Shown here: in pieces, positions 1 to 64,000 of the stretch
Layout: each line of letters begins with the position of its first letter
Position numbering within the stretch: the stretch's first letter is position 1
Source: Alphaproteobacteria bacterium
GTDB taxonomy: Bacteria; Pseudomonadota; Alphaproteobacteria; DSM-16000; Inquilinaceae
Assembly: GCA_028281925.1 (NCBI GenBank)
Contig: JANQIX010000082.1
Location: forward strand, 62,001 to 126,000
DNA length: 64,000 bases
Direction of reading: 5' to 3'
Program-made: the position numbers and the translations under genes
The notes under the pieces: model-generated
Database searches by the model: none
The model's input: the letters and a program-made list of their open reading frames with translations, nothing else
Told to the model about the DNA's origin: nothing

Positions 1-1240
1 TCGACACACCCTGCACGACATGACCGACCTTCGCCTCGAACTCACCAGCAAGGCGGTGCATGACGGCGTGCCTTTCCTCCTCTGCCTTCTTCTCCGCTTC
101 TTCCTGCTCCAGGCGCATGCGCTCTATTCGGATGGCGTTGTCCTTGAATACCTGGACGGCCGCGGCCATCTCGCCGATCTCATCGCGCTGGTTCCGGGCG
201 GGCACTTCGGCAGCAGTGTCGCCGTCGGCGATCCGCCGCATGGCGGCAGTCATGCTGACGACCGGCAGGGAAATGCCGCGGCCGATGACGAAGGCGGCGA
301 CGGCGCCGATCGCCAACGCGATACCGGCCACGATCAGCATGGTGATCACCGCGTTCCTAATGGCGGCGGTGGCCTGCGGGCCCAGCGTGTCCTGCTCGGC
401 TTTGATGGCCAGCTTGAACTCTTCGATCTCGGTCGCGATCTGCGGGCCGATCACATCGAGCTGGCCGACAATGATGGCATTGCGTTCGTTGATGACATCG
501 TACACCTCGTCGAAGGCCGCCCCGTATTGAGAGACCAGGTCTTCGACTTCCGCGGCCAGCATGCGACGCTGCGGGTTCTGCAGGCTCTCCAGAAGGATGT
601 GCGCATTCTCCTCCAGTGCGCCGAATTCCTGGATCACACGCTCGTACGATGCGCTGTCGTTGTCGACGAGGAAGCGCATCACGTACAGGCGGCCCAGCAG
701 CAGGTTGCGCAGCACGCGGCCTGCATAAACGGCCGCCTCCGCGTCGTCCGCCTGGAAGGCGCTTTCCATGATTTCGGTCAGCTTGCGTTCGATTTGCGGG
801 CCGATCTGGTTGAGCTGGCCGTTGACGATCTCATTGCGCTGCTCCTGACGTCCGACCACCAGTTCGAACTGCTCCGTGTAGTGCGCGAGATCCGCCTTGA
901 TCTCCTCCAAGAGGGCGATGTGCTCCGCTTCGACGACCAGGTGAAGTGCGTCTTCGATCAACTCGGAGGTCAGTTCCTCGAAGTGGCGGACCTCGTCAGC
1001 CTCCTCGGCGGTGCCGCGGATGATGAAGTCCTTCACGTTCATCCGCGTCATCAGCATGTTGGCCTGAACACGCCCGATCGCGTTGGTGACCCGGGCCAGG
1101 CCGCGATAGGTGCTGAAACTCTGATCGGCACCATTGAGCGAGACGTAGCCGACACCGCTCGTCACCACCAGCAACGTCAGCACAACAGCGAAGCCAGCCC
1201 AAATCTTGGCGCCAATCCTTAGTTTCAGAACCATTTTCAT
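1..1240 (-). CDS. Methyl-accepting chemotaxis protein, N-terminal part (cut by window edge)
   Basis: Chemoreceptor that would pass a periplasmic stimulus to the CheA/CheW array. The frame opens at an ATG complementary to 1238-1240 (a second ATG lies at 1234) and stays open to base 1. It encodes a short basic start, a first membrane helix (about residues 10-30), a long all-helical periplasmic region of the kind called helical bimodular, a second membrane helix, and a HAMP segment containing [16 protein letters not shown]. The fragment ends just as the cytoplasmic signalling stalk begins, so the signalling tip and any methylation sites lie outside the window. Its layout matches the second chemoreceptor at 12.2-14.6 kb, and the two may be paralogues. 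The ligand cannot be told. Confidence 0.9.
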   Translation of the reverse strand, partial: MKMVLKLRIGAKIWAGFAVVLTLLVVTSGVGYVSLNGADQSFSTYRGLARVTNAIGRVQANMLMTRMNVKDFIIRGTAEEADEVRHFEELTSELIEDALHLVVEAEHIALLEEIKADLAHYTEQFELVVGRQEQRNEIVNGQLNQIGPQIERKLTEIMESAFQADDAEAAVYAGRVLRNLLLGRLYVMRFLVDNDSASYERVIQEFGALEENAHILLESLQNPQRRMLAAEVEDLVSQYGAAFDEVYDVINERNAIIVGQLDVIGPQIATEIEEFKLAIKAEQDTLGPQATAAIRNAVITMLIVAGIALAIGAVAAFVIGRGISLPVVSMTAAMRRIADGDTAAEVPARNQRDEIGEMAAAVQVFKDNAIRIERMRLEQEEAEKKAEEERHAVMHRLAGEFEAKVGHVVQGVS

Positions 1241-1841
1241 CTGCTTATGCCCGTTTCATCATGTGATCGCCAGAGGCTCGAAAGCGCCTTGATTGAGAAG
1301 CACTGTAGCAAGCGCATATAAAAATTTTGTGAAGAGGCTACCTTGAATCAGAAAAAATACCGACCTATATGGCAATCGGGCGGAAATTGCGCCTATTCAT
1401 AGTGGAAACTCTCTTTATTGGTTAACAAAAATACTATAATATATGGACAATTCTCCTTCCAGTTACATGTTTTACTTTACTTTTACATGTGCATGATATT
1501 GGATTTTCAGCGACTTTTTTTGACTGTGGTTTACGGTTTTATCCGCTTGGGCGCCAGCGGAACGGGCACTTGGGTCGGTGTGGGCAGGGAGCTCGAGGGC
1601 AAGGACTAGGGGGGAGATGAGCAGGCGGGCGGATCGAGAGACCGACGACTTCGGCGTTCGGCGCTTGATCGGCCGCCTATGTGGAGAACGAACGGCGGTG
1701 AGGGTGTGACAGTCTGCGTCATCATTGAGAGTGCATATGCGGAAAACTCTTAATGATCTTCGGATAGACTATCTGCCTTCGCCGCTTGGAACCCTGGGCG
1801 GACTGTAGAAGACCGCCACAAGGTGATCGGAGTCGTGGCGA
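1241..1841. other. Divergent intergenic region with an AT-rich core
   Basis: This 600-base gap separates the chemoreceptor from the histidine kinase. From about 1310 to 1550 it is strikingly AT-rich (roughly one third G+C by eye) in a GC-rich genome. It holds a perfect TATAAT hexamer at 1435-1440, though no convincing -35 box lies at the right distance, and a repeated TTACATGT. A 63-codon frame at 1418-1609 has no Shine-Dalgarno sequence and unconvincing composition, so I do not call it. The region probably carries promoters for one or both flanking genes; a small RNA or a decayed insertion is also possible. Confidence 0.5.
1463..1490. repeat. Direct repeat TTACATGT with 20-bp period
   Basis: TTACATGT occurs at 1463-1470 and again at 1483-1490, 20 bp apart or about two helical turns, inside the AT-rich intergenic core. 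Such phasing is typical of paired sites for a DNA-binding protein. No regulator can be assigned from sequence alone, and in AT-rich DNA the coincidence is not negligible. Confidence 0.3.
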
Positions 1842-3008
1842 ATGTTTGCGTTTCGGATCAGAAGGCCGGCGATGTCCGCGGGCAACGGCACACCACGCCC
1901 GGGTGGGAAGGCCTCGCACCATGGCGATGCGGATGACCGGCAGCCGACGGCCGTCCCTTCGATCATCCGCGATGTCGCAATCTGGGTCGTCATGTTCGTG
2001 GCGGCGTTCGGTCTGGCATCCGCCCTGGACCTGAACGAGGTCTGGATGGATTTCGCCGAACAGCATGAAGACTATGAGATCGACGAACTGCCCATGGGCC
2101 TGTCCATCTTTTTCGCGGGCGCCATCTGGATGATCGTGCGGCGCCTGAAGCAGCTTCAGACTGCATCTCGGTGGCTTGCCACGGAGATTGTGCGCAGGAA
2201 GAAGGCGGAAGCAGAGGCCGTTGCCGCCAATCATGCCAAATCCGACTTCTTGGCGATGATGAGCCATGAGCTGCGCACGCCGTTGAACGCGGTCAACGGC
2301 TTTTCCGAAGTCATGCGGCACGAGCTCTATGGCCCCATCGGCAACGCGAAATACAAGGAATATGCAGACGACATCCACCGCAGCGGGAACCGGCTGCTCG
2401 CCATCATCAACACCATCCTCGACCTTTCGAAGATCGAGGCCGGGAAGATGGAACTTCGGCAGAGCGAGATCTGGCTGTCCGACCTGGTGGAGGCCGCGAT
2501 CCGGGAACTGTCCATGCAGGCCTCTATCGAGGGGATCCGCTTCGAATGGACGGAAGGCACCTACAACACGGTCGTGATCGGCGATCGCGGCCTGATCCTT
2601 CAGGCAGTGGCCAATCTGCTGTCCAATGCCGTGAAGTTCACGGAAGCGGGTGGCGTCATCACGACCCGGATCCATAGCGATGGCGACGGCAAGGTCCGTA
2701 TCGCCGTCAGCGACACCGGCATTGGCATGGCGCCGGACCAGATCCCGATCGCATTGCAGGAATTCGGACAGATCGAAAGCGGAATGACCCGCAGATACGC
2801 GGGAACGGGCCTGGGCCTACCGCTGACGCGCCGCATCATGCTGGAGCATGGCGGCGATCTGGAGATCGCCAGCCGCCTCGGCGAGGGCACCACCGCAACT
2901 CTGGTCTTTCCAAAGGCGCGCGTTATTACCTCCGAACATGTGCTGACCGAGTTGCAAGCGGCGGACGCCGCATCGGAATTGCCGGACGTGTCACGGACAG
3001 CCGCTTAA
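1842..3008 (+). CDS. Membrane-bound sensor histidine kinase
   Basis: Two-component sensor kinase of 388 aa that would autophosphorylate and pass phosphate to an unlinked response regulator. Two membrane helices (about 44-62 and 85-100) enclose a short acidic extracytoplasmic loop, so the protein probably senses within or near the membrane. The dimerisation/phosphoacceptor domain has MMSHELRTPLNA with His142. The ATPase domain shows the N box NLLSNAVKFT (258-267), G1 DTGIGM (291-296) and G2 GTGLGLPL (321-328). There is no PAS or receiver domain. An internal ATG at residue 11 is an alternative start. No response regulator is adjacent, so it is an orphan kinase; the DivJ/PleC-like look of the H box is a family resemblance, not evidence of function. 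Confidence 0.9.
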   Translation: MFAFRIRRPAMSAGNGTPRPGGKASHHGDADDRQPTAVPSIIRDVAIWVVMFVAAFGLASALDLNEVWMDFAEQHEDYEIDELPMGLSIFFAGAIWMIVRRLKQLQTASRWLATEIVRRKKAEAEAVAANHAKSDFLAMMSHELRTPLNAVNGFSEVMRHELYGPIGNAKYKEYADDIHRSGNRLLAIINTILDLSKIEAGKMELRQSEIWLSDLVEAAIRELSMQASIEGIRFEWTEGTYNTVVIGDRGLILQAVANLLSNAVKFTEAGGVITTRIHSDGDGKVRIAVSDTGIGMAPDQIPIALQEFGQIESGMTRRYAGTGLGLPLTRRIMLEHGGDLEIASRLGEGTTATLVFPKARVITSEHVLTELQAADAASELPDVSRTAA

Positions 3009-3107
3009 GAGTGGCCGACTGCGACCAACCTGACACCTGAGACGGCCGCCGCCCGTACCGTCAGCGCCTGCTGGAGGACGGTCCCGTACGGACGTTGAGG
3101 CTTGCCG

Positions 3108-4133
3108 TCACGCGCCGCCAAGCGCGCCCACAAGGAACGGCAGGCTGATGTCCATGCGGTAGGCGATGTTGGAATGCGTGGCCGGAAACTCTTCGTACCG
3201 GTGTTCGATCCCATGGTGGCGCAATGCCCGGATGAACCGTCGTGTGCCGTAGAGGATGTTGTACTGATCGCGCGTGCCGCAATCGATATAGAGCGTCGCC
3301 AGGCGCTTCAGGTTGTCGAGCCACGGCCCTGGCTGCCCCTCAACGATGCGCACCGGGTCCCAGGCAAGCCAGTTCGCCCAACGATCTGCGATGATCTCGC
3401 AGGTCTGCGGGTCGACCGGCAGGCGGATCCCGAACGGGCTCTCGGGATCCGGATCGTATGTTGCGCACATGCCGAGCATCATCAGGCAACTGATCTCGTC
3501 CCCGTCCGGCGCTTCGGTCTGGGAGAAGGTGCTGAGGAACGATTCGATCGAGCCGCCATGGCGGCTCAGCACCCGAAGCCCGGCTGGCATCTCGGGCAGA
3601 TAGACCCAGTCGAAGCCCATATCGCCGGAATGGCATGCCGCAGCGGACCAGACATCGGCCCGCCGCAGCACGTGCTGGATGGCGCCGAAGCCGCCGGAGC
3701 TCTTGCCCATGATGCCGCGTCGGTCCGGCCCGCCGCAGCGGAACGCGCTCTCGACCGCAGGCAGCATGTCGTCGACAAGGAAGTCTTCCCAGCGGCCCAT
3801 GACGGGGCTGTTGATGTACTGATTGCCGCCGAGACGCGTGAAGGCATCGGGCATGGCGACGACCACCGGTGGCAGCACGCCGTCGGCCGTCAGGCGGTCC
3901 AGCCTCTCCGGCAGGTTCTCGCCGAAATTGCGCCAGCCTGCCTGTCCCAGGCCGCTGCCGGTATAGCCCGCCAGACTGACGATCAGAGGCAATCCGGCGC
4001 CATCTTGCCCATGCGGTCGCCAGACGGGCACCTGGCGTTCCGTTGCTTCGCCAAGCAGATTGCCGGCCAACGAACCGCCGTCGACGGTCAGCACATCGAC
4101 CCGGCCCGCGGGGATGTCGGGAAATCGGCGCAT
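3108..4133 (-). CDS. Esterase of the alpha/beta-hydrolase (EstD/enterochelin esterase-like) family
   Basis: Predicted serine hydrolase of 341 aa. The nucleophile elbow is in MGKSSGGFGA and a candidate catalytic His lies near the C-terminus in ATHSNIAYR. The pattern of a putative esterase domain (PF00756-like) covers most of the protein. No signal peptide is seen, so it is probably cytoplasmic. The start is fixed by the ATG at 4131-4133, which overlaps the TGA of uppP by one base (TGATG), implying translational coupling. The frame continues upstream inside uppP, but that part is antisense-like nonsense. The substrate is unknown; the pairing with uppP hints at, but does not prove, a lipid-carrier or envelope ester. 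Confidence 0.8.
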   Translation of the reverse strand: MRRFPDIPAGRVDVLTVDGGSLAGNLLGEATERQVPVWRPHGQDGAGLPLIVSLAGYTGSGLGQAGWRNFGENLPERLDRLTADGVLPPVVVAMPDAFTRLGGNQYINSPVMGRWEDFLVDDMLPAVESAFRCGGPDRRGIMGKSSGGFGAIQHVLRRADVWSAAACHSGDMGFDWVYLPEMPAGLRVLSRHGGSIESFLSTFSQTEAPDGDEISCLMMLGMCATYDPDPESPFGIRLPVDPQTCEIIADRWANWLAWDPVRIVEGQPGPWLDNLKRLATLYIDCGTRDQYNILYGTRRFIRALRHHGIEHRYEEFPATHSNIAYRMDISLPFLVGALGGA

Positions 4134-4966
4134 CAGTCGACGCTCCCCGGTGCCAGTCCCAGGTGCAGATAGATCAGCAACGCCACACCCAGAGCCACAC
4201 GATAGACGACGAACGGCGTGAAGCTGGCGCGCTGTAGCCATTTCATCATAAGCGCAATCGCGGCAAACGCGGAAAGAAACGCCAATGCGGCGGACACCAG
4301 CGCATCGCGGCCCAGTGTCGCGTCGCCGGATGCTGCCAGATCGATCCCCTTCAGCGTGCCGGCGGCGAGGATGGCCGGGATGGCCAGCAGAAGCGAGAAC
4401 CGCGCAGCTTCGGTGCGCGTGAGCCGCAGCCACCGCGCCGCCGTCATGGTGATGCCCGACCGGCTGGTTCCGGGAATGAGCGCCAGGGCCTGGGCGCAGC
4501 CGATCAGGATCGCCTCGCGATACGTCAGCGTTTCGGTCCGCCGTTCGGACCGTGCCCGGCGGTCCACCCACCACAGCACGATACCGAAGACGATGGAGGC
4601 GATGGCAATGACATTCGCCAGCAGGAAGAGATCCCGTTCGCCGCCCAGCAGCAACCTGTCGACGGCATAGCCGGCTGCCACGACCGGCACCGTCGCCACG
4701 GCGATCTTCAGCGCAAGATGGGCGCCCCGATCAATGCGGCCTGTCACCAGCCGCCAGCCGCCTATGGCCATCTGCGCCACGTCGCGGCGGAAATAGAGCA
4801 GGACGGCCCCAAGCGTGCCGACATGCACGGCGACGTCGATCACCAGCCCCTGGTCTTGCCAGTCTGTCACCTCCGGGATCAGGACCAGATGCGCGCTGGA
4901 GCTGATGGGCAGAAACTCTGTGATGCCCTGGACGAGCGCGATGACCAACAGCTGCAAGAGCGTCAA
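4133..4966 (-). CDS. uppP: Undecaprenyl-diphosphatase
   Basis: Integral membrane phosphatase that recycles undecaprenyl diphosphate to the monophosphate carrier used for peptidoglycan and other envelope polymers; known to confer bacitracin tolerance. Both family signatures are present: QGITEFLPISSSAHL near the N-terminus and a GTSRSG motif in the second half, with about eight hydrophobic segments. The start is placed at a TTG at 4964-4966, preceded by GGAAGG with 5-nt spacing. This gives 277 aa, the usual family length, with the first helix directly after the start. An upstream ATG at 5074 would add 36 residues of atypical Arg-rich sequence. The stop overlaps the start of the downstream esterase. 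Confidence 0.92.
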   Translation of the reverse strand: MTLLQLLVIALVQGITEFLPISSSAHLVLIPEVTDWQDQGLVIDVAVHVGTLGAVLLYFRRDVAQMAIGGWRLVTGRIDRGAHLALKIAVATVPVVAAGYAVDRLLLGGERDLFLLANVIAIASIVFGIVLWWVDRRARSERRTETLTYREAILIGCAQALALIPGTSRSGITMTAARWLRLTRTEAARFSLLLAIPAILAAGTLKGIDLAASGDATLGRDALVSAALAFLSAFAAIALMMKWLQRASFTPFVVYRVALGVALLIYLHLGLAPGSVD

Positions 4967-5355
4967 TGGACCCTTCCGGATGTAGCGGGCGGTTCTTGCC
5001 GGGCACAACGGCGCCAGGCGGGCGCACCGTAGCCGGTCATCTGTGTCATGACCAAGGCCTGCGGCAATGGGCACCTGCAGTTCGGACGAGACAGATCGTT
5101 CAGATTTGATAACTAATAGTCACTGGTGGCGGACTCTCGAGCGAGTCGCCGTCCGGATCGAGAGATGGATTCGGGAGATTGGGTCAGTGATGCTGACCAA
5201 ACGCCCATTTACCGCTCGCTATCGGCGGGCCTTTGACATATTACGTCGCCGACAAAGCTGGCGGCGTGCGGAATTAGGGCGCGACTGCAGCGTTTTCGTG
5301 CGTGGGCGCGAGATACCACGACGGAACCACCAAGGGAACAGGAACACCGGGCTCT
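4967..5355. other. Divergent intergenic region uppP / gltD
   Basis: Control region between uppP (leftward) and gltD (rightward). A hairpin can form at 5128-5150 (8 bp with one bulge, 6-nt loop, central GACTC/GAGTC). A TTGACA at 5233-5238 would serve as a -35 box for gltD, but no good -10 follows at 16-18 bp. No conserved riboswitch or NtrC-type site was recognised. No credible small gene is present. Confidence 0.4.
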
Positions 5356-6813
5356 ATGGCGAGGATGCTGAAGTTCACCCAGACGGCGCAGGAAACGCCG
5401 GCCAAGCGCTTGGCCGATGAGCGCCGGCAGGACTGGCTGGAGGTCTACGGCGATTATGCCCGCGCCAAAGCCGAAGAGCAGGCGTCGCGGTGTTCGCAAT
5501 GCGGCATCCCGTTCTGTCAGGTGCATTGCCCGCTGCAGAACAATATCCCCGACTGGTTGATGCTGACCGCGGAGGGCCGGCTGGAGGAGGCTTACGAGAT
5601 CTCGTCGGCCACCAACAACATGCCGGAGGTGTGCGGGCGCATCTGCCCGCAGGACCGCTTGTGCGAGGGCAATTGCGTCATCGAGCAGGCGGGGCACGGG
5701 ACGGTTACGATCGGGTCGATCGAGAGGTTCATCACCGACACCGCGTGGGAAAAGGGCTGGATCAAGCCGATCACCGTCGCGCGGGAGCGCGGCCAGTCGG
5801 TCGGCATCATCGGCGGCGGCCCGGGCGGGCTGGCCGCGGCCGAGGAACTGCGCAAGCGCGGCTATCAGGTCGATGTGTATGACCGGTACGACCGCATCGG
5901 CGGCCTGATGATCTACGGCATTCCCAATTTCAAGCTCGAGAAATTCGTGATCGAGCAGCGCACGAAGCTGCTGGAAGAAGGCGGCATCCGCTTCCACTGC
6001 AATTTCGAGGTAGGCCGTGACGCGAGCCTCGCCGATCTGCGCGCCCGCCACGATGCGGTGCTGATCGCCACCGGCGTCTACAAGGCCCGTGATCTGATGG
6101 CGCCCGGCGTCGGCCTGGGCAACATCGTCGCGGCCATGGACTATCTCACCGCCTCTAACCGCAAGGGGCTTGGCGACGAGGTTCCGACCTTTGAAGACGG
6201 GTCTTTGAACGCCGACGGCAAGCATGTGGTCGTCATCGGCGGTGGCGACACCGCGATGGACTGCGTGCGTACGGCTGTGCGCCAGGGGGCGAAATCGGTG
6301 AAGTGCCTCTACCGCCGCAACCGGGCCAACATGCCCGGTTCCATGCGCGAGGTGGCGAACGCCGAGGAAGAGGGCGTGGAGTTCGTCTGGCAGGCCGCGC
6401 CCGAGGCCTTTCTGGGCGAAGGCGCGGTCCAGGCCGTGCGCGCCCACAAGATGCATCTGGGCATCCCCGATGCCACGGGCCGGCAGACGCCGCAAGTGAT
6501 CGACGGGTCCAGCTTCACGCTGGAGGCCGATTTGGTGATCAAGGCCCTTGGCTTCGACCCGGAAGACGTACCGGGCCTGTTCGGCGCACCGGAGTTGAAG
6601 GTTTCCCGCTGGGGTACGGTGACGGTCAGCTTCAAGACGATGATGACCAGTCTGGACGGCGTGTTCGCCGCCGGCGACATCATCCGCGGCGCCTCGCTGG
6701 TGGTCTGGGCCATCCGCGACGGCCGCGACGCCGCCGAAGCCATGCACACCTATCTGCAGGCCAAGGCCGCCGCCGCGCAGCAACACGTTGCCGCCGACGT
6801 AGCGGCTGAGTGA
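5356..6813 (+). CDS. gltD: Glutamate synthase (NADPH) small subunit
   Basis: Beta subunit of glutamate synthase, which feeds electrons from NADPH through FAD and iron-sulfur clusters to the GltB subunit, making glutamate from glutamine and 2-oxoglutarate. The 485-aa product has an N-terminal Cys cluster (CSQCGIPFCQVHCP) and a second Cys group (CGRICPQDRLCEGNC) for the [4Fe-4S] clusters. An FAD fold follows (IIGGGPGGLAAAEELR) and an NADPH fold (VVIGGGDTAMDC). I chose the ATG at 5356, with AAGGGAACAGG upstream, over the longest frame at 5302, because it gives the usual N-terminus. It heads a gltD-GST-gltB cluster, the reverse of the common gltB-gltD order. Confidence 0.95.
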   Translation: MARMLKFTQTAQETPAKRLADERRQDWLEVYGDYARAKAEEQASRCSQCGIPFCQVHCPLQNNIPDWLMLTAEGRLEEAYEISSATNNMPEVCGRICPQDRLCEGNCVIEQAGHGTVTIGSIERFITDTAWEKGWIKPITVARERGQSVGIIGGGPGGLAAAEELRKRGYQVDVYDRYDRIGGLMIYGIPNFKLEKFVIEQRTKLLEEGGIRFHCNFEVGRDASLADLRARHDAVLIATGVYKARDLMAPGVGLGNIVAAMDYLTASNRKGLGDEVPTFEDGSLNADGKHVVVIGGGDTAMDCVRTAVRQGAKSVKCLYRRNRANMPGSMREVANAEEEGVEFVWQAAPEAFLGEGAVQAVRAHKMHLGIPDATGRQTPQVIDGSSFTLEADLVIKALGFDPEDVPGLFGAPELKVSRWGTVTVSFKTMMTSLDGVFAAGDIIRGASLVVWAIRDGRDAAEAMHTYLQAKAAAAQQHVAADVAAE

Positions 6814-6820
6814 CGGGAGC

Positions 6821-7453
6821 ATGCTGAGGCTCTACGACTACGGCGAGTCCGGCAACGGCTACAAGGTGCGGATGCTCTTATGCCGTCTGGGACTGGCGTT
6901 CGAATGGGTCGAGTTGGACATCCTTCAAGGCCAGACGCGCACGCCGGAGTTTCTTGCGAAGAACCTCAACGGGCGCATTCCGGTCCTGCGGCTGGAAGAC
7001 GGCACCCATTTGGCGGAATCGAACGCCATCCTCTGGTATCTGGCCGATGGCACGCCGTGGCTTCCAGACGACCGGATTCAGCGGGCGCTGGTGCTGCAGT
7101 GGATGTTCTTCGAGCAGTACAGCCATGAACCCAACATCGCGGTAGCCCGGTTCTGGCACCATCTGCCGGCCATGTCGCCCTCCCAGCAGGCCCAGCTGCC
7201 GGAGAAGATGGACAAGGGCCATGCCGCCTTGGCCGTGATGGAACAGCATCTGGCCAAGACCCCCTACTTCGTCGGCGACCGCGCGTCGATCGCCGATCTG
7301 GCGCTGTACGCCTATACCCATGTGGCCGATGAGGGGGGCTTCGATCTCGCCGCCTATCCGGCCGTTCGCGCGTGGCTCGACCGCATTTCCGCCGACCCCG
7401 CGCATGTCGCCATAACCGATCCGGTCGGCGCAACTGCGCCGAACGCGGCATAA
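6821..7453 (+). CDS. Glutathione S-transferase family protein
   Basis: Thioredoxin-fold plus all-helical GST of 210 aa, the family that conjugates or reduces substrates with glutathione. The N-terminal domain starts MLRLYDYGESGNGYKVR. It has the cis-proline segment NGRIPVLRLEDG and the glutathione-contacting ESNAILWYLA (Glu-Ser pair). The C-terminal domain has the capping motif SIADLALYAYTH. It begins 7 nt after gltD and ends 27 nt before gltB, so all three are probably one transcript. A GST between the two glutamate synthase subunits is unusual. A link through glutamate as glutathione precursor, or protection of GltD/GltB Fe-S clusters, is my inference only. Confidence 0.88.
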   Translation: MLRLYDYGESGNGYKVRMLLCRLGLAFEWVELDILQGQTRTPEFLAKNLNGRIPVLRLEDGTHLAESNAILWYLADGTPWLPDDRIQRALVLQWMFFEQYSHEPNIAVARFWHHLPAMSPSQQAQLPEKMDKGHAALAVMEQHLAKTPYFVGDRASIADLALYAYTHVADEGGFDLAAYPAVRAWLDRISADPAHVAITDPVGATAPNAA

Positions 7454-7480
7454 CCCCGTTCCATCGGGAGACAACAGACG

Positions 7481-12040
<4,560 letters not shown>

Positions 12041-12097
12041 GGCGCTTCGGCGCGGAGCGGGCTTCGGCCCTGCCTATCAACCGTCTCGGGAATCGGG

Positions 12098-12130
12098 CCG
12101 CCGGCGGCCCTGAACTTGGGTCGCCGGCGG
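12098..12130. terminator. Possible bidirectional terminator between gltB and chemoreceptor
   Basis: CCGCCGGCG (12098-12106) pairs perfectly with CGCCGGCGG (12122-12130) around a 15-nt loop, giving a strong 9-bp GC stem between two convergent genes. There is no U-tract, so it is either a factor-assisted terminator or only an mRNA-stabilising hairpin. Confidence 0.4.
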
Positions 12131-12154
12131 AGTGTTCGGAATCCCCCGATCTCT

Positions 12155-14605
12155 CTAGGCGGCCCGGACGTCTTCCAGGAACCGTCTGACCACGGATTGC
12201 AGCGTGTCGGCCTGGGACGCCAGTGCCTCCGAGGCGTTCAGGACGTCGCCCGATGCCCCACCGGTCTGCTGTGCGGCCTCGGTGACACTAACGATCGTGG
12301 TCGTGACGTCCTGTGTGCCGACGGCCGCCTCGGCGACATGGCGCGAGATCTCCTGCGTGGCGGCGGACTGTTCCTCCACGGCGGCTGCCACGGTGGCGGA
12401 GATGTGGCTCATCTCCTGAATGCGGCCGCCGATCTCACGGATCGCCTCGACCGTTTCGTCGGTCGACGCCTGAATGGTGGCGACCTGCTGCGCAATTTCC
12501 TCCGTCGCTTTGGAGGTCTGATTGGCCAGCGCCTTCACCTCCGACGCCACCACCGCGAAGCCCTTTCCGGCATCCCCTGCACGCGCCGCTTCGATTGTCG
12601 CGTTCAGCGCCAGCAGATTGGTCTGCTCGGCGATGTTGGTGATCAGCGCCACCACCTCGCCGATCTGCCGCGCCGCCTCTGACAGCTGCAGCACCTTCGC
12701 GTCGCCCGATTCTGCAGTGGCCACGGCCGATCCTGCGATGGATGACTGATGCGCGACCTGCTGGGCGATCTCGTCGATGGCGCGCCCCAGTTCCTCCGCT
12801 GCCGCGGCAACATTCTGAACATTGCCGCTGGCCTGTTCGGCGCTGGCCGCGACCGCGCTTGTCTGGGTGCTGGCCTCCTCGGCCGTCTGTGAGAGACGGC
12901 TGGCCGTGTCGCGCATCTGGCCGGCCGCGTCGGTGACCGTATGCAGCACGCCAGTCACCTCGCCGTCGAAATCCCCGGCAAGCTGTTCCAGCTGCGCCGC
13001 GTGCCGGTCGCGCGCTGCCTGTTCTTCTGCCGCTGCCGTCGCAAGCTCTTGGTTGCGCAGCATATTGTCTTTGAACACCTGCACGGCGCTTGCCATGTGG
13101 CCGACCTCGTCGCTGCGGCCGATGGCCGGCACCTCTATGCCGGTGTCACCGCCCGACAGCGCGTCCATCGCGGTCGTCATGGCGACGATTGGCCGGGAGA
13201 TGCCCCTGGCGATCAGCACCGCCACCAGCATGCCGGCCAACAGCCCGGCAGCAGACACCACCAGCACGACGACGATCATATGCTGCATGTCGCCGGCGGC
13301 AGACCCCATGGCAGCTGTTGTATCGTCCATCGCAGCCGACGTGTCGTCCATCGCGATCCTGGTGTTGCCGACGGCTGTGGTGGTTTCACCCATCGCCGTG
13401 GACGTTTCCGTCATCGCCGCGACCGTCGCCACCATGGCTTCGGAGGTCTGGCCCATGGCCGTGTCCGTCCCCGTCATGGCGACACCGGCTTGCAGAACCG
13501 CCGTGCTGGCGTCGGTCTCCAGCGCATACCGATCGATGCCGATATCCGTCTGGAACTGAGCCACTCCGGCTGCCAGAACCGGACCGACCACGTCGAGCGT
13601 TCCGGCGATAAGCTCGTTGCGGGCGCCGATCGCGTTGTGGATCTCCTCCAGCCCGGCTTCGTACATGCGCACAGCCTGCATCATCTGCTGGGCTAGAGAA
13701 CGGCGCGTTGCGCTGTAGATGTTCGCCGACAATTCGTCAGAGGCAGCCTCGAACGCGTCCAGTTCCACCAGCGACCGCTCGTAATCCTCTTCCGCATTAT
13801 GGACCAGGTAGCGGGCCGTAAACAGGCGTGCCAGCAGCAGGCGACGCAGCGTCACTCCAGCGTGATACGAAGCGTCAGTGTCGTTGTCCGACCGCGCGCT
13901 TTCCATGATCTCCCACAAGGCCTCCTCGGCGGCTGCGCCCTGCGGAGAGAGAATGGCATCGTAAATCTGGCTGAAGCGCTCCTGCTGTTCGACGACGTCG
14001 GTGAAGGCCTCGCCGTAGGTGCTGACCTGCTCGCGCATGGTCCCCAACTGATCTTGGCGCGTTGGGTTCTCCACAGCGGCCAGGGCTTCATCGATCGCCT
14101 GCAGCGTCTCTTCGTGCGACCGCTGCACCAGATCGATCATCGCCGGATTGTTGGTGGCGATGTACCCCCTGACATGCAGCTGGGTGGTGAGCATCTTCAC
14201 CAGGGCGCGGTTGACGGCGTCAGAGGCCTGGGTGACCCCGCGGTACTCGGCATAGGCGCGCTCGGCATCCTGCAGCGACTGCTGCCCTGCACGCAGCGAT
14301 TCAACCGAGTCTTCCAGCGAACTCTGGGTCTCGTCCACGGCCGATTGCGCACCGTCCAGCGCGCCACTGGCGCCGTCCAATGCGCCTACTGCGCCGTCCA
14401 ACGTGCCGACCGCGCCGCTCAACGTGTCGACAGCGCCATCCAAGGTAGCGACGGCATCGTCAATGGACTGTCGGAGCACTTGCTGCGACCAGGCGCTGAT
14501 GGCGGCAACGACAAGCAGAAGCGCCAGCACGAATCCGAAACCCAGTCCAACCTTCACCCCAATCCGTAAGTTGGCGAAATGGCGCATGCCGGAAGCGAGA
14601 CGCAT
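12155..14605 (-). CDS. Methyl-accepting chemotaxis protein with heptad-repeat periplasmic stalk
   Basis: Full-length chemoreceptor of 816 aa. The start at 14605 is preceded by AGGAG at 8-nt spacing; longer frames lack this. TM1 spans about residues 18-38, followed by a long helical periplasmic domain, TM2, HAMP (ending AVQVFKDN) and a signalling domain with the tip [20 protein letters not shown] and [13 protein letters not shown]. Two low-complexity arrays with seven-residue period flank the sensory part. One is encoded at about 14,261-14,443 (LDGAVGT-like units, about nine copies). The other is at about 13,270-13,510 (TAMGETT-like units, about ten copies) just before TM2. They would make long coiled-coil extensions. 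No C-terminal CheR-binding pentapeptide is seen. Divergent from the protease gene. Confidence 0.95.
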
Positions 14606-14828
14606 GGGGATGACTCCTGTTACGATGTCGGCCACTCTGCACCACAGTTCTCGCCCTCGTCCGACGGCAAGCGGCCGATACGGAAACGCGAGGCCGCTGT
14701 GTGGCGATGCAGTTCTGCGATGCTTGACTGAACCTCGATCCGCGCCAGTTCATGGCCCGAACCAAACGGCGACTGCCCAGAGGATAGGCCGGCAAAGATT
14801 TCCAATTGGTTTCAATATGGGAAGGCAT

Positions 14829-15632
14829 ATGTTAAGAGTGCTATCAAAAGTACCCCGGCAGTTCGGCTTAGGACTTCTACTGGTCGCACTGTTGCCGACT
14901 CTTACACTCGGTCAGTTGGCGTTGGCTCAGGACATTCGGTTGCCTGGGATTGCCGGCCAGGATGATCGGCGAATGTTGGAACCGGACCAGTGGCCATGGA
15001 CGGCCATCGGGCGCATCAACCGGGCCACCGGAGGCTTCTGCACGGCGACATTGGTATCGCCTCGCCACGTCCTGACGGCGGCTCATTGCCTCTGGGATGA
15101 TCGGCTGGGCCGCTGGACCGCGGTGGCGGATCTGCATTTCGTCGCAGGCTACGCGCGGGGAGAGTATCGCGGACATGCCTTGGCCACCGGCATACTGACA
15201 GCATCGGACTACGAACCCGCAGCCGACGTGAATCCGGAACGCATTGCCGGCGACTGGGCCGTAGTGGAGTTGGATCGGGAACTCGACATTCGACCGGTGC
15301 CGCTGCGGGTCATCGCCGCCGATGCACTTCTTGACGCGGCTGTTGCCGGACAGGTGCTGAGGGTGGGCTATAGCCAGGATCGGCCGCATCTTCCCACCGT
15401 CGTCGGCCCCTGCCACGTGACGCGGATGGTCGAAGATCCCGCGCTGATCATCCATCAGTGCGACGCAACAATGGGCGATTCCGGGTCGCCGCTGCTGATT
15501 CACAACAATGGAGAGGCGGCAGTCTTGGCGGTGCATTCCGCCGTCGCCACGGTCAGCGGCGATACGGTTGGATTGGCCGTCCCGGCGCGAACTTTCGCTG
15601 AGCCTGTTCTGGCGGTTCTGCCAAGGCAGTAG
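14829..15632 (+). CDS. Secreted trypsin-like serine protease
   Basis: S1-family peptidase of 267 aa with the full triad: His86 in LTAAHC, Asp142 in GDWAVVELD and Ser218 in GDSGSPL. A signal peptide (hydrophobic core about residues 11-33, LALAQ cleavage region) marks it for export. Cys pairs near His86 (C71/C87) and around C195/C211 match the usual disulfides. I place the start at the ATG at 14829, with GGAAGG about 4 nt upstream. An ATG at 14817 in the same frame is possible, while the much longer upstream frame runs antisense through the chemoreceptor start. Short for a regulated protease and without PDZ domains, so it is not a DegP type. Substrate unknown. Confidence 0.88.
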   Translation: MLRVLSKVPRQFGLGLLLVALLPTLTLGQLALAQDIRLPGIAGQDDRRMLEPDQWPWTAIGRINRATGGFCTATLVSPRHVLTAAHCLWDDRLGRWTAVADLHFVAGYARGEYRGHALATGILTASDYEPAADVNPERIAGDWAVVELDRELDIRPVPLRVIAADALLDAAVAGQVLRVGYSQDRPHLPTVVGPCHVTRMVEDPALIIHQCDATMGDSGSPLLIHNNGEAAVLAVHSAVATVSGDTVGLAVPARTFAEPVLAVLPRQ

Positions 15633-15658
15633 GCATGTGCGCTTCTGCCCGGGCGCGG

Positions 15659-15940
15659 TCAGAAGCGACGGGTTATCGGCAGTGTTCCGCAGTCCTGCTG
15701 GACGTGAAGCAGAATGAGACGGTGGTGAAGAGCCAACAGACGCTCTGCGCTGTCCGTACGTTGCGCCGCCGCCGGGCTATAGCTCAGCAGCTGTATCCGG
15801 TGCTGAGCCAGCAGTTCCGATGTCTGACGAATGGCCGCCGCAAGAGCGTCGCAGCTCAGGTCCTGTGCCGCCCCGGCGGGCAGAGCGGTGCCTGCCGTGC
15901 CGACCGTAGCGAGCAATGCAGCAGCAAGCCAATTACGCAT
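15659..15940 (-). CDS. Small secreted protein, unknown function
   Basis: Encodes 93 aa: a clear signal peptide (MRNWLAAALLATVGTAG followed by an AGAA cleavage region) and a mature part of about 68 residues with two cysteines (near residues 30 and 83) that could form a disulfide. The mature region is mostly helical by composition and ends in a basic RRF. AGGGAGG lies 5 nt before the ATG, which makes this short frame credible. It faces the protease gene convergently, 26 bases apart. I do not recognise the family. Confidence 0.7.
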   Translation of the reverse strand: MRNWLAAALLATVGTAGTALPAGAAQDLSCDALAAAIRQTSELLAQHRIQLLSYSPAAAQRTDSAERLLALHHRLILLHVQQDCGTLPITRRF

Positions 15941-16118
15941 CCAGACCTCCCTGGAAACACGAATTTAAAGTGTCATTCCGAATTCGCTAAAATGTCGTTA
16001 AAGATTTGTGGGCCTGCCCCATTCCAGATCTTGAAACAAGTGGGCAGTTTGTTTTGCTTTGCCATGAAGGCGGTGTAATCTCCAATCGACTGTGGGCGAT
16101 GGCGTCGGGAGCGGGGGA

Positions 16119-16478
16119 ATGGCGGTGCGGCTTTCGGTAGGTTGGCGACGGTCTTTGGTCTGCGCGCTCTTGGCGATGGCCGTTACCGCCTGTGCCAAGC
16201 AGTCCGAGCAGCTATGGCCAAGCGTCGCGCTCGTGCCGTCGGATCGCTGGACGGCCGAAATCCCGGCCCGCGGGCCGCAGTGGTGGGATGCATCGATCGA
16301 CGTGCGCTCGGACGTCGTCGACGGAACCGCAGCGACCATCATCAGCAGCCGGGTGGAAGACAGGCCGATCACCGTCCATTACCGGGACGCGTCGGGCGCT
16401 TACCAAAGGATCACGCTGCAGCCCGGCGAATCCATTGCCGTAGCGTCTCCGCCCGGCGATGTCTTCGCCATCATCTGA
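16119..16478 (+). CDS. Small lipoprotein, unknown function
   Basis: Predicted lipoprotein of 119 aa. The N-terminus is basic then hydrophobic and ends in the lipobox VTAC, giving lipidated Cys25. The mature part is a compact, probably beta-rich domain with no recognised family. GGGGGA stands directly before the ATG at 16119; an upstream in-frame ATG at 16092 lacks this. It lies 77 bases upstream of the CAP-domain gene on the same strand, so the two may be cotranscribed envelope proteins. Confidence 0.7.
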   Translation: MAVRLSVGWRRSLVCALLAMAVTACAKQSEQLWPSVALVPSDRWTAEIPARGPQWWDASIDVRSDVVDGTAATIISSRVEDRPITVHYRDASGAYQRITLQPGESIAVASPPGDVFAII

Positions 16479-16555
16479 AGCCGCTGTCCTCCGGTCTGGC
16501 GCGATCGGCGTCGGCTGCGCTCCCGACAGCCTGGGGCGTGGAAGGTCCAAGGCCG

Positions 16556-17089
16556 ATGCGTTGGCTCCGTCTCACCGCTAGCTGCCCGTTGCGGCAGGTG
16601 TTGGCGGCGGCCGTAGCGCTGGTCTGCCTCACAATGCCGCTTTCCCTGCGGGCCGACACCGGCGCTGCCGGTGGCGCCTGGCCGGACTTTGCGCTCAGCA
16701 TGGTCGCCGAAGTGAACCTGGTGCGAGAGGCCGTGGGCGTACCGGCCCTGGCGCTGGACGACCGATTGGCCCAGGCGGCCCAAGCCCACTGCGAAGACAT
16801 GGCGGCGAACGATTTTGCCGGGCACCGTGGTTCAGATGGCAGCTTCGGGCCAGAACGTGGCCGGCGTGCCGGCTATCCAATCCGGATGTTCGGCGAGAAT
16901 CTGCAGATGGGTCACACAAACCCGCAGGATGTTGTCGCCGCCTGGATGGAGAGCCCGGCACATCGCGAGAATTTGCTGCGTCCCGAGGTCGTTCACGCCG
17001 GCATCGGCCACGTCTTCCTTCCCACGGATTCGGGGCGTGCGCGATACGGCCACTACTGGGCGCTGGTCGTGGCTGCGCCGCTGCCCTGA
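16556..17089 (+). CDS. Secreted CAP (SCP/PR-1) domain protein
   Basis: A 177-aa exported protein of the CAP superfamily. A signal peptide occupies about residues 1-33. The CAP core shows NLVREAVGVPAL, then His90 in FAGHRGSDGS, Glu114 in FGENLQMG, His136 in SPAHRENLL and a closing GHYWAL with His166. These are the conserved cavity residues. Bacterial CAP proteins have varied or unknown roles in the envelope or secretome, so no activity is assigned. The ATG at 16556 is chosen because the signal peptide follows it immediately; the open frame extends further upstream across the lipoprotein gene in another frame. Confidence 0.85.
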   Translation: MRWLRLTASCPLRQVLAAAVALVCLTMPLSLRADTGAAGGAWPDFALSMVAEVNLVREAVGVPALALDDRLAQAAQAHCEDMAANDFAGHRGSDGSFGPERGRRAGYPIRMFGENLQMGHTNPQDVVAAWMESPAHRENLLRPEVVHAGIGHVFLPTDSGRARYGHYWALVVAAPLP

Positions 17090-17205
17090 CTTGTGCAGCG
17101 CCTTGTATCGGAATGGATGTCTGTCCGGAGGCACAAGGCTTCGTTAACCAATTGTTGTCGTAATGACCCGATGATGCACCTTCTTCCCTCTAACCGATCG
17201 CAGAG

Positions 17206-18573
17206 ATGAACCAAACGAGCAGCCCGTCCGGCGAGCCCAAACGTGAGAGAATGACCCAGCAAGAGCTGGATGAAATCTTGCGTCAGCATCGCAATTTCTT
17301 ATCGCGACGGGGCGGCAGTAGGGCGCGCTTGCGGTTGTATGATCTTTCTCATTTAGATTTTTCGGGTCATGACCTCAGCGAAGCAGATTTTACAGCTGCC
17401 AAGCTTTTCGGCGCCCGGTTGACCGGCACAAAGTTGACGATGGCCAACCTTTATGGCGCCGATCTTCGGCTCGCGAATCTGCGCCGGGCGGAGCTCTCGA
17501 ACGCTGACATGCGCGGGGCCTGCCTGCGTGGTGCGGTCCTGAGTGAATCCACGATGATCAACACTGATCTTCGCGACGGCGTCATCGTGACGCCCGGCGA
17601 AGAAGGCGAACTGAAGCCGATAAGCTTTGACGTCAGCATCACGGAGCTGACCTGCGCAAAGATCGACGGCGCAAACATGACCCGCGCCAAGCTGGCCAAC
17701 GCGTTCGTAATGCAGACCGATCTGACTGACTGCATCCTGCGCGATGCCAAGCTTGTAAGGACCAACCTGACCAATTCGGTGTTGACCGGGTGCATTCTGG
17801 AAGGTGCGGATCTGACCGAAGCCAATCTCACCGGGGCCGTCCTCAGCGGTGCGGACCTGACGGGGGCACGGATCGTCAACACCAACATGACGAACGCCGA
17901 CCTTGTCGGCGCTATCTACGAGTCCTCCCTGCTGGAGGCGGCCGTGATGACCAACGCCAAGGTGTCGCGGCCAGCCGAGAGCCTGCGTCGTCCGCTGGAG
18001 GAGATCCTGCGGCTGCACGCCGAATGGGTGGACAGCAACGGCAAGGTGGGCGAACGGGCGGACCTGTCGTCGCTGGATCTGTCCGGCCATTCGTTCGAGC
18101 GGCATAACCTCGCCGCTGCCGTGATGCGGCATGCAAAGCTGACCGGCGCCAATCTGCGCGATGTCGGCTTCGCCATGGCCGATCTCACGCTTTGCGACCT
18201 GCGTAACGTCGATCTGCGGCATGCCGATCTCAGGGGGGCCAGCCTGCAGCGCGCGTCTCTGTCTGGCGCCAAGATGCACCGCGCCCGGCTGTCGCCGGTG
18301 CGGATCACGGCCGGTAACGCGTTCACATGGCAGGCCAACCTGCTTCGGGCCCGCCTTAACGACGCGGACCTCACCGAAGCCGACCTGCGCGGCGCGCAGC
18401 TTCCCTTTGCCAACCTTACCGGTGCCGATCTGAGGGGCGCCAACCTGATCGGCGCCAACCTGCAGAACGCGGATTTGACGGGCGCCAGTGTCGAGGGATG
18501 CAGGCTGGACGACGCCGATCTTTCCGGCGTGCAGGGGTTGCGCCCACAGCGCGGGCCAGCCGGGCAGGGCTGA
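17206..18573 (+). CDS. Pentapeptide-repeat protein, two tandem modules
   Basis: A 455-aa protein built of A(D/N)LXX five-residue repeats that fold into right-handed quadrilateral beta-helices. Two modules are visible. Each is headed by a related helical segment: LDEILRQHRNF (residues 21-31) and LEEILRLHAEW (264-274), each followed by a similar DLS-LD-SGH run. Module 1 spans about 45-255 and is interrupted at about 128-150 by a non-repeat loop. Module 2 spans about 285-445. There is no signal peptide or membrane helix. Some family members mimic DNA and protect gyrase, but nothing here shows that role. It is followed by dapF after 74 bases. Confidence 0.9.
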   Translation: MNQTSSPSGEPKRERMTQQELDEILRQHRNFLSRRGGSRARLRLYDLSHLDFSGHDLSEADFTAAKLFGARLTGTKLTMANLYGADLRLANLRRAELSNADMRGACLRGAVLSESTMINTDLRDGVIVTPGEEGELKPISFDVSITELTCAKIDGANMTRAKLANAFVMQTDLTDCILRDAKLVRTNLTNSVLTGCILEGADLTEANLTGAVLSGADLTGARIVNTNMTNADLVGAIYESSLLEAAVMTNAKVSRPAESLRRPLEEILRLHAEWVDSNGKVGERADLSSLDLSGHSFERHNLAAAVMRHAKLTGANLRDVGFAMADLTLCDLRNVDLRHADLRGASLQRASLSGAKMHRARLSPVRITAGNAFTWQANLLRARLNDADLTEADLRGAQLPFANLTGADLRGANLIGANLQNADLTGASVEGCRLDDADLSGVQGLRPQRGPAGQG

Positions 18574-18647
18574 AGCGAGCGCCGCCGAGGCGGAGTCTCG
18601 ATTCCCGCATTGGACAGGATCGGCCGTCCGTCCATATAACCTCGGTC

Positions 18648-19493
18648 ATGATCATACCGTTCACCAAGATGCACGGCCTCGGTAACGATTTCGTCGTGAT
18701 CGACACGCGCGCCGACGGCTGGTGGCCGCAGCCTGCAATCGCCCGGGCCATCGCCGACCGGCGGCGGGGCGTGGGCTGTGACCAGATCCTGCTGCTGACG
18801 CAGCCCGAAAATGCCACAGCGGCTGTGCGGATGGTCATCCTCAATGCCGACGGAACCGAAGCGGAGGCCTGCGGCAACGGAACCCGATGCGTCGCCCATC
18901 TGTTGATGCGCGAAACCGGTGCCGACACCGTCGCGGTCGAGACTCGGGCCGGCCAGTTGTCCTGCAGCCCTGATGGCGATCACGTCACGGTCGATATGGG
19001 ACTTGCCGAGACCGAATGGTCCGCCATCCCGCTGGCCGATCCGGTCGACACTCTACACCTGCCGGTGTCGGAGGGGCCTCTGGCCGACGGGGTCGCCGTT
19101 GCCATCGGCAACCCCCATGCGGTGTTCTTCGTCCACGATGCCGAGGCGGTCGATCTGACGCGGCTGGGTCCGGTTCTGGAGACCCATCGCCTGTTCCCGG
19201 CGCGCGCCAACATCGAAGTGTGCCATATCGCCGGTCCGGACCGTCTGCGCATGCGCGTATGGGAACGCGGGGTAGGCATCACCCAGGCCTGCGGCTCCGG
19301 CGCCTGTGCAGCCGCCGTCGCGGCGGCCCGTCGCGGGTTGACGGGCCGCCATGTGGCCGTCGAGCTCGACGGCGGCCCGCTGACCATTGAGTGGCGGCAG
19401 GACGGGCGCGTCGCAATGACGGGTCCGGTCGCCACCAGTTTCACGGGCGCGTTCGATCCGGCTCTGCTTCTCGCGGCTGCAGGTGCGGCATGA
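18648..19493 (+). CDS. dapF: Diaminopimelate epimerase
   Basis: Cofactor-independent epimerase converting LL- to meso-diaminopimelate for lysine and peptidoglycan synthesis. The 281-aa product starts MIIPFTKMHGLGNDF, the normal family N-terminus. The two catalytic cysteines are Cys75 in EACGNGTRC and about Cys215 in QACGSGAC. The start at 18648 discards 50 upstream codons that overlap the pentapeptide gene. The TGA overlaps the next gene's ATG (ATGA), so dapF and mtaB are translationally coupled, an arrangement common in alphaproteobacteria. Confidence 0.97.
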   Translation: MIIPFTKMHGLGNDFVVIDTRADGWWPQPAIARAIADRRRGVGCDQILLLTQPENATAAVRMVILNADGTEAEACGNGTRCVAHLLMRETGADTVAVETRAGQLSCSPDGDHVTVDMGLAETEWSAIPLADPVDTLHLPVSEGPLADGVAVAIGNPHAVFFVHDAEAVDLTRLGPVLETHRLFPARANIEVCHIAGPDRLRMRVWERGVGITQACGSGACAAAVAAARRGLTGRHVAVELDGGPLTIEWRQDGRVAMTGPVATSFTGAFDPALLLAAAGAA

Positions 19494-20782
19494 CCGGCGC
19501 ACCCCGTATCATCACCTTCGGCTGCCGGCTGAATACGTTCGAGAGCGAGGTGATGCGCCGGGCCGCGGCTGGGGCCAGTCTTGGCGATGCCGTCATCGTC
19601 AATACCTGTGCAGTGACGGCGGAGGCCGAACGCCAGGCCCGCCAGGCCATTCGAAAGACCCGCCGCGAGCATCCCGAAGCCCGCATCATCGTCACCGGCT
19701 GTTCGGCACAGATCGATCCGGCGCGTTATGCCGCAATGGCGGAGGTCGATCAGGTCGTCGGCAACGCGGCAAAGCTGGACCCGGCATCTTGGCCCGGTGC
19801 CGCCGATGCCCGTGTGGTGGTCAACGACATCATGACAGTGCGGGAGACGGCGGGGCATCTCGTGGACGGCTTCGACGGCCGGACGCGCGCCTTCGTCCAG
19901 GTGCAGACCGGCTGCGACCACCGATGCACCTTCTGCATCATCCCGTTCGGGCGTGGTCCTTCCCGGTCGGTACCGGTGGGAGAGGTGGTCCGGCAGGTGC
20001 GAGCCCTTGTGGAGGCCGATTGCCGCGAGGTGGTGTTGAGCGGCGTCGACATCACGTCCTATGGCGGTGACCTGCCGGGGCGCCCGAGCCTGGGCCAGCT
20101 TGTCCGTCGCCTACTGACACAAGTGCCGGAACTGCCGCGCCTGAGGCTGTCTTCTCTCGATCCGGTTGAAGTCGATGAGACGCTGTGGCGTCTGATCGCG
20201 GAGGAGCCGCGGTTGATGCCCCATCTGCATCTCAGTCTGCAGGCCGGTGACGACTTTGTGCTGAAGCGCATGAAGCGGCGCCACGGCCGTGCCGACGCCG
20301 TAGCCTTCTGCGAACGGGCGCGGCGTCTCAGGCCCGACATCGTCTTCGGCGCGGATCTGATCGCAGGCTTCCCGACCGAGACCGAAGCCATGTTCGACCG
20401 CACGCTGGCGCTGGTGGAAGACTGCGGGCTAACCTATCTGCACGTGTTCCCCTATTCGGAGCGTCCAGGCACGCCGGCAGCACGTATGCCGTCGGTGCCC
20501 AAGCCCGTCAGACGGGACCGTGCGGCGCGGCTGCGGGAGGCCGGCGATGCGGCGTTGGCCGGTTTTCTCCGCTCAAGGGTGGGCAGTCACGCCCGTGTGC
20601 TGGTTGAGACCGAAGGCTCTGGGCGGACGGAGCAGTTCGCACCCGTGCGGATCGATGGTCTCCGTCCCGGGGTCTTGGCAGACTCGGTGATCGTCGCCGC
20701 CGACGGCCATGCGCTGCTGGGCCGCCCCTGTCAGCCGCCGGGCGATGCCTCGGAGTCTTCGTCGGCGTCCGGCGGGATGTAG
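19490..20782 (+). CDS. mtaB: tRNA t6A37 methylthiotransferase MtaB-like radical SAM enzyme
   Basis: Methylthiotransferase of 430 aa, most likely converting t6A37 to ms2t6A in tRNA. The N-terminal domain supplies Cys12, Cys40 and Cys71 for the auxiliary [4Fe-4S] cluster. The radical SAM motif is GCDHRCTFC (Cys142, 146, 149), followed by the HLHLSLQAGDD segment typical of MiaB/MtaB/RimO enzymes. A TRAM-like C-terminus follows. The start is set by the 4-nt overlap with dapF. MtaB rather than MiaB is inferred from the dapF neighbour and the short N-terminus. In many relatives ftsY follows directly, but here it is 29 kb away. The 3' end overlaps the convergent Sel1 gene by 52 bases. Confidence 0.9.
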   Translation: MTGAPRIITFGCRLNTFESEVMRRAAAGASLGDAVIVNTCAVTAEAERQARQAIRKTRREHPEARIIVTGCSAQIDPARYAAMAEVDQVVGNAAKLDPASWPGAADARVVVNDIMTVRETAGHLVDGFDGRTRAFVQVQTGCDHRCTFCIIPFGRGPSRSVPVGEVVRQVRALVEADCREVVLSGVDITSYGGDLPGRPSLGQLVRRLLTQVPELPRLRLSSLDPVEVDETLWRLIAEEPRLMPHLHLSLQAGDDFVLKRMKRRHGRADAVAFCERARRLRPDIVFGADLIAGFPTETEAMFDRTLALVEDCGLTYLHVFPYSERPGTPAARMPSVPKPVRRDRAARLREAGDAALAGFLRSRVGSHARVLVETEGSGRTEQFAPVRIDGLRPGVLADSVIVAADGHALLGRPCQPPGDASESSSASGGM

Positions 20783-21957
20783 TCGCCTAGCCCGATCCCC
20801 TCCATCTCCGCCGGTGTCATGCGCGGCGGGGTCGGTGCTGCGACCGTCAGCAACCCGAGATCGGGATGGACAGCCAAAGCGAAGCTGCCGTCCAGATAGC
20901 GGATAAAGACCGGCTGCGGTCCGCTGAGGCCGCTTAGCAGGCTGCCTTCACCCGGCTCCAGCTCGCCGATCCAGGCGCGCTGCAGTAGCCCCTGCCATTC
21001 CCGGACAAGGGCATCGGCTTCCCGCCGGACACTGACGGGCACCATGCGCTGTGTCTGGCGGATCACCGACTGTGCGAGCTCCATCATGTCCGGCGGCAGC
21101 GCCTGTGCCGAAAGGTGCTGCGGTCGGTTGGCTTCCGTCCACACCGCCAAGGCTGCCGCCATGTAGAGCATCTGGCCGGAACGGTTGCGAAACTCGGTAT
21201 CGCCGTAGAGCGGGATCAACTGCGCCATCGCCAGCACATTGCCCTGGCTTGCCGATCGCTGGACAAGCTGCAAGGCCAGTTCGGGGTCGGGATCGACACC
21301 GATCCCCTCGCGATACATGCGCGCGAGCAAGAGCCGCGCCTGCGCGTTTCCGCCCTGCTCGGCCATGGACAGGAACAGGTATGCCTGTTCCGGGTCTTCC
21401 GGAACGCCGTCGCCATGCAGATAGATGCTGCCCAAAAGGCCGGCGGCATCGGCATCCAGATTGTCCGCCGCTTCGATCAGCCATCCGATGGCCGTCTCGA
21501 TATCGCCTTCTACGGCTTCGCCTTGCAGGTGAAGGATGCCGAGCATGTACTGCGCGTCGACATGGCCCTGCTCCGCCGACCGGCGGTACCATGTCAGTGC
21601 CTCCGACGCATCGGCGCGCACGCCCTGGCCGTTCAGATACAGTCCGCCGAGCCGGAACTGCGCTTCCGCATGCTGGCGGCGGGCCGCACGCAAATACCAC
21701 TGCACCGCGGCAGCCGGGTCCACATCAACACCGTCGCCATGTTCGTACATGCGCCCCAGCCAGAACTGGGAGTCCGCATGACCGACCTCTGCCAGCGCGA
21801 GGAAGCCGCCCAAGGCCGCCTCGTAGTCGCCGCGGTCATAGGCTGCCTCGGCCTCTTGGAAGCTGGGGGCTGTCGCCGAAGCCGGCAACCCGATCAGACC
21901 GGCGGCGAGCGTCAGCGCGATGAGCGTAAGGCAGGATCGTCGTATTGCTGGCCGCAT
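20731..21957 (-). CDS. Secreted Sel1-repeat (TPR-like) protein
   Basis: A 408-aa exported protein with tandem Sel1-like helical repeats recognised by units such as FWLGRMYEHGDGV, FRLGGLYLNGQGV, YMLGILHLQGEAV, LLGSIYLHGDGV and LLARMYREGIGV at about 36-residue spacing. The start at 21957 is followed at once by a signal peptide (core about residues 10-27); the longer frame would put 61 odd residues before it. After the repeats (about 35-245) comes a helical region and a C-terminal domain of unknown type. Sel1 proteins act as scaffolds, often at the envelope. It follows the M23 lipoprotein gene on the same strand after 139 bases. Its end overlaps mtaB. Confidence 0.85.
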   Translation of the reverse strand: MRPAIRRSCLTLIALTLAAGLIGLPASATAPSFQEAEAAYDRGDYEAALGGFLALAEVGHADSQFWLGRMYEHGDGVDVDPAAAVQWYLRAARRQHAEAQFRLGGLYLNGQGVRADASEALTWYRRSAEQGHVDAQYMLGILHLQGEAVEGDIETAIGWLIEAADNLDADAAGLLGSIYLHGDGVPEDPEQAYLFLSMAEQGGNAQARLLLARMYREGIGVDPDPELALQLVQRSASQGNVLAMAQLIPLYGDTEFRNRSGQMLYMAAALAVWTEANRPQHLSAQALPPDMMELAQSVIRQTQRMVPVSVRREADALVREWQGLLQRAWIGELEPGEGSLLSGLSGPQPVFIRYLDGSFALAVHPDLGLLTVAAPTPPRMTPAEMEGIGLGDYIPPDADEDSEASPGG

Positions 21958-22096
21958 GGTGCCTGGCTGTCTGGCGTCCGGCTGGCCGATGCCGGCCACC
22001 GGGGCGCACGCGTTCCCAAGTGCACTGGACCATGCGCTCGGATGTGAAATCAAGCCCCGCGGGGGATCACCTCTGCCGTCAACGGCCGCCGGGCGG

Positions 22097-22714
22097 CTAT
22101 TCGGACCGCGTCTCCGGCCTGGCCGATACCCAGGTCTCACGGCAGATCAGCGGCCGGCCCAGATGCTCGACGGGATCGACGGCCTCGTCCTCTATGTGCA
22201 GCTCGAAATGCAGATGCGCACCGGTGACGCGGCCGGAGGCGCCGACATTGCCGATCTGCTCCCCAGCGTCGACCTTCAGCCCTTCCTCCAAGTCATCGGT
22301 GAACTGGCTGAGATGGGCATAGCGGGTGACATCGCCGTTGACGTGGCGGATCTCCACCAGGCGGCCATATCCGCCACGGCGGCCGGCGAATACCACCGTG
22401 CCGCGCTGCGCGGCCATCACGGGCGCACCATAGTCCGCGTCGAAGTCCACGCCGGCGTGGAACCGGCCCCAGCGGGGACCGAAGGGGGAACTGACCGGAG
22501 CATCGGACACAGGCGTCAGCAGAACGTCGGCTTCCGAAGCAATCAGCTGCGCAATCGCATCCCCGTTTGCCGTCCCCGGTCGGCATACCGCCGACGCGTC
22601 CACCTCGCTACCGCTATGGGTTCTGATAGAACCTCCCGAGCGTTCGGCGGCACAGGCCGCAAGGGTGGCGGCGACGAGGCAGGTGGCAAGCAGCTTGATC
22701 GGCGGCAGTTGCAT
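22097..22714 (-). CDS. M23-family metallopeptidase lipoprotein
   Basis: A 205-aa LytM-type endopeptidase domain on a lipoprotein. The lipobox LAAC gives lipidated Cys21. The zinc site is intact: His86 and Asp90 in FHAGVDFD, and HLH at 167-169 in GAHLHFELH. It should therefore be catalytically competent, cutting peptide cross-links in peptidoglycan, unlike the degenerate LytM activators. AGGGA lies about 9-11 nt upstream of the ATG. Cys44 and Cys191 may form a disulfide. It probably leads a transcript that includes the Sel1 gene. Confidence 0.9.
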   Translation of the reverse strand: MQLPPIKLLATCLVAATLAACAAERSGGSIRTHSGSEVDASAVCRPGTANGDAIAQLIASEADVLLTPVSDAPVSSPFGPRWGRFHAGVDFDADYGAPVMAAQRGTVVFAGRRGGYGRLVEIRHVNGDVTRYAHLSQFTDDLEEGLKVDAGEQIGNVGASGRVTGAHLHFELHIEDEAVDPVEHLGRPLICRETWVSARPETRSE

Positions 22715-23038
22715 ACGGATTTCCCTGCGAAGACAGGTTCTTGCCCTGACAATGGTTCCCCGCGTCCGCTTCTAACGGCAGGATTCGTTAACAGTCAAGC
22801 AGCTGCGTTAAGCATAGTGGCCGAGAGTGGGTACACACAGTGAACATTGGCTCAGGTTTCGCCAATTGTTCGCCATAGCCGACGCAGATACTCGCCGCAT
22901 GGGAAGAGCCGGTGTTCGCCGCATGTTCGACTAGGCCGGCCGTGACTGTCGTATCACTTTGACGCAGACGGAGTCTTCGCAATCGAAACTTCCCCATCCG
23001 TGCCCGCGGCTTGCTGCAGCCCGATCGTTCCTTAGGTG
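22715..23038. other. Intergenic region upstream of the M23 lipoprotein gene
   Basis: A 324-base gap between two leftward genes (eipB ends, M23 begins). It carries several GTTAA words around 22,780-22,815 but no well-formed half-site pair and no strong sigma-70 promoter. Open frames crossing it have no Shine-Dalgarno sequence and look like chance. It probably contains the M23 promoter. Confidence 0.35.
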
Positions 23039-23833
23039 TCAACAGATCGGCGAGTCCAAAGCCACCAGCTTGCGCAGGCTGGCACGGATGACGAAGGTGC
23101 CGACATCGATGTCCATCGTCTCCATCACACCATTGGCGTGCAGCCGGACCGCCAGCTGGTGCAGCGGCACACGGGAGCTTCCCTCGGCCGGGTAGTACGC
23201 CATCTCCACTGGCCATGAGATCGTGTCCGACAAGAGCGTCTCGGGGTTCCCACCAGCTGGAGTCGGCGGCCCGATCGCCGCTCTCAACTCCGTGACGCCG
23301 TAGGCCATGGCGCCGTCGAACTGCGATGCGGTGAAGGCGGTGTCTCCGGCTTCGGCACGTGCAAGCAGTGCGAGACTGTGTGTGGTTGGAAACAGGGTGC
23401 CGGCCGGCAGTCGCAGCCGCTGGGGCCCTGGCAGGCGGTAATGCGCCGTGCCCGCACCATCATCGGAAATCGTCGCGATACCGCTGTACTGTTCCGTCAC
23501 GACGCCGTTGGTCTGGCGCGTCAGATTGAACCGTAGATCCCGTCCGTCGGGACTTTCCCAGGCGTCATACTCGGTCTCAACGGTCACCAGCGCGCCGCGC
23601 TCGAAGAGAATCGTGGTCTCGTCGCGCTGCTCGATCTCCCAGCCGTCGCAGACTTGCGCCCATTTGAACACCAGCTGGCCCTCAAGGCGCAGAATGCCAG
23701 TACCGGCGCTCTGCTCTGCCAGCTCCAGGGCGTAAGTGGCCTGATGCGGCAACACCTCCACGGCTACCGCCGGGGCTGCCGCCAAGCCAAGGCCTGCGGC
23801 AGCAGCGGCTGCCAGCCGGGTGAGGCGCGACAC
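23039..23833 (-). CDS. eipB: Periplasmic envelope-integrity protein EipB-like (DUF1849)
   Basis: A 264-aa exported protein matching the DUF1849 family, whose Brucella member EipB is a periplasmic beta-spiral protein required for envelope integrity and stress resistance. The family pattern is seen in LPHQATYALEL near the mature N-terminus and in the YDAWESPDGRDLRFNL segment. The two cysteines, in QVCDGW and at the very C-terminus (SPIC), match the disulfide described for EipB. The start is a GTG at 23833, with GGGAG 6 nt upstream and a signal peptide immediately after; longer frames run through the divergent GST gene. Confidence 0.85.
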   Translation of the reverse strand: MSRLTRLAAAAAAGLGLAAAPAVAVEVLPHQATYALELAEQSAGTGILRLEGQLVFKWAQVCDGWEIEQRDETTILFERGALVTVETEYDAWESPDGRDLRFNLTRQTNGVVTEQYSGIATISDDGAGTAHYRLPGPQRLRLPAGTLFPTTHSLALLARAEAGDTAFTASQFDGAMAYGVTELRAAIGPPTPAGGNPETLLSDTISWPVEMAYYPAEGSSRVPLHQLAVRLHANGVMETMDIDVGTFVIRASLRKLVALDSPIC

Positions 23834-24043
23834 GGTCGTCTCCCGTCCATTGGGATCCGGGCAATGCCGCGCAAAACTGGTGCGGCCGCCCACATCCGTC
23901 AATCGTGGATCCGACGTGCCGCTGGCCGAGGAACGGGCTACCTTTCGGCCGCGCGGTTTCATGGGCCCGCCGGCCTGCGCTAGACTGCGGGCAAGCGGGA
24001 ACCCTGGACGAATGGGTGCCCCGGCCCGCGACAGGAGTGTGCG

Positions 24044-24736
24044 ATGACGGCCCCGATCAAGCTTTTCGCCTGGCCGACGCCGAACGGGCAGAAGGTCTCG
24101 ATCCTCTTGGAAGAGGTGGGGTGGCCCTATTCGGTCCATCGGGTCGACCCGGGCGAAGAGGGTGCGCTGGACGCCGACTATACGGATGTGAGCCCGGACA
24201 GCCAGGTGACCGTGATCGTCGACCCCGACGGGCCGGATGGCGTGCCCTACACGGTGTTCTCCACCGGTGCCATCCTGATGTATGTGGCTGACAAGGCGGG
24301 CCGGTTCTGGCCGCAGGCGCATCCCGGCAAATACGACACGCTGACCTGGCTGATGTACCAGATCGCCAATGTCGGCCCGGTGCTGGGCCAGGCGCACCAT
24401 TTCCGCATGTATGCGCCGGAGCGCTTCGACGACACCATCAACATCCTGACCGGCGAGACCGGGCGCCTCTACGCCGCCATGGACCGCCGCCTGGCCGAGA
24501 CCGAGTATCTGGCGGGCGACACCTACACCATCGCCGACATCGCCACCTTTCCGTGGACCCGCAGCATCGACCGCCAGGGCCATGCCATGGAGAGCTTCCC
24601 GAACGTCAAGCGCTGGTTCCAGGCAATCGACGGCCGCCCGGCGGTGGCGCGGGGTCTGGCGGCGCTGCACGTGGAGCCGACCGACGACCCGTGGCGGGGC
24701 CGGCAGACCGGCCGGCGGATGGGGATGGTGCCGTAG
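24044..24736 (+). CDS. yfcG: Nu-class glutathione transferase / disulfide-bond oxidoreductase (YfcG-like)
   Basis: GST-fold protein of 230 aa resembling E. coli YfcG, which reduces disulfides using two bound glutathiones. Recognised segments are the N-terminal WPTPNGQKVSILLEE, FSTGAILMYVADK contacting glutathione, GPVLGQAHHF in the helical domain, and YTIADIATFPW. The start has AGGAG well placed 7-8 nt upstream. The C-terminus carries a short basic extension (GRRMGMVP). It is divergent from eipB and stands alone; redox defence is the likely role. Confidence 0.85.
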   Translation: MTAPIKLFAWPTPNGQKVSILLEEVGWPYSVHRVDPGEEGALDADYTDVSPDSQVTVIVDPDGPDGVPYTVFSTGAILMYVADKAGRFWPQAHPGKYDTLTWLMYQIANVGPVLGQAHHFRMYAPERFDDTINILTGETGRLYAAMDRRLAETEYLAGDTYTIADIATFPWTRSIDRQGHAMESFPNVKRWFQAIDGRPAVARGLAALHVEPTDDPWRGRQTGRRMGMVP

Positions 24737-24912
24737 GAGCGGACGGCAGAAACCGGCCGTTGCCACAGTATCAGCCCACCGGGGCGTTCACCGAGGTGTC
24801 CATCGCCGCGTCTTCCTAGGCAGCGACGAAATCTGAACCTGGCACGGAGATGATCGATCGACCCCGGACGATCGTTTCCATCAGACACCGCCACCGGGCC
24901 GACGGGTTCTGA

Positions 24913-25722
24913 TCAACGCGGACTGGTACTGGTCGGCATCCCTTCCCGCTCGAAACGGGCCGCCGCATCGTCTTTGGCCATTGATGCCATCAGAAAGTCG
25001 GCGACCGTCGCGATATCGACGACCGGCACGCCGAACTCTCTGCGAAGGCGTGTCCGGAACAGAACCATGCAGGTGCATTCGATGACCAGCGCGTGAAGCC
25101 CCGGTGCCCTATCGAACAGGCGGCGGGCGGCGGCCATGACGTCCGCCTTCGCCGTTTCGAAGTCATAGGCGGGGTTCCGGGACGCCCAGTCCCGCCAGGA
25201 AGCCGTATCGCGAATATCCTCGATCTCCACAAGATCGTCGCGGTAGGCGGGCCAGGCGGTCGTCAGATGGTCGCGCGTCAGGGATCGGGCGTCGTATGTC
25301 AGAATGCCGAGACGTGCGTCGGCTGGCCCGCAAGCGCCGGAAAGCATCGGCAGTGCCGCCAGGCTCGACAGCGCGACGGGGATCCGGACCGCCGCGGCGA
25401 TCTGCGTTTGATAAACGATCATGAAGCCGCAATCGCCGATGATCGCCTTGGCATCGCGTGCCTCGAGCCGCTTCGCCGCGGCCGTGAAGGCCGGATCGAG
25501 GTGGCGATCTCCCGCAATGACGGTCTCCGGCCACGCCCCGGCTACGGTCTCGTATATCAGCTCGAAGCCGTATGTCCCGGTATTGGCCAGAATTGACCGA
25601 CCGCACCACTCCGGCGCCGGTACATCCAGACACACCATGCCAAGCTTGGGCGCCTCTGCCTCACGACGGCGGAGCGACGTCGCAATTCCGTTCGCACCAG
25701 AGGCCGGATCATTGTCTGACAT
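24913..25722 (-). CDS. Aspartate/glutamate racemase-superfamily protein
   Basis: A 269-aa protein of the Asp/Glu/hydantoin racemase fold, which uses paired cysteines to move a proton on an alpha-carbon. Candidate catalytic residues are Cys98 in IIGDCGFM and Cys216 in VIECTCMV, with ANTGTYGF early in the sequence. The ATG at 25722 is preceded by GGAGG at 8-nt spacing, so I shorten the longest frame by 16 codons. The best fit is the branch annotated as aspartate/glutamate racemase family protein. Substrate not known; it could also be a decarboxylase or isomerase of the same fold. Confidence 0.75.
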   Translation of the reverse strand: MSDNDPASGANGIATSLRRREAEAPKLGMVCLDVPAPEWCGRSILANTGTYGFELIYETVAGAWPETVIAGDRHLDPAFTAAAKRLEARDAKAIIGDCGFMIVYQTQIAAAVRIPVALSSLAALPMLSGACGPADARLGILTYDARSLTRDHLTTAWPAYRDDLVEIEDIRDTASWRDWASRNPAYDFETAKADVMAAARRLFDRAPGLHALVIECTCMVLFRTRLRREFGVPVVDIATVADFLMASMAKDDAAARFEREGMPTSTSPR

Positions 25723-25849
25723 CTGAATGGCCTCCGGTGAGTATGCCGGTGCCGGGACGCGCGGCCGCAACGATGCCGCCCCAAAAGATCATACATGACC
25801 GTAAAAGACCGACGCACGTCTCTGCCATCGGGCGACTACGCCCCGACGC

Positions 25850-26155
25850 CTATCGCCGGGACATCGCCACCACGGCGGCCATGCCGCGGGTGATGACCAT
25901 GCCGAGGGCGCAGGCCAGGAACGCGCCCCAGACCTGCGTCAGGGTCAGGAACTTGGCGGCCACCACAAGGTCGCTGGCGCCACGGTTGTAGGATTCCACC
26001 AGGCCGACGCAAAGGTAGATGACGGCGATAAGCGTGCCGGCAGCCGACAGCGCAAACAGGCCGCCGACGACCGCAGCAACCCACGCAAAGCCGTCGGCGC
26101 CGGGCTCGTTGTCGCCGGTGGATTCGGTCGGGCGGTGATCTGCGGTGAGGGTCAT
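25850..26155 (-). CDS. Small two-helix membrane protein
   Basis: A 101-aa protein with a polar acidic N-terminus (about 22 residues) and two hydrophobic segments (about 24-52 and 68-95) joined by a short loop. No enzymatic motif is seen. The Shine-Dalgarno sequence is weak. Hydrophobic segment lengths and composition support a real inner-membrane protein. It lies 127 bases upstream of the racemase-like gene on the same strand and could be cotranscribed. Family not recognised. Confidence 0.6.
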   Translation of the reverse strand: MTLTADHRPTESTGDNEPGADGFAWVAAVVGGLFALSAAGTLIAVIYLCVGLVESYNRGASDLVVAAKFLTLTQVWGAFLACALGMVITRGMAAVVAMSRR

Positions 26156-26692
26156 GTGCTGGATCCGGAGTTGACGAGAAAGACGATGAAGGCACGCGAA
26201 AGCTGTACGAATTGCCGGCTTCCATCAATGCCGATGCGGGGAAGGCTCCGGGCGGCCGTGCTACGCCAGAGGCTCCGGATCACGCAGGCAAGGGTGATCG
26301 GTTGACGGGTCCCAGCCGGTTCGCCTGCTGATGATCTCAAACAGGTGAGGCTATCGCCCAACCACCGATGTTGGGTGCCGGCGAACCCTATCGTGGTTCG
26401 GGACTCGCTACTCCTCTCGACTATCGAAAATTGCTGCCGCTTGAGCAATTATGCGACCCGTGGGCCTCGGGGCATCGGGCCGTGAGCGCGTTGTGTTCCC
26501 TCTGCCTGGACTTTCATGCGCCGGCGGAGGCTCGCGGCTCGCCGCGATCACCGCGCCATCGGGCACCGGAGGGATCTACTGCCGGGAAGGAAGCGCGCGG
26601 GAAGTTTAGGAAACACGGGGGAAGTCTGCGCGGAGATCCAGCGTCGAACACTGTGGGCAAACCAGGCACCATTGCCATCATAGAGCGGCCGA
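26156..26692. other. Intergenic region upstream of the Roco gene
   Basis: A 537-base gap whose base composition begins to fall below the flanks. Frames at 26,152-26,448 (-) and 26,368-26,724 (+) have no Shine-Dalgarno sequence, odd composition and no recognisable motif. No tRNA, att-like repeat or integrase remnant was found. It marks the left edge of the compositionally unusual segment and probably contains the Roco promoter. Confidence 0.4.
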
Positions 26693-29647
26693 ATGAACCA
26701 AGAGCAATTACACCAGATTCTTGAGCGTACGCTTTCGCAAGAATATCCGAATCTGATTTTGTCGGATCGGCGCATTAAGGCTCTGCCGCCGTTCATTGGT
26801 GAGCTGACCAATGTAAACAGGATTTTTCTGGCGAGTAATAAGATCGAGACACTGCCACCGCAAATCGGTCGGCTGAAGAATCTTGAAGTCCTCGACCTCC
26901 GATCCAATAAGGTCAGGGTGTTGCCACTGGAATTTGCCAATCTCGAGAAGCTTGTGCGCTTGCTTCTCGACGGCAATTTGCTCTCAACACTCCCGCCGTC
27001 ACTGTCGAAGCTTGGCAGGCTCTCCGTTCTTTCTCTTTCCGGGAACGAGCTCTGCGAACTGCCATCCTCCATCTCCGGGCTGCATTCTCTGCAGCACCTG
27101 GATCTCGATGACAATCAACTCACCACCATTGGCGATCCTCTGGGCAGCTTGGCCCAGCTTCGGTCACTGTCGGCAGCGAACAACCGGATCTCTCAAATCT
27201 CGCCGGCCATCGGCAACCTTTCGGCGCTGGAGGAACTGGATCTCTCGGGCAACAGTCTGACGCAGCTGCCGGCGGAACTGTCGAAGCTGCCTCGGCTGGA
27301 ACTGCTGAATATCGAAGACAACCCGGATCTCAGATTCCCGCCGCCGGAAGTAACGTCCCAGGGCGGGCGGGCGATCCTGCGGTATCTCAAGGCGCACAGC
27401 ACCGGAAAGATCGAGCTCTGGCGATCGAAGCTCTTGATCCTCGGCGAAGGTGGAGCGGGTAAGACCTCCCTGATGAAGAGGCTGGGCGGGGGAACCTACA
27501 ATCCCGGCGAAACGACTACCCATGGCATCCGCATCCACCCTCTGTCGCTTCCCCATCCTGAGCGGTCCGATGTCACCATGGTTCTCAATACCTGGGATTT
27601 CGGTGGGCAGCAGATTTATCACGCGACACACCAGTTCTTCCTGACCGATCGCTCCCTCTTCATTCTTGTGTGGAACGCGAGGCTGGGGCACGAGCAGGGG
27701 CGCCTGCACTATTGGCTCGACATGATCCAGGCCAAGGCACCCCAGTCGCCCGTCTTGATCGTTGCCACCCATGTCGACCAGCGGGCGCCGGATTTTCCAT
27801 ATAATGAACTGGCCGAAGCCTATCCGCAGATCGCCGGCTCTTTCGAAATCAGCAATCTGGATGGGCGGGGGATTTCCGCACTTCGGGCCTTCGTCGCGCT
27901 TCAGGCCTCCCAGTTGCCGTTGATGGGGGGCGAATGGCCCGATCGCTGGATGCAGGTGGCGGACGAGATCCGCGACATGCCCGAGCGGCACGTCACACCA
28001 AAGGACCTTGAGAGGCTGGCGGTTCGCCATGAGGTGCTGCCGGAAGATCTCGCGGTGCTGACGCAATCCCTTCATGAGCTGGGCGATATTCTGTACTTCC
28101 AGAAAGATAGTGAGCTTCGGGATTTCGTGTTTTTGAACCCGCAATGGGTCTCAAGCTATATCAGCCGGGTTCTCGACAGCGATACGGTCCTGCGCAGCCA
28201 TGGCCTCTTGACCAGGACGCATATGGACGAGGTGTGGGCCGACCTGGACCCCGAGATGCGCCTCCATCTTCTGCAGTTGATGGAGAAGTTCGATATCTCG
28301 TACCGGACGATGGATGACAAGGATGTCAGTTTCATCGTCGAGAGGTTGCCGTTCGACGAGCCGCCCGAGGCCCAGACCGTCTGGCGTGAGGCAGGGGACC
28401 GTCCTGGCGCCAGCGAGATCCGGATGCGGTATCGGCTCAACACGGTCCCGCCGGGCATTCCGACCTGGTTCATCGCGCGAAGCTATCGGTTCTCGATCGG
28501 CAGCCACTGGCGAAGCGGTGCCCTGTTGGCCGATGGCGGCGAGCGCAAGCATCTGGCGCGGATGCGGGTCAATGCCCATAACCGGGAAGTCGAGCTGAGC
28601 GTCAAGGGGCCGTACCCGCAGGAATTCTTCTCGCTGCTTCGCGAAGGTTTCGAGGTGACGCTGCAGCGGTTCCCCGGCCTCGGCATCCAGCGCCGCATCC
28701 CTTGCTCGGGTCATGATGATGAGCCTTGCGCTCACGAATTCGACTACGAGCATCTGCTGCGCCGGCTGGAGCGAACGCCGCCGCGACATACCATCGAGTG
28801 CCCGATCGGCTGCGAGGATATGAGCATTGATCGGATGCTGTTCGGACTCCACGAGTCCCTTGAATCGCAGGTCGTCTCGGCAATGCAGCGTCTTGAGGGG
28901 ATGACGGCCGAGCGCACTGAAGAGGATCTCCAAGCCCCTCGGGCCGTCGCGGTTGCCGATGCCGACATGGGGGCGGCCGTCGAAGCCGCGACGACGGCGA
29001 TCGTCGATCGGATCTCGTCCTCCGAATCCCAGATTTCCATCGCGCTGCAGGCGATGAAGTCATCGCTGTCTCGGGAGTTCCTTAAGCTTCAACAGCGCGA
29101 TCAACGCCGGACGGACGCGGCCTGCCCCCGCGTCTTCAGCTTGCGGCCCAAGGAAGGCGGCGTGGTGGGAAAGATCCTCTCCGGGCAGAAATTCGACATG
29201 CACCTCTATTGCGAGGCACCGGGTGAATGGCATCCGGCCACGGATTTCGATCCCTACGAAATCGCCATGCCGAGGGAATGGTTTGTGACCATGGCGCCAT
29301 ACCTGCGCGAGATGGTGCGGCGGATGCGGTACGTCCTTCCGATCATCAACTCCGGCCTCGGCACGGTGGCCCGAGAGATGGAGGAAACCCTCAGGGGCGA
29401 TATCGATTTCATGGGCGCGGTCGTCGACGCGCTGCCGTCCGACGGGGAACTGCTTGACGCCGCCACGACCGGCTCGGGCAGCGGAACGACGATGCACCGC
29501 GCGCGCGGCGCGCAGCTGCGAGCCCTTCACCAGCTGCTGACCGAGAAGGACCCGCACCAGATCTGGGGCCGTCTGGAGTTGATCTTGACGCCGGAGAACC
29601 ACTGGCTGTGGCTGTGCCCACGGCATGCGGCGGAGTATCGGCAGTAG
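26693..29647 (+). CDS. Roco-family LRR-Roc-COR GTPase
   Basis: A 984-aa multidomain protein. About eight 23-residue leucine-rich repeats span residues 24-215. A Roc GTPase domain follows (about 240-410): P-loop GEGGAGKTS (251-259), TTTHG (275-279) as switch I, WDFGGQ (301-306) as G3 and ATHVDQR as G4, with THVD in place of the Ras-type NKXD, as is usual in Roco proteins. COR spans about 430-720. Its last part holds a Cys/His cluster (C671, H674, C679, H681, C703, C707) that could bind zinc. The last 240 residues include GEWHP (844-848) and end in LWLCPRHAAEY; function unknown. No signal peptide or membrane helix. Roco proteins are dimerising GTP switches, but this one's output is unknown. Composition is lower in G+C than neighbours, especially at the 5' end. 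Confidence 0.92.
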   Translation: MNQEQLHQILERTLSQEYPNLILSDRRIKALPPFIGELTNVNRIFLASNKIETLPPQIGRLKNLEVLDLRSNKVRVLPLEFANLEKLVRLLLDGNLLSTLPPSLSKLGRLSVLSLSGNELCELPSSISGLHSLQHLDLDDNQLTTIGDPLGSLAQLRSLSAANNRISQISPAIGNLSALEELDLSGNSLTQLPAELSKLPRLELLNIEDNPDLRFPPPEVTSQGGRAILRYLKAHSTGKIELWRSKLLILGEGGAGKTSLMKRLGGGTYNPGETTTHGIRIHPLSLPHPERSDVTMVLNTWDFGGQQIYHATHQFFLTDRSLFILVWNARLGHEQGRLHYWLDMIQAKAPQSPVLIVATHVDQRAPDFPYNELAEAYPQIAGSFEISNLDGRGISALRAFVALQASQLPLMGGEWPDRWMQVADEIRDMPERHVTPKDLERLAVRHEVLPEDLAVLTQSLHELGDILYFQKDSELRDFVFLNPQWVSSYISRVLDSDTVLRSHGLLTRTHMDEVWADLDPEMRLHLLQLMEKFDISYRTMDDKDVSFIVERLPFDEPPEAQTVWREAGDRPGASEIRMRYRLNTVPPGIPTWFIARSYRFSIGSHWRSGALLADGGERKHLARMRVNAHNREVELSVKGPYPQEFFSLLREGFEVTLQRFPGLGIQRRIPCSGHDDEPCAHEFDYEHLLRRLERTPPRHTIECPIGCEDMSIDRMLFGLHESLESQVVSAMQRLEGMTAERTEEDLQAPRAVAVADADMGAAVEAATTAIVDRISSSESQISIALQAMKSSLSREFLKLQQRDQRRTDAACPRVFSLRPKEGGVVGKILSGQKFDMHLYCEAPGEWHPATDFDPYEIAMPREWFVTMAPYLREMVRRMRYVLPIINSGLGTVAREMEETLRGDIDFMGAVVDALPSDGELLDAATTGSGSGTTMHRARGAQLRALHQLLTEKDPHQIWGRLELILTPENHWLWLCPRHAAEYRQ

Positions 29648-29702
29648 CCGTCTTGTACGGCAGCTTCGCGCTATCCAAACAAGCCTTCTGTGCGATCAGT
29701 GA

Positions 29703-30221
29703 ATGGTCAGTCTCGTCCGCTCGCTCATCACCAAATCAATAGGAAATATTGAGAAAAGGATGATGGATCTACTGTGGGAGTCTTCAAAGTTTTTTGCTTT
29801 GGCCGCGTTGATTCACATGATTCTCGCCTATAATATCGTTGTTGGCCTTCCGCCATTCTACAGAAGTCCGCGGAAGCTTGCCAAGATTACCCTTAACCAC
29901 TCCCCATTAGAGCCAAATGATGTGTCTGATGATGACTTCGCAATAATTATGCCGTCGATATTTGGTGCATCCATAGCATTTATGCTTTCTGCTTTGTTGG
30001 AATTGCCGATTGCTTTTCTGATCTCCGGCCTGTTCTTGGCATATGGTGGTGTGCGGTCAAGACAATATCTGCGTAAAACAACGACGGGACCTCTCCCTTG
30101 GATCATACACGCACCCGCCCCTTGGTTTCTGAAGACGTGGGCATTTCGCTGGCCAATGCTGTTGTTTGATGCGTGGACGCTGATCCTCAGCCTTGCGTTG
30201 GCGTCGCTGATAATGCTCTGA
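29703..30221 (+). CDS. AT-rich small membrane protein next to the Roco GTPase
   Basis: A 172-aa protein with about four hydrophobic segments (roughly 28-48, 81-98, 100-116 and 150-171) and a loop of charged and Pro-rich sequence between the first and second. Codon use is strikingly AT-rich compared with everything around it, suggesting recent acquisition. It starts 55 bases after the Roco stop on the same strand. I recognise no family. Candidates are a membrane partner or effector of the Roco protein, or an unrelated passenger. The ATG at 29703 has a poor Shine-Dalgarno sequence; an internal ATG at 29760 or 29763 is an alternative that still precedes the first helix. Confidence 0.7.
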   Translation: MVSLVRSLITKSIGNIEKRMMDLLWESSKFFALAALIHMILAYNIVVGLPPFYRSPRKLAKITLNHSPLEPNDVSDDDFAIIMPSIFGASIAFMLSALLELPIAFLISGLFLAYGGVRSRQYLRKTTTGPLPWIIHAPAPWFLKTWAFRWPMLLFDAWTLILSLALASLIML

Positions 30222-30404
30222 GCCGACGACGCAGGATCGACTCTGTCCCGGCGAGTCTCTTGCAGCGCCGCTCATCGAGGCCGCCGGCCCGCGCCGCGCC
30301 CCCCGTCTCCGCCAATTTCCCCGTCCCGGACGATTTGCTACTGTACCTCTGAAACCAATCAAAGACGGCCCGGCAGAGTACCGGGTTCGGGAGGGTTAGT
30401 ACCG

Positions 30405-33400
30405 ATGTCGCTGCAGGCAGACCAGCACAAGAGCGAGTTGATCGAGCAGGTCGCCACGACCGTGCGGGCGCGCATCGTCGCGGAACGCGCCGAGCAGGCC
30501 GAAGCGTTCATGCGCCTGTTCTATCAGCATGTCCCCCCGCGCGACATCATCACCGAGGAGCCGGAGGACCTGTACGGCGCGGCGCTCGGCCTCTGGCAGT
30601 TCGGCTCGCAGCGGGACGCGGGCAAGCCCAAGCTGCGCGTCTTCAACCCCACCTATGACGAGCATGGCTGGCACACCAGCCACACGGTCGTTGAGATCGT
30701 GAACGACGACATGCCGTTCCTGGTGGACAGCGTCAGCCACGCGCTGCTGGAACGCGGGCTGACCGTGCATCTGATCATCCACCCGATCGCGGCGGTGGAG
30801 CGCGATGCCGACGGCAACATGCAGTCGATCCGCGACCCGCTGGAGAGCGGCAACGGCGCGCTGTCGGAAAGCCTGATGCACGTCCATGTGGACGAGCAGA
30901 CCTCGGCGACCGAGCTTGAGGCGATCACGGAGGATCTGCGTAAGGTTCTGGCCGATGTCCGCGCCGCCGTCGACGACTGGCGCGATATGCGCGCCCGCCT
31001 GGCCGACACGCTGCAGAGCCTGCAAGACCGCAAGCTGCCCGTTCCGGAAGAAGATGTCGCCGAGGCGGTCGCCTTCCTGAATTGGCTGGACGACAACCAC
31101 TTCACCTATCTGGGCTATCGCGAATACGGATTTCGGGAGGAAGAGGGCCGGACCGACCTGAAGATCCTGCCCGACCGCGGCCTCGGCATCCTGCGCAAGC
31201 CCGAGGTGTCCGTGTTCGAGGGTATGCGCCAGTTCGCAGCCTTGCCGCCGGACATCCAGCAGTTCATGCGCCAGCCGCAGCTATTGATGGTCACCAAGGG
31301 CAGCATGCAGTCCACCGTGCACCGGCCGATCCATCTGGACGTGGTGATCGTCAAATGCTTCGGCGATGACGGCGAGGTGAGCGGCGAATACATGCTGGTC
31401 GGTCTGTTCACCTCGCAGGCCTATTTCACCAGCGCACGCGAGATCCCGTTCCTGCGCCAGAAGGTGGCGCGCGCGCTATCGCGTGCCGGCTTTGACCCGC
31501 GCGGCCACGACGGCAAGACGCTGACCCACATCCTGAACACCTATCCGCGCGACGAGCTGTTCCAGATCTCCGACGACGAACTGGTGGAGAACGCCATCGG
31601 CGTGCTGCACCTGCAGGAACGTCCGCGCACGGCCCTGTTCGTGCGCGTCGACCCGTTCCAGCGCTTCGTCTCGTGCCTCGTCTACATCCCGCGCGACCGC
31701 TACAACACGGCCTTGCGCAGGCGCATCCAGGAAATCCTGGAGCGGAGCTACAGCGGCAAGCTGTTGTCATTCTCCACGGAACTGACCGACGGCGTGCACG
31801 GCCGCGTGCACTACATCATCCAGACGCCGCAGGGCGACATCCCCGCGATCCGCACCGAAGAGGTCGAAGCCCAGCTTGTCGAGGCCGGCCGCGGCTGGCC
31901 GGACCGCCTGCGCGACGCGCTGGTCGAAGCCAAGGGCGAAGAGGCCGGCCTGGCGCTATTCCGCCGCTATGGTGAGGCCTTCTCCACCGCCTATCGTGAA
32001 GACAATCTGCCGGGGGCTGCCATCGGCGACATCGACCGTCTGGAGGGCGTGATCGCCACCGGCCGGATCGGCCTCAATCTCTATCGCCCGGTGGCGACGG
32101 ACGAGACCCATGTCCGCTTCAAGCTCTACCATGCGGGCGCGCCGGTCTATCTCTCCGACGTGCTGCCGATGCTGGAGCGCATGGGCTTCAAGGTCTTGAG
32201 CGAGAACCCCTACGAGGTGCAGCCGCACGACCTGAAGGGCACGCCCATCTGGATGCACGATTTCGGCATGGAAAGCCGGGACGGCCGGCCGATCGATCTC
32301 GGCACCATCAAGCAGCTATTCCAGGAGGCGTTCGAGCGCGTCTGGACCGGCGACATGGAAAGCGACGGCTTCAACCATCTCGTCCAGGCAGCCGGCCTGT
32401 CGTGGCGCCAGGTTGTCATCTTGCGCGCTTACGGCAAGTATCTGCGCCAGGCGCGCTTCGCCTTCAGCCAGGACAGCATCGAGGCGACGCTCGCCGCCTA
32501 TCCAGACATCGCCCGGTTGATCGTCGACCTGTTCGTCACCCGCTTCGATCCGGCCCTGGGCCAGGACCGCGCCACGGCCGTCGGCGGCATCGTCGTGGAG
32601 CTGGAGCACGCTCTGGACGAAGTGGAAAACCTGGATGAAGACCGCATTCTGCGGCGCTTCATCAACCTCATGATCGCGACCTTGCGGACCAACTATTTCC
32701 AGCTGGCCGCCGATGGCGCGCCCAAGCCCTATCTCTCGTTCAAGCTGGACAGCCACAAGATCGACGACCTGCCGCTGCCGCGCCCGATGATGGAGGTGTT
32801 CGTCTACAGCCCGCGGGTCGAAGCGGTGCATTTGCGCGGCGGCAAGGTCGCCCGCGGCGGCATCCGCTGGTCAGACCGGCGGGAAGACTTCCGCACCGAG
32901 ATCCTGGGCCTGATGAAGGCGCAGATGGTCAAGAACACGGTGATCGTGCCCGTCGGCTCGAAGGGCGGCTTCGTGGTCAAGCGCCCGCCGCGCGAGGGTG
33001 GGCGCGAGGCGTTCCTGAACGAAGGCATCGCCTGCTACAAAACCTTGATGAGCGGGCTGTTGGACGTCACCGACAACCTGACCGGCGACACCATCATTCC
33101 GCCGCGCGATGTCGTCCGCCACGACGGCGACGACCCCTATCTGGTGGTCGCCGCCGACAAGGGCACGGCCACCTTCTCCGACATCGCCAACGGTGTTTCG
33201 CAGGACTATGGCTTCTGGCTGGACGACGCCTATGCCTCCGGCGGGTCGGCCGGCTATGACCACAAGAAGATGGGCATCACCGCCCGCGGCGCCTGGGAGT
33301 CGGTCAAGCGGCATTTCCGCGAGTTGGGCACGGATATCCAGAGCGAGCCGTTTACGGTGGTCGGCGTCGGCGACATGTCCGGCGACGTGTTCGGCAACGG

Positions 33401-35264
33401 CATGTTGCTGTCGCGCAAGATCCGCCTGTTGGCCGCCTTCAACCATCTGCACATCTTCCTCGATCCCGACCCGGACCCGGAAACCAGCTTCCAGGAGCGC
33501 GAACGGCTGTTCCAGCTGGGCCGCGGATCCTGGGACCAGTACGACAGATCTCTGATCTCCTCCGGCGGTGGCGTCTTCGACCGCAAGGCGAAATCGATCA
33601 CCCCGTCGCCGGAGGTGCGCGAATGGCTCGGTATCGTTCGCGAGACGGTGACCCCCAACGAGCTGCTCAACGCGCTTCTGAAATCCCAGTGTGACCTGCT
33701 GTGGTTCGGGGGCATCGGCACCTACATCAAGGGCCAGGACGAAACCCACGCCGAAGTGGGCGACAAGGCCAACGACCCGGTGCGGGTCGACGGCCGTCAG
33801 GTGGCGGCCCGCGTGATCGGCGAGGGCGCCAATCTGGCGCTCACGCAGTACGGGCGGATCGAATACGCCCGCCATGGGGCGGACGCCGCGGGCGGCCTGT
33901 TGAACACCGACTTCATCGACAATTCCGCCGGCGTCGACTGCTCGGACCACGAGGTCAACATCAAGATCCTCCTGGGCAAGATCGTCGGCAGCGGGGACAT
34001 GACGGTCAAACAGCGCAACAAGCTCTTGGAAGAGATGACCGACGAGGTCGGGCATCTCGTGCTGCGCGACAACTACCTGCAGACGCAGGCCATCACCATG
34101 ACCCTGTCGGAAGGCTTCGACCTCTTGGGCGAGCAGACGCGCTTCATGAAGGCGCTGGAAAAGGCGGGCCAGTTGGACCGCGCCATCGAAGTGCTGCCGC
34201 ATGATGAAGAGCTGATCGAACGTCAGGGCCGTAAAGAGGGGCTGAACCGGCCCGAGCTGTGCGTGATCCTCTCCTATGCCAAGATCACGCTCTACGAAGC
34301 CCTGCTGGCCGGCAACCTGCCCGACGATCCGGCGCTGGCAACCGATCTGGTGCGCTATTTCCCCAAACCGCTGCGCAAGCGGTTCGCAGCCCAGATCGCC
34401 GAGCATCCGCTGAGGCGCGAGATCGTCGCCACCGGCATCACCAACAGCATGATCAACCGCACCGGCCCCACCTTCGTTTCCGAGGTGATGGACAAGACCG
34501 GGATGGGCCCCAGCGACGTGGCGCGCGCCTATATCATCGTGCGCGACAGCTTCGACTTGCTTCCCCTATGGCTGGCGGTCGAGGCGCTGGACAACAAGGT
34601 CGATGCCGCCATTCAGACGCAGATGCTGCTGTCTATCCGGCGGCTGATCGAGCGCGAGGCCGCCTGGGTGCTGCGCCAGCACGGGCAGGACCTTGAGATG
34701 GGGGCGCTGATCGAGCGCTTCCGGCCCGGCGTGGCGACGGTTCGCGCCAATCTCGACACACTGCTCTATCCGGAAGCCCGCGAGGTGCTGAACAACCGAG
34801 CTGCGGCGATGATGCGGGATGGCGTGCCGGAGGACCTCGCTTGGCGGGTCGCGACGCTGAACGTCGTCGGCGCCAGCCTCGATCTGATTCGCATCGGCGA
34901 GCATACCGCGGTCGAGCTGCCCGAGATCGCATCGGTCTATTTCGGTCTTGGCCATCGCCTGGGCATCGCCTGGCTGCGCGACCAGGCCGCCAGAATGCCG
35001 GACAGCACCCATTGGCAGAAACAGGCGGTTGCGGCGACCATCGACGATCTGAACGCGCTGCAGGCGGAGTTGGCGCTGCGGATCCTGGACGGAGCGGAAA
35101 CACCGGTGACGTCCGATGCCCTGATGGCCGCGTGGATTGAGCGCAGGCGCCAGCCGATCGACCGCATCGATCAGCTGATGGCAGAGTTGCGGGCCCTGAC
35201 GTCGCTCGACGTCTCAATGCTGGCCGTTGCCAGCCGCCGGCTGCGCAGCCTGGTCACTGGCTGA
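30405..35264 (+). CDS. NAD-specific glutamate dehydrogenase, 180-kDa class
   Basis: The very large bacterial GDH (1,619 aa) that deaminates glutamate to 2-oxoglutarate with NAD+; in relatives it serves amino-acid catabolism. N-terminal regulatory (ACT-like) regions start around LRVFNPTYDEHGWH and NDDMPFLVDSVSHAL. The catalytic core lies about residues 800-1,250, with RGGIRWSDRREDFRTE, VGSKGGFVVK, GVGDMSGDVFGNGM and GGIGTYIK. The C-terminal region is helical. GGGAGGG lies about 11 nt upstream of the ATG. Usually a single-gene unit, as here. With GltBD in the same window, glutamate flux has both a synthetic and a degradative enzyme. A gene name such as gdhB is used in some species. Confidence 0.96.
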   Translation: MSLQADQHKSELIEQVATTVRARIVAERAEQAEAFMRLFYQHVPPRDIITEEPEDLYGAALGLWQFGSQRDAGKPKLRVFNPTYDEHGWHTSHTVVEIVNDDMPFLVDSVSHALLERGLTVHLIIHPIAAVERDADGNMQSIRDPLESGNGALSESLMHVHVDEQTSATELEAITEDLRKVLADVRAAVDDWRDMRARLADTLQSLQDRKLPVPEEDVAEAVAFLNWLDDNHFTYLGYREYGFREEEGRTDLKILPDRGLGILRKPEVSVFEGMRQFAALPPDIQQFMRQPQLLMVTKGSMQSTVHRPIHLDVVIVKCFGDDGEVSGEYMLVGLFTSQAYFTSAREIPFLRQKVARALSRAGFDPRGHDGKTLTHILNTYPRDELFQISDDELVENAIGVLHLQERPRTALFVRVDPFQRFVSCLVYIPRDRYNTALRRRIQEILERSYSGKLLSFSTELTDGVHGRVHYIIQTPQGDIPAIRTEEVEAQLVEAGRGWPDRLRDALVEAKGEEAGLALFRRYGEAFSTAYREDNLPGAAIGDIDRLEGVIATGRIGLNLYRPVATDETHVRFKLYHAGAPVYLSDVLPMLERMGFKVLSENPYEVQPHDLKGTPIWMHDFGMESRDGRPIDLGTIKQLFQEAFERVWTGDMESDGFNHLVQAAGLSWRQVVILRAYGKYLRQARFAFSQDSIEATLAAYPDIARLIVDLFVTRFDPALGQDRATAVGGIVVELEHALDEVENLDEDRILRRFINLMIATLRTNYFQLAADGAPKPYLSFKLDSHKIDDLPLPRPMMEVFVYSPRVEAVHLRGGKVARGGIRWSDRREDFRTEILGLMKAQMVKNTVIVPVGSKGGFVVKRPPREGGREAFLNEGIACYKTLMSGLLDVTDNLTGDTIIPPRDVVRHDGDDPYLVVAADKGTATFSDIANGVSQDYGFWLDDAYASGGSAGYDHKKMGITARGAWESVKRHFRELGTDIQSEPFTVVGVGDMSGDVFGNGMLLSRKIRLLAAFNHLHIFLDPDPDPETSFQERERLFQLGRGSWDQYDRSLISSGGGVFDRKAKSITPSPEVREWLGIVRETVTPNELLNALLKSQCDLLWFGGIGTYIKGQDETHAEVGDKANDPVRVDGRQVAARVIGEGANLALTQYGRIEYARHGADAAGGLLNTDFIDNSAGVDCSDHEVNIKILLGKIVGSGDMTVKQRNKLLEEMTDEVGHLVLRDNYLQTQAITMTLSEGFDLLGEQTRFMKALEKAGQLDRAIEVLPHDEELIERQGRKEGLNRPELCVILSYAKITLYEALLAGNLPDDPALATDLVRYFPKPLRKRFAAQIAEHPLRREIVATGITNSMINRTGPTFVSEVMDKTGMGPSDVARAYIIVRDSFDLLPLWLAVEALDNKVDAAIQTQMLLSIRRLIEREAAWVLRQHGQDLEMGALIERFRPGVATVRANLDTLLYPEAREVLNNRAAAMMRDGVPEDLAWRVATLNVVGASLDLIRIGEHTAVELPEIASVYFGLGHRLGIAWLRDQAARMPDSTHWQKQAVAATIDDLNALQAELALRILDGAETPVTSDALMAAWIERRRQPIDRIDQLMAELRALTSLDVSMLAVASRRLRSLVTG

Positions 35265-35413
35265 CCGGTCTGCCCAACAAAGGCCGGAAAGCTGGGGCCC
35301 CATCTGGACCGGACCCGGTCATGCCGTCGCTGACATGCGGGGTTCGCATCCGGGCCGCAGCGAAGGTAGACTGCGGCCCGCAACTGCCAGGGCGCTGTTC
35401 GGATGCAGCTTTC

Positions 35414-37210
35414 ATGACAAGGCTCTTGTTCGCGTGTGCCGTTTTCGGCGCCGTCACGGTCGCTGGATGTGCGCCAACGCCGTCCACAATCCCCGCGCCG
35501 TCGGGTCCGCCGGCGGGGGAGGCGACGCTCACCGCTCTGTTCGGGACCTGGGAATCGACGGAGAGCTTCACGCCGGCCGGCATGGACCCCATTGAGGTTC
35601 AGGCGTTTGAGGGCCTGTTTGTGGAAATCGGCGCCGACCGAGTGATCGGGCTGCGCGGCAACAGGTGCGACGCCCCGACCTTCGTCGAGGTGGGGCAGGC
35701 CGGCGCCATGCCGACGCCGCTGCAAGCCGGGGCCGACGGGCAATTCGGCCTTGCGGGCCTGACGCTGATCGAAATCGCCGTTTTGTGCGCCGGTCAGGGA
35801 TTCGACACCTTCTACAAGGTGGACAACACGTTCCTGCTGACCACGATCGGCGATGCCGTCTATCGGCTGGACCGTGTGGGCGGCGAACCGGAGCCGGCAG
35901 CCGAAGTGATCCCCGATGCGGTCGAGCCCGCAGCACCGGACCTTGAACCTGCCGCGGCCCGGCGGGTGGCCGTCCGCTCTGACGGGCCGACACCGCCTGA
36001 GCCGATGCCAGCACCGCGCGTTGAGATGGCGGCCATGACTGTCGGCATGCCCACCGATCCGGCGCTTGCACGGACGCCGGCCGCAGCCACGGTGCGCCCC
36101 GATCCAGCGCCCACCGTTCAGGTGGCGCAGGCCGAGCCGGTGGAGCCGGCCGGGTGGCCCCGCCAGGCCGCGCATATCGCGTCCTACCGTCAGGTCAGCG
36201 ACGCGGAACTGGGCTGGACCGTACTCGCCGGCCGGCATTCGGCGCTCAACGGCATGACACCGATGCTGGTCGGCGTCGACCTGCCGGGTCGCGGCCGCTT
36301 TCTGAGGCTGATGGCTGTCCCGCCTGCCGAGGGCGCAAGTGCTGCGCTGCAGTCGCTCTGTGTGGAGATGAGGGGGGCCGGCAACTATTGCGAGCCGATG
36401 GCGGTCACGGCGGCCGACGGCGCCGTAGCCCTGGCGGACGGTGCGCCACCGGTGGTGGCCGCTGCGCCGGCCCTGGAGCCTGCCCAGCCGCCGCAACCGG
36501 ATCCGCCACCGTCCGACCCTCAGCCGGAAGTGACCGAGCCGGCCGCCGAGGCTCCGGCTGCCGACCCAGCTCCGGCGGAGGATCCGGCTCCGGCGGAGGC
36601 CCCATCGCCTGAGGCCGACATCACCGCCGACGCGGCCGACGGGCCGGTGGTCGAGGAACCGGAAGCGGCCGTCGTCGAAGCCGGCCCCACGCCCGAGCCG
36701 GTCGAGGCGGAAGCGCCTGAAACCGCCGAGGCGCCGCCGCCGGGAAGCATCGGAACCGTACCTTCGCCGGTAGCGGCCGGCACGGTCCCCTCAGATCAGA
36801 CGGCTGCGCCTGCTGATGTCGAGACATCGGAGATAGGCGACACGCCGGTTCCGGAAGAGCAGGAGGAGCCGGAAGCGGTGCAGACTGCAGCGGCGGCAGC
36901 GGCCCTGACGCCAAGCTATCTGTTCGGCCGGTGGGGGTTCAGCGATCCCGTCACGGGATGCAGCAGCACCGATTTCATCGCGTTCTATCCCGAGGGCAGC
37001 GTCAGCCTCTATGACGAGATGGAAGGGCAGTGGCAGATCGAGGACGATACGGTGAAGCTGCATCTCTCGGCCCTGGACGACATCCAGGCGGGCGGTCGCC
37101 GCGACATCTTCCTGGACATGCGCGTGGAAAACGTGACCGAGGATCAGTTCCAGGCGACCTTCGTATCGGCCGGCGAGAGCGCGGCCATGGACGCCTATCG
37201 CTGCCAATAG
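35414..37210 (+). CDS. SPOR-domain lipoprotein with Pro/Glu-rich linker
   Basis: A 598-aa predicted lipoprotein. The start at 35414 leads directly into a signal peptide ending VAGC (lipidated Cys19). Residues about 35-155 form an unknown beta-rich domain with LFGTWES. Residues about 248-330 resemble a SPOR peptidoglycan-binding repeat (AAHIASYRQVSDAELGW, and GAGNYCEPM closing it). Residues about 340-495 are a low-complexity Pro/Ala/Glu linker. The C-terminal domain (about 498-598) has LFGRWGFSDPVTGC and echoes the first domain's LFGTW start. It should link the outer membrane to denuded glycan strands. It lies 18 bases upstream of the MFS gene. The SPOR call rests on pattern only. Confidence 0.75.
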   Translation: MTRLLFACAVFGAVTVAGCAPTPSTIPAPSGPPAGEATLTALFGTWESTESFTPAGMDPIEVQAFEGLFVEIGADRVIGLRGNRCDAPTFVEVGQAGAMPTPLQAGADGQFGLAGLTLIEIAVLCAGQGFDTFYKVDNTFLLTTIGDAVYRLDRVGGEPEPAAEVIPDAVEPAAPDLEPAAARRVAVRSDGPTPPEPMPAPRVEMAAMTVGMPTDPALARTPAAATVRPDPAPTVQVAQAEPVEPAGWPRQAAHIASYRQVSDAELGWTVLAGRHSALNGMTPMLVGVDLPGRGRFLRLMAVPPAEGASAALQSLCVEMRGAGNYCEPMAVTAADGAVALADGAPPVVAAAPALEPAQPPQPDPPPSDPQPEVTEPAAEAPAADPAPAEDPAPAEAPSPEADITADAADGPVVEEPEAAVVEAGPTPEPVEAEAPETAEAPPPGSIGTVPSPVAAGTVPSDQTAAPADVETSEIGDTPVPEEQEEPEAVQTAAAAAALTPSYLFGRWGFSDPVTGCSSTDFIAFYPEGSVSLYDEMEGQWQIEDDTVKLHLSALDDIQAGGRRDIFLDMRVENVTEDQFQATFVSAGESAAMDAYRCQ

Positions 37211-37228
37211 CACGGCCAGCCCTCAATC

Positions 37229-38518
37229 ATGCGGCCCCATGACGCCGTCTCGGATCGCCGGGGCATAGCCGCTTGGTGCCTGTTCGACTGGGCGGCCTCG
37301 GCCTTCAACACCGTTATCGGCACCTTCGTCTTCAGCATCTATTTCGCGCAATCGATCTACGGTGACAGCGGCACCGACGCCGCCGGTAGCGCACTTTGGG
37401 GCTATACGCTCGGCCTGACCGGACTGGCCGTCGCGGTGTTGAGCCCGGTTCTGGGCGCCGTCGCCGATCGCGGCGGCCGTCGCAAGCCGTGGATGGGTCT
37501 GTTCGTCGCCGTGACGGTGATCGCGACCGCGCTGCTGTGGTTCGCGGAGCCCGACCGGGCTTACATCGTCTATGCCCTGGTGCTGGTTGCGGTGGCCGGC
37601 ATCGCCTTCGATCTCGCCGGCGTCTTCTACAACGCCATGCTGCCGGACATCGCCCCGGCGGGCATGACGGGCCGCATCTCGGGCTGGGGATGGGGCGTTG
37701 GCTATCTCGGCGGCCTGTCGGCGCTGGCCCTGGCGCTGTTCGGGTTCGTCGGCATGGGCGACATGGCGCCGCTGTTTCCGGTGGGGGAGGCGGATGCGGC
37801 CGGCGTGCGCGCCACCGCACCGCTGGTCGCGGTGTGGTTCGCGCTCTTCGCGCTGCCGCTGTTCGCCTTCACGCGCGACCGTCCGGCACAGCCCGTGACC
37901 GCGCTGCAGGCCGTGCGCGAGGGCCTGATCGAACTCGGCCGCACAGTGGCGAGCGTGCGCAAGCTGGGCAACGTCTTGCGGTTCCTGATCGCCAGCGCGC
38001 TTTATCGCGACGGGCTGACCACGCTGTTCGCCGTCGGCGGCCTCTATGCTGCCGGCACCATGGGCATGGATTTCTCGCAGATCATCATCTTCGCCATCGG
38101 CCTGAACGTGACGGCCGGCCTGGGCGCCATCGGCTTTGCCTGGCTGGACGATGGCGCCGGGTCCAAGCGCACCGTGATCATCGCGCTCTTGGGCCTGATC
38201 GGCTTCGGCGCGCCCCTGCTGCTGATCGGCGACGCCACCTGGTTCATCGTCCTTGCGCTCGGTCTCGGGATATTCGTCGGCCCGGCCCAGGCCGCCAGCC
38301 GCTCGCTGATGGCCAAGCTCGCACCGCCCGATGCATCAACGGAGTTCTTCGGCCTCTACGCCCTGACCGGCAAATCCGCCGCTTTCACCGGCCCGATCCT
38401 GTTCGGCCTGTTGACCGACGCCTTCGACAGCCAGCGCGCCGGCATGGCAAGCATCCTGGCGTTATGGGTGATCGGCGGTGCGCTGCTGCTGACGGTGCGC
38501 GAGCCGGGACGGGGATAA
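37229..38518 (+). CDS. MFS transporter of the UMF1/Atg22-like family
   Basis: A 429-aa polytopic protein with about twelve membrane helices. The N-terminal CLFDWAASAFNTVIGTF is a recognisable UMF1/Atg22-type start, and GAVADRGGRRKPWM in the 2-3 loop is the MFS signature loop. The family name comes from yeast Atg22, linked to amino-acid efflux from vacuoles; substrates of the bacterial members are mostly unknown. It starts 18 bases after the SPOR lipoprotein and may share its transcript. Confidence 0.85.
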   Translation: MRPHDAVSDRRGIAAWCLFDWAASAFNTVIGTFVFSIYFAQSIYGDSGTDAAGSALWGYTLGLTGLAVAVLSPVLGAVADRGGRRKPWMGLFVAVTVIATALLWFAEPDRAYIVYALVLVAVAGIAFDLAGVFYNAMLPDIAPAGMTGRISGWGWGVGYLGGLSALALALFGFVGMGDMAPLFPVGEADAAGVRATAPLVAVWFALFALPLFAFTRDRPAQPVTALQAVREGLIELGRTVASVRKLGNVLRFLIASALYRDGLTTLFAVGGLYAAGTMGMDFSQIIIFAIGLNVTAGLGAIGFAWLDDGAGSKRTVIIALLGLIGFGAPLLLIGDATWFIVLALGLGIFVGPAQAASRSLMAKLAPPDASTEFFGLYALTGKSAAFTGPILFGLLTDAFDSQRAGMASILALWVIGGALLLTVREPGRG

Positions 38519-38644
38519 GCGACCTATCCACATATTTGTGAATCTGGCACAGTTCGATCCTTAATCCGGCCCATCCGGACGGACCACGATCGTCTGCGTC
38601 CGCGCACCGCCTCAAGCCTCATGACCGGAGCCACGGAGACCGTC

Positions 38645-41098
38645 ATGCGCCTGAAGACATGCTGTGTGCTCGGCGTAGTCGTTGCGGCCTTCCTGGCTGC
38701 CGCAAACCATACCTGGCCGGATGACGGTGGACGCGGAGACGTCGAGGAGGAGCAGAGACTCCGCCAGATCTGGCAGGCAAGGTATTGGGCCGCTGAGGCG
38801 GTCCACCTGTCGGCGGCGGGCGACGCAGGCACGGCGATCGCCTTGGCAATGGCGGCAATGCCTCAGGCCAATCCCGACGGCTGGCCCGACATTGCCGACA
38901 TTCCCGAAGTGCCGCGCGCCCTCTACGGGGCCTTGCTCGCGCGGCGGGAGATCGCCGTGCTGCGCGGGCACGAAGACTTTCTGACATCGGCCACCTACTC
39001 GCCAGACGGCACACGGATCGTGACGACGTCCCGAGACGGCACGGCACGGCTCTGGGATGCGGTCAGCGGCGCTGAGATTGCCGTCCTGCGCGGCCATGAG
39101 GGCAAGGTCAACTCTGCCGCCTTCTCACCGAACAGCGAGCGGGTGATCACAGTTTCCGACGATCACACGGCGCGACTCTGGGATGTGGCCAACGGTGTCG
39201 AGATCGCGACCTTGCAGGGCCATAGCTCCGGCGTTGTTGCCGCCGTATTCTCACCCGACGGCCGTCAGCTTGTGACCACGTCCAGATACGGCGCGGCACG
39301 CGTCTGGAATGCCGATAGTGGCGCCGAACAAGCCGTTCTTGGCGCAGGTGACTACCCCGTCCTCTCCGTCGTCTTCTCGCCTGACGGCCTGCGGGTCATA
39401 GGGGCGACCCAGAATCATATGAGGTCGTGGGATGCGGCAACCGGGGCAGAGATCTCGGCCATTCGGTTCCATCCAACCGTTCATACCCCGTCGGCCATCG
39501 TATCGCCTGACGGGACTCGGTTTAGCGCCGTCTTTCCTTGGAATCAGACAGCGCAGATCTGGGACGCCGAAACTGGCGCCGAGATCGCGATCCTGCGCGA
39601 TATCCATGCCAGTATCATGTTCATAGAGGCTGGCCTTGGACCAATCTACTTTTCGCCAGACGGTCTGCGGATCGTGACGACATCTGGGGAGCGTCCACCG
39701 CGGCTTTGGGATGTGTCGGACGGCAGACTGTTGGCGGAGCTCAGGGGCCATGAAAGCACGGTGTTGTCCACCGCGATTTCGCAAGATGGGCGACGAGTTG
39801 TTACCGCCTCTCGGGATGGCACGGCACGGCTCTGGGATGCGACGACCGGGGACGCGATCGCTACGCTGAGTGGCCACGACGGTCCCATCAACTCTGCCGC
39901 TTTCTCGCCGGATGGTCTGCAGGTGGTGACAGCGTCCGGAGACGATACGGCAAGGATCTGGGAAGCGGTGGACGGTGCGGAGATCTTCAGCTTCAGGGAC
40001 CAATATCCCGCACATGCCGCATTGTCGCCGGATGCTTCGCGGGTCGTTTCGGGCTCCTGGGAAGGGACAGCAGTCGTATGGGACAGGGCCAGCGGGCGGG
40101 TGGTCGCTGAATTGCACGGCCATGACGCAAGCATCGCCGCCGTCACCTTCTCGCCGGACGCCAACCGGATCGCCACAGGCTCTCGGGACGAAACGGCGCG
40201 GATATGGGACGCCCGAACCGGTGATGAGATCGCGACCCTGCGCGGCCACGAAGGCATGGTCATGTCCGTCGAGTTTTCGCCAGACGCTAGCCAAGTGTTG
40301 ACGTCTTCGTGGGATCGGACGGCGCGGATATGGGATGCGGCCACCGGTGCTCTGGTCGCCGTTCTGCGTGGCCACGGGGGCAGCGACCTCTCCGCCACCT
40401 TCTCATTAAACGGCGCCCGGGTGGTGACGTCATCCACGGATGGTACGACGCGGCTGTGGGAATCGGCCAGTGGTGCGGCATTGCAGACCTTCGACGGATT
40501 CACAGCGACCCTCTGGCCTGAAGGTGCCTCGATCGTCACGTCTCCGGACGACGAGATTCACATTCTGGACATTGCCAGCGGGGAGGAGATTACCACCTTG
40601 GGGGACCCGGGCGATCTCGACTATCCGAAGTCTGCCGTTCTCTCCCCGGACGGTCATAGCGTCATCACGATCACCTGGAGCGCCAGCGAGGCTCTGATTT
40701 GGGATGTTGCCACGGGTGCCGAGACCGTCGCGTTGCCCGTCGATACGATCAACCTTAGTGCGGCGCTGTTCTCACCGGACGGCAGGCACGCTTTGACCGT
40801 AACCTGGGTCGGCGGGGTGCAGCTGTGGGACGCGGCGACCGGTGCCGAGATTGTCTCGATGCGCCCGGAAGCGATCGGGGCGGCCAGCATCATTGACGAT
40901 TACGGCTTCGCCACCTTTTCGGCGGATGGCCGATGGGTGCTGTCCTTGTCGCCGTACAATGCGCCGCGGGTGTGGCCCCACTATCGCACCATGGACGAGC
41001 TTTACGAGCGCGCCCGAGAGATCGTCGATCACCTGCAGCCGTTGAGCGACGCCGAAGCCTGCGCCTATCACCTGCGCACCGAGGGCTGCGACCCCTAG
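38645..41098 (+). CDS. WD40-repeat protein with N-terminal membrane anchor
   Basis: An 817-aa protein made almost entirely of WD40 units. I count about 16, each near 42 residues and of the form LRGH..V....FSPDG....TAS.DGTARLWDA..GAEI. That suits two seven- or eight-bladed propellers. The N-terminus has a hydrophobic segment (about residues 6-22), either a signal peptide or an anchor, then a helical region. Repeats 4-6 and 13-16 are degenerate. The tail ARE...LQPLSDAEACAYHL resembles the closing segment of other bacterial WD40 proteins. No kinase, caspase or NTPase part is attached. The ATG at 38645 has GGAG 6 nt upstream. Scaffold function is likely; partner unknown. Confidence 0.9.
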   Translation: MRLKTCCVLGVVVAAFLAAANHTWPDDGGRGDVEEEQRLRQIWQARYWAAEAVHLSAAGDAGTAIALAMAAMPQANPDGWPDIADIPEVPRALYGALLARREIAVLRGHEDFLTSATYSPDGTRIVTTSRDGTARLWDAVSGAEIAVLRGHEGKVNSAAFSPNSERVITVSDDHTARLWDVANGVEIATLQGHSSGVVAAVFSPDGRQLVTTSRYGAARVWNADSGAEQAVLGAGDYPVLSVVFSPDGLRVIGATQNHMRSWDAATGAEISAIRFHPTVHTPSAIVSPDGTRFSAVFPWNQTAQIWDAETGAEIAILRDIHASIMFIEAGLGPIYFSPDGLRIVTTSGERPPRLWDVSDGRLLAELRGHESTVLSTAISQDGRRVVTASRDGTARLWDATTGDAIATLSGHDGPINSAAFSPDGLQVVTASGDDTARIWEAVDGAEIFSFRDQYPAHAALSPDASRVVSGSWEGTAVVWDRASGRVVAELHGHDASIAAVTFSPDANRIATGSRDETARIWDARTGDEIATLRGHEGMVMSVEFSPDASQVLTSSWDRTARIWDAATGALVAVLRGHGGSDLSATFSLNGARVVTSSTDGTTRLWESASGAALQTFDGFTATLWPEGASIVTSPDDEIHILDIASGEEITTLGDPGDLDYPKSAVLSPDGHSVITITWSASEALIWDVATGAETVALPVDTINLSAALFSPDGRHALTVTWVGGVQLWDAATGAEIVSMRPEAIGAASIIDDYGFATFSADGRWVLSLSPYNAPRVWPHYRTMDELYERAREIVDHLQPLSDAEACAYHLRTEGCDP

Positions 41099-41099
41099 A

Positions 41100-41546
41100 T
41101 CAGTCCGCCAGCCGGCGAGCATCCGAGCCGGCGTGATCCTCTGCCAGGCACTGGCTGTGGTCGGACAGCACCTCGATCACGCGGCAGTCAGCGATGCGGC
41201 CGCCCCGGCAGCCCGCGACCATGCGCTCCAGCTCCGTCTTCAGCGCCGCCAGGGTGGATAGGCGGCGGTCGACCTCGGCCAGGTGATGCCGCGCGATGCG
41301 GTCGGCATCCTCGCAACCGTGTTCCGGATCATCGGCCAGAGCCAGCAGCTCGCGCACGGCGTCGAGCGAGAAGCCGAGGTCGCGGCCGTGGCGGATGAAC
41401 ACCAGGCGGTCGATATGGGTCTGGCCGTAGAGCCGCTGGTTGCCCGCCGATCGCTCGGCCGCCGGCATCAGACCGATCTGTTCGTAATAGCGGATGGTCT
41501 GCACCGTCGTGCCGCTCGCGCGGGCCAGATGGCCGATCGTCACCAT
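41100..41546 (-). CDS. MerR-family metal-responsive regulator (ZntR/CadR/PbrR group)
   Basis: A 148-aa transcription factor. The N-terminal winged helix has IGHLARASGTTVQTIRYYEQIGL, a coiled dimerisation helix follows, and cysteines stand at 78, 113, 121 and 133. Cys78, Cys113 and Cys121 occupy the metal-binding positions of the Zn/Cd/Pb-sensing branch. The ATG at 41546 is preferred; the longer frame would run into the operator. It is divergent from a cation-efflux gene, with a perfect dyad between them, the classic MerR arrangement in which the regulator twists an over-long promoter spacer. The exact metal cannot be read from sequence. Its stop sits one base from the WD40 stop. Confidence 0.92.
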   Translation of the reverse strand: MVTIGHLARASGTTVQTIRYYEQIGLMPAAERSAGNQRLYGQTHIDRLVFIRHGRDLGFSLDAVRELLALADDPEHGCEDADRIARHHLAEVDRRLSTLAALKTELERMVAGCRGGRIADCRVIEVLSDHSQCLAEDHAGSDARRLAD

Positions 41547-41567
41547 GGGTCGGATCTTTCCCCTTGA

Positions 41568-41586
41568 ACCTACAATCGCTGTAGGT
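41568..41586. promoter_or_regulatory. MerR-type operator dyad
   Basis: ACCTACA (41568-41574) and TGTAGGT (41580-41586) form a perfect 7-bp inverted repeat with a 5-bp centre, directly downstream of a TTGAAC (41564-41569) that would be the -35 box for the efflux gene. This is the expected operator of the adjacent MerR regulator; the -10 box is not well conserved by eye. Confidence 0.75.
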
Positions 41587-41646
41587 CCCACATTGAGGTC
41601 AGATGGGTGGGTGCGCCGGGAACGGCAAGGGAAAGCAGCTATCGCG

Positions 41647-42294
41647 ATGTCTGGATGCGGTTGCAGCGGGAACGTACGGTTCGAAGGGCTTTCGGCTGCC
41701 TATAAGCGCGTGCTGATGATCATCATCGCGCTGAACGCCACCATGTTCGGGGTCGAGATGGTGGCCGGGATGGCTGCGGGCTCCATGGCGCTGAAGGCCG
41801 ATGCGCTGGATTTCCTGGGCGATAGTCTGACCTACGGCCTGAGCCTGTGGGCGATCGGCCGGTCTCTGCGCCTGCGCGCGACCGTCGCTGTGCTGAAGGG
41901 CGTGAGCCTGGCGCTGATGGGTGCCGGCGTGCTCGCGGCCACCGTGTGGCGTGTCTTCGTGCTGGGCGTGCCTGACGAGATGACCATGGGCGTCGTCGGC
42001 ATCCTGGCGCTCGCCGTCAATGTGGCCAGCGCGCTGTTGCTGCTTCGATACCGCGACGGAGACGCCAATGTCCGCTCGGTATGGCTGTGCAGCCGCAACG
42101 ATGCCATCGGCAATGTCGCCGTGATCGTGGCCGCGCTGGCCGTGGGCGCCACGGCGACGGCCTGGCCGGACTTGATCGTGGCGGCCTTGATGTCCGCCCT
42201 GTTCCTGCAGTCTTCCGTCAAGATCCTTCGCCAGGCCGCGGCGGAGCTGCGGTCGACCGGCCGGCGCACGGCGGCCGAACCGGCATCCGTGTGA
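41647..42294 (+). CDS. Cation-efflux (CDF-related) transporter
   Basis: A 215-aa membrane protein resembling a short cation diffusion facilitator with about six helices and no cytoplasmic C-terminal domain. The second helix has DFLGDS (Asp55-x3-Asp59), and the fifth region has SRNDAIGN, both characteristic of CDF metal-site helices. The N-terminus MSGCGCSG supplies two cysteines and could help capture metal. The start at 41647 lies about 60 bases past the MerR operator, so expression is almost surely metal-induced by the divergent regulator. Zinc, cadmium or lead are the plausible substrates. Confidence 0.85.
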   Translation: MSGCGCSGNVRFEGLSAAYKRVLMIIIALNATMFGVEMVAGMAAGSMALKADALDFLGDSLTYGLSLWAIGRSLRLRATVAVLKGVSLALMGAGVLAATVWRVFVLGVPDEMTMGVVGILALAVNVASALLLLRYRDGDANVRSVWLCSRNDAIGNVAVIVAALAVGATATAWPDLIVAALMSALFLQSSVKILRQAAAELRSTGRRTAAEPASV

Positions 42295-42510
42295 GCGCTA
42301 AGGCCGATCCACAGGATTGCCATGATCCCGCGCCGGCTATCACGCTGATGCCGCAGTCTCCGCCCAGATAGGGATCAGACCTGCCGGCAGCAGCCAATGC
42401 GGCCGACTGACAGGGATCGTTTCGGTTCCGCGACTTTCTCACTGGACGCGCCGGACCGAATCTCCCATGTCTTTAGGGGTTTATGTCCGTTGTTGTGGGA
42501 GAGCCGCTCC

Positions 42511-43173
42511 ATGGCACAGCCTGTCTGTGCGATTGTGGGCGCCGGCCAGGGACTGGGCCGGGCACTTGCCGAACGGTTCGGGCGTGAGGGGTTCACCATC
42601 GCCCTGGTGGGGCGAAGGCCGGAGGCACTGGCGAGCCTGGCCGAAGCCCTCGCAGACCAAGAGATCGACGCCCATCCCTTCACGGCCGACGCCGGTGACC
42701 CTACCAGCCTGCTGGATGCGCTGGACGAGGTCAGGACGGCGCTCGCCGCCCCGCAGGTGCTGATCTACAATGCCGTAGCGCTGCGCCAATCGCCGCCGAG
42801 CGGACTTGCGTTCGACGACCTGATGGCAGACCTGAGCGTCAATGTCGGTGGTGCGCTGGTGGCGGCGCAAGCCGTGATCCCGCCGATGCGGGCCGCGCGA
42901 GTGGGCACGATCCTGTTCACCGGCGGGGGCTTCGCGTTCGAACCGCAGACGGATCTGGCGTCGCTGGGCGTCGGCAAGGCGGCGTTGCGCAATCTCGCCT
43001 TCAGCCTCGCCCATGAACTGGCCGCGGACGGCATTCATGTGGCGACCGTGACCATCGCCGGCATGATCGAACCCGACAGCCCGTTCGATCCGGCCCGAAT
43101 TGCCCGGATCTACTGGGCGCTCTACGCCCAGACGCCTCAGAACTGGGAGCGCGAGGTCATCTTCCGCGGCTGA
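42511..43173 (+). CDS. Short-chain dehydrogenase/reductase-like protein lacking the catalytic Tyr
   Basis: A 220-aa Rossmann-fold protein of the SDR superfamily. The nucleotide-binding loop is [16 protein letters not shown]. The usual YXXXK catalytic motif reads LGVGK in the segment [12 protein letters not shown], so the Tyr is replaced by Leu although the Lys is kept. The Asn of the NNAG motif region is present as YNAVAL. Either catalysis uses another residue or the protein is a binding or regulatory paralogue. GGGAGAG lies 8 nt before the ATG at 42511. No obvious partner; argG begins about 107 bases downstream. Confidence 0.82.
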
Positions 43174-43280
43174 GGCGCTCGCCGCCGATTTGCCGCTTGG
43201 CTGCGCGGGCAACTGGTCTATTCTCGCCGCCCGATCCCAGATGGATCGCGAACCTCCCTTCATCCGGAGAGAACGTGCAT

Positions 43281-44495
43281 ATGACGGGCGATGTGAAGCG
43301 CGTGGTGTTGGCCTATTCGGGCGGGCTGGACACATCGGTGATCCTGCGCTGGCTGCAGGAGATCTATGCTTGCGAGGTGATCACCTTTACCGCGGATCTG
43401 GGCCAGGGCGAAGAGGTGGAGCCCGCACGCCAGAAGGCGGAGCTGATGGGTGTGCGGCCCGAGCACATCTTTGTGGAAGACCTGCGCGAGACCTTTGTCC
43501 GCGACTTCGTCTTCCCCATGTTCCGCGCCAACGCGATCTATGAAGGCACCTATCTGCTCGGCACCTCCATCGCCCGCCCGCTGATCGGCAAGCGCCTGAT
43601 CGAGATCGCGCAGGAGACGGGCGCCGACGCCGTCTCCCACGGCGCCACGGGCAAGGGCAACGACCAGGTACGGTTCGAGCTGGCATGCTATGCGCTGAAC
43701 CCGGCGATCCGCGTGATCGCGCCGTGGCGGGAATGGGACCTGAACAGCCGCACGCGCCTCCTCGCCTGGGCGGAGGCGCGCCAGATCCCCATCAAGCGCG
43801 ACAAGGGCGGCGAGCCGCCCTATTCCACCGACGCCAACCTCTTGCACATTTCCTATGAAGGTAAGGCGCTGGAGGACCCTTGGGTCGAACCGGACGAGGA
43901 GATGTTCACCCGCACGGTGGCGCCCGAACAGGCGCCCGACAAGCCGACCTATGTGGAGATCGCCTTCGAGCGCGGCGATCCGGTGTCGGTCGATGGCCAG
44001 GCCCTGTCGCCGGCGGCCCTGTTGACCCGGCTGAACGAGTTGGCCGGGGCAAACGGGGTCGGCCGCGCGGACATCGTGGAAAACCGCTTCGTCGGCATGA
44101 AGAGCCGCGGCGTCTACGAGACGCCCGGCGGCACCGTGCTGCACATCGCGCGCCGTGCCATGGAGAGCCTGACGCTGGACCGCAATGCGGGACACCTGAA
44201 GGACAGCCTGATGCCGCGCTATGCAGAGCTGATCTACAACGGCTTCTGGTTCGATCCCGAGCGCGAGGCGCTGCAGGCGCTGATCGACCAGACGCAGGAA
44301 CGGGTCAGCGGCACGGTGCGGCTGAAGCTCTACAAGGGCTCCGCCATGGTGGTCGGCCGCAAGAGCCCGCACAGCCTCTATTCCACCGAGCACGTGACGT
44401 TCGAGGAAGACGCCGTCTACGACCAGCGCGACGCCGAAGGCTTCATCAAGCTGAACGCGCTCCGCCTGCGTCTGGGTGCGCGGGCAGGGGGATAG
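43281..44495 (+). CDS. argG: Argininosuccinate synthase
   Basis: Joins citrulline and aspartate with ATP in arginine biosynthesis. The 404-aa length is standard. The ATP pyrophosphatase P-loop is AYSGGLDTS (11-19), followed by [25 protein letters not shown] and the EWDLNSR segment mark the citrulline/aspartate site. The ATG at 43281 has GGAGAG 9 nt upstream; a longer frame from 43197 adds 28 unrelated codons. The gene stands alone and ends in a large inverted repeat shared with the convergent flotillin gene. Confidence 0.97.
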
Positions 44496-44521
44496 ACGGC
44501 GGCACGGCAGGGGCGCGGGGT

Positions 44522-44605
44522 GTCGGGTTTCGCTTCGCTCTACCCGACCTACGCGCCGACCATGGGCCGCGCGTAGGTCGGGTAGAGGCGTAGCCGAAAC
44601 CCGAC
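44522..44605. repeat. Long inverted repeat between argG and yqiK
   Basis: Left arm 44522-44555 and right arm 44570-44605 are reverse complements over about 34 bp with a 2-nt gap and very few mismatches; the loop is 14 nt. The outer word is GTCGGGTTTCG and the inner word CTACCCGACCTACGCG. It lies exactly between convergent genes, 27 bases after argG and 6 bases before the yqiK stop. It would fold into a very stable hairpin, serving as a two-way terminator or mRNA stabiliser, and may be a copy of a dispersed REP-type element. Confidence 0.8.
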
Positions 44606-44610
44606 GCGGG

Positions 44611-46374
44611 TCAGCCGCTCTTCGCCTGCGGTTCCGGATCTGAACCGCCTCCGGCATCGGGCTCGCCGCCATTTCCGGACGCGCTTCCCAGCGCCGCCGT
44701 CAACGCGCCGAGATCCGTGCCGCTGAGGCCGATGTCCTTTAGAAGCGCATCGATCAGCGGAGCCTGGCTGCGGTAGCGCAGCGCGGAGGCGACGACCTGA
44801 TCGGCCAGGTTGCCGGGCGCAGCGGCGCCGTTGCCGTGATCTGCAGCCCGGCCATTGCCGCCGCCGATGCCGTCGACCTGCAGGATCTTGATGCCGTCGA
44901 TCTTCTCCATCGGCCGGACGCTTTCGGCGATGATCTGCGGCATGTGCTCCAGCAGGGCCATGCGCAGGCGCAGCGCGATGATGTCTTCGCTCAGCACGTT
45001 GTCCGCCTCGTTCAGCGCCCGCTTACCGGTGGCGTCGATGGCGTAGCGCACCTCTGCTGCGGCGGCGCGCAGCTTCTCCGCCTCGCTTTCGCCTTCGGCT
45101 TCGATCCGCTGCTTGTCGGCCCTGGCGTTGGACAGCGTGCGGACGGCTTCGGCCTCGTCTTCCGCGGCCTGTTTCTCGGCATCCGCCGCCACCATGCGCC
45201 CGATGGCTTCCCGTTCGGCGATCTTGCGCGCCTCGACCAGCTCGATCGCCTTCTCACGCTCTGCGATCTCGCTTTCCCGCACCGTGCGCACCTGCTCTTC
45301 CGCCTTAACGGCCTGGGCCCGCGCCACGTTCGCCTCGGCTTCGGCGTGGCTCTGGTCGCGGGATTTCTCGGCGACGGCGACGGCGCGCTCCTGCTCGGCC
45401 AGTTCCAGGGACTTGCGCTTCTCGATCTCGGCGATCTCCAGCGACCGTTCCTTGCCGATCCGTTCGTTCTCGATATCGCGCTCCGCCTGCACTTCCGATT
45501 GCTGAACTTCCAGTCGGGCGGCGATGCGTGCCTTCTCCGAGGTGCGCTCACCGTCGGCCTCACGTTCTGCGATTTCCGCCTGGGTCGAGGCGCGGCGGGT
45601 GGCGATCTCCTGCTCCTGCTCCAGCTTGGCGTATTCCTCATCGCGCGTGAGGCCAAGGCGCAGGCGTTCCGCCTCCAGGTTCTTCTGCTTGATGGCCACT
45701 TCCGCGTCCTGCTCAATCTCGTTGCGGCGGCGGCGCTTTTCCTCGATCTCGCTGGTCAGGCGCGTCAGGCCGGCGGCGTCGAAGGCGTTGTCGGGGTTGA
45801 AGTATTCGCGGTTGGTCTGGTCGAGGCCGGTCAGCGAGACCGATTCCAGTTCCAGACCGTTCTTCAGCAGGTCTTCGGTGACCGCCAACTGCACTTTCTG
45901 CACGAAGCTGACGCGCTGCTCATGCAGCTCTTCCATCGTCATCTCGGCGGCAACGGCGCGCAACGCGTCGACGAACTTACCTTCCACCAGCTCTTTGAGC
46001 TGATCCGGCGCCATCGTCTTCATGCCCAGGGTCTGGGCGGCGTTGGCGATGCTCTCCTTCGTCGGCTGAACGCGGACATAGAACTCGGCCGTGACGTCGA
46101 CGCGCATGCGGTCGCGGGTGATCAGCGCCTGCTCATTCGGCCGGCGGACCTCCAGCCTGAGCGTGTTCATGTTGACGGGGATCATATCGTGGAACACGGG
46201 CAGTTGCAGGGCACCGCCGTCGACGATCACCTTCTGGCCGCCGAAGCCGGTGCGCACATACGCGATCTCTTTCGATGCCTTGCGGTAAAGACGGGCGATG
46301 ATCATCCCGATGGTGAAGATCGCCACCAGCGCCAGGACGACGATGATGACGATTCCGATAAGGCTGTCGGTCAC
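44611..46374 (-). CDS. yqiK: Flotillin-like protein (YqiK family)
   Basis: Membrane scaffold of 587 aa, the bacterial flotillin type that organises membrane microdomains. An N-terminal helix (about 4-28) anchors it. A PHB/SPFH domain follows (about 30-210, with LQLPVFHDMIPVNMNTLRLEV). A very long charged coiled coil rich in Ala-Glu-Lys heptads spans about 215-460. The C-terminal oligomerisation part and a Gly/Asn-rich tail end the protein. Long frames on the opposite strand are shadows of this repetitive coil. It lies 42 bases after yqiJ on the same strand, the conserved two-gene flotillin unit. Confidence 0.92.
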   Translation of the reverse strand: MTDSLIGIVIIVVLALVAIFTIGMIIARLYRKASKEIAYVRTGFGGQKVIVDGGALQLPVFHDMIPVNMNTLRLEVRRPNEQALITRDRMRVDVTAEFYVRVQPTKESIANAAQTLGMKTMAPDQLKELVEGKFVDALRAVAAEMTMEELHEQRVSFVQKVQLAVTEDLLKNGLELESVSLTGLDQTNREYFNPDNAFDAAGLTRLTSEIEEKRRRRNEIEQDAEVAIKQKNLEAERLRLGLTRDEEYAKLEQEQEIATRRASTQAEIAEREADGERTSEKARIAARLEVQQSEVQAERDIENERIGKERSLEIAEIEKRKSLELAEQERAVAVAEKSRDQSHAEAEANVARAQAVKAEEQVRTVRESEIAEREKAIELVEARKIAEREAIGRMVAADAEKQAAEDEAEAVRTLSNARADKQRIEAEGESEAEKLRAAAAEVRYAIDATGKRALNEADNVLSEDIIALRLRMALLEHMPQIIAESVRPMEKIDGIKILQVDGIGGGNGRAADHGNGAAAPGNLADQVVASALRYRSQAPLIDALLKDIGLSGTDLGALTAALGSASGNGGEPDAGGGSDPEPQAKSG

Positions 46375-46416
46375 AGGTTTCTGGCCTCCTTGTTCTTTGG
46401 CTTGGGCGACGTCCGC

Positions 46417-47085
46417 TCAAGCACCAACCACCTTGAAGATATTGCCCTCACGCGTCAGCAGCCGGACGGCCGAGCCGGAGGGAAAGCTGTCGCCCGGCTG
46501 GTCCGGTTCGACACGGACATAGTGCGTACGGCCGTGCGCGTCCGTCAGGCGCGCCTCTGCCGGCTGTCCGGTTGCGGCGATACCCACGGTGATGATCGCC
46601 GTGTTGCCGATGAAGCTGTTGACCGAGACGGCGTACGTCTCCTCCTTCGGGATCAGCTTTGCTACCGCCAGGCCGAAGAAGCGTACGCCCGGAAGGGCGA
46701 CGGCCAGGGCGGGGACCGCTGCGAACCAGCCGGGGATGAACCGTCCCATGACCCCCTGTGCGACCGTTTGCAGCACCAGGCCGGCAACGCCGAAGCTGAA
46801 GAGAAACGCGACCAGCAGCACCAGCATCGGTGCCTTGCCGACGCCCAGCCAGGAGAGAGCACCGCCGAGCGCCCCGCCACCGCCAACCGACCCGACACCG
46901 CCTGCGTCTACATCGGCATCCAGGTCCAGATCTGCATCCAGGTCCATATCGGGCAGCATTCCGTCGATGGTCTGGGCCAGGCTGGCGCCAAACAGCATGC
47001 CGACCGCTTCCAGAAGGGCGAGCACCAGCATCAAAGCGAGAGCGGCACTGAACGCCACGTTCTCTCCGGCCAACAGCAACTCCAT
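46417..47085 (-). CDS. yqiJ: YqiJ-like membrane protein with OB-fold domain
   Basis: A 222-aa partner of the flotillin, related to the NfeD/YqiJ group. An N-terminal membrane helix (about 10-35) is followed by an unusual Asp-rich stretch, DMDLDADLDLDADVD (about 46-60), and a Gly-rich linker. Two further helices (about 85-140) precede a C-terminal beta-barrel (about 160-222) ending in LTREGNIFKVV. The acidic stretch might bind divalent cations. The ATG at 47085 is preceded by GAGGGA at 9-nt spacing; the longer frame reads through the promoter. Confidence 0.85.
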   Translation of the reverse strand: MELLLAGENVAFSAALALMLVLALLEAVGMLFGASLAQTIDGMLPDMDLDADLDLDADVDAGGVGSVGGGGALGGALSWLGVGKAPMLVLLVAFLFSFGVAGLVLQTVAQGVMGRFIPGWFAAVPALAVALPGVRFFGLAVAKLIPKEETYAVSVNSFIGNTAIITVGIAATGQPAEARLTDAHGRTHYVRVEPDQPGDSFPSGSAVRLLTREGNIFKVVGA

Positions 47086-48430
<1,345 letters not shown>

Positions 48431-48438
48431 GACAGGCC

Positions 48439-48470
48439 GGGCCCGGCAGCGTTCGGATGCCGCCGGGCCC
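48439..48470 (+). terminator. Putative terminator hairpin after mdh
   Basis: GGGCCCGGCAGC (48439-48450) pairs with GCCGCCGGGCCC (48459-48470) over 12 bp with one mismatch and an 8-nt loop, starting 9 bases after the mdh stop. No U-tract follows. It is stable enough to end or protect the transcript. Confidence 0.55.
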
Positions 48471-48473
48471 GCC

Positions 48474-48509
48474 AATCCGATCGGGCCCGCCAATCCGATC
48501 GGGCCCGCC
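48474..48509. repeat. Tandem 18-bp duplication downstream of mdh
   Basis: AATCCGATCGGGCCCGCC occurs twice head to tail (48474-48491, 48492-48509). The last part, GGGCCCGCC, also forms the end of the preceding hairpin, suggesting replication slippage starting from the terminator arm. Confidence 0.9.
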
Positions 48510-48596
48510 CCTATCCGGGGGCGGGCCTATGCATGTCTGCCGCAGGCCGAGCGTGGGCATTCATTCCGAACACCGTTTCGGCTATACCCGCCAGCC

Positions 48597-49562
48597 ATGA
48601 GCGACACCACAACGCCTACCAACACTGAGAGCGAAGGCCGCGGCTGGTTCACCCGCATGCGTGCGGGCTTGTCACGCTCGTCCGCAAAGCTGAGTGACGG
48701 CATCGGCGGCATCTTCACCAAGCGCAAGCTGGATGATGAGACGCTGGAAGAGCTGGAAGAGCTCTTGATCGCAGCCGATCTCGGCCCGGCAACGGCGGCG
48801 AAGCTGACGGCAGCCCTGGCGCGGAGCCGCTTCGGCGCGACGGTCACGCCGGACGAGGTGCGCGAGGCCCTGGCCGAAGAGATCGCGAAGATCCTGGAGC
48901 CGGTGGCCCAGCCCGTCCACTTCATGGCGGACCATCGCCCCAACATCATGCTGGTGGTCGGCGTCAACGGCACCGGCAAGACCACGACGATCGGCAAGCT
49001 GGCATCGCAGTGGCGCCATGCGGGCTTGAAGATGCTGCTGGTCGCCGGTGACACCTTCCGCGCCGCGGCGATCGAGCAGCTACAGGTTTGGGGTAATCGC
49101 GCCGGGTGCCCTGTGCTGACGCGCGACCCGGGCTCGGATGCGGCTGCCCTGGCCTTTGACGCCTTCACGCTGGGCAAGGCGCAAGGCAGCGACCTGTTGG
49201 TGGTCGACACAGCGGGGCGCCTGCACAACAAGGCCGACCTGATGGCCGAGTTGAACAAGATCATCCGGGTCCTGAACAAGAAAGACGAGACTGCGCCGCA
49301 TCACGTGATCCTGGTGCTGGACGCAACCACCGGCCAGAACGCGCACACCCAGGTCGAGGTCTTCCGCGAGATGGTCAACGTTACCGGTCTGGTCGTCACC
49401 AAGCTGGACGGCACGGCCCGCGGCGGCGTTCTGGTGTCGCTGGCCGAGAAGTTTGGGCTGCCGGTGCATGCCATCGGCGTCGGCGAGGGGCAGAACGACC
49501 TGCGGCCGTTCCAGCCGCGGCAGTTCGCGCGATCCCTGCTGGGTCTCGATGACGCCGGGTAG
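48597..49562 (+). CDS. ftsY: Signal recognition particle receptor FtsY
   Basis: Membrane-associated GTPase (321 aa) that docks SRP-ribosome complexes at the translocon. After a short N-terminus lacking the long acidic A domain comes the helical N domain (about 35-105). The G domain has GVNGTGKTTT (122-131), DTAGRLHN, and TKLDGTARGG near the C-terminus. A short A domain is normal for alphaproteobacteria. The gene ends 14 bases inside the start of amn, an overlap suggesting coupled translation. It is separated from mtaB, its frequent neighbour in relatives. Confidence 0.97.
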   Translation: MSDTTTPTNTESEGRGWFTRMRAGLSRSSAKLSDGIGGIFTKRKLDDETLEELEELLIAADLGPATAAKLTAALARSRFGATVTPDEVREALAEEIAKILEPVAQPVHFMADHRPNIMLVVGVNGTGKTTTIGKLASQWRHAGLKMLLVAGDTFRAAAIEQLQVWGNRAGCPVLTRDPGSDAAALAFDAFTLGKAQGSDLLVVDTAGRLHNKADLMAELNKIIRVLNKKDETAPHHVILVLDATTGQNAHTQVEVFREMVNVTGLVVTKLDGTARGGVLVSLAEKFGLPVHAIGVGEGQNDLRPFQPRQFARSLLGLDDAG

Positions 49563-51048
49563 TGACCTTTCCTCCGGCGGCGCCACGCTCGTCGACCGGG
49601 CGGATGCGGCTCTGGAGGCGGTCACCAGGCTCTACGACCAGGCCACGGACCATCTGCGGTCTGCGTTCGATGGCTTCGTCCGCGGCACATCCATGTCGGG
49701 CCGGGTGCGCGGGTGCTATCCGTTCGTCGAGGTGGCCGTCGAAGGCTATGCGCCGCTGCCGCAGGATCTGAGGCTGTCGTACGGCTTCGTGGATCGGCCG
49801 GGGCGCTACCGCACGACGCTGACGCGACCCGACATCTTCGGTCCCTATCTGGAGCACCAGTTCGAGCAGCTGCTTGCCAACAACCTGGGTCCCCTGAAGA
49901 TCGGTGTCAGCGATCTGCCCATCCCCATACATTTCGCCTTTCCGAGCGGGCTGCCGGGCGCTCTGATGTCGCCGGAGAAGGTGCGCGCCTTGCGCGACTG
50001 CTTCGACGTGCCGGATCTGGCACATCTGGACGACAACATCGTCAACGGCGCGGACGAGCCGCCGCCGCAAGAGCCCGGGCCGCTGGCCCTGTTCACCGCG
50101 TCGCGGATCGACTACAGCCTGCACCGGCTGCAGCACTACACGGCCACCAGCCCGCAGCATTTCCAGAACTACGTGCTGTTCACCAACTACCAGTTCTATG
50201 TCGACGAGTTCGTCCGGTTCGCGCATGGGCTGATGGCCGCCCCGGACAGCGACTATTCCGCGTTCGTGGAACCCGGTGACCGGATCACCAGGCATGTCAG
50301 CGCCGCCGGCAACCAGCCGCAAGCCGCACAGCCCGCCGTCCCGCCACCGGCCCGGATGCCGCAGATGCCGGCCTATCATCTGGTGCGGGAAGGTGGCCAG
50401 GGCATCACGCTGGTGAACATCGGCGTCGGCCCGTCCAACGCCAAGACGGCGACCGACCACATCGCGGTCTTGCGTCCGCATGCCTGGCTGATGCTGGGTC
50501 ACTGTGCGGGCGTGCGGAACACCCAGCAGATCGGCGACTATGTGCTGGCCCACGGCTATGTGCGCGAAGACCATGTACTGGACCGCGACCTGCCGACCTG
50601 GGTCCCGATCCCGCCTCTGGCCGAGATTCAGCAGGCACTGGAGACTTCGGTCGCCGAGGTTACCGGTCTGTCGGGCTATGCGCTGAAGCGTGTGATGCGT
50701 ACGGGCACCGTGGCGACGATCGACAACCGCAACTGGGAGCTGCGCGATCATTCCGAACCCGTCCGCCGCTTCAGCCAGAGCCGCGCGATCGCACTGGACA
50801 TGGAAAGTGCCACCATCGCCGCCAACGGCTTCCGCTTCCGCGTGCCCTACGGCACGCTCTTATGCGTGTCGGACAAGCCGCTGCACGGCGAACTGAAACT
50901 GGCCGACATGGCCGACGCCTTCTACCGCCGCCAGGTCGACCAGCACCTGCGCATCGGCATGCTAGCGATGGAGAAGCTACGAACCTTGGGCATGGAACGC
51001 CTGCACAGCCGCAAGCTGCGCAGTTTCTCAGAGGTGGCGTTTCAGTGA
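49549..51048 (+). CDS. amn: AMP nucleosidase
   Basis: Hydrolyses AMP to adenine and ribose-5-phosphate in purine turnover. The 499-aa length fits. The N-terminal domain has RPGRYRTTLTRPDIFGPYL. The nucleoside-phosphorylase-like catalytic domain has NIGVGPSNAKTATDHIAVLR, MLGHCAGVR and ALDMESATIAANGF. The ATG at 49549 is chosen; it overlaps the ftsY end by 14 bases, whereas the longest frame starts well inside ftsY. A short Gln/Pro/Ala-rich insertion near residues 262-280 lies between domains. Confidence 0.93.
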   Translation: MTPGSDLSSGGATLVDRADAALEAVTRLYDQATDHLRSAFDGFVRGTSMSGRVRGCYPFVEVAVEGYAPLPQDLRLSYGFVDRPGRYRTTLTRPDIFGPYLEHQFEQLLANNLGPLKIGVSDLPIPIHFAFPSGLPGALMSPEKVRALRDCFDVPDLAHLDDNIVNGADEPPPQEPGPLALFTASRIDYSLHRLQHYTATSPQHFQNYVLFTNYQFYVDEFVRFAHGLMAAPDSDYSAFVEPGDRITRHVSAAGNQPQAAQPAVPPPARMPQMPAYHLVREGGQGITLVNIGVGPSNAKTATDHIAVLRPHAWLMLGHCAGVRNTQQIGDYVLAHGYVREDHVLDRDLPTWVPIPPLAEIQQALETSVAEVTGLSGYALKRVMRTGTVATIDNRNWELRDHSEPVRRFSQSRAIALDMESATIAANGFRFRVPYGTLLCVSDKPLHGELKLADMADAFYRRQVDQHLRIGMLAMEKLRTLGMERLHSRKLRSFSEVAFQ

Positions 51049-51123
51049 CGTCGAAGCGCTCTTCGGAGAATTTGGTCACCGAAGATCAATCAACGTCAAA
51101 GCGCATTAAGACTTGAATATGCC

Positions 51124-51197
51124 GTCGTGCTCGCGAAGGCGAGCATCTCCGGCCAGTTTGCTCAGCTCAACGAGATCTTCGCCTTCGCGAAGATGAC
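51124..51197. repeat. Palindromic intergenic repeat element, copy 1
   Basis: Two arms of about 28 bp (51124-51151 and 51169-51197) are imperfect reverse complements. Each is also a small hairpin: GCTCGC-gaag-GCGAGC at 51129-51144 and ATCTTCGC-cttc-GCGAAGAT at 51175-51194. The core is CGCGAAGGCG followed by ATCTCCGG. It sits between convergent amn and pgk. A related copy lies at 59,130-59,210, so this is a dispersed REP-like family. Confidence 0.75.
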
Positions 51198-51258
51198 GTG
51201 AAAGACAACGGAGACTTGCGGCGTCGCGGTTCAGCCCTACTCGGTGCCACACACAATC

Positions 51259-51286
51259 CGCCCGCCGTCGGGGCCGGCGGCGGGCG
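51259..51286 (-). terminator. Putative pgk terminator
   Basis: CGCCCGCCG (51259-51267) pairs perfectly with CGGCGGGCG (51278-51286) across a 10-nt loop, about 30 bases past the pgk stop. On the pgk strand it is followed by GATTGTGTG, a weakly T-containing tail. Confidence 0.6.
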
Positions 51287-51315
51287 TGAGGGACGTGCTC
51301 TGGGGATGAGGGCGC

Positions 51316-52509
51316 TTACTTCTTAAGCGCCGCGACGCCCGGCAGATCTTTGCCTTCCAGCCACTCCAGGAAGGCGCCGCCGGCAGTTGAAACATAGCTG
51401 AACTTGTCGCCGACACCGGCATGGGCCAGCGCCGCGACCGTGTCGCCGCCGCCGGCCACGGTCAACAGCGCACCGGCACCGGTGCGGCTCGCCGCCTCTT
51501 GTGCCACCACATTGGTGCCGGCATCGAAGGGTTCCACCTCGAACGCGCCCAGCGGGCCGTTCCACACCACGGTCTTGCAGTCGGCGAGCTTGCCCTTCAG
51601 CATTTCGGCGGAGGCGGGGCCGATATCCAGCACCATGCCGTCGGCCGGCACGGCATCGACGGAAAGCGTCTCGCTGGGCGTGCCCGCCTTGAATTCCTTG
51701 CCCACCACGCCGTCGGTCGGCAGCAGGATCTCACAGCCGGCATCGGCCGCCTTGCCCATGATCGTGCGCGCTTCGTCTGCCATGTCCTTCTCGCACAGGC
51801 TGGCGCCGAGATCCTTGCCCTGGGCATAGAGGAAGGTGTTGGCCATGCCGCCGCCCAGCGCCAGCATGTCGACCTTGGACACAAGGTTGCCCAACAGGTC
51901 CAGCTTGGTGGAGATCTTGGCACCGCCGACCACGGCCAGCACCGGGCGCTGCGGCGCCTCCAGTGCGCCGGTCAGGGCCTCCAGCCCCGCCTGCATCAGC
52001 CGGCCGGCGGCCGCCGGCAGCACGCGGGCGATCGCCTCTGTCGACGCGTGCGCGCGGTGCGCGGCGGAGAAGGCGTCGTTCACATAGACGTCGCCGAGCG
52101 CGCCCAGCTTGGCCGCGAAATCGGCGTCGTTCTTCTCTTCCTCCGCATAGAAGCGCAGGTTCTCCAGCACCAGGAAGCCGCCCGGCTCCAGCGCGGCGAT
52201 GGCGGCTTCCGCCACGGGGCCGATGCAATCGTCGGCAAAGGCGACGGGCTTGCCGAGCGCTGTGGCCAGCGCGTCTGCAACCGGCTTCAAGGTGAATTCG
52301 AGCTTACGGGTACCCTTGGGCCGGCCGAAATGGCTCAACATCACCACCTTGGCGCCCTTGCCGGCAAGCTCGGTCAAGGTCGGAACCAGGCGGTCGAGCC
52401 GGGTCGTGTCGGTGACCGCGCCGTCTTTCATCGGGACGTTCAGATCGCCGCGGACAAGCACCGTCTTGCCGGCCACGTCGATGTCGTCGAGCGTGTTGAA
52501 TGCACCCAT
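51316..52509 (-). CDS. pgk: Phosphoglycerate kinase
   Basis: Glycolytic and gluconeogenic kinase (397 aa) interconverting 1,3-bisphosphoglycerate and 3-phosphoglycerate with ADP/ATP. Family marks: [14 protein letters not shown] near the N-terminus, SHFGRPKG, the hinge [28 protein letters not shown], and the C-terminal nucleotide loop GGGDTVAA with STAGGAFLE. Complete and unremarkable. Unusually it stands without gap or fba beside it in this window; the upstream gene (DUF427) is unrelated. Confidence 0.97.
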
Positions 52510-52642
52510 GGCGCCCGGGTCCTTGTTGGTTCACTGGTGAAACAGGGATTGGTTACCTTGGCAAGCAACCATATCGCCCTTCATCGGCGCATTGACGTGG
52601 CGCAAATCCGCTTGCGCGGCAGCCCGCCCGGCGCCCGACACA

Positions 52643-53134
52643 TCACCATCCTGCGGTGCCCGGACCGCCCTTGAACGGGCCGCGAACACCGCGCGTGATC
52701 CAGCCGCCGTAAAAGTCGCCGGGCTGGGCGGCCGCCACCTCGCCGTCGACGGAGCAGCGGTCGCATCTGCTGGCGTAGAAGCAGAGATGGTCGGCCAGCC
52801 GCTCATAGCCACGCCAGGGTTGGGGATAGCTCCAGGCGATATCGGCCACGCGGTAGCGCCCGATCACCAGATCCCAATAGACGGCCGGCCCCTTGAACTC
52901 GCAGACCGACGTCCGGCTGCTGGGCTGCAGCAGCTCGCGTGCCACATCGGCAGGTGGGATGTAGTAGGTCGGCGGATGGCTGGTCTCCAACACCCGCAGG
53001 CCGTCCGTGGTTTCGGCAACGACGCGCCCGTGCACCTCAACAACCAGCCGGGACCGCACGACCTCGATACGCGGCGGGCGGGGGTAGTCCCAGACGGATT
53101 CCGCCCCATCTTCCGTCATCGACACCTTGTCCAT
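52643..53134 (-). CDS. DUF427 domain protein
   Basis: A 163-aa protein matching DUF427 (PF04248-type). Landmarks are SVWDYPRPPR, LETSHPPTYYIPPADV, CEFKGPAVYWD, a CDRCSVDG segment and the strongly conserved C-terminal FYGGWITRGVRGPFKGGPGT. Family members are small beta-rich proteins of unknown biochemical role. GGAGG lies 10 nt before the ATG at 53134; an ATG five codons later is possible. It lies 133 bases upstream of pgk and is divergent from the methyltransferase gene. Confidence 0.88.
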   Translation of the reverse strand: MDKVSMTEDGAESVWDYPRPPRIEVVRSRLVVEVHGRVVAETTDGLRVLETSHPPTYYIPPADVARELLQPSSRTSVCEFKGPAVYWDLVIGRYRVADIAWSYPQPWRGYERLADHLCFYASRCDRCSVDGEVAAAQPGDFYGGWITRGVRGPFKGGPGTAGW

Positions 53135-53314
53135 TCCGCCCGATCCTCCGCCGTACCGCTGTCGATCGGTAAGATTGTTCGAAAATGCCGTTCGTCGAGG
53201 GGATGGGCGGATCGGGCGTTGCCGGGATGTCCGGATCTCTGCCTTGGCCTGGCCAGACTTTTCGATCAGGACCGATGTCCAGGGCGGCCGGAAACAGCAG
53301 GGGGAGCATCTTCA

Positions 53315-54352
53315 ATGGTGACGGCGCTGGACCGGATGGCGTTCGCGGTGGCGCAGACCGCGCGGGTCGGGTGGTTTCTGGCCGAGTACCGGATGTCGGT
53401 GCGTACGTCGCGCGGCTCCATGCCCAAGGCGAAGAGCCGGCGCAACGTGCCGCAGACCGGTGCGATCGTGGCGGAACTGCGCCGGCTGTTCGAACGCGAC
53501 TGGCAGAATGTCCGCGCCGGCTATTACCGGCTGCCGCATGATGTGATGCCGCGGCCGCGGCAGCTGCTGGCGGACGCGCGCGGGTTCTTCCGCGACCTGC
53601 CGATAGTCAACCGCCGCCGGCGCGAGCGGCAGGGCGACGAGGTGCGCGAGACGGCTTCCCGGGCCACCGCCGGCCTGCCCGACTATTATCTGCAGAACTT
53701 CCATTTCCAGACCGACGGCTATCTCTCCGCCGACTCCGCGCGACTTTACGACCACCAGGTGGAAGTGCTGTTCGGCGGCGGCGCCGATGCCATGCGCCGC
53801 CAGGTCCTGGCGCCGATCCATCACTATCTAGGCGCTCGCCCGGCAGAGGCTGTACGGCTCGTGGACGTGGCCTGCGGCACCGGACAGTTCCTGACCTTCC
53901 TGAAAGACACGCATCCGATGATGTCGACCATCGGGGTCGACTTGTCCCATCCCTATCTGCAGGAAGCGAGCCGGCGACTTGCCCCCTGGCCGCGGACGCA
54001 GTTCGTCCAGGCGCAAGGGGAACGGATGCCACTGGCGGATGCGTCGGCCGATCTCGTGACCTGCATCTTCCTGTTCCACGAACTGCCGCACGACGTGCGC
54101 CGCGCCGTGGCGGCGGAAATGGCGCGCGTGCTGAAGCCCGGCGGACAGCTGATCTTCCTGGACAGCCTGCAACTGGGAGACCGCCCGACCTTTGACGGAT
54201 TGCTCGAATACTTCCCAAGAGCCTTCCATGAGCCCTACTATGAAGAGTATACTCAAGACGATTTAATCGGGCTGTTTCGCGATGCAGGGCTCAGTTTCGT
54301 GGCCCTGGATCATGTGTTCATGTCGAAGCTGCTGTTGTTCGAGAAGCCATGA
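53315..54352 (+). CDS. Class I SAM-dependent methyltransferase
   Basis: A 345-aa protein with a basic N-terminal helical region (about 1-150) and a C-terminal Rossmann methyltransferase domain. Motif I is VDVACGTGQFL, the acidic end of strand 2 is TIGVDLS, and the post-II acidic region LVTCIFLFHELP matches small-molecule methyltransferases (Methyltransf_11 type). The start at 53315 has AGGGGGAG upstream. The TGA overlaps the next start (ATGA), so the hotdog protein is translationally coupled. The N-terminal part is not recognised; the substrate is probably a small molecule or lipid. Confidence 0.82.
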   Translation: MVTALDRMAFAVAQTARVGWFLAEYRMSVRTSRGSMPKAKSRRNVPQTGAIVAELRRLFERDWQNVRAGYYRLPHDVMPRPRQLLADARGFFRDLPIVNRRRRERQGDEVRETASRATAGLPDYYLQNFHFQTDGYLSADSARLYDHQVEVLFGGGADAMRRQVLAPIHHYLGARPAEAVRLVDVACGTGQFLTFLKDTHPMMSTIGVDLSHPYLQEASRRLAPWPRTQFVQAQGERMPLADASADLVTCIFLFHELPHDVRRAVAAEMARVLKPGGQLIFLDSLQLGDRPTFDGLLEYFPRAFHEPYYEEYTQDDLIGLFRDAGLSFVALDHVFMSKLLLFEKP

Positions 54353-54798
54353 GGCATTGGGTGGCGGGAGAGACGTCGGCGGAGCTGAACCTCGAGGATC
54401 CCGGAACCTACCGGTTCTGGTGGAACGACTGCGTCCGGCCGGCCGATGTCGACGCAGCGGGGCGCGTAGGCGGCGATGCGATCGGCATCTATTTCGAAGA
54501 GGCGCGCGCCGCGCTGTTCGAAACGGCCGGTCTTGTGGAGGATGGGGGGCCGGTTTCCACCGCCGTCGGCCATCTTTCCATCGACCGTCGGGCGACCCTG
54601 ACCTATCCGGCGGAACTCAGGATCGGCAGCCGCGTGCTGCAGATGGATGAGGCGACCGTCCGGTCGATCCAGGCGATCTTTCATGACCGTGTCTGCGTCG
54701 CCACCGCGGAGACCGTGACGGTGTTGTTCGACGAGCGGCAGCGCGCCCCGAAGCCATTGAGCCCGGCGCAGCGCCGCCGCCTACAGCCCTACGGGTGA
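54349..54798 (+). CDS. Hotdog-fold (4HBT-like) thioesterase
   Basis: A 149-aa protein of the acyl-CoA thioesterase type. Expected early segments are present: RFWWNDCVRPADVDAAGRVGG, in which the Asp before the aromatic position is typical, and YFEEARAALFE containing the helix Glu. The ATGA overlap with the methyltransferase and shared strand imply one function. The 3' end overlaps the convergent Yip1-like gene by 18 bases. Acyl-CoA thioester hydrolysis is the family activity; which acyl group is unknown. Confidence 0.8.
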   Translation: MRHWVAGETSAELNLEDPGTYRFWWNDCVRPADVDAAGRVGGDAIGIYFEEARAALFETAGLVEDGGPVSTAVGHLSIDRRATLTYPAELRIGSRVLQMDEATVRSIQAIFHDRVCVATAETVTVLFDERQRAPKPLSPAQRRRLQPYG

Positions 54799-55380
54799 TC
54801 CCATCGAACCCATCTCGGGCGCGAAGATCGGCAACAGCACCGGTGCAGCGAGCATGGCGATCAGCAGCAGGGACAGGATCGACAGAGCGAAATGCTTGCC
54901 ACGGTTCTGCCAAGGCAACTGCAGTGCGATCGGCCCGGCTCTGTACAGCAGCATCAGGGAATAAATCAGCCCGGCGAACGAGGCGAGAATACCGATCAAC
55001 GGCAGCGGCAGCAGGGCCTCTGTGAGGAAGTACGGCGTCAACGCCAGCGCCACCGTCACGAACGCTGCACTGAAGGTCGCTCGACCACCGAAGATGCCGG
55101 CAAAGAACATTATAACGCCGGCCATCACGACCGCACCGGCGATGCCGATGACGACCATGCGGATAAATCGCCGAAGCAGATCTTCAAACGCTGCGATTTC
55201 AGGGTAGATGATCACGACCAGCAAGGTGGATACGGTCGCGGCCAGCACGATCAGGGGCAAGAGATGCTCTCGCGCGACCGTCGCCCAAGGGGGAACCGGC
55301 TGAACGTGTTCGCGGATCGTTGCGTTGGGTGCAGCGATCATGCCCCGGCAACGGGCGATAAAGGCGGCATAGTCAAACAT
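54781..55380 (-). CDS. Yip1-domain-like membrane protein
   Basis: A 199-aa inner-membrane protein with about five helices after a short cytoplasmic N-terminus (about 1-40). The helix pattern and the LLYRAGPIALQLPW stretch fit bacterial YIP1-family (PF04893-type) proteins, whose function is unknown. The polar N-terminus contains CRGMIAAPNATI, the usual opening of such proteins. It is convergent and slightly overlapping with the thioesterase and divergent from the RNA methyltransferase. Confidence 0.78.
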   Translation of the reverse strand: MFDYAAFIARCRGMIAAPNATIREHVQPVPPWATVAREHLLPLIVLAATVSTLLVVIIYPEIAAFEDLLRRFIRMVVIGIAGAVVMAGVIMFFAGIFGGRATFSAAFVTVALALTPYFLTEALLPLPLIGILASFAGLIYSLMLLYRAGPIALQLPWQNRGKHFALSILSLLLIAMLAAPVLLPIFAPEMGSMGSPVGL

Positions 55381-55512
55381 CTGTCACTTCTGAGGCCACG
55401 GGCTGGTACGACCCTGGGCGGGTCGAACGACTAGAACATAGGATCGGCCGTGCCACATTTCGATGCCGGACCTCTTGTCTCGGCAGGTCGGGTCGTGGCA
55501 AAGCCGGCTGCC

Positions 55513-56826
55513 ATGAACGAAGCGCAGCAACAATCCGATACCGCCAATCCGTCCCCGAGACGCGTCGTGGAACTCACGGTCGACGCAGTCGGTAGCCGCG
55601 GCGACGGTGTGGCCAAGGCGGGGGACGCGACGGTGTTCATCCCGCAGACGGCGCCCGGCGACCGGGTGCGGGTGACGTTGGACGAGACGGCGCGCAGTTT
55701 GGCCGCCGGATCGGCGGTCGAACTGCTTCATCCGGGTCACGGTCGGGCGGAGCCGCCCTGCCAGCATTTCGGCCCCTGCGGCGGATGCCTGATCCAGCAT
55801 CTGACGTCCGGCGTGCAGAGCGAGTGGAAGCGCCGGCTTGTGGCCGAGGCGCTGGACCGCCAGGGACTGGACAGCGCGGCCGTTGGCGCGGTGATCACGG
55901 TGCCCCCGCAATCCCGCCGGCGCGTGACCATGGCTGCACGGCGCGGCGAGACCCGCGTTTTCCTGGGCTTCAACGAGCGCGCATCGAACCGGATCGTCGA
56001 TGTCGAGGCCTGCATGGTGGCGCGGCCTGAAATCGTCGCCATCCTGCCGGACCTGCAGCAGTTGCTGACGGGGCTTTTGCGGCGGGGCGAAACGCGCGAT
56101 ATCGCGGTGACCGTGCTGGACGACGGTTTGGATCTCGTGCTCGTCGGCGGGCCGCCGCTCGATCTGACGGCCCGCGAGACACTTGCGCGGTTCGCTGAGA
56201 AGGTTGACGTGGCGCGCCTGAGTTGGCGTGCGGCACCGGGCAGCCTGGCGGAACCGATCGCCCATCGGCGCGCCGGCACCGTGCGGCTGGGCGGCGTGCC
56301 CGTGACGGTGCCGCCCGGCGGCTTTCTGCAGGCGACGGCAGAGGCGGAAGCCGCGATGGCCGAGGCCGTCGTTAGCGCGGTCGGCGACAGCGCCAGGGTC
56401 GCCGATCTGTTCTGCGGGGCCGGCACCTTCACCTTCGCGCTGGCCCGCGCCGCTTCGGTCGTGGCTGTCGACGGCGATGGCGAGGCGCTCGATGCGTTGT
56501 CCGCCGGCGCCCGCCAGGCCGGGCTGGACGGACGCATCCAGGCAAGGGGGCGCAATCTCTACGAAGACCCGCTGACGGAAAGCGAGCTTCGGGCCTTCGA
56601 CGCCGTCGTGTTCGACCCGCCGCGCCCCGGCGCCCGCGACCAGTCCGGCCGCCTGGCAGCCGGCGGCGTGCCGACGGTGGTCGCCGTGTCGTGCAACCCC
56701 GCCAGCTTCGCCCGCGACGCCCGCATCCTGATCGAGGGCGGCTATCGCCTGGAAAGCGTCACACCGGTCGACCAGTTCCTGTGGTCGGCGCATGTGGAAC
56801 TGGTGGCGGTGTTCCGGCGACCGTAA
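55513..56826 (+). CDS. 23S rRNA/tRNA (uracil-5-)-methyltransferase, RlmD/TrmA-like
   Basis: A 437-aa m5U methyltransferase. A TRAM domain leads (ELTVDAVGSRGDGVAK). The [4Fe-4S] cysteines follow in CQHFGPCGGC plus the later VEACMV. The SAM site is VADLFCGAGTFTFALA, with FDPPRPG. The catalytic nucleophile is the Cys of VSCNPASFARD, and HVELVAVF closes the family motif. The ATG at 55513 is taken as start; a GTG at 55450 would add 21 poorly conserved residues and neither has a strong Shine-Dalgarno sequence. In alphaproteobacteria such enzymes usually act on 23S rRNA; which uridine cannot be told. Confidence 0.9.
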   Translation: MNEAQQQSDTANPSPRRVVELTVDAVGSRGDGVAKAGDATVFIPQTAPGDRVRVTLDETARSLAAGSAVELLHPGHGRAEPPCQHFGPCGGCLIQHLTSGVQSEWKRRLVAEALDRQGLDSAAVGAVITVPPQSRRRVTMAARRGETRVFLGFNERASNRIVDVEACMVARPEIVAILPDLQQLLTGLLRRGETRDIAVTVLDDGLDLVLVGGPPLDLTARETLARFAEKVDVARLSWRAAPGSLAEPIAHRRAGTVRLGGVPVTVPPGGFLQATAEAEAAMAEAVVSAVGDSARVADLFCGAGTFTFALARAASVVAVDGDGEALDALSAGARQAGLDGRIQARGRNLYEDPLTESELRAFDAVVFDPPRPGARDQSGRLAAGGVPTVVAVSCNPASFARDARILIEGGYRLESVTPVDQFLWSAHVELVAVFRRP

Positions 56827-57002
56827 CGCCGGCGCCCGCCGGATCGGCCGCAGCGCCGCCACGCGGCCAAGCTCTGGCCCCGCCAAAACGACCTGACGGG
56901 GGCCCTTCTTCAACAAAATCGGCCGAAACCGGCAATCCATAACCATCGGGCCGGCCGGCAGACAGGTCCAGGCTTCCTGCTCGCTCTGCAGAGCTCTGAC
57001 CG

Positions 57003-57353
57003 CTACCCCCGCGCGTCCATCTCCCGGCGCAGGTCTTTGATGTCGTTCTGGATGGCCAGCAACAGGCTGATCCCGCGGTAGAGGCCGAAGAAGATCAGGG
57101 CGAGCGCGGTGCCGGCGACGGCGGCCAGCACCGCGGGCACGTATTTCGCGAACTCCGGCGCGAACGGCTCGTACGCGAACTCCGCCAGGCCGTAGGCCAA
57201 CAGCACGGTGCCCAAGAGCAGGAACTGGGCGGCGAGCTTGAAGGCCGTGGCCAGCATCTTGGCGGAGTCGAGCTGGTACTTCTCCACCGGATGCAGGCCC
57301 AGCTTCGCGCCTTCGAAGTCGAGCGGACGGGCGTGGCTTTCGGGCGTGTCCAT
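57003..57353 (-). CDS. Small membrane protein, unknown function
   Basis: A 116-aa protein with a polar N-terminus (about 1-30), two membrane helices (about 38-60 and 70-100) and a short charged C-terminal helix ending KDLRREMDARG. No enzymatic motif. Composition fits the local genome. It is followed leftward by a 176-base gap and preceded (57,354-57,393) by the end of the SDR gene on the same strand, so both may be cotranscribed. Family not recognised. Confidence 0.65.
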   Translation of the reverse strand: MDTPESHARPLDFEGAKLGLHPVEKYQLDSAKMLATAFKLAAQFLLLGTVLLAYGLAEFAYEPFAPEFAKYVPAVLAAVAGTALALIFFGLYRGISLLLAIQNDIKDLRREMDARG

Positions 57354-57393
57354 GGCATCAGCCTATCGCTCAAGCACAGTACCGGGCAACGCG

Positions 57394-58161
57394 CTAGACG
57401 ACGGACAGCAGACCGCCGTCCACATAGATCACTTGGCCGTTGACGAAATCCGATGCCCGCGAGGCCAGGAACACGGCCGCCCCGCCCAGTTCCTCCGGCT
57501 GGCCCCAGCGCCCGGACGGGGTGCGGGCGCGCAGCCAGGCATCGAACTTTGCATCCTCACGCAGCGCCTTGGTCATGTCGGTGGCGATATAGCCGGGCCC
57601 CAGGCCGTTGGCCTGGATGTTGTGCTGGGCCCATTCCGCACACATGGCCTTGGTCAGCATCTTCACGGCCCCTTTTGAGGCCGTGTAGGGCCCGATGGTC
57701 GGACGGCCCAGCTCGCTCTGCACCGAGCAGATATTGATGATCTTGCCGGCCCGGCGCTCGATCATGCCGCGGGCGACCGCGCGGGCCACCAGGAACACGG
57801 CCGTCAGGTTGGTCTGCAGGACTTCCGCCCAGGTCTCCAGCGGCACCTCGGTCATCGGCATGCGCCGCTGGATGCCGGCATTGTTGACCAGGATATCGAT
57901 CGGGCCGACCTCGCGGTCGATGGCGGCAAGTGCTGCGTCGATAGCGGCTTCGTCCGAAACGTCGAAAGGATAGCTGCGCGCGTCCGCCCCCTCGCTCCGC
58001 AGCGCTGCGGCAGCCTCGTCAACGGCCGCGGCATCCCGGCCGTTGACGAGGATGCGGGCGCCCGCGGCCGCCAGGGTGCCGGCGATGTCGCGGCCGATGC
58101 CGCGGCTGGACCCGGTCACCAGGGCCGTCCGGCCCGTGAGATCGAACAAGGCTGTGGACAT
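57394..58161 (-). CDS. SDR oxidoreductase, gluconate 5-dehydrogenase-like
   Basis: A 255-aa classical SDR with all key motifs: TGSSRGIGR for NAD(P), NNAG, and the Ser-Tyr-Lys set in SVQSELGRPTIGPYTASK. GPGYIATDM and the closing NGQVIYVDGG are also typical. An Arg in the second strand (NGRDAA) suggests NADP preference. The nearest named group is gluconate/2-deoxy-D-gluconate dehydrogenase (IdnO/KduD), but substrate cannot be assigned. The ATG at 58161 follows AGGA; longer frames overlap the divergent gene's control region. Confidence 0.88.
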   Translation of the reverse strand: MSTALFDLTGRTALVTGSSRGIGRDIAGTLAAAGARILVNGRDAAAVDEAAAALRSEGADARSYPFDVSDEAAIDAALAAIDREVGPIDILVNNAGIQRRMPMTEVPLETWAEVLQTNLTAVFLVARAVARGMIERRAGKIINICSVQSELGRPTIGPYTASKGAVKMLTKAMCAEWAQHNIQANGLGPGYIATDMTKALREDAKFDAWLRARTPSGRWGQPEELGGAAVFLASRASDFVNGQVIYVDGGLLSVV

Positions 58162-58401
58162 GGAGGTTCCTTTCCCGGCACCGCCCCGCCAGGATGCGGC
58201 GGACGCTGCCCAGACATAGCCGGTGTGCCCGAACGCTGTCACCCCAAGGTGGCGCATACGCACCCACCGACCTTGACGGCTGGCGGGCACCGGCCTGACA
58301 GTAGGGGCACCGACTGGAGAAGACCGATGGCCCATGGCGGCGCTTGAGACCGCCCCGGCAAGAAAGATCGGCGACCGGGCAGGCAGAAATGGGGGGTGGA
58401 C

Positions 58402-59109
58402 ATGGGCGGCGAGCGCATCACTGTCAACCTGCGGCCTGCGGAGGCTTGGCCTGCCGCACAGCTCGACGAGCTGGTTGCGATCCTGTCACCCTACGGCCCC
58501 GTGGAGGGGCAGCGCACGGGCGCAGCGACCGGCGCCGTCGCCGACATGCTGATCACCTTCCCCACGAAGTCCGTCGCCTACGGCTTCCTGAACGAGATGC
58601 AGTCGCAGTCGGACCCGATGATGCGCGCCAGACTGTTGGGCGCGCTGTTCTGGGAGGATCGCCAGACCGTCATTCCGGAGGAAGACGCCCGGGTCGGCAG
58701 CCTGTCGATCTCGTTCCCGGTGTCGAAGCACCTGGACGAGGCGGACAACCCGGCCCGCTATTCCGCGTTTCTCACGCTGTCGCGGCACTATCGCGCCGCG
58801 GGCGATGTGGCGGGTTGCTGGCGAGACCTGAAACGCATGGCGGCCCATCTGACGGAGCATGTGCGCACCCGCAACCGTCCGTTCCACAAGGGCGTGCTCT
58901 ACTACCTGACGGCCGACGATCCTGAGGATAACGGGGCCTGGCGGCTTTCGTTGCTGCGCTATTTCGCGTTTCCGCCTGAGGAAGTCGATGCTGACATGCC
59001 GATGCTGACGCGATGGGACATGCGCTGCGACGCCTTCGCCGCCCGGCTGCCCCATACGCCGGGCGACGCCGCCGCGCTCGTCGACATCCCCTGGGCGGAG
59101 CGGGAGTAG
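58402..59109 (+). CDS. Conserved-looking protein of unknown function
   Basis: A 235-aa soluble protein without signal peptide, membrane helix or recognised motif. It is aromatic- and Arg-rich in the second half (FPVSKHLDE, RYSAFLTLSRHYRAAG, GVLYYLTADDPEDNG) and probably mixed alpha/beta. The ATG at 58402 has GGGGGG at 5-nt spacing; a GTG two codons earlier is also possible. The gene is divergent from the SDR and convergent with the caspase gene, separated from it by a palindromic repeat. Confidence 0.7.
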   Translation: MGGERITVNLRPAEAWPAAQLDELVAILSPYGPVEGQRTGAATGAVADMLITFPTKSVAYGFLNEMQSQSDPMMRARLLGALFWEDRQTVIPEEDARVGSLSISFPVSKHLDEADNPARYSAFLTLSRHYRAAGDVAGCWRDLKRMAAHLTEHVRTRNRPFHKGVLYYLTADDPEDNGAWRLSLLRYFAFPPEEVDADMPMLTRWDMRCDAFAARLPHTPGDAAALVDIPWAERE

Positions 59110-59129
59110 CCTGTCCGAAGACGATGCTC

Positions 59130-59210
59130 CGTCACCACCGCGAAGGCGGAGGTCTCCGGCCGATGTCCGTGTCCTGTCCGACAAGGTTCCCACCTGCGCG
59201 GGAACGACGG
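59130..59210. repeat. Palindromic intergenic repeat element, copy 2
   Basis: The left arm (59130-59161) shares CGTC, CGCGAAGGCG and TCTCCGGCC with the element at 51,124. The right arm (59185-59210, GGTTCCCACCTGCGCGGG then AACGACGG) is a degenerate reverse complement. As with copy 1 it lies between convergent gene ends. A worn member of the same REP-like family. Confidence 0.6.
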
Positions 59211-59217
59211 TAGCGCG

Positions 59218-62010
59218 TCAGCTGCGCTCCACCAAATCCATCAAGAGGTCGATCGTGACCTGGCCGTCGGCCGGCGTGAGGCCGACATCGCTCTGGTAGG
59301 CGCGGATGGCGCTGCGCGTCACCTCGCCGATCATGCCGTCGACTTCGCCGGGGTCGTACCCCTGCTCCACCAACAGCTGCTGTGCCAGCGTGATCAGGGC
59401 GGCGTTCGGCAGGGTGGCCAGGTTCTCCGCCGCCGCGCGGCTGGCGTCGCGGTTGCGGTGGACCATCGCACGGACATACCAGCGCGCGGCCCGCGCGAAG
59501 TCGCGCGGCACGCCCTGGCCGGTGTGGTAAAGCCAGCCCAGATTGTTCTGGGCCCAGGCATGCCCTTGCAAGGCGGCCGCTTCATACCAGCGCGCGGACT
59601 CCGCAAAGTCCTGATCCACGCCTTGGCCGTTCTGGTACAGGAGGCCCAGATTGTTCTGCGCCAGGCTCTGACCCTCTTCCGCCGCCATGAGGTACCAGCG
59701 GGCGGCCTCGGCATAGTCCTGTTCCACCCCCAGCCCGTTGGCATACATCACGCCTACATTGTTGTAGCCAAAGATGTCGCCCGCGTCGGCGGCCTGTCGG
59801 TACTGGCGCAGGGCTTCCTCATAGTCGCGCGGCACGCCATAGCCGTTCTGGTACATCCAGCCGAGATTGTTGAATCCGAAGGTGTGCCCGGCTGCCGCGG
59901 CACGGCGGAACCATGTCACGGCCTCGCTGTAGTTGCGCGGCACGCCCTGGCCCTGCTGATAGAGCTTGCCGAGATTGTTGAAGGCGTATGCGTCGCCGCC
60001 GTCCGCGGCCTGCTGGAACAGGCGGAACGCTTCGTCATGGTCCACCGGCACGCCGCGGCCATACTGATAGAGATAGCCCAGATTGTTGATGGCCAAGAGA
60101 TAGCCGTCCTCGGCCGCCTGCCGATACCATCCGGCCGCTTCGGCGAACTCTCCGCCGGCGTCCAGGGCGCGGCCGAGCTGATAGACGAAGCGCGGCACAT
60201 CGGGATAGACATTCACGGCGGACTGGCAGGCATCTACCGCCTGGGCCACCCGGATCTCATTGACGATGTTGCCGGGCACAACGCCTTGTGTGTCCAGCCG
60301 CGTACCCGCCAGCCGGTCGCATTCGTGCACGCCCACGGTCAGCGTCAGGCTCACGGCATCGATCTCAGGCCGGTCGGCGAGGCGGTAGACCAGTGCACTT
60401 TCGCTTTCCATGGCGCCTTCACCGGGCTCGAAGGTCAAGGCCGCGGCCTGCGCCGGCAACAGCGTATCGCCTGCGGCGACCGGGCTGCCGTCTGCGGCCA
60501 CGACTCCGTTGTCCGGCAGGGAGTCAACGCGGATCGGACCCGGCATGGCCCCCAGATCGATCGGCACCGGTCCCACGCCGATCACCGAGTGCAGGGGAAA
60601 GGGCTGGATCAGCGCCGGTGCGTCCGGCGGCGTGACTACGGCAACTTCGATCTCGGTGTCGCCGCCACGCTCCGTCGGCGCAGCGGCAACCTGGACTTCC
60701 AGCTCGGCCAGTGCGTTTTCCGCCAGCACGGCGAAGGCGCCGTCAGGGAACCGCTCCAGATAGGCCAGGAACTCCGACGGGTCGTCGCTGTCTGCAATGG
60801 CGTTCCAGAAGGCAACTTCGATGGCGCTCGCCTGATCCTGCGGATCCGCCGGCTCGGCCTCTGCCGCTTCCCGCGCCAGACGGGCCTCGAGCCCCGAGAT
60901 CTGCAGCTCAGCCAGGGCCACATAGGCGCCGTCGGGATAGGTCGTCAGATAGTATTGCAGGGCCGCGATCGCCTGTTCCGGCATCTCGATTCGCTGGGTC
61001 GACTGCCACACGACAGTTTCCTGCTCCGCCTGGTCGACTTCGGATGGTCCGGCGGCGGTCATCGACTGCAGGCGCCGCTCGGCCACGGCTGCCAGGCGGT
61101 GGTCAGGATGGTCGGCGATGAAGGCGGTCAGTGCCGCCGCCTGCTCTTCCGGCGCCGGCAGCGCCATGGCCGCATCGAACTGGGCCAGGATTTCCTGATC
61201 GGGGTTCGCCACGGCCTCCGGCGGGGTCAGGTAGAGCTCGCCGATCAGCGCCTCTTCCACCCAGGGGACCTGCTGGCCGCGGGTGGCCGCGATCACGCTC
61301 TCGCGCACGCGGCGGAACAGCAGGCCGACCTCCAACCCCGGCTCGGTTATGTGCTGCAGCAGCGCCGTGGTGAACGGGCTGTTGTCGCCCTCGCCGTCCA
61401 GCGCCACATCGCCGGGCGCGGTGGCATAGGCGATCAGCATACCCGAGGTGCCGCGGGTGGGCGCCAGCCCGCGCCCGACGGCAGCCGAACGGCCCAGCTG
61501 CTCGGCCCGACGCGTGAGCGTGCGGGTGATCGGATTGTCGCGGCAGGCATCCAGGATGATCAGGCTGGTGCGTGGCTGGCCCAGCTCGATCTCCGTCGTC
61601 ACCATCGAGAGCGGAAAGGCTTCGTAGCGCAGGTCTCGTTCCTGCTGCACCTCGGCTGAGGTCGGCAGCAGATAGTTCTCGCCGGCTACCTGCAGGCCAT
61701 GGCCGGCGAAGAAGACCAGCGCGATTTCCGTGCCCTCGATCTCGGCGCCGAACCGGCGGAAGGCATCCTGCATGCCGAGATAGTCGGCGTCGATCGCCTC
61801 GACCACCTCGAAGCCGATTTCGCGCAGGGCCTGGCCCATGTCCCGGGCATCGGCCGGTGGGTTCGGCAGTTCGGTGATGTGTTCGTACTGGCCGTTGCCG
61901 ATGACCAGGGCGACCCGACGCCCGTCATCTGCGCCGGCCGGCGCGGGCCGCCAGACTGCGGCCGCGACGACCAGCGCAAGCATCAGTGCCCCGACACGTC
62001 TGCCTATCAT
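59218..62010 (-). CDS. Secreted caspase-like (C14) protein with Sel1 repeats and peptidoglycan-binding domain
   Basis: A 930-aa multidomain exported protein. A signal peptide (about 1-27) precedes a caspase-fold domain (about 30-275). The dyad looks intact: His104 in FFAGHGLQ and Cys156 in ILDACRDNP. Next come a helical linker region (about 280-450) and a beta-rich Ig/cadherin-like segment (about 460-560). Six Sel1 repeats follow at exact 36-residue spacing (NNLGYLYQ, NNLGKLYQ, NNLGWMYQ, NNVGVMYA, NNLGLLYQ, NNLGWLYH). A C-terminal peptidoglycan-binding-1-like domain has QGYDPGEVDGMIGEVTRSAI. It is last in a three-gene unit. Bacterial orthocaspases usually cut after Arg/Lys; acting in the periplasm is inferred from the signal peptide. 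Confidence 0.9.
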   Translation of the reverse strand: MIGRRVGALMLALVVAAAVWRPAPAGADDGRRVALVIGNGQYEHITELPNPPADARDMGQALREIGFEVVEAIDADYLGMQDAFRRFGAEIEGTEIALVFFAGHGLQVAGENYLLPTSAEVQQERDLRYEAFPLSMVTTEIELGQPRTSLIILDACRDNPITRTLTRRAEQLGRSAAVGRGLAPTRGTSGMLIAYATAPGDVALDGEGDNSPFTTALLQHITEPGLEVGLLFRRVRESVIAATRGQQVPWVEEALIGELYLTPPEAVANPDQEILAQFDAAMALPAPEEQAAALTAFIADHPDHRLAAVAERRLQSMTAAGPSEVDQAEQETVVWQSTQRIEMPEQAIAALQYYLTTYPDGAYVALAELQISGLEARLAREAAEAEPADPQDQASAIEVAFWNAIADSDDPSEFLAYLERFPDGAFAVLAENALAELEVQVAAAPTERGGDTEIEVAVVTPPDAPALIQPFPLHSVIGVGPVPIDLGAMPGPIRVDSLPDNGVVAADGSPVAAGDTLLPAQAAALTFEPGEGAMESESALVYRLADRPEIDAVSLTLTVGVHECDRLAGTRLDTQGVVPGNIVNEIRVAQAVDACQSAVNVYPDVPRFVYQLGRALDAGGEFAEAAGWYRQAAEDGYLLAINNLGYLYQYGRGVPVDHDEAFRLFQQAADGGDAYAFNNLGKLYQQGQGVPRNYSEAVTWFRRAAAAGHTFGFNNLGWMYQNGYGVPRDYEEALRQYRQAADAGDIFGYNNVGVMYANGLGVEQDYAEAARWYLMAAEEGQSLAQNNLGLLYQNGQGVDQDFAESARWYEAAALQGHAWAQNNLGWLYHTGQGVPRDFARAARWYVRAMVHRNRDASRAAAENLATLPNAALITLAQQLLVEQGYDPGEVDGMIGEVTRSAIRAYQSDVGLTPADGQVTIDLLMDLVERS

Positions 62011-62073
62011 ACGACGATCCGATCAGCGGTGAGACCGCATAGCCACGGTGACGATGCAGCCGAAGCGGCCCGG

Positions 62074-62631
62074 CTACCAGCCGCCGCCTCCACCACCGCC
62101 GCCGCCGCCCCCGCCACCTCCGCCACCACTTCCGTCGGCGGATGGTGTGCCCAGCCAGTCGAAATCGCCGCCGCTGCTGCCGGGTGGCGTGCTGACGGCG
62201 GCGCGGGTGGTCTCTTCTGCTGGCACTGCCTGTACCGGTGCTTCAGCCTCGGTCGTCACCGGCGTTTCTGTCTCGGTTGTCGGGACAGGGGTCACAGCAG
62301 GTGCGACCCTGGCCGCCGGCGCCACTGTGGGCGCCTGTATGCGCGCCTCAACGCCTGTGGTGCTGAGAAACGCCGCCAAGTCGTCCGGCCCGAAGACCCG
62401 TCCGCCGGCCGCCGACCGCTGCTGAGCCAGAGCCTGCAATTGCGGATCGCCGTTCTGGGAGAGGATCGAGGCGACGATGGACTCCCGGATCGCGGCGGAC
62501 GCCGCCGGGGAATAAGGTTGGTGCGCGATAATCTGCGCCAGATCCTGGCCTGACGACTGGGCCGCTGCATTCGTCGTCACGGCGCAGAGGGCAACCGCTG
62601 CGGCGCCCAGCGCCTGCTTCATGAAGGTCAT
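62074..62631 (-). CDS. Secreted protein with polyglycine C-terminus
   Basis: A 185-aa exported protein: signal peptide (about 1-25, ending NAAAQ), a helical mature domain (about 28-95), an Ala/Pro/Thr/Glu-rich linker and a C-terminal run of about 16 glycines closed by a single Trp. AGGAG lies 9 nt before the ATG at 62631; the longer frame overlaps the upstream lipoprotein in another frame. It is the middle gene of the caspase operon (gaps of 37 and 63 bases). No family recognised. The Gly run is simple-sequence DNA and its length may vary between strains. Confidence 0.75.
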   Translation of the reverse strand: MTFMKQALGAAAVALCAVTTNAAAQSSGQDLAQIIAHQPYSPAASAAIRESIVASILSQNGDPQLQALAQQRSAAGGRVFGPDDLAAFLSTTGVEARIQAPTVAPAARVAPAVTPVPTTETETPVTTEAEAPVQAVPAEETTRAAVSTPPGSSGGDFDWLGTPSADGSGGGGGGGGGGGGGGGGW

Positions 62632-62668
62632 GTCTTGCCTCTCCTGTCTTTTCGGTTTGCCCTTGTCC

Positions 62669-63130
62669 TCAACGTGGTCCGGCGCCGACGCAAGGCGACA
62701 GGGCCTGCTCCACATAGGCTTCGAACTGCGGCACCTGGCTCTCTGGGATCTGACAGGTCTCCACCGCATAGAGTTGTTCGATCGCGGCGCTGTCGAACGC
62801 CATCGCCACTTCACTCCGCTCTGCCGTCGATAGCGCACCGCCGCCAAGCGTCTGCAGCGCCTGGGTGCGCAGCATGGAGAACTCGCGGTCGTCCTGGATG
62901 AAATTGCAGCGGGCCGCCGTGCCGAGCGCGGCGCCGCAGCTGCGTGCCTCCGCCAGCGTGTCAACCAGCGGGGCACTTGCCACCTGCGTCTGCGCGCCCT
63001 GCGGCGGCGCCGTGGTAGCCGGCGCAGCACTCTCAGTCTGGCAAGCGGCCAGCAGCAGCATCAGGCTGCCCGCCGCCAAGCCGGCGATCGCTCTGGGTCG
63101 GCTTCGCCATGCCGTCTTTGCCGTTGCCAT
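62669..63130 (-). CDS. Lipoprotein, first gene of the caspase operon
   Basis: A 153-aa lipoprotein with twin-basic start and lipobox LAAC (lipidated Cys30). After an Ala/Pro/Thr linker the mature domain (about 60-150) is helical with four cysteines, in RSCGAALG, ARCNFIQ, ETCQIPE and SPCVGAG, probably two disulfides. AAGGAG stands 5 nt before the ATG. The small Cys-rich domain is not recognised. Sharing a transcript with an exported caspase suggests a periplasmic partner. Confidence 0.75.
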   Translation of the reverse strand: MATAKTAWRSRPRAIAGLAAGSLMLLLAACQTESAAPATTAPPQGAQTQVASAPLVDTLAEARSCGAALGTAARCNFIQDDREFSMLRTQALQTLGGGALSTAERSEVAMAFDSAAIEQLYAVETCQIPESQVPQFEAYVEQALSPCVGAGPR

Positions 63131-63443
63131 GCCGTCTCCTTAAGCTCGACTCGCATCCGTAGGGATCACGAAAATTTGGTGACAATTTGGTTGCCCTTGG
63201 GCGCAAGATAACGTCGCTGCGATCGAGGATAGCATCTCCGGCGACTTTTGCATCGCTCCGGCGCTATCGGGCCGCGATCAGGCAGATCGGAGGATGGCGC
63301 GAGACCGTCAAACTGGCGATTGTATCGATTTCTAACTAACTATCGTCAATGGTGTCGAAAGGTTAGACCGATACCGTACATACCAGCGTAACCTCAAAGG
63401 GTGCGGGGGCCGGACCATCGGGCGACCCGCCAACGGGGCTCCC
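63131..63443. other. Divergent intergenic region between caspase operon and globin sensor
   Basis: A 313-base control region. Apart from the AATTTGGT pair described separately, an AT-richer stretch around 63,315-63,360 (CTAACTAACTATC) could carry the promoter of the globin gene. No RNA gene or small ORF is supported. Confidence 0.4.
63173..63191. promoter_or_regulatory. Candidate response-regulator site: 11-bp direct repeat AATTTGGT
   Basis: AATTTGGT at 63173-63180 and again at 63184-63191 are spaced 11 bp start to start (one helical turn), 43 bases upstream of the lipoprotein start. OmpR-class regulators bind such head-to-tail repeats near -35. Only one pair is present, so this is tentative. 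Confidence 0.3.
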
Positions 63444-64000
63444 GATGCCGTCTCTGACCGATCAGATGCTGATGGAACAGATGTGCATGACGGAGCGCGA
63501 GATCGAGCGCCGCAAGGCCCTGATCGGGCTGACCGGCGACGATGCACTGTTGTTGAGCGCGCTGATGCCCCTGATGAAGGCCCGTGTCGACGACATCGTG
63601 GCCGATTTCTATGCCGCGCAGGTCAAGCAGCCGGAGGTGGCGCGTATCATCGGCGACGCGGAGGGGCTGAAGCGTCTGCACGGCACCATGCGCGTCTATG
63701 TGATGGACCTGTTCTCCGGCGACTATGGTGCCGATTACGCCAATTCCCGGCTGCGCATCGGCCTGATCCATCAGCGGATCGGAGTGACACCGCAGCTTTA
63801 TCTAGCGGCAGTGAACCTGCTTCAAGGCCTACTGGTCCGTACCATCGACGCAGACCGCGCAATTGTCGGCGACGAAATCTGTGCACGCCGGAAAGAGGCA
63901 TTGCGTAAACTTCTGATGTTCGACATGGCGCTTGTGTTCGACACCTATATCCACACGCTGGTCGGGCAGGTGGATCACGCCCGGCAAGAGGTCGAACGCT
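63444..64000 (+). CDS. Globin-coupled sensor (protoglobin domain), N-terminal part
   Basis: The frame opens at 63444 and is still open at the window end (185 codons). The sequence matches a sensor-globin (protoglobin) domain: helices with LMPLMKARVDDIVADFYA and RLHGTMRVYVMDLFSG, then the haem-proximal histidine expected in RIGLIHQRIGVTPQLYL, and a closing helix FDTYIHTLVGQ. Such domains bind haem and sense oxygen or other gases. The output part (diguanylate cyclase, chemoreceptor or kinase) lies beyond the window; the charged heptad at the end (VDHARQEVER) looks like a linker coiled coil. Confidence 0.88.

Follow-up and report, generated by a model that had tools for sequence, protein, structure and literature searches.

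A predicted lipoprotein gene and a glycine-tail protein gene accompany a gene for a caspase with an export signal in two orders of Alphaproteobacteria

Analysis of a 64,000-nucleotide stretch of alphaproteobacterial DNA (hereafter the window) revealed two small genes, one for a predicted lipoprotein (gene A) and one for a secreted protein with a glycine tail (gene B), beside a gene (gene C) whose product carries an export signal and is a bacterial caspase, related to the animal protease of cell death. The presence of the small genes beside a caspase gene in two orders, together with a retained catalytic dyad, gives good support to a predicted exported protease module with two partners. The three genes very probably form a real functional trio. 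The reading that we prefer, with a probability of roughly 0.4, is that of a conserved cell-envelope module built around an exported caspase, with the gene B protein as substrate and the gene A protein as anchor or regulator. The features are:

62669..63130, minus strand: gene A, predicted lipoprotein of 153 amino acids (open reading frame, lipobox, Shine-Dalgarno sequence)
62074..62631, minus strand: gene B, secreted glycine-tail protein of 185 amino acids (open reading frame, signal peptide by sequence)
59218..62010, minus strand: gene C, exported caspase/Sel1/peptidoglycan-binding protein of 930 amino acids (open reading frame, Pfam domains)
63131..63444, no strand: intergenic region between gene A and a divergent protoglobin-GGDEF gene, presumed promoter site

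A sequence-only reading of this DNA had described a three-gene set on the minus strand, and all three open reading frames are indeed intact and placed as listed. Genes A and B are separated by 37 bp and genes B and C by 63 bp. The good Shine-Dalgarno sequences claimed for the set were found for genes A and B (AAGGAGAC and ACAGGAGAG), and not for the caspase start codon, the ATG at 62010 (CTGATCGGATCGTCGT). Tight spacing and conservation suggest that genes A, B and C are a single operon, with its promoter presumably within 63131-63444; searches for a sigma-70-like promoter, including in this upstream region, and for a minus-strand terminator found none. The divergent gene adjoining the cassette (window 63445-64000, continuing in L058 8446-9639) encodes a probable oxygen-sensing cyclase of protoglobin-GGDEF type and is kept beside the cassette in the window's genus only. 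As regards export, a basic n-region followed by a hydrophobic stretch was found in all three proteins, with a lipobox in addition in gene A, and the N-terminus of each is more hydrophobic than any other part of the same protein; the earlier claim of three export signals thus stands as judged from sequence features and hydrophobicity.

Analysis of gene C revealed a C14 caspase domain, a linker region, Sel1 repeats at about residues 640-850 and a peptidoglycan-binding domain at 873-921. Pfam matches comprise Peptidase_C14 (E 1e-37), six Sel1 repeats and PG_binding_1 (9e-11), and the protein scores 130.4 bits against the curated Peptidase_C14 cut-off of 21.4. The fusion of a caspase with an intact dyad to Sel1 and peptidoglycan-binding domains, as first read, is borne out by H104 (in FFAGHG), C156 (in LDACRDN) and these Pfam domains; both dyad residues are invariant among the aligned cassette caspases. 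The nearest named relatives of the caspase are mostly from Alphaproteobacteria. Among solved structures the caspase-domain profile matched the MALT1 paracaspase best (E 1.7e-21, whole domain); the caspase domains are alike, whereas MALT1 is a eukaryotic cytosolic immune signalling protein with other accessory domains. Likeness to caspases of conflict systems is weak and confined to the caspase domain: gene C scored 59.3 bits for the EACC1-associated caspase model NF047832, under its cut-off of 140, and 30 bits for the PADLOC defence caspase PDLC02987. These conflict systems are cytoplasmic, whereas gene C carries an export signal. The window's genome holds two more exported-looking caspases in tandem (L059 5504-9670) and three further C14 genes elsewhere. 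In another genome (G008), one cluster (L063 318-4150) joins an exported caspase to a Ser/Thr kinase with DUF4384 and to a small secreted protein, possibly as another envelope caspase system.

Gene C by itself resembles what is known of prokaryotic caspase homologues (orthocaspases or bacterial metacaspases, PF00656, MEROPS C14), which have the C14 His/Cys dyad and fusions to Sel1, FGE-sulfatase and peptidoglycan-binding domains as in the cassette caspases. In the 2012 survey (PMC3501461), N-terminal helices of bacterial caspases are taken as probable signal peptides; of 671 proteins, 40 have Sel1 and 11 have peptidoglycan-binding domains, and fusions of FGE-sulfatase with the caspase domain are also listed. 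Hence the remark that bacterial caspase domains have mostly been studied in the cytoplasm was only partly fair, and, as the survey also covers caspase operons, gene C taken singly is nothing out of the ordinary for its kind. According to the same survey, 70 of 217 caspase operons gave no functional hint. Two conserved exported partner genes are undescribed in the parts of it consulted and in the other literature found. What is new is the conserved partner pair, undescribed as far as our searches reach. For the families of genes A and B, scans of Pfam, NCBIfam, PHROGs and PADLOC gave nothing above chance, and a search of solved structures by sequence gave none, with two designed proteins at E 0.1-1 as the only matches.

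Comparison within the genus revealed the three genes in the window's order in a sister species (G009), with a caspase 96% identical; dN/dS between the two is 0.26 for gene A, 0.09 for gene B and 0.06 for gene C, values that, along with conservation of the trio across orders, speak for something beyond chance. The contig concerned (JANQQD010000093.1, L041) is labelled Anaerolineae, and whole-genome comparison places G009 in the window's genus, so the label or the binning looks wrong. In the window's family, relatives of gene C (caspase or Sel1) are present in 14 of the 15 other genomes and genes A and B in none of them at E 0.001, the order of the trio being confined to one genus.

Class-wide searches, which were samples with at most ten candidates scored per genome, revealed a single strong homologue of gene A (34% identity, E 9.5e-17), in genome G146 of a separate order. 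Here gene A is followed by a gene B with glycine tail and final tryptophan and by a caspase/Sel1/peptidoglycan-binding gene; no other C14 gene was found in G146. The window and G146 caspases share 38% identity along their length. A three-row profile then added five genomes of the order of G146 to those with gene A. A separate profile search for gene B picked out these six genomes of 31 and no others. Gene A is followed directly by gene B in all six. The caspase follows the pair in G146, G416, G423 and G424 and precedes gene A in G408, and in G422 the contig stops inside gene B; counting the window and the sister species, the caspase is adjacent at seven of eight loci, or at seven of the seven where adjacency could be tested. 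Two copies of gene B are present in each of G423 and G424. The G416 caspase gene (L104 3-1018) is split over two frames, by a frameshift or an assembly error. With an eight-row profile, again with at most ten candidates scored per genome, the trio proved rare, with at least two of 385 genomes of the class; weak class matches besides G146 at E 0.001-0.01 were unsupported by this profile. Conservation of the small genes beside the caspase, fixed beforehand as the test on which the sequence-only reading would stand or fall, was thus observed in two orders, and the dyad was likewise retained.

The flanks of these loci are unlike. The window has protoglobin-GGDEF, G146 a type VI cluster, G424 AzlC/D-like genes and G408 ABC-transporter genes; G146 and G416, which belong to one genus, have a common upstream flank. 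In two genomes an extra secreted-looking gene lies upstream of gene A (L105 8689-9198 and L106 1166-1321), and its product ends in the common motif NIAIG/NVAIG..AC.E.GT. At Rhodobacterales and other caspase loci (L042-L056) neither the gene A nor the gene B family was found alongside, and no homologue of gene A was found in plasmid records or viral contigs.

Analysis of the caspases accompanied by the pair revealed Sel1 and peptidoglycan-binding domains in five of the six that were aligned. The G408 caspase has an FGE-sulfatase domain in place of Sel1 and no peptidoglycan-binding domain. In the caspase-domain tree the cassette caspases do not form one group, as the G408 enzyme branches with one from a different lineage (96/94); the well-supported branches require at least two changes, and many other forks are open. 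This domain swap and the tree together make the caspase domain the constant partner of the pair. No other feature of gene C is constant, which argues that the pair may serve the protease itself.

Gene A has the signal peptide and cysteine-ending lipobox (LAAC, lipid-bearing Cys30) of a bacterial lipoprotein, and its product presumably sits in the outer membrane. Cys30 is aligned in eight of eight homologues, the lipobox of G146 being weaker (SASC). The C-terminal domain of about 90 amino acids contains four invariant cysteines (65, 75, 126 and 147), and the alignment of homologues gave the conserved core RRCG..AARCN...DDRDF..LR. The structure models of the gene A and gene B proteins are built on two sequences each. 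The AlphaFold model of gene A is a four-helix bundle (pLDDT about 77-93 over residues 51-149), and a fold search with it matched generic helical bundles alone. Like the gene A protein as modelled, the pilotin GspS (3sol), an outer-membrane lipoprotein, is a small lipid-anchored bundle of helices; the two match with Z 4.9 over 89 residues. This Z is far under the level of kinship for helical bundles, which match widely, there is no sequence match, and no secretin genes were seen beside the trio.

The gene B protein consists of a signal peptide, an N-terminal domain of about 65 amino acids (residues 28-93), a linker rich in proline, alanine and threonine, an aromatic motif and the tail, which in the window has 16 glycines and a terminal tryptophan. 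The glycine codons are mixed, so a simple triplet expansion does not account for the tail. The longest glycine run is 16 in the window and 10 in the sister species. Overall the maximum ranges from 10 to 18, and a final W or WN is present in all eight complete copies; the G408 tail is rich in Asp, Ser and Gly and is interrupted by the contig end. Arginine directly precedes the aromatic motif in seven of the eight copies of the other order, in the forms KR-YFG (G146), RR-YLG, DR-NWG, GR-NWG, RR-NWG (twice) and VR-EIFLG. In the window and the sister species the motif is FDWLG (in GGDFDWLG), with the arginine replaced; the nearest arginine, R143, is 16 residues upstream of W159. The model of gene B is of low confidence (pLDDT 47), too uncertain for a fold search.

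According to the reading that we prefer, the caspase would act in the periplasm, where its C-terminal peptidoglycan-binding domain would hold the Sel1-type enzyme on the cell wall. The gene B protein would be its cognate substrate, cut after a basic residue in a disordered linker, and the cut would free the glycine-rich, tryptophan-ended tail from the N-terminal domain. At the membrane, the cysteine-rich four-helix lipoprotein would anchor or control either the protease or the glycine-tail protein. Export signals, adjacency and the conserved dyad agree with the periplasmic proteolytic module proposed earlier, the periplasmic seat itself being predicted. The roles of gene B as cognate substrate and gene A as binder or regulator are tentative. 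The build of gene B, a folded domain followed by a low-complexity linker and a tail, with arginine before the motif (7/8, other order), fits a substrate. Orthocaspases cut after Arg/Lys (PMC6426788), and the orthocaspase MaOC1 of Microcystis cleaves a protein encoded by a neighbouring gene at basic stretches (PMC7935541), a precedent for a neighbour-encoded substrate and for cleavage at basic residues. However, the neighbours of MaOC1 are a cytoplasmic toxin-antitoxin pair, whereas the cassette partners are an exported lipoprotein and a glycine-tail protein, with no known sequence relation. The main weakness of the substrate view is that the best candidate cleavage arginine is absent from the window's own gene B. 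The rarity of the trio and the two-sequence basis of the structure models also count against the preferred reading. It is doubtful, if conceivable, that the system serves periplasmic caspase signalling or self-destruction, with an outer-membrane lipoprotein that would sense or hold the glycine-tailed substrate for a wall-bound caspase.

A role as inhibitor for the gene A or gene B protein fits nearly as well as that of substrate: the lipoprotein or the N-terminal domain of gene B would be a dedicated inhibitor of the caspase, released by envelope damage to give a stress-triggered or lytic response. A small cysteine-stabilised helical protein always beside its protease is a common inhibitor layout, the charged RDDRDF stretch of gene A is conserved, and a conserved Rhizobium caspase operon with protease-inhibitor activities is noted in the survey (PMC3501461). 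Sequence and fold nevertheless gave no recognisable inhibitor family, and a glycine tail kept with its terminal tryptophan would be left unexplained; overall we consider the full scenario rather unlikely. Less probable again is an envelope scaffold or quality-control complex organised by the Sel1 and peptidoglycan-binding domains, which are binding modules, with gene B as a structural glycine-rich surface protein and proteolysis for maturation or turnover. A tail that varies in length (10 to 18) yet keeps its final W/WN would suit it; the pair in G408, however, accompanies a caspase without these domains, so the scaffold part is dispensable and the intact-dyad caspase domain is not.

The G146 trio (L103, C1:323000-342900) is followed directly by VgrG and then by TssM, TssK, TssJ and TssL, which would suit a type VI interbacterial weapon with the caspase as effector and the lipoprotein as immunity protein. 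Linkage to VgrG, Hcp or PAAR across the homologues was found in G146 only and not around the trio of G408, G423 and G424, where transport or metabolic genes flank it, and no type VI genes stand out in the window when read by eye. The caspase has a Sec-type signal of its own, whereas ordinary type VI effectors have none. With the link limited to one locus, a weapon of this kind is very improbable. Chance neighbourhood without a functional link is hardly credible: caspase genes are common in the class and the order occurs in one genus only of the window's family, but genes A and B occur in the same six of 31 genomes, with the caspase adjacent at all seven testable loci in unlike flanks, and their co-occurrence to a large extent refutes it.

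If the preferred reading is true, a caspase would be at work outside the cytoplasm with a dedicated substrate and regulator of its own. Hardly any natural substrates are known for the caspase homologues of bacteria. Partners that recur over a large evolutionary distance narrow the candidate substrates and regulators to a few that are open to assay with purified proteins, and these would act outside the cytoplasm, where there has been little search so far.
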